From NCBI GenBank assembly GCA_021798745.1, contig JAJZBW010000004.1, positions 1 through 34,542 of the forward strand: a DNA stretch of 34,542 nucleotides, read 5' to 3'. The DNA comes from Actinomycetes bacterium (GTDB lineage Bacteria; Actinomycetota; Acidimicrobiia; Acidimicrobiales; Bog-793). Below are positions 1-34,542 of the stretch, one piece after another. How positions within the stretch are numbered: position 1 is the stretch's first letter; each line of letters opens with the position of its first letter. A model generated the notes under the pieces. The model made no database searches, was not told the DNA's origin, and saw only the letters and a program-made list of their open reading frames with translations. The position numbers were made by a program, and so were the translations under genes.

Positions 1-507
1 TCAGCGAGCGGTCGCCCCCGCCGCGTCGAGCCGGGCGCGGGCGCGCTGGGCGGCCGCGGCGGGATCGTCGGGTGCGAGCATCGCGAGCATCGTCGCCCCG
101 CCGTGCTCGGCGGCCCGCTGCGCACCGTCCTGTCCCGCCGGAGTGGACGGAGCGGTCCCGTGGTCGGAGGCTCCGGCGGACTCCGCTCGCTCGAGCGCCC
201 GCCGGGCACGCTCGACGTCGACCCCGCTCCCGAGCTCCGCGACCCCTGCGAGGATCTCGAGCGCGTTCGCGTCCTGGTCGAAGTGGACGAAGCCGCCGTG
301 CACGGCGACCCGCACGACGGCACCCTCGTCGGCGCCGCCCTCGGTCGTGAGCCGGACGACGGTGATCCCCGCGCCTCCGACGAAGTCCTCGTGGTGCGCG
401 AGGAACGCGATCTCCCCCCCGTCGGTGCGCATCGAGGCTTCGGACACCTCGCCCGAGTACAGGACGCGCTCGGGCGTCACGAGCTCGACGTGGAAGGGCG
501 TCGCCAT
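1..507 (-). CDS. atpC: F1Fo ATP synthase subunit epsilon
   Basis: Epsilon subunit of the F1 central stalk, which couples rotation to catalysis and can inhibit ATP hydrolysis. The N-terminal beta-sandwich (about residues 1-90) is recognisable from its opening 'FHVELVTPERVLYSGEV' and the following GGEIAFLAHH segment. The C-terminal helical part is unusual: after the first helix (about 97-110) there is an Ala/Gly/Ser/Thr-rich stretch (about 111-136) before a second short helix, so the protein is 168 aa where about 120-140 is usual. The ATG at 507 is preceded by AAGGAG five bases upstream. It is the last gene of the atp operon, 46 bases after atpD. The stop codon is the first three bases of the window, so the gene is complete. 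Identity is secure from sequence and position. Confidence 0.95.
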   Translation of the reverse strand: MATPFHVELVTPERVLYSGEVSEASMRTDGGEIAFLAHHEDFVGGAGITVVRLTTEGGADEGAVVRVAVHGGFVHFDQDANALEILAGVAELGSGVDVERARRALERAESAGASDHGTAPSTPAGQDGAQRAAEHGGATMLAMLAPDDPAAAAQRARARLDAAGATAR

Positions 508-553
508 CGGGGCTCCTTAGCTCTCGTGAGGTCTCGTTCCGTGACGCGCCCGC

Positions 554-5441
<4,888 letters not shown>

Positions 5442-5443
5442 GC

Positions 5444-5953
5444 TCAGACCGCCTCGGACTCGGCGGCGTCGATGGCCTGCGCGATCAGGTGGTGGTGCGT
5501 CGCCGGGTCGAGCTCCGCCTCGACGACCGCCTCGGCGGCCGCCACGACGAGAGCGGCGATCCGGGCGCTCACCTCGTCACGAGCCTGCGCCCGCGCGAGC
5601 TCGACCTCGACGGCCGCCCGAGCGACGAGGCGCGCGCGCTCCTCGTCCGCCCGGCGTCGCCCGTCCTCGACGAGCTGCGCCGCGCTCTCCCGGGCCTGCG
5701 CGACGATTGCCTCGGCCTCGGAGCGCGCCGACTCGAGCTCGCCGCGCCGCGCCGCGACGAGCCGGTCGGACGCCGCACGAGCCTCGTCCCCGGCCGCGAG
5801 CTGGGAGCGGATGGCCGCCTCCTGGCGGTTCATCGCGGCGCGCAGCGGAGGGAGGACCTTCCTCACGACGAACAGCACGACGAGCGCGAGCCCGACGAGC
5901 TCGAGCACGTAGGAGAGCCCGAAGTTGTCGACGGCCGCGAGCACGGCGCTCAC
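5444..5953 (-). CDS. atpF: F1Fo ATP synthase b-type subunit (second copy, adjacent to delta)
   Basis: Peripheral-stalk b subunit: one N-terminal membrane helix (about 14-31, LSYVLELVGLALVVLFVV) followed by the RKVLPPLRAAMNRQEAAI junction and a long charged, Ala-rich helix to about residue 150. At 169 aa it has normal length. The GTG start at 5953 overlaps the stop of the upstream b-type gene (GTGA), and its stop is two bases before atpH. It is the second of two consecutive b-type genes. By position (b, b-like, delta) it corresponds to the b part of the mycobacterial b-delta fusion, so the two products probably form a heterodimeric stalk; that is inference. I cannot say which copy is orthologous to single-copy AtpF. 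Confidence 0.9.
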   Translation of the reverse strand: MSAVLAAVDNFGLSYVLELVGLALVVLFVVRKVLPPLRAAMNRQEAAIRSQLAAGDEARAASDRLVAARRGELESARSEAEAIVAQARESAAQLVEDGRRRADEERARLVARAAVEVELARAQARDEVSARIAALVVAAAEAVVEAELDPATHHHLIAQAIDAAESEAV

Positions 5954-6510
5954 CGCTCCTCCTCGCCGTGGCCCGCAGAGCGCGCTCGGGAGACGACGGC
6001 CTCGATGATCCCCTGGTGCCGGTCGCCGTCGACCGGCGACCCGACGACTCCCGCGGCCGCGGCGACGGCGAGCTCGCCCATGCGCGCGAGGAGGGCCTCC
6101 TCGACGCTCCGGCGCTCGGCCTCTATCCGGGGCCGGGCCTCGGCGAGCAGGGCCGCGTGCTGCGCGAGCCCCTCCGCCCGGGCGGACTCGTGGAGCGCGG
6201 CGGCCTCGGACCCGGCTCGCTCCACGACCGCACGCGCCTCGGCACGTGCGGCCTCGAGCACCTGCCGCCGCTCGCCCGCGAGACGCTCCGCCTCGGCGTG
6301 CCCCTCGTCGCTCGCGTCCATCGCCGCGCGCACCGTCCGGGCGCGCTCGTCCATCGCCCCGCGAAGCGGGGGGAGGATGAACTTCGCGACGACCCCGAGG
6401 ACGACCACGAAGAGCAGGAGCTCGGCGAAGAACGTCCCGTTCGGTACGAGGAAGATCGAGGCGGTCGTCACGGCGTGGGCCAGCGGGTCGCCCGGGGCAC
6501 CGACGGGCAT
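5950..6510 (-). CDS. atpF: F1Fo ATP synthase b subunit (first copy)
   Basis: Peripheral-stalk subunit with one membrane helix (about 28-45, FFAELLLFVVVLGVVAKFI), the PPLRGAMDERARTVRAAMD junction typical of b subunits, and a long Ala/Glu/Arg helix that reaches about residue 165. It is 186 aa long. The N-terminus before the membrane helix (MPVGAPGDPLAHAVTTAS) is periplasmic-type and short; a later start cannot be excluded. ATG at 6508-6510 lies 9 bases after the atpE stop. Its stop overlaps the start of the second b-type gene. It takes the usual position of atpF directly after the c subunit. Confidence 0.93.
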   Translation of the reverse strand: MPVGAPGDPLAHAVTTASIFLVPNGTFFAELLLFVVVLGVVAKFILPPLRGAMDERARTVRAAMDASDEGHAEAERLAGERRQVLEAARAEARAVVERAGSEAAALHESARAEGLAQHAALLAEARPRIEAERRSVEEALLARMGELAVAAAAGVVGSPVDGDRHQGIIEAVVSRARSAGHGEEER

Positions 6511-6519
6511 CGCGTCTCG

Positions 6520-6780
6520 CTACTTCTTGTAGAGGACGAAGACGAACAGGGCCATGAACACGAGGTTGATGAAGTACATGGCCTCGACGAGCCCGACGAT
6601 GATGAACATGATCGTGAACAGCCGACCCTGCGCCTCGGGCTGTCGCGCGACTCCCGCGATCGTCTGGCTGCCCGCGAGCCCGTCGCCGATGGCCGCGCCG
6701 ATGGCACCGCCGCCGAGCGCGAGCCCGCCGCCGACCATCGCGCCGGCGAGCTGGATCGCCTGCTGGGTGGTGTCTGCCAT
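6520..6780 (-). CDS. atpE: F1Fo ATP synthase subunit c
   Basis: Proteolipid of the rotating c-ring. The 86 aa protein forms a two-helix hairpin: a Gly-rich first helix (about 11-34) and a second helix (about 54-83), joined by the polar loop ARQPEAQGR at about 45-53. The ion-carrying carboxylate is Glu66 in GLVEAMYF. The residue after it is Ala, without the Ser/Thr seen in sodium-type rings, so I infer proton coupling. The ATG at 6780 has AGGAGAAA about 7 bases upstream. It is separated from atpB by 74 bases, the longest gap within the Fo genes. A strong ribosome site here fits the high copy number of c. Confidence 0.97.
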
Positions 6781-6854
6781 GAGTGTTTCTCCTGTGGGCT
6801 AGGTGGTCGAAGACGGATCGCTGCGGCTGTCCGGGGCGCGGTGGTGGCGACCGG

Positions 6855-7586
6855 TCAGTGCCCGCCCGCGACGGCGGACTCGAAGTAGAGGATCGTGAGG
6901 AGGGCGAAGATGAACGCCTGCACGGGACCGACGAACAGTCCGTCGAACAGCTTCCACACCACGTCGAGAACGGGGATCGGGGCGATGAGCTTGGCGGGGA
7001 GCAGGTCCGCGATCAGCACGAGCATGAGCCCGCCCGAGAAGATGTTCCCGAAGAGCCGGAGCGTGAGCGTGATGGGCTTCGTGATCTCCTCGATCACGTT
7101 GATCGGGAACAGCGCAGGGAACGGGCGGAAGTAGTGCCCGATGTAGCTCTTCAGCCCCTTCGTCCGGATCCACGTCGCGTGGACGAGGATGATCACGAAC
7201 ACCGCCATGGCCGCAGGGAAGTTCACGTCGCTCGTGGGGGGCGGGAGGTACTGCGGGTTGTGACCCGTCGGGAGGAACTCGAGCGCGTTCGCGACGAGGA
7301 TGAGGAGGAACAAGGTGAGCGCGAGAGGCACGATGGGCCGGCCCGCGTCCCCCATCGAGGACTCGACCTGGCTCTCGACACCGTGCACGATCGTCTCGAA
7401 CGCGAGCTGGAGCTTGCCGGGCACTCCGGAGGTCACCTTCGCCCGCACCGCGAACCCGATCCCGATGACGATCAGCCCCGCGACGACGGTCGAGAAGATG
7501 TCGTCGACGTTGAAGGTCATCCCGAGGAAGTGGCGCGTGATGTGGTCCCCGACGGGGATCGTGACGGCGAGCACGGGGGCGCTCAT
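6855..7586 (-). CDS. atpB: F1Fo ATP synthase subunit a
   Basis: Integral-membrane subunit a, providing the proton half-channels against the c-ring. The 243 aa protein has the conserved arginine Arg177 in TLRLFGNIFSGG, plus membrane helices at about 30-48, 88-105, 126-141, 183-195 and 222-237. The start ATG at 7586 overlaps the atpI stop (ATGA). The frame is open well upstream but that extension is antisense to atpI. The N-terminal 'PVGDHITRHFLGMTFNVDDI' is extracytoplasmic-type. Order atpI-atpB-atpE is canonical. Confidence 0.97.
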   Translation of the reverse strand: MSAPVLAVTIPVGDHITRHFLGMTFNVDDIFSTVVAGLIVIGIGFAVRAKVTSGVPGKLQLAFETIVHGVESQVESSMGDAGRPIVPLALTLFLLILVANALEFLPTGHNPQYLPPPTSDVNFPAAMAVFVIILVHATWIRTKGLKSYIGHYFRPFPALFPINVIEEITKPITLTLRLFGNIFSGGLMLVLIADLLPAKLIAPIPVLDVVWKLFDGLFVGPVQAFIFALLTILYFESAVAGGH

Positions 7587-8008
7587 GCGCTCAGCCCCGC
7601 CGCGCCCTGCTTCAGGATCGACCGCACGAGGCTCGCGATGAGGAGGAAGTAGAACACCGCGATGCCTCCGGCCGCGCCGAACCCGACCTGGATCGAGGCG
7701 AGGAGGAGCCCGATCACGACGACGGTCGTGATCCCGAGCCGCGCGAGCGTCTGCGAGGCGAGCACGCGCTTCGGGTTCGCGACGGCGCGCTCGTTCACCC
7801 GTGCGACCGACGCGGTCACGAGCCGGATGTTCACGAGCCCGAGCGCGAGCCCGACGCACGCGCCGAGGCCGACGAGGGCGTGGCCGAGAAGTGCGCTCAG
7901 CCCGAGTGCGACGACACCGACGCCGATGCCGGCGAGCACCGTCCTCCGGAGAAGGCGCGTGATCTCGGGCAGCGGAAGTTGCTCGAACAGGGCAGCGAGT
8001 CTGTCCAT
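7583..8008 (-). CDS. atpI: AtpI-like membrane protein
   Basis: A 141 aa protein with four hydrophobic segments (about 24-38, 40-63, 92-108, 112-127), the pattern of the AtpI/Unc1 family that assists c-ring assembly or stability. Between segments two and three there is a basic loop (ARVNERAVANPKR). Sequence conservation in this family is poor, so the call rests on topology, size and position directly before atpB with an ATGA overlap. The ATG at 8008 has only a weak purine-rich upstream segment (GACGAGAG). A 67-base gap containing a short hairpin separates it from the preceding AtpZ-like gene. Confidence 0.8.
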   Translation of the reverse strand: MDRLAALFEQLPLPEITRLLRRTVLAGIGVGVVALGLSALLGHALVGLGACVGLALGLVNIRLVTASVARVNERAVANPKRVLASQTLARLGITTVVVIGLLLASIQVGFGAAGGIAVFYFLLIASLVRSILKQGAAGLSA

Positions 8009-8040
8009 CTCTCGTCTCGATGACGCTCGGCGCGTCCGCT

Positions 8041-8056
8041 CCCCGTCGAGACGGGG
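8041..8056 (-). other. Short perfect hairpin between the AtpZ-like gene and atpI
   Basis: CCCCGT and ACGGGG form a 6-bp perfect stem with a 4-base loop in the 67-base gap. No T-run follows on the minus strand, so full termination is doubtful. It may instead attenuate or mark an RNA processing point. Seen directly; function unknown. Confidence 0.35.
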
Positions 8057-8075
8057 CCGGCGGCGCTGCAGGCTC

Positions 8076-8285
8076 CTACAGGTACCTCTTGATCTTCACG
8101 TAGCTGGCCGCCGCGGCGGCGACCAACCCTAGCCCCAGACCCGCGAACGTCACCACCGAGCCCGAGCCGGTCGCAGAGCCTAGCCAGTATCCGCCTCCGA
8201 CACCGAGTGCGATGCACCCGGCGACGGTCGCTCCGAGACCGATCAGGTCCGTGGCTTTCGGACCAGAGCTCGGGTCCTCCGCCAC
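8076..8285 (-). CDS. AtpZ/AtpI-family small membrane protein
   Basis: Small protein of about 69 aa with two hydrophobic segments (GATVAGCIALGVGGGYWLG and VVTFAGLGLGLVAAAAASYV) and a basic C-terminus (KIKRYL). This is the layout of the AtpZ-type 'F0F1-ATPase subunit' family that precedes AtpI in many atp operons. Start choice is uncertain. GTG at 8285 lies 7 bases after the WecA stop with GAGAGTAGG upstream; an in-frame TTG at 8324 would give 82 aa and overlap wecA by 32 bases. I prefer the GTG because it has the better upstream site. Family assignment is from topology and position, not from a diagnostic motif. Confidence 0.7.
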   Translation of the reverse strand: MAEDPSSGPKATDLIGLGATVAGCIALGVGGGYWLGSATGSGSVVTFAGLGLGLVAAAAASYVKIKRYL

Positions 8286-8292
8286 GAGCGGC

Positions 8293-9702
8293 CTACTCTC
8301 CCACCTCGCCGCCGTCGCCGGCAAGACGAGGGGAGCCGAGCGCGTCCCCCCGGCCGCTGGCCGCGTCCCGCGGACGCCCTCGGCCGCGTCGGTGCAGGTG
8401 ACGGCGGTGTGCCCGGCGGCGGGGTGCGGTGAGGTCGCGCTCGCCCGCGACCGCGACGCCTGCCGCGCCGCTCACGACGACCGTGATGGGAGCGCCCGGG
8501 CCCCCGCCCGCCCGACCCGGCTCGCCGACCCGGGCCGCTCCCCCCGGCTCGGAGGGCCCGAGGGGCTGCGCGCGGCGTCCGGGTCGGAACACCGTGTAGA
8601 GCCCGACCACGAGGGACGACACCGCGAACGGGACGACGACGTTCGCTCGCGAGTCGAACACGGGAACGAGGGCGAACGCAGAGAGGAGGGCCGTCCACGC
8701 CCACAGGATGAGAACGGCCCGACGGTGCCCGTGCCCGAGGCGCACGAGCCGGTGGTGGAGGTGCCCGAGGTCGCGCTCCGCGACGCCCGTGCGACGGACC
8801 GTGCGACGGACGATCGCGAACGCCGTGTCCACGATCGGAACCCCGAGGATGAAGAACGGGATGAACAACGGGGCGAACCGGAAGAACGTGAGCCCGCTCA
8901 CGTCGTGCTGCCCGGCGACCGTCGGACCGCCTGCCGAGTTCGTCGTGCGCCCCCCGATGACCATCGTCGCCGCGGCCATCAAGAGCCCGAGGAACAGTGC
9001 TCCGCTGTCTCCCATGAAGACGCGCGCGGGGTGGAAGTTGTGCGGGAGGAACCCGACGCACAGCCCGCACGCGATCGCAGCGGTGAGAGGTCCGAGCTCG
9101 TTCGTCCCCGCCGTGAGGTCCCCGAGGTGCACGAGCTGCAGCCCGTAGACGCAGAGCGCGCCCGACGCGATCCCGACGATCCCCGCAGCGAGGCCGTCGA
9201 GCCCGTCGATGAGGTTCACCGCGTTCGCCATCCCGACGACCCACAGCGCGGTCACGAGGGGGAGCACCGAGGGCGTGAGCGCGATGATCCCCGACACGAA
9301 CGGGATCTTGAACCAGTACATCGTGACGCCGAGGAACACGAGGATCATGGCCGCGAGGACCTGGCCCGCGACCTTCGCGGGCGCAGAGATGTTCCGGACG
9401 TCGTCGACGAACCCGACCCCGAAGGTCACCACGGCCGCGAGCACGAGCCCGAGCGGCTCGGAGGAGCCCGTGAAGATCCCCTGGAGGCCCGCGAGGCGCG
9501 AGGCGACGGCCATGGCGACGACGAACGCGACGACCATCGCCGCCCCGCCGATCGTCGGGGTGGGTCGGACGTGGACCTTCGCCTCGCCGGGCGCCGCGAC
9601 GGCCCCGATCCGGAACGCGACCCTCCGCAGCGGGAAGGTGAGGACGAACGTCGTGACTGCGGCGACCGCGAAGACGATGGCGTAGTCGCCGTACGCGATC
9701 AC
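8293..9702 (-). CDS. wecA: WecA/Rfe-like undecaprenyl-phosphate sugar-1-phosphate transferase
   Basis: Polytopic membrane transferase of the glycosyltransferase-4 (MraY/WecA/TagO) family, which moves a UDP-sugar phosphate (commonly GlcNAc-1-P) to a polyprenyl phosphate to start cell-envelope polysaccharide synthesis. Visible motifs: VDDVRN with Asp100-Asp101, NLIDGLDG at 163-170, FMGDSGA around 229-235 and HLHHRL at 314-319. About ten hydrophobic helices fit. The GTG start at 9702 overlaps the glyA stop (GTGA). Residues from about 375 to 469 form a Gly/Pro/Arg-rich tail not seen in the core family. In Mycobacterium the equivalent gene (rfe) also precedes atp genes. The exact sugar is not readable from the sequence. 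Confidence 0.9.
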
Positions 9703-10997
9703 CGAACGGCGCTCGCTCGCTCGCTCGCCGGGTACGGGTCGAACCGCGCGCAGAGCTCGGTGACCTCGGACCGCACCTGCGCGACGACCCGCTCGTCCGA
9801 ACGCCCGCGCAGCACCCGCGCGAGGAGCGCGCCGACCGCGCGCATCTCGTCCTCGCCCATCCCCGCGGTCGTCTCCGCGGGCGTGCCGAGGCGGAGCCCG
9901 CTCGTCACGAACGGCGAGCGCGGGTCGTCGGGGATCTGGTTCCTGTTGCACGTGATCCCCGCACGGTCGAGGACCTCCTGGGCCTCCTTGCCCGTGAGCT
10001 CGGGGTCGAACGCGCGGAGGTCGACGAGGACCTGGTGGTTCTCGGTCCCCCCGGAGACGAGCCGGAAGCCCTCGTCGGCGAGCGAGGCGGCGAGCGCCGC
10101 GGCGTTGCCCACGACCTGGGCCGCGTAGCGCGCGAACTCGGGCCGCGCCGCCTCGCCGAACGCGACGGCCTTCGCCGCGATCACGTGCTCGAGGGGACCT
10201 CCCTGCAGACCGGGGAAGACCGCGGCGTCGACGGCCCGAGCGTGCTCCTCCCCACAGAGGATCGCCCCGCCGCGCGGACCCCGGAGGGTCTTGTGGGTCG
10301 TGAGGGTGACGACGTCCGCGATCCCGACTGGGCTCGGGTGCGCACCGCCCGCGATGAGACCCGCCGGGTGGGCGGCGTCGAACATGAACAGGGCACCGAC
10401 CTCGTCCGCGATCTCCCGGAACGGCCGCGGGTCGATGACCCGCGAGTACGCGGTCGTGCCCGCGACGAGGAGCCTCGGACGCTCCGTGCGCGCGAGGTCG
10501 CGGAGCTGGTCGAAGTCGATCCTCTCGCCGGACCCGTCGTCCGCGGCCGGGGTCACCCCGTAGGAGACGAAGCGGTAGCTCTTTCCCGTGATGCTCACGG
10601 GGGAGCCGTGCGTGAGGTGCCCGCCCTGGTCGAGCCGCATCGCGAGGATCGTGTCCCCGGGCTCCACGAGCGCGAGGTACGCCGCGAGGTTCGCGGACGC
10701 CCCCGCGTGGGGCTGCACGTTCGCGTGCGCGGCGCCGAACAGCGTCCTCGCGCGCTCACGCGCGAGGCTCTCGACCTCGTCCGCGAACACGTTCCCCCCG
10801 TAGTACCGGCGGCCCGGGTAGCCCTCGGAGTACTTGTTCGTGAGCACCGACGCCGTCGCCGCGAGCACGGCGCGGGACGTGAAGTTCTCCGAGGCGATGA
10901 GCTGCACGGTCGAGCGCTGCCTCTCGAGCTCGGAGGCGAGGATCGCAGCGACCTCGGGGTCACCGGCGAGAGCGTCGTCGGCGTCGGGGCTGTTCAC
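9699..10997 (-). CDS. glyA: Serine hydroxymethyltransferase
   Basis: PLP enzyme converting serine and tetrahydrofolate to glycine and methylene-THF, the main one-carbon source. The 432 aa protein has the N-terminal LIASENFTS motif, [13 protein letters not shown], and the PLP lysine Lys236 in [14 protein letters not shown]. The cofactor aspartate lies in [11 protein letters not shown], where the usual AHIAGL/AHVAGL reads AHPAGL, a mild variation. GTG at 10997 overlaps the rpiB stop (GTGA) and has GAGGAGG upstream. Length is normal (about 415-430). The frame extends further upstream, but only antisense to rpiB. It lies in the rpiB-glyA-wecA coupled trio. Confidence 0.96.
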
Positions 10998-11437
10998 GTG
11001 GCCTCCTCGAGTGTCGCGATCTTGTCTACCCGCCGCTTGTGCCTCCCGCCGAGGAATCTCGCCGCGAGGAACGCGGCGAGCGCGTCCGCCGCGACGACCG
11101 GGCCGACGACCCGGGAGCCGAAGCACACGACGTTCGCGTCGTTGTGACCGCGGGCGAGGCGAGCAGAGCTCACGTCGTGCACCACGGCCGCGCGCACCCC
11201 GGGGACCTTGTTCGCCGCGATCGCGATCCCGATCCCCGTCCCGCACACGCACACCCCGAGATCCGCCTCCCCGCGCGCGACGGCACGCCCGACGGCAGCC
11301 CCGAAGTCCGGGTAGTCGACCGGCTCCTCCCCGTCGGTCCCGAGGTCGGCAACGTCGTGCCCTGCGCCCGCGAGCTGGCCGACGAGCTGCTGCTTCATCG
11401 CGAAGCCGGCGTGGTCCGATCCGGCCGCGATCCGCAC
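10994..11437 (-). CDS. rpiB: Ribose-5-phosphate isomerase B
   Basis: Interconverts ribulose-5-phosphate and ribose-5-phosphate in the pentose phosphate pathway. The 147 aa protein shows the RpiB/LacAB signature: GSDHAG at 6-11, the catalytic-type Cys65 in CGTGIG, and [10 protein letters not shown]. The start is GTG at 11437; a -10-like box ends eight bases upstream, leaving no room for a ribosome site, so the mRNA may be leaderless or nearly so. It is the first gene of the long minus-strand run leading into the atp genes. Its upstream flank is only about 47 bases before an insertion sequence begins. Confidence 0.94.
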
Positions 11438-11445
11438 GGCAGGCG

Positions 11446-11451
11446 ATTCTA
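11446..11451 (-). promoter_or_regulatory. Putative -10 box of a leaderless rpiB promoter
   Basis: On the minus strand TAGAAT (pattern TANNNT) ends 8 bases before the rpiB GTG. No good -35 is seen at 16-18 bases. Similar boxes stand 6 bases before the GTG starts of prfA and the ABC ATPase gene. Actinobacteria use many leaderless mRNAs; the assignment here is inference. Confidence 0.45.
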
Positions 11452-11485
11452 ACGGCTGGAGGGTGGAGCGTCCCTGGCGACGCCT

Positions 11486-11542
11486 GTTGCCTCACGTCAA
11501 ATCCTCCGGGAACGATGATTCGTTGCCTCACGTAAAAGCTCC
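11486..11542. repeat. Left IS end: two direct copies of the terminal motif
   Basis: The outer copy (11486-11507) and inner copy (11522-11542) share GTTGCCTCACGT and a terminal CTCC, spaced 36 bases start to start. They face inward and are probably transposase-binding sites. The transposase stop codon (11497-11499) lies inside the outer copy, so both copies overlap coding sequence. Confidence 0.8.
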
Positions 11543-12747
11543 GGACGATCCGTCTTCACGAAGGCGCGGTTGACGGCCCGCTGCGGTGCGGCGGTCTTCG
11601 CGAGCGCGAGGCGTTCGAGCTGGCCACAGAGCCGGGCGATCTCTCGTTGCAGCTCGCCCGGGTGGAGGCCGTTGCGGCTCCGGGTGAGGGCGGCGCGCTT
11701 CGCCGGGCTGAGCACCCCGGAGGCGAGCACCCGCTCGTAGGGCGTCTTTGCGGCGTCGTGGCGCTTGAGGACCTTCGCGCCGACCCGGGTGCGGCTGACG
11801 AGCTTCTGCTGCGCGAGGAGCAGGTTCGTGAACCGGCCGTCGAGCGCGAAGATCCTGTTCAAGAGCGCGAGCTCGGCCGGGCTGTCGAAGCGCAGGTAGC
11901 CGACGAGCTCGCGGACGTGGGTCCAGTTCTTCTGCTCGACGTACGCGCCGTCGTTCTTGTTGCCGGGGCGGCTCCTCGTGAAGGTGATCTTCTTCGCGAC
12001 GCAGTAGTCGAAGAGGTCGGCGTTGATGAACTCCGAGCCGTTGTCCGAGTCGATGCCGAGGATGGGGAAGGGGAAGTGCTCCGACGCGTGGTCGATCGCG
12101 GCGAGGACGTGGACGGCCGCCTTGTTCGGGACCGAGCGGTTCACCGTCCAGCCGGTCGCGACGTCGGTCATCGTGAGGGTGAAGCAGAGCTCGCCGAAGC
12201 TGTTGCCACCCTCGTGGCCGACGAGGTCGATCTCCACGAACCCGGGGACGGCTTCGTCCCACTCCGACCAGGTGCGGATCGGGATCTGAGACTTGAGGAG
12301 CGAGCCGGGCTTGGTGTGGCTCCGGCCCCGGAACTGCGCGAGGACCTTCGCGCCCTGGAGCCGGCGGTCGATCGTCGCCGCGCTCATCCTCACGAGCAGC
12401 TCGGCCTCGTCGTCGCTGAGCTCGAGCTCGCCGTCACGGCGGAGCAGCGGGACGAGGACGGCGAGCATCGGCGCGAGGCGCTTGCCGGCCGGGGCCCGGG
12501 CGACCCGCCAGCACAGCTCGAGGGCGGAGACGACTCGGGTCGAGTACACGGGCGTACGCGCGCTGCGCACCGACACGACGCGCAGCTCGCCGGCGTCGCG
12601 CAGCTTCGCCCTCGCGTAGTCCCGGTGCCAGCCGGTGAGCTCGACGAGCTGGTCGAGGAGCGCGCTCTTCTCCGACCGGGACCCGCGCCGATACGCCGCG
12701 GCCATCTTGTTCGTGACCGCGCGTCGCTCGCCCATCGAAAGCTCCAT
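11497..12747 (-). CDS. IS transposase, integrase-core DD35E type
   Basis: A 416 aa transposase. The N-terminus (about 10-60) is an HTH-like DNA-binding part ([18 protein letters not shown] ... [12 protein letters not shown]). The retroviral-integrase-type core has Asp174 ([12 protein letters not shown]), Asp235 ([10 protein letters not shown]) and Glu271 ([10 protein letters not shown]), with exactly 35 residues between the second Asp and Glu. All three catalytic residues are present and there is no frameshift, so the enzyme may be active. The ATG at 12747 is taken as start; an internal ATG five codons on is possible. The last 14 codons run through the left terminal repeats. Proteins of this type are common in actinobacteria and often labelled 'integrase'. 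Confidence 0.9.
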
Positions 12748-12778
12748 CGATCTGGCGTAGCCGAGCCCTCACCCAGGC

Positions 12779-12834
12779 GGAGGTATTACGTGAGGCAACG
12801 AACCCGGCTACGCGGAGGTTTCTGATGAGTCAAC
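12779..12834. repeat. Right IS end: two inverted copies of the terminal motif
   Basis: The inner copy (12779-12799) matches the left inner copy at nearly every base, including ACGTGAGGCAAC. The outer copy (12814-12834, ending GATGAGTCAAC) is more diverged. The inner-to-outer spacing of 35 bases matches the left end, so the end architecture is symmetrical. Confidence 0.78.
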
Positions 12835-12866
12835 GCGCGACGGGGCGCGCGCGCGGCCGCGACGGT

Positions 12867-12872
12867 TAGCAT
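12867..12872 (+). promoter_or_regulatory. Putative -10 box of a leaderless promoter for the ABC transporter
   Basis: TAGCAT ends 6 bases before the GTG start at 12879, placing the expected start point at the initiation codon; no ribosome site fits in between. No -35 is apparent, and the -35 zone lies only about ten bases inside the IS boundary. Confidence 0.45.
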
Positions 12873-12878
12873 CGCCCG

Positions 12879-13823
12879 GTGGAACGCGTCGTCGTGGTCG
12901 AGGACCTCCACAAGTCCTACGGCGCCCTCGAGGCCGTCCGGGGCGTGTCGTTCACGGTCGAGCGCGGCGAGGTGTTCGCGCTGCTCGGACCCAACGGAGC
13001 CGGGAAGACGACGACCGTCGAGATCCTCGAGGGCTTCCGCAGCCGCGACCGCGGCCGGGTGTCGGTCCTCGGGCACGACCCGGCGAGCCGGTCGCGTGCG
13101 ATGCGCGAGCGAGTCGGGATCGTCCTCCAGGAGCTGGCGGTCGAGCCGATGCTCACGGTCCGCGAGGTGCTCACGCGCACCGCGGGCTACTACCCGGACC
13201 CGCGCCCCGTCGACGAGGTCGTCGAGCTCGTCGGGCTCGCGGAGAAGGCACGGGCACGCGTGAAGACCCTCTCGGGGGGCCAGCAGCGCCGGCTCGACCT
13301 CGGGATGGGGATCATCGGGCGCCCCGAGCTCGTGTTCCTCGACGAGCCGACGACAGGGTTCGACCCGTCGGCGCGCCGTGGGGCGTGGGACCTCGTCCGG
13401 ACCCTCACCGAGGGAGGGACGACGGTGATCCTCACGACCCACTACATGGACGAGGCCGAGGCCCTCGCGGACGAGGTCGCGGTCGTGGCCGCAGGCCGGA
13501 TCGTCGGGTCCGGCCCGCCGGACGCGCTCGGTGGGCGCGACGAGGGGGCCGTCACGATCCGGTTCCGGCTCCCCGACGTCCCGGGGACCCCCGAGCTGCC
13601 TGCGGCGCTCGCCAGGATGTGCACCACGAGGTCCGTCGCGACGGACCCGGTCGAGATCACGACGGACGACGAGGTGCGCGTGCTCCACGACCTCACGACG
13701 TGGTCGATCGACTCGGGGGTCCCGCTCGCGGGGCTCGCGCTCGAGCGCTCGACCCTCGAGGACGTCTACCTCCGGCTCACCGGATCCGAGCACGGAGCGT
13801 CGCAGCCCGGTCGTCAGTCGTGA
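12879..13823 (+). CDS. ABC transporter ATP-binding protein (DrrA-like exporter)
   Basis: Cytoplasmic ATPase of a two-gene ABC-2 type exporter. The 314 aa protein has Walker A GPNGAGKT at 37-44, the Q-loop (VLQEL at about 82-86), signature LSGGQ at 131-135, Walker B LVFLDEP at 151-157 and the switch histidine His188. After about residue 215 there is a C-terminal extension with a DrrA-like tail (LEDVYLRLTG). The start is GTG with no ribosome site, apparently leaderless. The stop overlaps the permease start (GTGA). The substrate is unknown: homologues export drugs, lipids or polysaccharides. It is on the opposite strand from its neighbours. Confidence 0.93.
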   Translation: MERVVVVEDLHKSYGALEAVRGVSFTVERGEVFALLGPNGAGKTTTVEILEGFRSRDRGRVSVLGHDPASRSRAMRERVGIVLQELAVEPMLTVREVLTRTAGYYPDPRPVDEVVELVGLAEKARARVKTLSGGQQRRLDLGMGIIGRPELVFLDEPTTGFDPSARRGAWDLVRTLTEGGTTVILTTHYMDEAEALADEVAVVAAGRIVGSGPPDALGGRDEGAVTIRFRLPDVPGTPELPAALARMCTTRSVATDPVEITTDDEVRVLHDLTTWSIDSGVPLAGLALERSTLEDVYLRLTGSEHGASQPGRQS

Positions 13824-14632
13824 GCAGGAACGCGACGACCCGCGAGGCGGCGCCGGCCGGCCGGCCGCGAGCGGCCCGGCTCCTCCTCCAGCAGCTCCGG
13901 TACGAGCAGCTCGCGTTCTGGAGGAACCCCTTCGGCGCGGGATTCACGATCGGGTTCTCCGTCGTGTTCCTCGTTCTCCTCGCGGCGACGGGTGGGTCGT
14001 CTCGCTCCTCGACGCTCGGCGGGATCCGCCTCGTCCAGTACTACGTCCCGGGCTTCGCCGCGTACGGGGTGATGTCCGCCTGCTTCAACACCCTCGGGAT
14101 CCAGCTCGTGGTCCGGCGCGAGACGGGCCTGCTGAAGCGTCTCCGCCTGAGCCCGCTCCCGACGTGGGCACTTCTCGGAGGGGTGCTCCTCAACTCCTTC
14201 GTCGTCGCGGTCCTCCAGGTCGTCGTGCTCCTCGGGATCGGGCGCCTCGGGTACCACGTCGTGCTCCCCCACGCCTGGGGGCCGCTTCTCGTCGCGATCG
14301 TCGCAGGGGTCGTGTGCTTCACCGCCCTCGGGGTCGCGATATCCGCGGTCATCCCGAACCAGGAGGCCGCGGGTCCGATCATCTCGATCATCTACTTCGT
14401 GCTGCTGTTCCTCTCCGGCCTGTGGTACCCGCTCCAGCCGGGCTCCGCGCTGGCGCGCGTGTCGGGGTGGTTCCCCGTCCGCCGGCTCATCGTCGCGGTG
14501 TTCGCGCCCTTCGACCTCCGCCCGGGGTCCTCGCCGTGGTCGTGGAACGACATCGGGGTCCTCGCCGCGTGGGGGGTCGTCGCGGCGGTGTTCGCGCTCC
14601 GCCGATTCCGGTTCGAGCCGCGCCGATCCTGA
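13820..14632 (+). CDS. ABC-2 type transporter permease
   Basis: Membrane partner of the preceding ATPase; 270 aa with six hydrophobic segments, which is the ABC-2 (DrrB-like) layout. After a short basic N-terminus comes RYEQLAFWRNPFGAGF, a typical ABC-2 lead-in, then helices at about 40-55, 77-95, 120-140, 157-175, 185-203 and 245-260. The segment FVLLFLSGLWYPL is characteristic of the family. GTG at 13820 overlaps the ATPase stop by four bases, which fixes the start; the frame is open upstream only as a shadow of the ATPase gene. It converges on sua5 with 69 bases between the two stops. Confidence 0.92.
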   Translation: MSRNATTREAAPAGRPRAARLLLQQLRYEQLAFWRNPFGAGFTIGFSVVFLVLLAATGGSSRSSTLGGIRLVQYYVPGFAAYGVMSACFNTLGIQLVVRRETGLLKRLRLSPLPTWALLGGVLLNSFVVAVLQVVVLLGIGRLGYHVVLPHAWGPLLVAIVAGVVCFTALGVAISAVIPNQEAAGPIISIIYFVLLFLSGLWYPLQPGSALARVSGWFPVRRLIVAVFAPFDLRPGSSPWSWNDIGVLAAWGVVAAVFALRRFRFEPRRS

Positions 14633-14672
14633 GCGCCTCCCCCGCCGCTGTCCTCGGAGCGTCGCGACCGCA

Positions 14673-14686
14673 GGGCCCGAGGGCCC
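14673..14686. terminator. Weak hairpin between convergent genes
   Basis: GGGCC-CGAG-GGCCC forms a 5-bp stem with a 4-base loop between the stop codons of the permease (+) and sua5 (-). There is no T-run on either side. It could serve both directions as a weak terminator; low confidence. Confidence 0.3.
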
Positions 14687-14701
14687 CGTGGGGAGCTCCG
14701 C

Positions 14702-15337
14702 TCAGCGGCTCGCCGCTCCGAGCACCTCGAGGACCTCGCGGAGAGGCACGGGCCCCGACCGAAGGAGCCGCGCGCCGCTCTCCCGGTCGAGCGAGACGAC
14801 CGTCGACGGAGCTCCCGAGCAGCTCCCCCCGTCGAGCACGGGGAGCGCGGCGCCGAACACGACGCGGACCTCGTCCGCGGACGTGCACGGAGGACCGCCG
14901 TGGCGGTTCGCGCTCGTGACCGCGAGCGGGCCGACGAGCCCGCAGAGCGAGCGGACCGATCCGTGCGCGGGGCAGCGAACCCCGACCGTCGCCCCGTCGC
15001 CCCCGAGCTCGAGGCGGGCGCCCGCCGCGCGGGGCGCGACGACCGTGAGGGGGCCCGGCCAGAACGACCGGGCGAGCGCGGCGAGCGCGGCGTGCGAGGC
15101 GCGCTCGACGAGGAGCGCCGCCTGCTCGAGGTCCGCGACGAGCACGGGGAGCGCGACCGACTCGGGGCGCCCTTTCAGCGCGAACACCCTCTCGGCCGCG
15201 CGCGGGTCGGACGCGTCCGCGGCGAGCCCGTAGACGGTGTCGGTCGGGAGCGCGACGACCCCGCCGGAGCGGAGCACGACGGCGAGCTCCTCGAGCCCGC
15301 TCCCCGGCCCGGGGCCCTCGGCGACCGGGGCGCTCAC
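14702..15337 (-). CDS. tsaC: L-threonylcarbamoyladenylate synthase (Sua5/YrdC family)
   Basis: Makes threonylcarbamoyl-AMP from threonine, bicarbonate and ATP, the first step of t6A37 modification in ANN-decoding tRNAs. The 211 aa protein has the YrdC fold markers: GGVVALPTDTVYGLAAD near the N-terminus, FALKGRPESVALPVLV with the Lys and Arg of the nucleotide site, FWPGPLTVV, and VTSANRHGG. It lacks the extra C-terminal Sua5 domain, so it is the short TsaC-like form. The GTG at 15337 overlaps the prmC stop (GTGA). The same position after prmC is occupied by its homologue in Mycobacterium. Confidence 0.93.
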   Translation of the reverse strand: MSAPVAEGPGPGSGLEELAVVLRSGGVVALPTDTVYGLAADASDPRAAERVFALKGRPESVALPVLVADLEQAALLVERASHAALAALARSFWPGPLTVVAPRAAGARLELGGDGATVGVRCPAHGSVRSLCGLVGPLAVTSANRHGGPPCTSADEVRVVFGAALPVLDGGSCSGAPSTVVSLDRESGARLLRSGPVPLREVLEVLGAASR

Positions 15338-16269
15338 CACTCGGCGACGAGCACGCGGTCCCGGCCCGCGAGGTCCTTCTCGACCTGGACGCGCCGCGCC
15401 CCGGCGGCCCGAGCGAGGGCGGACGCGGCCTCGGCCTGGTGCGGCGCGATCTCGACGACGAGCGCCCCTCCGGGCGCGAGCACCCGGGGCGCCCCCGCGA
15501 CGACCGCCTCGATCGCCTCGAGCCCGGTCGGACCGGCCACGAGCGCGTCGTACGGGTCGTGGTCGCGCACGACCGGGTCGAGGTCGGCCCACTCGCCGTC
15601 GGCGAGGTAGGGGGGGTTCGAGACCACGCAGTCCACGAGCCCGTGGAGGAAGTCGGCGACCCCGAGGTACCAGTCTCCGACGAGGAAGCGCCCGCGGAGG
15701 GCCGGGACGCCGAGGCGCTCCGCGTTCTCACGTGCGAGGTCGACCGCGTCGCCCGAGACGTCGACGCCGACGACCTCCACGTCGTCGGACTCCGCGAGGA
15801 TCGCGCACGCGATCGCCCCGGAGCCCGTCCCGAGGTCGACCGCGACGAGCGGGACGGGGAGGTCCTCCTCGCCCGGGGGGGGAGGGCCGCTCGCCGCGAC
15901 GGCGAGCTCGAGCCCCTCGCGGCGGCGCTCGAGCTCCGCGAGCGCGTACCCCGCGACGACCTCGGTCTCGGGACGCGGGACGAGGGCGCGGCCGTCGACG
16001 GCGAGCTCGACGGTCCGGAAGGACCAGTGGCCGATCACGTGCTGGAGCGGCTCTCCCGCGCGGCGGCGACCGACGAGCGACGCGAGCCGGACGGCCGCGT
16101 CCGCGGGAGCCGGCTCGTCGAGGGCGGTCACGAGCGCCGCGGCGCTCATCCCCGACACCTCCTCGACGAGGCGCCGCGCCTCGTCCTCGTCCGACAGCTC
16201 GCGCGACGCGGCCGACCGGAGCGAGCGCCAGGTCGCGGCCCTCTCGTCGGGGGCCTCGGGGCCGGTCAC
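15334..16269 (-). CDS. prmC: Peptide chain release factor N5-glutamine methyltransferase
   Basis: Methylates the GGQ glutamine of release factors using SAM, raising termination efficiency. The 311 aa protein has the substrate-facing N-terminal helical domain (about 10-90, including PLQHVIGHWSF), the SAM motif VDLGTGSGA at about 144-152, and the catalytic NPPY at 218-221. A short acidic/Pro insertion (about 128-138) precedes the SAM motif. GTG at 16269 overlaps the stop of its substrate's gene prfA; the downstream stop overlaps sua5. The three genes form a tightly coupled unit. Confidence 0.95.
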   Translation of the reverse strand: MTGPEAPDERAATWRSLRSAASRELSDEDEARRLVEEVSGMSAAALVTALDEPAPADAAVRLASLVGRRRAGEPLQHVIGHWSFRTVELAVDGRALVPRPETEVVAGYALAELERRREGLELAVAASGPPPPGEEDLPVPLVAVDLGTGSGAIACAILAESDDVEVVGVDVSGDAVDLARENAERLGVPALRGRFLVGDWYLGVADFLHGLVDCVVSNPPYLADGEWADLDPVVRDHDPYDALVAGPTGLEAIEAVVAGAPRVLAPGGALVVEIAPHQAEAASALARAAGARRVQVEKDLAGRDRVLVAEW

Positions 16270-17351
16270 CTCGCCCCTCCCCGCCCCTGAGCGAGGAGCT
16301 GTCGGGTCCGCTCGTCCGAGACGAGCGCGTCGACGATCTCGTCGAGCTCTCCCGCGAGCACGCGGTCGAGCTTGTGGAGGGTGAGGCCGACCCGGTGGTC
16401 GGTCACGCGGTTCTCCTTGAAGTTGTACGTCCGGACCTTGTCCGCCCGTCCGCCCCCCTTCACCTGGTCGCGCCGCTGGCGCGACTGCTCCTCGGCGACC
16501 TTGTCCTGCTCGAGCTTGAGGAGGCGCGAGCGGAGGACGCGCAGCGCCTTCGCACGGTTCTGGATCTGGCTCTTCTCGTCCTGCATGGCCACGACGACCC
16601 CCGTCGGGAGGTGGGTGACGCGCACCGCGGAGTCCGTCGTGTTCACCGACTGGCCGCCGGGCCCGGTCGAACGGTAGACGTCGACCTTCAGGTCGTTGGG
16701 GTCGATCTCCACCTCGACCTCGTCGGCCTCCGGGAGGACGGTCACCGCTGCCGAGGAGGTGTGGACGCGACCCTGGGACTCGGTGACCGGGACGCGCTGG
16801 ACGCGGTGCGGGCCGGCCTCGTGCTTCAGCCGCTGCCACGCGTCGTCGCCCTTCACGAGGAACGTGACCTCGTCGATCCCCCCGAGGTCCGACGCCTGGG
16901 AGTCGAGCACCTCGACGCGCCATCCGCGGGTGTCCGCGTACCGGACGTACATCTGGAAGAGGTCCTTCGCGAACAGGTTCGCCTCCTCGCCCCCCTCCGC
17001 GCCGCGGATCGAGACGATGACGTTCCTCCCGTCGTTCGGGTCCTTCGGGAGGAGCTGCTCGCGGAGCTCCTCCTCGAGGGCGGCGAGCCGGGACTCGGCG
17101 AGGTCGAGCTCGTCGCGGGCGAGCTCGCGCTCGTCACCGCTCGTGTCCGCGAGCATCTCACGGGCGACCGCGAGGTCCTCGGCGGCCGCGCGCACGTCCC
17201 TCACGACGCGCACGATCCCCTCGAGCTCCTTGTGACGCCGCGACAGGGCGAGGAACCGCGCGCGGTCCCCGGCGACCCCGGGCGCGGCGAGCTCGGTCAG
17301 GACCTGCTCGTACTCGCGCTCGAACTCCCCGAGCCGATCGTGTTCGTCCAC
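16266..17351 (-). CDS. prfA: Peptide chain release factor 1
   Basis: Reads UAA and UAG stop codons and triggers peptide release on the ribosome. The 361 aa protein has the codon-reading tripeptide PVT at 188-190 inside HRVQRVPVTESQGRVHTS, and the catalytic GGQ at 232-234 in GPGGQSVNTTDSAVRVTH. These features separate RF1 from RF2. Length is standard. The GTG start at 17351 has a TAGCGT box ending 6 bases upstream and no ribosome site, suggesting a leaderless transcript beginning at this gene. It is coupled to prmC, which modifies the GGQ. Confidence 0.97.
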   Translation of the reverse strand: MDEHDRLGEFEREYEQVLTELAAPGVAGDRARFLALSRRHKELEGIVRVVRDVRAAAEDLAVAREMLADTSGDERELARDELDLAESRLAALEEELREQLLPKDPNDGRNVIVSIRGAEGGEEANLFAKDLFQMYVRYADTRGWRVEVLDSQASDLGGIDEVTFLVKGDDAWQRLKHEAGPHRVQRVPVTESQGRVHTSSAAVTVLPEADEVEVEIDPNDLKVDVYRSTGPGGQSVNTTDSAVRVTHLPTGVVVAMQDEKSQIQNRAKALRVLRSRLLKLEQDKVAEEQSRQRRDQVKGGGRADKVRTYNFKENRVTDHRVGLTLHKLDRVLAGELDEIVDALVSDERTRQLLAQGRGGAR

Positions 17352-17357
17352 GCGGTC

Positions 17358-17363
17358 ACGCTA
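17358..17363 (-). promoter_or_regulatory. Putative -10 box of a leaderless prfA promoter
   Basis: TAGCGT on the minus strand, 6 bases before the GTG of prfA. No -35 is recognisable. It matches the spacing of the box before the ABC ATPase gene. Confidence 0.45.
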
Positions 17364-17417
17364 GCGGCGCGGCCGGAGGGGGGCAGCTGGCCGCGGCCCC
17401 CGGCGACGCGGCACGGA

Positions 17418-17633
17418 TCAGCGCCGGGCCACCCCGCGCTTGCCGTAGCGGCGCTCGAACCGCTCGACGCGCCCACCGGTGTCGACGAGCTTCTGCTTGC
17501 CCGTGTAGAAGGGGTGGCACTCGTTGCAGAGCTCGACGTGGAGCTCGGGCTTGGTCGAGCGCGTCGTGAACTCGTTGCCGCACGAGCAGCGGACCGTGGC
17601 GGTGACGTAGCTGGGGTGGATGTCGGTCTTCAT
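17418..17633 (-). CDS. rpmE: 50S ribosomal protein L31 (zinc-binding form)
   Basis: Ribosomal protein bL31, 71 aa. It opens [22 protein letters not shown], standard for bL31. The zinc ligands of the C+ form are present: Cys16 and Cys18 in CSCG and a CNEC pair at about residues 36-39. The basic C-terminus ([11 protein letters not shown]) contacts rRNA. ATG at 17633 has GGAGG just upstream. TAACAT at 17643-17648 could be a -10 box, but then the GGAGG would lie at or before the start point, so the promoter is doubtful. It is flanked by rho and prfA as in other actinobacteria. Confidence 0.97.
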
Positions 17634-17662
17634 GGAGCCTCCATGTTACGCGTGCGCCGACG

Positions 17663-17705
17663 CGGCCCGCGCCGGGCCGGGTCCGTCCGACGGGGCCCCG
17701 GACGG
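17663..17705 (-). terminator. Two tandem GC hairpins after rho
   Basis: Between the rho stop and rpmE lie two hairpins. At 17683-17705, CCGTCCG pairs with CGGACGG (7 bp, loop of 9). At 17663-17679, CGGCCC pairs with GGGCCG (6 bp, loop of 5). Neither is followed by a T-run, the usual picture in GC-rich genomes. They probably end or reduce rho transcription before rpmE. Confidence 0.45.
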
Positions 17706-17714
17706 CCCCGCCCG

Positions 17715-19625
17715 TCAGGCCGAGCCGACGGGAGCCTTCGCGATCTCTGCGAGGAACTCGTCGTTCGATCGGGTCGTGCGGATCTTGTCGATGAGGAGCT
17801 CGAGGCCGGCCGCCCCGCTCCCCTCGTTGCTCAGCGCGTTGAGCACGCGGCGGAGCTTCCAGACCTGCTGGAGCTGGGAGCGGTCGAACAGGAGCTCCTC
17901 GTGCCGGGTCGAGCTCGCGTTCACGTCGATAGCGGGGTAGAGGCGGCGCTCGGCGAGCTTTCGGTCGAGGCGCAGCTCCATGTTGCCCGTGCCCTTGAAC
18001 TCCTCGAAGATGACCTCGTCCATCTTCGACCCGGTCTCGACGAGCGCGGTCGCGAGGATCGTGAGGGAGCCCCCCTCCTCGATGTTGCGCGCCGCACCGA
18101 AGAACCGCTTCGGGGGGTACAGCGCGCCAGAGTCGACCCCTCCCGACATGATCCGGCCCGTGGCGGGCTGCGCGAGGTTGTAGGCGCGGGCGAGCCGGGT
18201 GATCCCGTCCAGGATTATCACGACGTCCCGGCCGAGCTCGACGAGCCGCTTCGCCCGCTCGATCGTGAGCTCCGCGACGGCGGTGTGCTCGTCCGCGGGC
18301 CGGTCGAAGGTCGACGCGATGACCTCGCCGCGCACGGAACGGCGCATGTCGGTGACCTCTTCGGGGCGCTCGTCCACGAGGAGCACGATGAGGTGCACGT
18401 CGGGGTTGTTCGCCTCGATGGAGTGGGCGATCTGCTTCATGATCGTCGTCTTGCCCGCCTTCGGGGGCGAGACGATCATCCCGCGCTGTCCCTTCCCGAT
18501 GGGCGAGATCAGGTCGACGATGCGCGCCGTGAGGTTCGCGGGGTCGCCCGCCTGCTCGAGCCGGAGGGTCTCGTCGGGGAACAGCGGCGTGAGGTCCTCG
18601 AAGCGCCTGCGCTGACGGGCCTCCTCGGGGGACAGCCCCCCGACCGAGTCGATCCGGAGAAGAGCCGGGTACTTCTCGCTCGGGCCCGCCGGGCGGCAGG
18701 CGCCCTCGATCGCGTCCCCCTTGCGGAGCGCGAACTTGCGGGCCTGGCTCACCGAGACGTAGACGTCCCGGCTGCTCGCGAGGTACCCGCTCGTGCGGAG
18801 GAACCCGTAGCCCTCCTCGCGGAGGTCGAGGAGCCCCTTGACGGGGACGAGCTCACCCTGCCAGGTTCCCTCCTGCCCGCCCGGGCTCTCGCCGCGCTCC
18901 CGGTCCCGCCCGCGCCGGCGCCGTCCGCGCCGGTTGCCGACGTCCACGACGCCGTTTCCCTGGGGTGCGGCGCCGGGCGCGTAGGCGGGACGCGGCTCGC
19001 GCGCGGCGGGACGGCCCTCCCCCTCGCCCGGGCGCTCCTCGCGTCGCGCCGGGACTGTCGTCTCCCGCGTCTCGGTCGCGACGCCCACCCCGACCGGCGC
19101 GCGCTGCTCCTCGGTCTCCCCCGCTCCGCCCCGGGAGGCCGGGGCGCCGGTCCCGACCGTCGCCTCCGGGGCGGCAGCCGGCGCGGCGGACGACGCCTCC
19201 TCGCCCGACGGGGCGGACCGCGAGCTGCCCTCCCCGGGTCCTGGCCGCTCCGCGGAGGCGGCCGTCCGGCGTCCGACCGCCCGGGGCGAGCGCCTCGGCC
19301 TCGCGGTCGCCGCCTCCGGCTCCCCGGACACTGCGGCCGGGTGCTCCGCGGGGGCCGCGGCCTCGCCGAGGTCCGGGTCGGCGGCGGAGGGGAGGGCGCT
19401 CGTTCCGTTCGTCCCGCCCGTGCGCGGGCCGTGCCCGTTCGAGGACCCCGCGGCAGCGGGGGCGTCCTCGGCGACGGGGACCCCGGACGCCGTGAGGATG
19501 AGGTCGATGATGTCCGCCTTTCGCGAGCGCGACGCCGGCTTCAGCGACATCGCGGACGCGATGGCGTGGAGCTCGTCCCGCTCCTTGCGTTCGAGGATGG
19601 AGCGCTCGAGCTGCTCTCCTGCCAT
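17715..19625 (-). CDS. rho: Transcription termination factor Rho with long disordered insert
   Basis: Hexameric ATP-dependent RNA helicase that ends transcription. The 636 aa protein is arranged as a Rho-N three-helix domain (about 5-45, [20 protein letters not shown]), a low-complexity Ala/Pro/Gly/Glu/Arg insert (about 46-255) ending in an arginine-rich patch ([14 protein letters not shown]), the cold-shock-like RNA-binding domain (about 256-330, [11 protein letters not shown]), then the RecA motor with Walker [10 protein letters not shown] at 386-394, [10 protein letters not shown], and the C-terminal [16 protein letters not shown]. Such inserts are known in actinobacterial Rho. ATG at 19625 is preceded by AGGAG; a longer in-frame start has no domain support. 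Confidence 0.96.
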
Positions 19626-19982
19626 CGGCGTGTGCTCCTGTGCTCGTGGGTGCTCTCGGTTCGAGAGCTCGTCGGTCGAGGTTCCTGCCCGGATCGCCGG
19701 CGCGTGGCTCCTCCGGTGGCGGCGCACGGCGCTCGCCACCTCGAGGGACGGGCGCAGGTGCCCGGCTCCCCGACCCGGGAGGAGAGGCAGCCGGACGGGC
19801 TCGGCCCGCCCGGCCGTCCACGTCGCGGGCCGGTCACTGCGAGAGAGTGCGACGGGCTGCGATCTCGGACCTGCTTCGGGATCAGCCTACCGCTCCGCCT
19901 AGGCCTCCCAGCGGCAGCGCGCGGGACGACGTCCGGGAAGCGGTGCTACAGACAGTGTAACGACTCCTGCGACCTGCGGCAA
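19626..19982 (-). promoter_or_regulatory. rho promoter and about 320-base leader
   Basis: On the minus strand TTGCCG (19977-19982) and TACACT (19954-19959) are spaced exactly 17 bases, a good housekeeping-sigma promoter. The start point would be near 19947, giving a leader of about 320 bases before the rho ATG. I find no gene or convincing long stem in the leader; it is the largest non-coding stretch in the window. Long rho leaders that allow Rho to limit its own synthesis are known in other bacteria, so autoregulation is plausible but not shown. Confidence 0.6.
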
Positions 19983-19986
19983 CACG

Positions 19987-20001
19987 CCCCGTGCGACGGG
20001 G
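19987..20001 (-). terminator. Hairpin downstream of thrC
   Basis: CCCCGT-GCG-ACGGGG, a 6-bp perfect stem, just upstream of the rho -35 box. With the hairpin at 20036-20055 it probably ends the lysA-hom-thrC transcript. No T-run is present. Confidence 0.4.
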
Positions 20002-20035
20002 TCCCCGGCGGTGGCCGCCCGCCGTCGAGGAGCAG

Positions 20036-20055
20036 GACCCGGTGCGCGCCGGGTC
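20036..20055 (-). terminator. Hairpin overlapping the thrC stop codon
   Basis: GACCCGG and CCGGGTC form a perfect 7-bp stem with a 6-base loop, including two bases of the thrC stop codon (20054-20056). It lacks a T-run. It is likely a termination or mRNA 3'-end protecting structure. Confidence 0.45.
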
Positions 20056-21157
20056 AGAGACCGAGCGCGGACACGACGGACCCGAAGGTCGCGTCGACCG
20101 CGTCCGGGACCGTGACCTGGCTGATCGCGAGGTCCGGGTCCTTCAGCCCGTGCCCGGTGAGCACGCACACGACGGTCGACCGCGCGGGGACACCGACCTT
20201 CAGGAGCCCCGCGACGGACGCTGCGGAGGCGGCCTCGCAGAACACGGACTCCTCGGTCGCGAGGAACCGGTAGGCGGCGAGTATCTCCTCGTCGGTCACG
20301 GCCGTGATCCCCCCTCCCGACTCGGAGGCGGCCGCGGTCGCCCCGTACCAGGAGGCGGGGTTCCCGATCCGGATCGCGGTCGCGATCGTCTCCGGGTGCT
20401 CGACCGGGTGGCCCTCGACGATCGGGGCCGCCCCGGCGGCCTGGAACCCGAGCATGCGGGGGAGGCGCGTCGAGCGGCCCGCCTCCCGGTACTCGCAGTA
20501 GCCCTTCCAGTAGGCGGTGATGTTCCCCGCGTTCCCGACGGGTATGCAGTGGACGTCCGGGGCGTCCCCGAGCACGTCGACGATCTCGAACGCCCCGGAC
20601 TTCTGCCCCTCGATCCGGAAGGGGTTCACGGAGTTCACGACGACGATCGGGGCGCGCGTCGGCAGCTCGCGCACGATGTCGAGGGCGACGTCGAAGTTCC
20701 CCCGGACCTGGAGCACCCGCGCCCCGTGGACGAGCGCCTGGGCGAGCTTTCCGAGCGCGATGTGCCCCTCGGGGATGAGCACCGCGCACGTCATCCCCGC
20801 TCTCGCCGCGTACGCGGCCGCCGACGCGGACGTGTTCCCGGTGGAGGCGCACACGACGGCCTTCGCACCCTCCTCGAGCGCCTTGGAGATCGCGAGGGTC
20901 ATCCCTCGGTCCTTGAACGACCCGGTCGGGTTCGCACCCTCGATCTTCAGCAGCACACGGGCGCCGACCCGCTCGGAGAGCCTCGGCGCGGGAAGGAGCG
21001 GGGTGTTGCCCTCGTGGAGCGTGACGACCGGAGTCGCGTCCCCGACGGGGAGGAACTCCCGGTAGCGACGGACCACCCCCTCCCACTGCCGGGCCCCGGT
21101 CTCGCCCGGCTCGGCGAGGCTGAGCCCCGCGAACCCCGTCGCACGGTCGTCGCCCAC
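20054..21157 (-). CDS. thrC: Threonine synthase
   Basis: PLP enzyme (fold type II) converting O-phosphohomoserine to threonine. The 367 aa protein shows [11 protein letters not shown], the PLP lysine Lys82 in [11 protein letters not shown], the [17 protein letters not shown] substrate loop, and the phosphate-binding [15 protein letters not shown]. The size matches the compact actinobacterial ThrC rather than the 430-500 aa E. coli/yeast type. GTG start at 21157, 27 bases after hom. It is the last gene of lysA-hom-thrC. Homoserine kinase (thrB), which would supply its substrate, is not in the following gap as it is in Mycobacterium. Confidence 0.96.
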
Positions 21158-21184
21158 GTGTCTGTCCGCCCTCTCCCGGTGGCC

Positions 21185-22552
21185 TCAGCGGTCCGGGCCG
21201 ACGACCCGGAGGAGCTGCCCGATCCGCTCGACCTCCGCGACGTCGCGCAGCCCCGCGAGCGTCGCCTGGACGTCCGCCTCGCGGGCGCGGTGCGTGATGA
21301 GCACGAGCCGTGCCTCGGTCCCGAGGCCGACCTGCTCCATGGATCGGATCGACACGCCGTTCGCCCCGAACACCGACGCGACGGACGCGAGCACGCCCGG
21401 CTGGTCGAGGACGTCGATCGTGAGGTAGTACTGCGCCTCGAGCTCGTCGATCGGGCGCACCTCGACGGGCGAGCGCGCGGGGAGCCACACGGCGCCTCCC
21501 CCCACCAGCCCGCGCGCCGCGTCGACGAGGTCGCCGAGGACCGCGCTCGCCGTCGGTCGGCCTCCCGCGCCGCGGCCGTAGAGCATGAGGTCCCCGACGG
21601 CGTCCCCCTCCACGAACACGGCGTTGAACGGCCCGCGGACCCCCGCCAGAGGATGGTCCCGCGGGACCATCGCGGGGTGGACCCGGACGGCCACGGCCGG
21701 GTCTCCCGGTCCGTCGGGCCCGACGCGCTCGGCGACCGCCAGGAGCTTCACCTCGTAGCCGAGCCGGTGGGCGAAGTCGATGTCGTCCACATCGATCGAC
21801 TCGATCCCCTCGCGGTACACGTCGCCCGCGACGACGTCGGCGTCGAAGGCGATGCTCGCGAGGATGGCGGCCTTCGCGGAGGCGTCGTGCCCCTCTACGT
21901 CCGCCGTGGGGTCACGCTCCGCGTACCCGAGGCTCTGTGCCTCCCGGAGGGCCTCGCCGTAGGCGATCCGCTCGTCGCTCATCCGCGAGAGCACGTAGTT
22001 CGTCGTCCCGTTCACGATCCCCGTGACCCGCCGGACGCGCTCGCCCGCGAGGGACTCCCGGAGGGCGCGCACGAGGGGGATGCCCCCCGCGACCGCCGCC
22101 TCGAACAACAGGTCCCGGCCGCACTCCCGGGCCACCGAGTAGAGCTCGGCCCCGAAGTTCGCGAGCAGCTCCTTGTTCGCGGTCACGACCGGCTTGCCGC
22201 TCCTCAACGCGTCGACGATGAGCGTGCGTGCGGGCTCGATCCCCCCGATGAGCTCGACGACGACGTCGACGTCGGGATCGGTCGCGACGGAGTGCGCGTC
22301 GTGCGTGAGCCGGTCCGCGTGGAGCGACGCGACGCGCGGCTTCGCGACGTTGCGGACGGCGACTCGCGTGACCACGAGCCGCACGCCCGTTCGCGCCGCG
22401 ATCCCGTCGGCGTCCTCGTCCAGGATCTCGACGAGCGCCCCGCCGACGTTCCCGCACCCGAGCACCCCGACGCGCACGGAGGGGGCCACGCTCGCGTCCC
22501 GCCGGCCCGTGTCCTCGATCACGGGCACAAGGTAGCTCCCTGCCGTCGGCAC
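21185..22552 (-). CDS. hom: Homoserine dehydrogenase
   Basis: NAD(P)H-dependent reduction of aspartate-semialdehyde to homoserine, the branch point to threonine and methionine. The nucleotide-binding GCGNVGGAL is at about 32-40, followed by the catalytic region (KPVVTANKELLANFG; GGIPLVRALRESLAG). A C-terminal ACT domain (about 370-450, YYLTIDVLDQPGVLASVAS) suggests allosteric control, usually by threonine. GTG at 22552, four bases after the lysA stop, gives 455 aa. A second GTG at 22522, ten codons in, with GGGAGC upstream, is a plausible alternative. Otherwise unremarkable. Confidence 0.95.
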   Translation of the reverse strand: MPTAGSYLVPVIEDTGRRDASVAPSVRVGVLGCGNVGGALVEILDEDADGIAARTGVRLVVTRVAVRNVAKPRVASLHADRLTHDAHSVATDPDVDVVVELIGGIEPARTLIVDALRSGKPVVTANKELLANFGAELYSVARECGRDLLFEAAVAGGIPLVRALRESLAGERVRRVTGIVNGTTNYVLSRMSDERIAYGEALREAQSLGYAERDPTADVEGHDASAKAAILASIAFDADVVAGDVYREGIESIDVDDIDFAHRLGYEVKLLAVAERVGPDGPGDPAVAVRVHPAMVPRDHPLAGVRGPFNAVFVEGDAVGDLMLYGRGAGGRPTASAVLGDLVDAARGLVGGGAVWLPARSPVEVRPIDELEAQYYLTIDVLDQPGVLASVASVFGANGVSIRSMEQVGLGTEARLVLITHRAREADVQATLAGLRDVAEVERIGQLLRVVGPDR

Positions 22553-22556
22553 CGTC

Positions 22557-23909
22557 TCAGGGCTCCAGGCGGAGCAGGTCCTCGACGGTCTCCCTGCGCA
22601 CGACGACGGTCGCAGAGCCCCCCTCCACGAACACGACCGCGGGACGGGGGACCCTGTTGTAGTTGGAGGACATCGAGAACCCGTACGCGCCCGTCACCGG
22701 CGTCGCGAGGACGTCCCCGACCGCGACGTCGGCCGGAAGGCGGGCCTCCGCGACGAGCACGTCCCCGGACTCGCAGTGCTTGCCCACGACCCGCGCCGCG
22801 AACGGTCGCTCGGCGTCCGTCGACCGCGGGAGGAACGCCTCGTAGCCGCTTCCGTAGAGCACGGGACGCGGGTTGTCGCTCATCCCGCCGTCGACGGCCA
22901 CGTACGTCCGGATCCCCGGGAGCTCCTTCACCGTGCCGATCCGGTAGCACGTGATCGCCGCCGTCGCGACGACCGACCGCCCGGGCTCGGCGGTCACCGA
23001 GACCTCCGGGTCGAGGCCCGCCTCGCTGCACGCCGAGCGCAGGAACGCCGCCCAGGAGGAGATCGTCGGGGCCTCCTCCCCCGCGACGTACGCGACCCCG
23101 AGGCCGCCCCCGACGCACAGCTCCGCGAGCTCGTGGCGCTCGACGAACGGGACGAGCGCGGCGACGGCCCTCTCGTAGGCGTCGAGCCGGAAGATCTGGC
23201 TCCCGATGTGCGCGTGGACCCCGACGAGCTCGACGCCCCCCGTCGCCGCGAGGGTCGACGCCGCCCGGTCCGCCGCACCGGACGCGAGCGAGAACCCGAA
23301 CTTCGAGTCCTCCTGCCCCGTCATCACGTACTCGTGCGTGTGCGCCTCGACCCCCGGGGTGACGCGCACGAGGACCTTCTGGGGGCTCCCGTCGGGTCGC
23401 TCCCGGGAGCCGGCGAGCCGCGCGACGCGCTCGAGCTCGTCGAAGGAGTCGACGACGACGCGCCCGACGCCCGCCCCCCAGGCGGTCTCGAGCTCGTCGT
23501 CCGACTTGTTGTTCCCGTGGAGGACGACCCGCTCGGGAGGCGCCCCCGCGGCGAGCACCGTCGCGAGCTCCCCGGCCGTGGACACGTCGAGGGACATTCC
23601 CGCGCCGATCGCGACGCGCGCCATCTCCTTGCACAAGAAGGCCTTCGTCGCGTACGCGACCCCGGGACCGAACGCCGCGACCGCCTCCGCGCACCGGTCG
23701 CGTAGCTGCGCCGCGTCGTACACGAACAGCGGCGTCCCGAGCTCCTCGACGAGGTCGAGCACGTCCACCCCTCCGAGCGACAGACGGCCGCCGCGCCCGA
23801 CGGACGCGCTGTCGGGCAACAGGTGCCGTGCGACCGGCCGCTCGCTCGGGAGAGGGACGAGCCCGTTCGCCTCGCCACCGGAGTCGGGTCGTGTCGGGCC
23901 GATCGCCAT
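22557..23909 (-). CDS. lysA: Diaminopimelate decarboxylase
   Basis: PLP enzyme (alanine-racemase fold) making lysine from meso-diaminopimelate. The 450 aa protein has the PLP lysine Lys89 in VAYATKAFLC, the HAHIGSQIF segment, the Gly-rich GGGLGVAY, EPGRSVV, and the catalytic-site CESGD. ATG at 23909 is the first gene of lysA-hom-thrC. A possible promoter is TTGCAT (around 23939-23944) with CATCCT 17 bases downstream; the -10 is weak. It is divergent from tRNA-Arg, with about 120 bases between them and nothing else recognisable there. Confidence 0.96.
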   Translation of the reverse strand: MAIGPTRPDSGGEANGLVPLPSERPVARHLLPDSASVGRGGRLSLGGVDVLDLVEELGTPLFVYDAAQLRDRCAEAVAAFGPGVAYATKAFLCKEMARVAIGAGMSLDVSTAGELATVLAAGAPPERVVLHGNNKSDDELETAWGAGVGRVVVDSFDELERVARLAGSRERPDGSPQKVLVRVTPGVEAHTHEYVMTGQEDSKFGFSLASGAADRAASTLAATGGVELVGVHAHIGSQIFRLDAYERAVAALVPFVERHELAELCVGGGLGVAYVAGEEAPTISSWAAFLRSACSEAGLDPEVSVTAEPGRSVVATAAITCYRIGTVKELPGIRTYVAVDGGMSDNPRPVLYGSGYEAFLPRSTDAERPFAARVVGKHCESGDVLVAEARLPADVAVGDVLATPVTGAYGFSMSSNYNRVPRPAVVFVEGGSATVVVRRETVEDLLRLEP

Positions 23910-24030
23910 GCCGGGACGAGGATGGCCGAGACGCGGCTACCATGCAAGGCGCACCCGCAGCCCGCCCGGCCGGGTCGTCCCCGTCGCTCGGCGGGTGGCC
24001 GGGCGACGTGGGTCCCGACGGGCGCGGCAC

Positions 24031-24102
24031 GCCCCCGTAGCTCAGGGGATAGAGCACCGGCCTCCGGAGCCGGGGGCGCAGGTTCGAATCCTGCCGGGGG
24101 CA
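24031..24102 (+). tRNA. tRNA-Arg (anticodon CCG)
   Basis: A full cloverleaf can be drawn: acceptor GCCCCCG paired with CGGGGGC, D stem GCTC/GAGC, anticodon stem CCGGC/GCCGG with loop CTCCGGA, T stem GCAGG/CCTGC with loop TTCGAAT, and discriminator A. The anticodon CCG reads the CGG arginine codon. CCA is not encoded. The 3' half abuts a serine recombinase operon whose reading frame runs into the tRNA from the other strand, so this tRNA looks like the integration site of a mobile element; the tRNA itself is intact. Confidence 0.96.
24070..24102. other. Probable attachment site (tRNA 3' end)
   Basis: The 3' part of the tRNA-Arg gene is the likely left junction of the element, because the recombinase operon begins immediately beyond it and the tRNA remains whole. 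A second copy of this segment, expected at the right end, is not in the window. The exact core cannot be set from one end. Confidence 0.5.
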
Positions 24103-24118
24103 CGGACCAGTCCTCCGC

Positions 24119-24156
24119 GCGCACCTGGGCGCCTGCCGCGCACCTGGGCGCCTGCC
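24119..24156. repeat. Perfect 19-bp tandem duplication
   Basis: The unit GCGCACCTGGGCGCCTGCC occurs twice head-to-tail (24119-24137 and 24138-24156). Because 19 is not a multiple of three, it changes the reading frame of the last part of the recombinase. Removing one unit would lead the frame into a different readout of the tRNA (VPPAGFEPA type). Confidence 0.9.
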
Positions 24157-25842
24157 AGCGCATCGTCAGCGCGATCGTAGAGCGTGACTGTGACATCGAC
24201 GGCGCTGTCGGCCGGTTGGAACACGATGTCGAGCTGCAGCGCGTCGAACAGGGCCCGTAGTTCGCGCTGTGGCGCCGTGTCGAGCGAGCTGGCGAGGATC
24301 GGCAGCCGGTCGAGCAGCGGGGCGACGTCGGCCAACGTGGGCGCCTCTGTCGCCGACTCCCGGGCGAGTGCCACCAGTCGCTCGCGCTGCTCGGCGATGG
24401 CGTCCTCCAGCTCGGCCACGCGCTGACCGACACGACGGCGGAGCGCGGACGTGACGTCGTCAGCTTCGAGGTTGACGAGCTGGCGGGTGAGGCGCCGTTC
24501 GAGGTCGGCGATCTCGGCCTCGACCTCCGTGGCGCGTTCCTTCGTTGGCGCGGCGTGCTCAGGCTCGGCCGCGGCATCGAGGCAGGTCCGCCAGTAGCCG
24601 GTGCGCTCGGTACCGAAGAGCGCGGTGGCGAGGAACGGCAGGAGCGCGGCGTTGAGGCGCTCCTCGTTCAGGTACACGTGCGGAGGGTGGCCAGCAGGGA
24701 TGTCCTTCGCTCGTTGGTGCGAGGGTTGGCACGAGTAGTAGGTGGTCCGGCGTCGGTGGTTCCCCCACATGCGCAGCCCGCAGATCGCGCAGCGAAGGAG
24801 CCCGCGGTAGCGGTAGTCACGCTTCGCGGAGGGTCGGGCGACGGTGGCGGGCACGGCCTGGCGCGAACGCTCGTTGCCCCGGGCGCGCGCCTGCACCGCG
24901 TCGTACTCCTCCCGGCTGACGATGGCCGGGTGCGCGGGCTCTTCCGACCAGATCCAGGTCTCCGGCGGGTTGGTGCGGTTGTGGCCCTTCTTGCGGGCCC
25001 TGCGGTTCCAGACCTGGTAACCGGTGTACTTGGGGTTCCTGAGCACCTCCCAGACGCTTGAGCGGCTCCACGCACCTCGGCCGTCGCCGGAGAGACCGGG
25101 ACCGGCGGCGGGTAGCGGTCCGGGTCGGCGTTGAGGCGGTCGCGGATCTGGAGCAGACCCACCCCGCCGCTCAGGTACCAGTCGTAGATGGCTCGCACGA
25201 CCGGCGCGCGCACGGGGTCCAGCTCCAAGGTGCGCTTGTTGATGCCGCGGCTCGCCTTGTGGGGGTTCGGGTGGTCGTGAGTGACGAAGCGGTAGCCGTA
25301 GAGGGCGACGCCGCCGGTGTGCCAGCCCTGGCGGGTCGAGGTCTCCTGGCCCTGGCGGGACTTGACCATCAGCTCGTGGTGGTAGCCCCGAGCGATGCCG
25401 ATGTTCACGTGGCGGAGCACGATGGTGCCGAAGGACTCCTCGAGCGGCTCGTCCGCCGCGCACAGCCGCACGCGGGTTTGGCGCAGCTCGTCTTCGACGC
25501 GGAAGGCGACCGAGGAGTTGCGCGAGAGGCGCGAGATCGACTCCACGATCACCCGGTCGAACCGGGCCGGTCGGCGGGCTGCGTCGGCGAGGAGGTCCTG
25601 GAGACCGCCATCGCGCGGGATCGCGATGTCGAATCCAGCCAGGCCGCCCGAGCCGCGGGCGTTGTACGCCCGGGTGCCGGACTCGATGTCGTAGTAGTGG
25701 GCGACGATCCGCCCGCCGGCCTCTTCCACCTGGCGCTCGGCGTTGGCCAGCTGGCGGGGGAAGCTGAGGGTGGGGTCCTGCTCGTCCTCGGTCGAGACCC
25801 TCCCGTACCAGGCATAACGAGGTGCTGGACCGGTGGGCGTGG

Positions 25843-26064
25843 TCATGGCGAGACCTCCTCGCCCTGTCCTACCTCCACCTTGCCGCGGGATGCGAGCAGG
25901 GCCGCCAGCGCCCGCCCCTGGGCGACCGCCAGTGCCCGGCCGGCCTGGCCGCTGATCAGGTGGACCTGGCAGCGGGCACCCAGGGTCGCGCCGCTGTGGT
26001 CGGGCTCGGCTGCCTCTGGCGAACGGCGGGAGCGGGACTCGGCGACCAGGGGTCGCGCCGTCAT
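25843..26064 (-). CDS. Small protein of unknown function
   Basis: A 73 aa reading frame fitted exactly between two genes: its ATG overlaps the stop of the replication-relaxation gene (ATGA at 26061-26064) and its stop overlaps the recombinase ATG (ATGA at 25843-25846). The product is basic at the N-terminus (ARPLVAESRSRRSPE) and Ala/Gly/Leu-rich later, with no membrane segment or zinc motif. I do not recognise a family. The double overlap argues that it is translated, at least as a coupling peptide for the recombinase. Confidence 0.6.
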   Translation of the reverse strand: MTARPLVAESRSRRSPEAAEPDHSGATLGARCQVHLISGQAGRALAVAQGRALAALLASRGKVEVGQGEEVSP

Positions 26065-26891
26065 CGGGTGGAGCCCGCTGTCGCCCTCGCGAGCTGAGCG
26101 AGACGACGGCGCGGGATCTCCGCTTCCACCGGAAGCCAGATGGCGTCGGCCGGGTTGCCCGATCCGGCGACCGCCGTCTCCACCGGGAGCGTGGTGGTGC
26201 CGAGCGCTTTGCGTAGCCCCGGCTCGCGGCCAGCCTGGGCGAGCCAGAAGAGGACCGGCCGGGCGACGCCGTCGGCCTCGGCCAGGTCGCGGTAGCCGCC
26301 GAGCTCGGAGGCGACCCGGCCGAGCGGCTCACTCCCGGTGTCGTGCTCCACGAAGAACTCGGCGCGCTGGCCGTCATCCTCCCAGATCCAGTACGCGTCG
26401 GGCCGGACCAGCTCGCCCCACTCTGCGGCGCAGCGTGGCTCGGACCACCAGGCGACGAGCGCCGCGTCGGAGCGCTCACGGGCAGCCCTGTGCAGCGAGC
26501 AGAAGAAGCCGTCCACCCCGAGCGTGTGGGTCGTCCACTGACCGGCGGCCAGTGCCACCACCCGGTCGCGCAGCACCGAGGACCGCGGGACGTCCACGCC
26601 GCGCTCGGCGGCAACGAGGGCGGCGCCGAGGGGTCCGAGCGTGTAGCGCCAGGACTCCGAGCCCGTAGGTCGCAGCGGGCGGAAGCGGTCGAGGACGCCC
26701 AGGCGATAGAGGGCGACCAGGCGGTGCTGGGTGGAGACGAGGCTGGTGAAGCACAGGTCGCGGACCTGTTCGGTCGTGAGCACCCGGTGCTCCCACAGGA
26801 CCCGGCAGAGGAAGCGGTCGCGCCTGGTGAGACGGCCGAAGACGTCGAGCGCAGAGACGCCGCCCCGCCGAGGAGAAGAAGCGATGGTCAT
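26061..26891 (-). CDS. Replication-relaxation family protein
   Basis: The 276 aa protein starts with a winged-helix-like part: RRDRFLCRVLWEHRVLTTEQVRDLCF and STQHRLVALYRLGVLDRFRPL (about 23-72). A middle segment (AAGQWTTHTLGVDGFFCSL) is followed by 'LVRPDAYWIWEDDGQRAEFFVEHDTGSEP', with acidic residues in the style of a nuclease-like fold. This order matches the replication-relaxation family found on actinobacterial plasmids and integrative elements, whose proposed roles are plasmid replication or DNA nicking control. The molecular function is not established. ATGA overlaps join it to the ATPase upstream and the 73 aa gene downstream. Confidence 0.8.
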   Translation of the reverse strand: MTIASSPRRGGVSALDVFGRLTRRDRFLCRVLWEHRVLTTEQVRDLCFTSLVSTQHRLVALYRLGVLDRFRPLRPTGSESWRYTLGPLGAALVAAERGVDVPRSSVLRDRVVALAAGQWTTHTLGVDGFFCSLHRAARERSDAALVAWWSEPRCAAEWGELVRPDAYWIWEDDGQRAEFFVEHDTGSEPLGRVASELGGYRDLAEADGVARPVLFWLAQAGREPGLRKALGTTTLPVETAVAGSGNPADAIWLPVEAEIPRRRLAQLARATAGSTR

Positions 26892-28342
26892 GGATTGCTC
26901 CAGGAGTCGGGGTCCTCGGACGCCGGGGTGGGGAGCGCCTTGCGCTGGCGGTTCTCGCGGGGAGGCGTCGGCGTCTCAAGGACGCCGGCGGAGACGCCGG
27001 GAGAGACGCCGGACGAGACGCCCTCCGTGACGCCGGCCGGGCCGCCGTCGGTCTTGGTGCGATGACGGCGACGTCGGACGAGGAGGTCGTGGCGCCGATC
27101 GGCCTGGCTGCGCCCGGCGTTCTTCCGTGCGTGCTCCCGTGCCTCGGCAGCGCGTCCGGGCACGGCAGGCGGCATCGGCCGGGTCCGGAGCGTGAAGGCG
27201 TGAAGGTCGCGGCCTCCGACGACGAGGCGACAGGCGACCTGGTAGGCGTCGAGGTGGCTGAGGTCGTATGCCGTGAGGTACGGCTCGGTGTGGCGGGCGA
27301 GCACCCGGGCATCCTCGGGGGAGACCGAGAAGTAGACCTTGTTGCGGGCGTTCGCCGAGGCCGCTTCGAAGAGATCCTTCGGCAGCTGTCCGAGGTGCTG
27401 GTGGGCCAAGACGACCGAGAGGTGGTAGCCGCGCGCCTCGGCCAAGACGTCGTCGACGGCGGTCGGCGGCGCCAGGAAGTTCTGGCACTCGTCGACGTAC
27501 AACGTGGCGTCGGGGCGGGCCACATCGTCGGCCCGGGCGGTCGCCGCCTGCCAGACCGAGGCGACGAGAAGCGCCCCCACGAGCCGGGCGGTGTCCTCGC
27601 CCAAGGTGCCCTTGGGGAGCCGGGCCAAGAGCATCCCGCCCGAGAGGACCGCCTTCACATCGAAGCTGGAGCGGGCCGAGCCGAAGAGGTCCCGGGCGAA
27701 GCGCCGGGCCAACACGGCGCGCAGCTTGTTCATGATCGGCCCGATCGCCTGGGCCTGGCCGGCCGGGGAGAGGGCGTCGTAGCCGTCCCAGAATCCCTTG
27801 AGCTCCGAGCGCTCCGGCAGCGTGGCGACGAGCGGCGCCCGGAAGCGCCGGTCCGTGAGCAGCACCGGGATGTCGGCGAGCGTGGCGCCGGGCAGGCGCC
27901 GCAGGGTGGCGCACGCCGAGCGCAGGACGTCGTCGGTCCGCGGGCCCCACCAGGCCGCGAAGATCCGGGCGAATACCGAGACCACATGGTCCACGGCGAC
28001 CTCGGCGGGCTCGCCGCCCAGCACGTTCAACGCCGGCGGGGCCTCGGTCTCCTTCGGGTCGATCAGAACCACGCGGCCGAGGGACTGCTCGGGGAGCCGG
28101 GCGAGGAGGTCGTCCACGAGGTCACCCTTCGGGTCGATCACGACGACCCCGCGTCCGGCCGCCATGTCGGCGAGCGCCAGGTTGGCGAGGAGGGTCGACT
28201 TGCCCGACCCGGTGGCCCCGACCACGTGGGCGTGGTAGCGGCCGTCTTCCACCCCGAGCGCGACGGCGCGCCGGGGCCCGACCTCACTCTCGCCGATCAC
28301 TCGCACCCCGGAAAGCGGGCCGGAGCCGTCAGACCGCCGCAT
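26888..28342 (-). CDS. VirD4/TraG-like ATPase (conjugative coupling protein family)
   Basis: The 484 aa P-loop ATPase has Walker A GATGSGKST at 42-50, IDPKGDLVDDLL at about 69-80, Walker B LYVDECQNFL at about 281-290, and the downstream ARGYHLSVVLAHQHLGQLP sensor strand, an arrangement shared by VirD4/TraD/TraG and HerA-like DNA pumps. It has no membrane helices of its own. Family members usually carry an N-terminal membrane region; here that role may be played by the separate gene just upstream. The C-terminus is basic, then Gly/Val/Ser-rich with repeated GVS-type units. ATG at 28342 has GGAGG eight bases upstream; the open frame extends upstream but without similarity. Confidence 0.85.
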   Translation of the reverse strand: MRRSDGSGPLSGVRVIGESEVGPRRAVALGVEDGRYHAHVVGATGSGKSTLLANLALADMAAGRGVVVIDPKGDLVDDLLARLPEQSLGRVVLIDPKETEAPPALNVLGGEPAEVAVDHVVSVFARIFAAWWGPRTDDVLRSACATLRRLPGATLADIPVLLTDRRFRAPLVATLPERSELKGFWDGYDALSPAGQAQAIGPIMNKLRAVLARRFARDLFGSARSSFDVKAVLSGGMLLARLPKGTLGEDTARLVGALLVASVWQAATARADDVARPDATLYVDECQNFLAPPTAVDDVLAEARGYHLSVVLAHQHLGQLPKDLFEAASANARNKVYFSVSPEDARVLARHTEPYLTAYDLSHLDAYQVACRLVVGGRDLHAFTLRTRPMPPAVPGRAAEAREHARKNAGRSQADRRHDLLVRRRRHRTKTDGGPAGVTEGVSSGVSPGVSAGVLETPTPPRENRQRKALPTPASEDPDSWSNP

Positions 28343-29523
28343 CGTCGTCCTCCGAGCTTGCGACGCGAGCCGCTTGGACCGCTGCGAGGACTTCCGCCGG
28401 TGGCGCCACCGCTGCCGCACGCGCCTGGCGAAGTCCTGGCGCCTGCCCGTCGACCGGCAGGTGCACGAGCGCGGCAACTTCGGAGAGCCCGAGCACCTCG
28501 CCACTGCCGAGCACCCGGCGCTCGATGCGCCGCCGGCATCCCGGCTGCCGCCGAACGACGAGATGGTTGCGTCCCGCGTAGACGCCGAACGCGGCGGACA
28601 GCTCCCCGCGCACGCGCTCGCAGCCGTCGGCGCGCATGGCGGCCGCGCCCCGAGCTGGAGAGCCCGAAGCGGACCGCCACCTCGAAAGCGGGCAGGTCGC
28701 TCGCCTTTGCCACGGCGTGGCGCACGTCAGCCGAGCGCATCGGGTCGTGAGGCAACGGTCGGGCCGGGGCGCTGCGCCAGGCGGCGAGCAGACGGGGCAG
28801 GAGGGCCATTGGTCGGCCGGTCTGAAGCGACCGTGCCGCTCGTGTGAGCATCCGGATGGAGCGACCCGTCGCAGGGCGGACGGCGACTTGGACGACGGCC
28901 CGCTCGGTCCCGCCCCAGTCGGGGAGCGCCCCGAGCACGGTGCGCAGCGGATCGACCACGTGGTCGGTGCCGAGAGGGAGCCACACGGGTGCGCCGAGGC
29001 GCAGCTCCCCGACCGCGGCGACCGGGCCGAGCAGGCCCTGCACCTCGGCGTCGCGCACCTGGCACTGCGCGCCCGGCCAGGCCGAGGAGACCGCCCGGGC
29101 CACGGCGTGCACGGAAACACCGGAAGACACCCAGAAGCGCAGGCCGAGACCGTGAGCAGCGGTCTCGATCTCGAAGGCGACATGTCCGGGACGACCGAGG
29201 CGCCGGCCGGTCCCGGAGAGCACCGCGTGCAGGTTGCGCCAGAAGCCGAGCGCAGCCTTCGCCTCGACGGCAGCCGGCATGGCCACCTCGACGAGCTGGC
29301 CGCCAGCGGGCGCACGGAGGCGAGCCAGCAGTCTGACGAGCGCGGCCAGGACGACGAGCGCCACGAGCACGCCGAGGATCGGCATGGCCACCGGCGGGAC
29401 AGCTCGGGCAAGGTGGACCGCGTCGTGGCCGAGGTGGTGCCACCAGGCGCCGGGGTGGGTGAGGAACCGGGTGAGGGGGCTGTTGGGGACGCTCGGTGGG
29501 GGTGCGGTGGGGACAGGGGGCAT
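28329..29523 (-). pseudogene. Membrane-anchored partner of the VirD4-like ATPase, frameshifted
   Basis: ATG 29523 with GGAGGAAG upstream. One membrane helix (about 46-64, MPILGVLVALVVLAALV) is followed by a soluble domain: EVAMPAAVEAKAALGFWRNL, HVAFEIETAAHGLGLRFWV, then 'AVARAVSSAWPGAQCQV'. This looks to me like the N-terminal part found in front of some TraG/VirD4 ATPases. Around 28630-28665 the plausible protein changes frame: upstream it ends VAVRFGLSSSG, downstream it continues RGAAAMRADGCERVRGELSAAFGVY to the stop at 28329, overlapping the ATPase start by 14 bases. Without the shift the first frame stops at 28297 in Arg-rich nonsense. The family name is uncertain. Confidence 0.65.
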
Positions 29524-29586
29524 GGGCAGGGGCTTCCTCCGGTGGCCGGATCGGTGCTTCGGGGCGCCCGCGACCGCGCGAACGCA

Positions 29587-29614
29587 TCTATAGAACAGGG
29601 GGGTCTCGCGCCAA
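29587..29614 (-). promoter_or_regulatory. Promoter of the mobile-element operon
   Basis: On the minus strand TTGGCG (29609-29614) and TATAGA (29587-29592) are spaced 16 bases. The predicted start near 29579 lies about 56 bases before the ATG at 29523. The -10 sits in a palindrome TCTATAGA (29587-29594), so the same bases could act as a -10 for the opposite strand. Confidence 0.55.
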
Positions 29615-29669
29615 CGTCCGAGAAGGCGTCCGGATTCGAGACAGAAGAAGTCGATAACCTGGTGGAACG

Positions 29670-30035
29670 ATGAGCGCCTACGTGACCAGGTCTCGGGCCG
29701 CCGACGAGTTGGAGCACGCGGGCCGCGCCATCGAAGCCGCCCTCGCCCGGGGCCAGGCGGCCCGGCTCGCCCCTCACCGAGCCGCGCTCATCGAGTCGCT
29801 GTGCGCCATGCGCCGCGACACCGAGCTGGCACTCCACCAGGCCGTCTATGAGGCCAACGAGGACGGCTGCTCGTGGCGGCTGCTCGCCAAGTTCACCGAC
29901 ATGTCGTGGCAGACCCTCCACCGCCGCTACCGGGGCCGGCCCACCAGGATGCGACCACCGGCCGAGAAGGACACCTGGCTTCGCAGTCGACGGCGGCGTG
30001 AGCGGTTCACACTGTCGGTCGGCGACGACTGGTAG
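29670..30035 (+). CDS. Small HTH-like protein
   Basis: A 121 aa protein. The first half is a long amphipathic helical region (about 8-65, rich in Ala, Arg and Glu). It is followed by EDGCSWRLLAKFTDMSWQTLHRRYRG (about 65-90), which reads as a helix-turn-helix with the recognition helix starting at SWQTLHRRY. The tail is basic. ATG at 29670 has GGTGG a few bases upstream. It is transcribed away from the recombination operon and towards hsdM, with 160 bases before hsdM. I infer a DNA-binding regulator of one or both neighbours; no named family is recognised. Confidence 0.65.
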   Translation: MSAYVTRSRAADELEHAGRAIEAALARGQAARLAPHRAALIESLCAMRRDTELALHQAVYEANEDGCSWRLLAKFTDMSWQTLHRRYRGRPTRMRPPAEKDTWLRSRRRRERFTLSVGDDW

Positions 30036-30154
30036 CCATGACGCACGTCGCAGGTCACGGCCGGTGCCGTCGGCAGAGAGCGTCAGAGTGGGGGGTTGCC
30101 GCGACGTCGTGCAGTCCAGGCTCGGCGACCAGGGCTTCACTACCCTTGAGGTGA

Positions 30155-30171
30155 CCGACGGTCGAGGTCGG
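30155..30171. promoter_or_regulatory. Small inverted repeat before hsdM
   Basis: CCGAC and GTCGG arms separated by 7 bases lie 24 bases before the hsdM start. It could be an operator for the adjacent HTH-like protein. The 160-base gap also contains TACCCT (30141-30146), a weak -10 without a matching -35. Speculative. Confidence 0.25.
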
Positions 30172-30195
30172 CACTGAGGAGGGACGGGCACCGGC

Positions 30196-32190
30196 ATGGC
30201 CGAGAGCAGGATCAACAACCACGCCGCGTTCATCTGGTCCGTCGCCGATCTGCTCCGCGGTGACTACAAGCAGTCCGAGTACGGCAAGGTCATCCTGCCG
30301 CTCACGGTGCTGCGCCGCCTCGACTGCGTGCTGGAACCGACCAAGGCGGCCGTCCTCGCCCGGGCGGCGAAGCTGCGTGGCCAGGTCGACAACGTCGAGC
30401 CGGTGCTCTGCGCCGTGGCTGGGCAGCGCTTCTACAACACCTCGCCGCTCGACCTCCCCCGTCTCCTCGACGACCCCGCCCAGGTGGCGGGAAACCTGCG
30501 GGCCTACATCGCCGGTTTCAGCTCCGGGGCCCGGGAGGTCCTCGACAAGTTCGACTTCGACGCCCAGATCACCCGTCTGGCCCGGGCCGACCTGCTCTAC
30601 CTGGTGCTCTCCCGCTTCGCCGAGGTCGAACTGCACCCCGACGCTGTGTCGAACATCGAGATGGGCTACCTCTACGAGGAGCTCGTGCGGCGCTTCTCCG
30701 AGCTCTCGAACGAGACCGCGGGCGAGCACTTCACCCCCCGAGAGGTCATCCGGCTCATGGTGAACCTGCTGTTCGCCACCGACGACGACATCCTGACCGA
30801 CGCAGGCGTCATCAAGACCCTCTACGACCCGGCTTGTGGGACCGGCGGGATGCTCTCGGTGGCAGAAGACCACCTGCGCATCCTCAACCCGAGCGCCCGG
30901 CTCGAGGTGTTCGGCCAGGAGCTCAACGACGAGACCTACGCCATCTGCCGCTCCGACATGATGCTGAAGGGCCAGGACGCCAGCCACATCGTGGCGGGGA
31001 ACTCCTTCAGCGACGACGGCCACAAGGCGGGGCGCTTCGACTACATGCTCGCCAACCCCCCCTTCGGGGTGGAGTGGAAGAAGGTCGAAGAGACCGTCCG
31101 CGCCGAGCACGAGACCCGTGGCTTCGCCTGCCGTTTCGGGGCCGGGCTGCCCCGGATCAACGACGGCAGCTTCTTGTTCCTCCAGCACATGCTCTCCAAG
31201 ATGAAGCCACCCGAGGAAGGCGGCAGCCGCCTTGCCATCGTCTTCAACGGATCGCCGCTGTTCTCAGGGGCCGCCGGATCTGGCGAGTCCGAGATCCGCC
31301 GCTGGATCATCGAGAACGACTGGCTCGAAGCCATCGTTGCGCTTCCCGACCAGCTCTTCTACAACACCGGCATCTCCACCTACTTCTGGGTGCTCACCAA
31401 CCGAAAGCGCCCCGAGCGCCGGGGCAAGGTACAGCTCATCGACGCCCGCGAGCTGTGGGTGAAGATGCGCAAATCCCTCGGGGACAAGCGCAAGGAGATC
31501 TCAGCCGACCAGATTGCGGAGATCACCCGCCTCTACGCCGACTTCACCGAGGGCGAGCGAGTCAAGATCTTGCCCAACGAGTCGTTCGGATTCCAGCGCA
31601 TCACCGTCGAGCGCCCGCTCCGGCTCCGCTGGGAGGTCACCGCCGAGACCGCCGAACGCCTCGCCGCCACCAAACAGTGGGCCAAGCTCGCCGCCGACCA
31701 GCGGCGCGAGCTCACCGCCAGACTTACCGAGCTGGTCGGCATCTCGACCACCGAACGCTCCGTCATGGCGACCAAGCTCGGAACACTCCCCAAGGCGATC
31801 GAGAAGCAGGTCTGGGACGCGCTCGCCACCAGCGACCCTGAAGCGCCCGTCGTCACCAACCGCAAGGGCGAGCCCGAAGCGGACCCCGACCTGCGTGACA
31901 ACGAGAACGTCACCCTGCCGTCCATACCGGTCACCTGGGCAGCGGATCCCACCGAACGCCTGGCAAGCATCGAGTACCGAAGCGTCGTCGAGGACTACCT
32001 GGCCGAAGAGGTGCTGCCGTACGTCCCTGACGTCTGGGTCGACCGCACAAAGACCAAGATCGGCTACGAGATCCCCCTCACCCGTTACTTCTACAAGTAC
32101 GTCCCACCACGTCCCCTTGCCGAGATCGACGCCGAGATCAAGGCCCTCGAAGCGGAGATCCAAGAGCTGCTGCGCGAGGTGACGGAGTGA
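30196..32190 (+). CDS. hsdM: Type I restriction-modification methyltransferase subunit
   Basis: N6-adenine methyltransferase subunit of a type I system, working with HsdS to protect host DNA and with HsdR to cut. The 664 aa protein has the N-terminal HsdM helical domain (about 1-150, AAFIWSVADLLRGDYKQSEYG), HFTPREVIRLMVNLL, SAM motif DPACGTGG at 211-218, and catalytic NPPF at 287-290. The C-terminal coiled coil (IDAEIKALEAEIQELLREV) contacts HsdS. At 664 aa it exceeds E. coli HsdM (about 529) owing to extra sequence after about residue 450. ATG at 30196 has GGAGGG 12 bases upstream. The stop overlaps hsdS (GTGA). Confidence 0.95.
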   Translation: MAESRINNHAAFIWSVADLLRGDYKQSEYGKVILPLTVLRRLDCVLEPTKAAVLARAAKLRGQVDNVEPVLCAVAGQRFYNTSPLDLPRLLDDPAQVAGNLRAYIAGFSSGAREVLDKFDFDAQITRLARADLLYLVLSRFAEVELHPDAVSNIEMGYLYEELVRRFSELSNETAGEHFTPREVIRLMVNLLFATDDDILTDAGVIKTLYDPACGTGGMLSVAEDHLRILNPSARLEVFGQELNDETYAICRSDMMLKGQDASHIVAGNSFSDDGHKAGRFDYMLANPPFGVEWKKVEETVRAEHETRGFACRFGAGLPRINDGSFLFLQHMLSKMKPPEEGGSRLAIVFNGSPLFSGAAGSGESEIRRWIIENDWLEAIVALPDQLFYNTGISTYFWVLTNRKRPERRGKVQLIDARELWVKMRKSLGDKRKEISADQIAEITRLYADFTEGERVKILPNESFGFQRITVERPLRLRWEVTAETAERLAATKQWAKLAADQRRELTARLTELVGISTTERSVMATKLGTLPKAIEKQVWDALATSDPEAPVVTNRKGEPEADPDLRDNENVTLPSIPVTWAADPTERLASIEYRSVVEDYLAEEVLPYVPDVWVDRTKTKIGYEIPLTRYFYKYVPPRPLAEIDAEIKALEAEIQELLREVTE

Positions 32191-33449
32191 GCACCTTCAG
32201 AAAAGCGCAGCTTCGCCGAATCTTCCGAGTCGTCAATGGTGGTACTCCCAACTCCGAGCCCAGCAATTGGGATGGTGATGTCCCGTGGGCGACGCCAGTA
32301 GATGTCGGCATCTTCAACGGAGGGATCATTCACGGAACCGGACGATCGCTTTCTGAGGCCGGGCTCGCGTCAGGGAGTTCTGCTGTTCCGAGCGGGTCGC
32401 TGATCCTCTCCACGAGGGCACCGATTGGCTATGTAGCGCAAGTCTCGGAACGAACGGCCTTCAATCAGGGTTGCCGCGGTCTCGTCTCGACCGAAGAACT
32501 CGACGTGCGGTATTTTCGATACCAACTTCTGGCGATGAGTGAGGTGCTACATAGCCGTGGGCAGGGGTCGACGTTTCAAGAATTGTCATCAGATGGTCTA
32601 GCCGGAAGCTCGATCTTCATTCCACGGCCGGCCGAGCAGCGCGCCATCGCCGACTACCTTGATCGGGAGACCGCCCGTATTGACGCGCTCATCGAGAAGA
32701 AGCAACACTTGCTGGGCCTGCTCGACGAGCGACGCATGGCCGTAACGGCGGATAGTGTCTCTGGGCGTTTTACCAGCAACCGGCTTGTGCCTAGCACGCT
32801 GTTATGGCTGCCATGGCGTGGTGCGAATTGGCGCGAAACCAAGCTCACGCTCGTCGCTCGCCTCGGCAGCGGCCATACCCCAAGTCGTGATCACCGGGAA
32901 TGGTGGGAAGAGTGCAAGATCCCATGGGTCACGACGGGAGAGGTCGCACAGCTGCGGTCGGATCGCGTCGAGTTTCTCTACGACACCCGTGAAAAAATCA
33001 GCGAGCTGGGGGTCGCAAACTCGTCGGCCGAGGTACACCCGAAGGACACTGTCGTTCTTTGTCGAACGGCGTCAGCAGGGTATTCGGGAATCATGGGCAC
33101 CGCGATGGCGACGAGTCAGGACTTCGCGACGTGGACCTGTGGGCCTCTCATCCGTCCTCGGTTCCTGCTCCTCTGCCTGAGAGCCATGCGCCAGGATCTT
33201 CTCGGCCGCCTGGCGATGGGGTCCACTCACCAGACCATCTACATGCCGGACATCGAAGCGCTCAGAGTGCCGCTCCCGGAGGTCAACGAACAAGATGCGA
33301 TCGTCGATGCGGTATGGGTCCGCCTTCACAAGATCGACGCGGCGATCGATGGCTTGCATCGTCAGATCGACTTGCTCGGTGAGCACCGCCACGCACTGAT
33401 CACGGCGGCCGTCACCGGCGACATGGAGATGCCGGGGGTGGCGGCGTGA
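32187..33449 (+). CDS. hsdS: Type I restriction-modification specificity subunit
   Basis: DNA-recognition subunit, 420 aa, with the usual two half-site domains. The first target-recognition domain (about 1-150: FRVVNGGTPNSEPSNWDGDVPWATP) is followed by a conserved helix (EQRAIADYLDRETARIDALIEKK). The second domain (about 206-370: LVARLGSGHTPSRDHREWWEECKIPWVT) is followed by NEQDAIVDAVWVRLHKIDAAI. Each domain should read one half of a bipartite target; the target cannot be deduced. Base composition is clearly less GC-rich than hsdM and hsdR, and codons with A/T in third position are frequent, as expected for a frequently exchanged gene. GTG at 32187 overlaps hsdM; the stop overlaps hsdR. Confidence 0.94.
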   Translation: MSTFRKAQLRRIFRVVNGGTPNSEPSNWDGDVPWATPVDVGIFNGGIIHGTGRSLSEAGLASGSSAVPSGSLILSTRAPIGYVAQVSERTAFNQGCRGLVSTEELDVRYFRYQLLAMSEVLHSRGQGSTFQELSSDGLAGSSIFIPRPAEQRAIADYLDRETARIDALIEKKQHLLGLLDERRMAVTADSVSGRFTSNRLVPSTLLWLPWRGANWRETKLTLVARLGSGHTPSRDHREWWEECKIPWVTTGEVAQLRSDRVEFLYDTREKISELGVANSSAEVHPKDTVVLCRTASAGYSGIMGTAMATSQDFATWTCGPLIRPRFLLLCLRAMRQDLLGRLAMGSTHQTIYMPDIEALRVPLPEVNEQDAIVDAVWVRLHKIDAAIDGLHRQIDLLGEHRHALITAAVTGDMEMPGVAA

Positions 33450-34542
33450 AAGTCGACGAGCGGGGCTTCGAGGATGCCATCGAGGCAGCGCTGCTGGCTG
33501 GCGGCTACCTCCGGTCCGTTCCTTCGAACTTCGATCCGGTGTTGGGACTCGACACGGCGGAGCTGTTCGCGTTCATCGGCGCGACGCAGATCAGCGAGTG
33601 GGAGAGGCTGCTCGGTCGCTACGGGAACGACCCCGATGCCGCCCAGCGAGGCTTTGCCAAGCGCCTCGCCGCGGAGCTCGATGCCCGGGGCACCGTGGAG
33701 GTGCTCCGCCAGGGGGTGGTGGACCTCGGGGTGATGATCCGCCTGGCGTTCTTCCGGCCGGCCCACGGCCTCACTCCCGAGCTGCAGGAGCTGTATGCGG
33801 CGAACCGGGTGAGCGTGACGCGCCAGCTCGCCTACGAGCCGAGCTCGACCAAGACGCTCGACGTGGTGCTGTTGGTGAACGGCATCCCGACGGCCACCGC
33901 CGAGCTGAAGAACCCGCTCACGAACCAGGACGTCGAGCACGCCATCGGTCAGTACCGTCGGGACCGGGACCCGGCCAACGTCACCCTGGCCCGCCGAGCG
34001 CTCGTCCACTTCGCTGTCGACCCTGACCGGGTGGCGATGACGACGAAGCTGGCTGGCCAGGCCACGCAGTTCCTGCCGTTCAACCGTGGGCACGCCGGAG
34101 GGGCCGGTAATCCACCCGAGGCGGCAACCCACCGCACTTCATACTTGTGGGAGCGGGTGTGGGCGCGTGACGCCTGGATGGATCTCCTCGCCCGCTTCAT
34201 CCATGTCGAGCGGCCGACACAGGGGGCCCCGGCTGCCCGTCGGGCGGCCGAGCGCGTCGTCTTCCCTCGCTTTCACCAGTGGGACGCCGTGCTGGCCCTC
34301 GAAGCCCACGCCCGGGCGCACGGGGCCGGGCACAGCTACCTGGTGGAGCACTCGGCAGGCTCGGGGAAGTCGAACACGATCGCCTGGACGGCGCACCGGC
34401 TCTCCTCACTCCACGACGTCAAAGACGGCAAGGTCTTCGACAAGGTGGTCGTGATCACCGACCGGGTGGTCCTCGACCGCCAGCTCCAAGACACGATCTA
34501 CCAGTTCGAGCACACCCGGGGCGTGGTGGTGAAGATCGACAA
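33446..34542 (+). CDS. hsdR: Type I restriction endonuclease subunit R, partial (3' end outside window)
   Basis: Motor and nuclease subunit of the type I enzyme. The GTG at 33446 overlaps the hsdS stop (GTGA), and the frame is open to the window end (365 codons). The N-terminal nuclease domain shows the PD-(D/E)xK core: Asp139 in TLDVVLLVNG and Glu153-x-Lys155 in ATAELKNPLT, followed by AIGQYRRDRDP. The helicase part begins with YLVEHSAGSGKSNTIAW (Walker A at 302-309) and VVVITDRVVLDRQL (motif Ia). No frameshift is seen. Typical HsdR is about 1000 aa, so roughly two thirds lies to the right. Confidence 0.94.
   Translation, partial: MKVDERGFEDAIEAALLAGGYLRSVPSNFDPVLGLDTAELFAFIGATQISEWERLLGRYGNDPDAAQRGFAKRLAAELDARGTVEVLRQGVVDLGVMIRLAFFRPAHGLTPELQELYAANRVSVTRQLAYEPSSTKTLDVVLLVNGIPTATAELKNPLTNQDVEHAIGQYRRDRDPANVTLARRALVHFAVDPDRVAMTTKLAGQATQFLPFNRGHAGGAGNPPEAATHRTSYLWERVWARDAWMDLLARFIHVERPTQGAPAARRAAERVVFPRFHQWDAVLALEAHARAHGAGHSYLVEHSAGSGKSNTIAWTAHRLSSLHDVKDGKVFDKVVVITDRVVLDRQLQDTIYQFEHTRGVVVKID

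Follow-up and report, generated by a model that had tools for sequence, protein, structure and literature searches.

The combination of a VirD4 coupling protein, a PF13814/MobC relaxase and a serine integrase in one compact block defines class 8 of the integrative and mobilizable elements (IMEs), where PF13814 is listed as a MobC relaxase domain (PMC5357655); the streptococcal members of this class, such as IME_SsalCCHSS3_ND (PMC5704250), have no mating channel. MOBC relaxases are described as restriction-nuclease-like enzymes of the PD-(D/E)XK type and, in their prototype TraX, encoded on the conjugative plasmid pAD1, a winged HTH is followed by the PD-(D/E)XK-like nuclease (PMC12857230). In the case of CloDF13, one of the MOBC1 mobilizable plasmids of Gram-negative bacteria, MobB and MobC provide the plasmid's own coupling protein, which is unsplit and includes its membrane domain, and MOBC relaxase, and the channel is foreign (PMC7434980, PMC7431656), while in pIP501 the soluble ATPase TraJ has a separately encoded membrane partner, TraI (PMC7434980). 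As for the actinobacteria, one survey found relaxases to be numerous and conjugation systems surprisingly few (PMC3158045), another searched for MOBF relaxases only (PMC3218068), and a review of 2017 knew one actinobacterial IME of the canonical kind and described serine-recombinase IMEs as disrupting genes (PMC5704250).

Here, we have analysed an actinobacterial stretch of 34,542 nucleotides (the window), which spans an entire contig and very probably holds the left end of an IME that is some 14.6 kb long. Its features are as follows.

24031..24103, + strand: tRNA-Arg (CCG) found by ARAGORN, the integration target, whose 3' end is the host half of attL
24042..25846, - strand: large serine recombinase (PF00239, PF07508 and PF13408), its final codons being tRNA sequence
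24093..24116, + strand: attL, the core GCCGGGGGCACGGACC (24093-24108) running into the element-side arm CCAGTCCTCC (24107-24116)
25843..26064, - strand: small protein of 73 aa, conserved in 8 loci
26061..26891, - strand: candidate MOBC-class relaxase (PF13814), with a winged HTH and an alpha/beta domain bearing PD and ExD motifs
26888..28342, - strand: VirD4/TraG-type coupling ATPase devoid of a membrane region (PF10412/PF02534 above cut-off)
28329..29523, - strand: membrane/N-terminal subunit of the coupling protein, a separate, frameshifted gene
29591..29644, - strand: conserved non-coding block TGTCTCG...GACCCCCCTGTTCT, upstream of the coupling genes
29670..30035, + strand: divergent protein of 121 aa, its C-terminal half HTH-like by eye
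30196..32190, + strand: hsdM, cargo (PF02384/PF12161; PADLOC MTase_I, E 5.7e-276)
32187..33449, + strand: hsdS, cargo (PF01420; PADLOC Specificity_I)
33446..34540, + strand: start of hsdR, cargo, cut by the contig end, with its 3' part at G000:C133:2-776

The minus-strand order of membrane gene, ATPase, replication-relaxation protein, 73-aa protein and serine recombinase beside tRNA-Arg is as an earlier sequence-only reading had described it, and the same gene set is found together in other genomes. That reading also placed ATGA overlaps at almost every junction; they are present at 25843, 26061 and 26888, but the membrane gene and the ATPase meet at ATG-N8-TGA, with an overlap of 14 nt. The VirD4, MobC-type relaxase and serine integrase genes are thus adjacent in one compact block, with the architecture of IME class 8. 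In contrast to the streptococcal members, the element is actinobacterial, encodes its coupling protein in two genes, carries type I restriction cargo and targets the 3' end of tRNA-Arg. With the same trio known from streptococci, and with CloDF13 carrying a pair of coupling protein and relaxase, the earlier reader's remark of knowing no worked-out mechanism for such a set was too strong.

The core of attL occurs exactly once in contig C133 of the same genome (3013-3028), preceded by the mirror arm GGAGGACTGG, and this attR is the second att site for which the sequence-only reading had proposed to search. The two sites have 16 bp in common, their arms are mirror images that are repeated in relatives, and the same element ends are present in four other loci (L024, L028, L046 and L047). 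The attP predicted for the circle junction consists of the GGAGGACTGG arm, the core GCCGGGGGC and the CCAGTCCTCC arm. In the gap from C275 to C133 some 1.1 kb of hsdR is unsequenced, so the joining of the two contigs rests on homology to L028 together with the att match. Synteny with the same-genus genome G006 had pointed to the rib-operon contig C67 as the right flank; it holds no element sequence, and the right flank is C133. In G006 itself (L124), the tRNA lies at the same place beside lysA and the element is absent. Intact element copies are present in other genomes, and near-identical ones lie at two different sites in two of these; L046 and L047 share 9302 bp at 99.87% identity and diverge abruptly at the core. 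Serine-recombinase insertion at tRNA genes, which has been called rare (PMC3218068), recurs here, at tRNA-Arg in the window, L024, L025, L143 and L145, and at tRNA-Leu in L049 and L050.

The element thus delimited has its own recombinase, although the recombinase gene of the window copy is frameshifted, and its own PF13814 relaxase candidate. VirB4 or other T4SS genes were not found on the sequenced element parts, which leave about 1.1 kb of hsdR uncovered, in agreement with the earlier impression that a mating channel is lacking. The relatives that are full ICEs typically have the VirD4-relaxase pair, so we also considered whether the element is an intact ICE or AICE, able to transfer itself, with its channel genes further to the right. 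However, between the window genes and attR, some 14.6 kb from attL, there are only hsdR, a gene for a 261-aa protein and two PIN-domain genes. In the right part of the window lie hsdM, hsdS and the start of hsdR in place of a conjugation operon, and the four relatives with both ends read are also without VirB4. Neither of the AICE hallmarks, an FtsK/SpoIIIE-type TraB and a replication initiator, was seen on the sequenced element parts, the ATPase being VirD4-like with an FtsK match below the cut-off. With attR located and no T4SS genes found on the sequenced parts, we have dropped the full-ICE reading as very improbable.

The sequence-only reading saw no relaxase. The replication-relaxation protein, however, matches PF13814 well above threshold (E 1.5e-42, 146 bits against a cut-off of 25.3), and its sequence makes it a candidate relaxase of the MOBC class. 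Residues P164, D165, E182 and D184 are invariant among 50 relaxase homologues. The predicted model shows a confident alpha/beta fold with a winged HTH (pLDDT 91), and the protein is likened to pAD1 TraX on the basis of the latter's description; among the Foldseek matches listed there were winged-HTH proteins only and no nuclease domain. The conserved block at 29591..29644 is a candidate oriT or operator. The 121-aa protein has no Pfam match, has homologues in the loci of the split clade and a weak one in L049, and is possibly a regulator or a relaxosome accessory factor. The position of the 73-aa gene, equivalent to the slot that the excisionase occupies in streptococcal IMEs (PMC5357655), suggests a candidate excision-directionality factor.

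The ATPase has no strong transmembrane stretch, and the membrane gene encodes a single strong hydrophobic segment near residues 45-67, so that the proposal of a soluble ATPase whose membrane region is supplied by a separate gene has held. The coupling protein has the TrwB-like nucleotide-binding domain of the VirD4 type and, through the separate gene, a membrane domain, the latter disrupted in the window copy. The split is conserved in 13 related loci. The fission junction, preceded by the ribosome site GGAGG, is kept in L021, L024, L028, L022 and L046, which rules out a sequencing artefact; the VirD4 split is real and of single origin. In the second module of the same genome (C2, L017), the membrane part is fused to the ATPase. 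Unlike TraI of pIP501, the membrane partner of about 400 aa is homologous to the N-terminal half of such a fused relative and thus arose by gene fission. The fused homologue has the TrwB fold (TM-score about 0.6 by target length), and in Foldseek it also aligns along its length to TrwK/VirB4, with low TM-scores. We regard it as conceivable, if rather doubtful, that the hitchhiking element derives from an ICE that lost its channel and whose coupling protein was divided between a VirD4 motor, which is soluble, and a separate membrane subunit, maybe with a VirB4-like N-terminal fold, and that the split pair could act as an exchangeable module displacing the coupling protein of sibling ICEs. Inside the membrane gene, an extra G in the G run at 28599-28619, as compared with L021, produces a +1 frameshift, so that the end listed for the reading frame, 28297, belongs to another frame than that of the gene, whose own stop is at 28329. 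This frameshift is an event separate from the split and may be an artefact.

A relaxase homologue accompanies 76 of the 80 ATPase homologues, and in 56 of these 80 loci the homologous pair lies inside a complete type IV secretion operon; the element is therefore best seen as a reduced relative of a family of actinobacterial ICEs, dependent on a helper. These ICEs (most of L031-L100) have the same pair in the same order but, unlike the element, carry PrgI, VirB4, pilin, TrbL-like and NlpC/P60 genes and a fused coupling protein, which occurs with VirB4 in the 56 loci. For the same reason, a replication or defence purpose of the ATPase, raised in the sequence-only reading, is disfavoured. In a defence system, the HerA/VirD4-like ATPase and the PF13814 nuclease would act against phage, and indeed the ATPase weakly matches PADLOC mad8 (E 1.2e-19) and HerA models, and restriction genes adjoin the module. 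However, PADLOC recognised none of the other four proteins (relaxase, membrane subunit, 73-aa protein, recombinase), and the pair adjoins the recombinase and att sites in the element's complete relatives. With matches confined to ATPase models and a genomic context of conjugation, we rejected this very improbable role; the defence genes are separate cargo, and the cargo identified comprises the type I restriction system and two PIN-domain genes. A PF13814 relaxase is now linked, in many genera of actinobacteria, with complete type IV secretion operons, and acidimicrobial-type genomes are seen to carry derivatives that lack the channel and have defined ends.

As a putative nicking enzyme, a DNA-pump subunit and an insertion enzyme are present but no export channel was found, the element most likely spreads through the channel of a related self-transferring element. 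There is thus good support for the earlier idea of a minimal unit of DNA transfer or mobilisation. In an intact copy, the serine recombinase, perhaps aided by the 73-aa protein, would excise the element by recombination of attL with attR, and the relaxase would nick oriT on the excised circle. The two-subunit VirD4-type coupling protein would then carry the relaxosome to a mating channel that a helper provides, an ICE of the same family being the most plausible one, and would there replace the coupling protein of the helper. Re-integration would take place at the 3' end of a tRNA-Arg gene, and the cargo restriction genes may protect or addict the host. Such elements offer natural examples for studying how the coupling protein of a helper comes to be replaced by that of a mobilizable element, and how a coupling protein copes with division into two parts. 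Of the 12 IME-bearing genomes, 6 have ICE-type VirB4, against 4 of the 148 genomes sampled from the order (Fisher p 8e-6, uncorrected for phylogeny and source); none was found in the other six IME-bearing draft genomes, nor in the window's own draft genome, apart from a VirB4-like gene at the end of C116 whose similarity is distant (34%).

As regards the window copy, it has probably lost the ability to move on its own. Its recombinase gene is broken by a -1 frameshift (one base missing at 25075-25095 versus four relatives; the homologues in L024, L143 and L142 are unbroken), and the membrane-subunit gene is frameshifted as well. Lys196, kept in 49 of 50 relaxases, is Glu in the window copy alone (K196E, codon 26304-26306), and the DUF6414 gene of L028 has been lost. 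We therefore somewhat favour the view that this copy is a decayed fossil kept with the restriction genes, its module functionless here, while the family may still move. On the other hand, the reading frames of the relaxase, ATPase and 73-aa genes and of hsdM and hsdS are uninterrupted, and in a draft genome from a metagenome a difference of one base may be an error of assembly. Such decay concerns the window copy only and is compatible with the IME explanation.

Searches gave one weak match among viral contigs and distant matches only among phages; plasmids yielded 26 records, 3 of them covering most of the query protein.

The genes of the candidate integrative and mobilizable element (IME) lie on C275, a complete contig of 34,542 bp in a draft genome (G000; 2.8 Mb, 85% complete) whose closest relatives are metagenome-assembled 'Actinomycetes' and Acidimicrobiales, and the element continues on a second contig, C133, as follows.

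24031-24103, tRNA-Arg(CCG)
24093-24108, attL, core identical to that of attR
Minus strand, right of tRNA-Arg: large serine recombinase, 73-aa gene, PF13814 gene, VirD4-like ATPase, membrane gene
Plus strand, beyond the membrane gene: 121-aa gene, hsdM, hsdS, start of hsdR
G000:C133 3013-3028, attR, then host LysR and molybdopterin oxidoreductase genes

The ATGA overlaps that the sequence-only reading saw at nearly all junctions are present at three of them, the fourth being a 14-nt overlap. The second att site, which that reading proposed to look for, was found on C133 as attR, preceded by the 3' part of hsdR (2-776), a 261-aa gene and two PIN-domain genes. The two sites share the core GCCGGGGGCACGGACC, which occurs once per contig, with GGAGGACTGG and CCAGTCCTCC as element-side mirror arms, giving a size of ~14.6 kb (10,450 on C275, ~1,120 absent from hsdR, and 3,028 on C133). 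The same ends are seen in relatives. Two loci from different metagenome genomes (L046 and L047) share 9,302 bp at 99.87% identity up to the core, where the similarity ends abruptly. A genome from the same genus carries the tRNA site unoccupied by this element. The tRNA-Arg target is also used in L024, L025, L143 and L145, and the recombinase gene ends in codons that belong to the host DNA. Immediately interior to attL, where the gene encodes the C-terminal region of the recombinase, CGCGCACCTGGGCGCCTGC forms two perfect tandem copies (24118-24155), at which aligned relatives are gapped. At another locus, L028, a second PF13814 gene (14556-15416, E 1.9e-43) lies directly outside attL and a further fragment ~16 kb on along the same contig (G003:C222:32544); these are remnants of stacked or earlier elements. 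A transposase-like gene with an rve domain (PF00665; 11497-12747, minus strand) lies within the housekeeping part of C275.

A relaxase, previously thought not to be visible, is probably encoded by the PF13814 gene, as its 276-aa product matches this domain, given as the MobC relaxase domain (PMC5357655), at 146 bits (cut-off 25.3). MOBC relaxases are PD-(D/E)XK-related, and TraX has an N-terminal winged HTH (PMC12857230). P164, D165, E182, D184 and R222 are invariant in 50 homologues, and K196 is kept in 49, the window being the sole exception with Glu (GAG, versus AAG in L021). The confident AlphaFold model (pLDDT 91, pTM 0.87) comprises a winged HTH and an alpha/beta domain, with PD before one strand and ExD at the end of the next. 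Motif and family, rather than fold search, support the predicted nuclease fold: winged-HTH structures are all that appears among the matches listed by Foldseek against the PDB.

A Walker A motif is present in the ATPase, whose coupling-protein matches (PF10412 and PF02534) are weak yet above threshold. An alignment of the ATPase, scanned against 84,980 species genomes, found 267 relatives; 80 of them were retained. The co-occurrence check suggested for the five genes was borne out for this pair: a PF13814-type homologue accompanies the ATPase in 76 of 80 loci, usually directly downstream (of the other four, three hit a contig end and L023 genuinely lacks it). The split form, with membrane part and ATPase in separate genes, occupies 13 tree rows, window included, in one fully supported clade; no VirB4 was found near these 13, upstream sequence being short in seven. 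A second channel-less lineage (C2 of the same genome, L049, L050 and L051; ample upstream sequence in L049 only) retains the fused form. The divergent C2 module (L017, 98-5913) consists of an 859-aa fused coupling protein that joins membrane part and ATPase, PF13814, a small ORF and a serine recombinase. The fused-protein model is TrwB-like in its ATPase portion (TM-score, normalised by target length, about 0.6); Foldseek also aligned it full-length to the VirB4 TrwK, with low TM-scores. In 56 fused-form loci VirB4 lies alongside the coupling gene, typically within a full conjugation operon in which T4SS pilin (PF18895), a TrbL-like protein, PrgI and VirB4 are followed by VirD4, PF13814 and an enzyme of SLT+NlpC/P60 type.

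The gene set, for which no worked-out mechanism had been thought known, has precedents: the same combination is on record in two streptococcal IMEs, and CloDF13-type plasmids likewise pair relaxase and coupling protein. IME class 8 is one compact block of VirD4, MobC relaxase and serine integrase (PMC5357655), IMEs with their own coupling protein are thought to substitute it for that of the helper (PMC5704250; PMC7434980), and coupling proteins with a separate membrane partner in place of a membrane domain are already known (PMC7434980). What is new is an actinobacterial family of such elements with defined ends, the single-origin gene fission, and the repeated targeting of tRNA-Arg by a serine recombinase. 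Of 12 IME-bearing genomes, 6 have ICE-type VirB4, compared with 4 of the 148 genomes sampled across the order (Fisher p 8e-6, for draft genomes from related sources and with kinship ignored by the statistic), which is suggestive of an ICE helper; one genome, G001, carries both an IME (L021) and an ICE (L041). G000 itself has only a distant VirB4-like gene, at a contig end beside a DUF6112 gene and a gene with a sub-threshold EccE match (G000:C116:73157-77263; L125:10840-14946), part of a different type IV secretion system.

As a correction to the sequence-only reading, the recombinase and membrane genes both change frame mid-gene: the former at 25075-25095, where four relatives have an additional base, and the latter, whose own stop is at 28329, at 28599-28619, where L021 has one G less. 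Other loci hold intact homologues of both, and the switches are either mutations or assembly errors. The start of the C2 recombinase is likewise out of frame.

Upstream of the coupling genes, a 54-nt non-coding block (29591-29644) is conserved across the split clade, and L049 has the same end motifs at identical spacing; it may be an oriT or an operator. AbiEi/AbiEii pairs lie near these elements (L049:2115-3583 and L130:159-1642), and L128, which has type I restriction genes, also encodes an OLD-like nuclease and an M78/DUF4411 pair.
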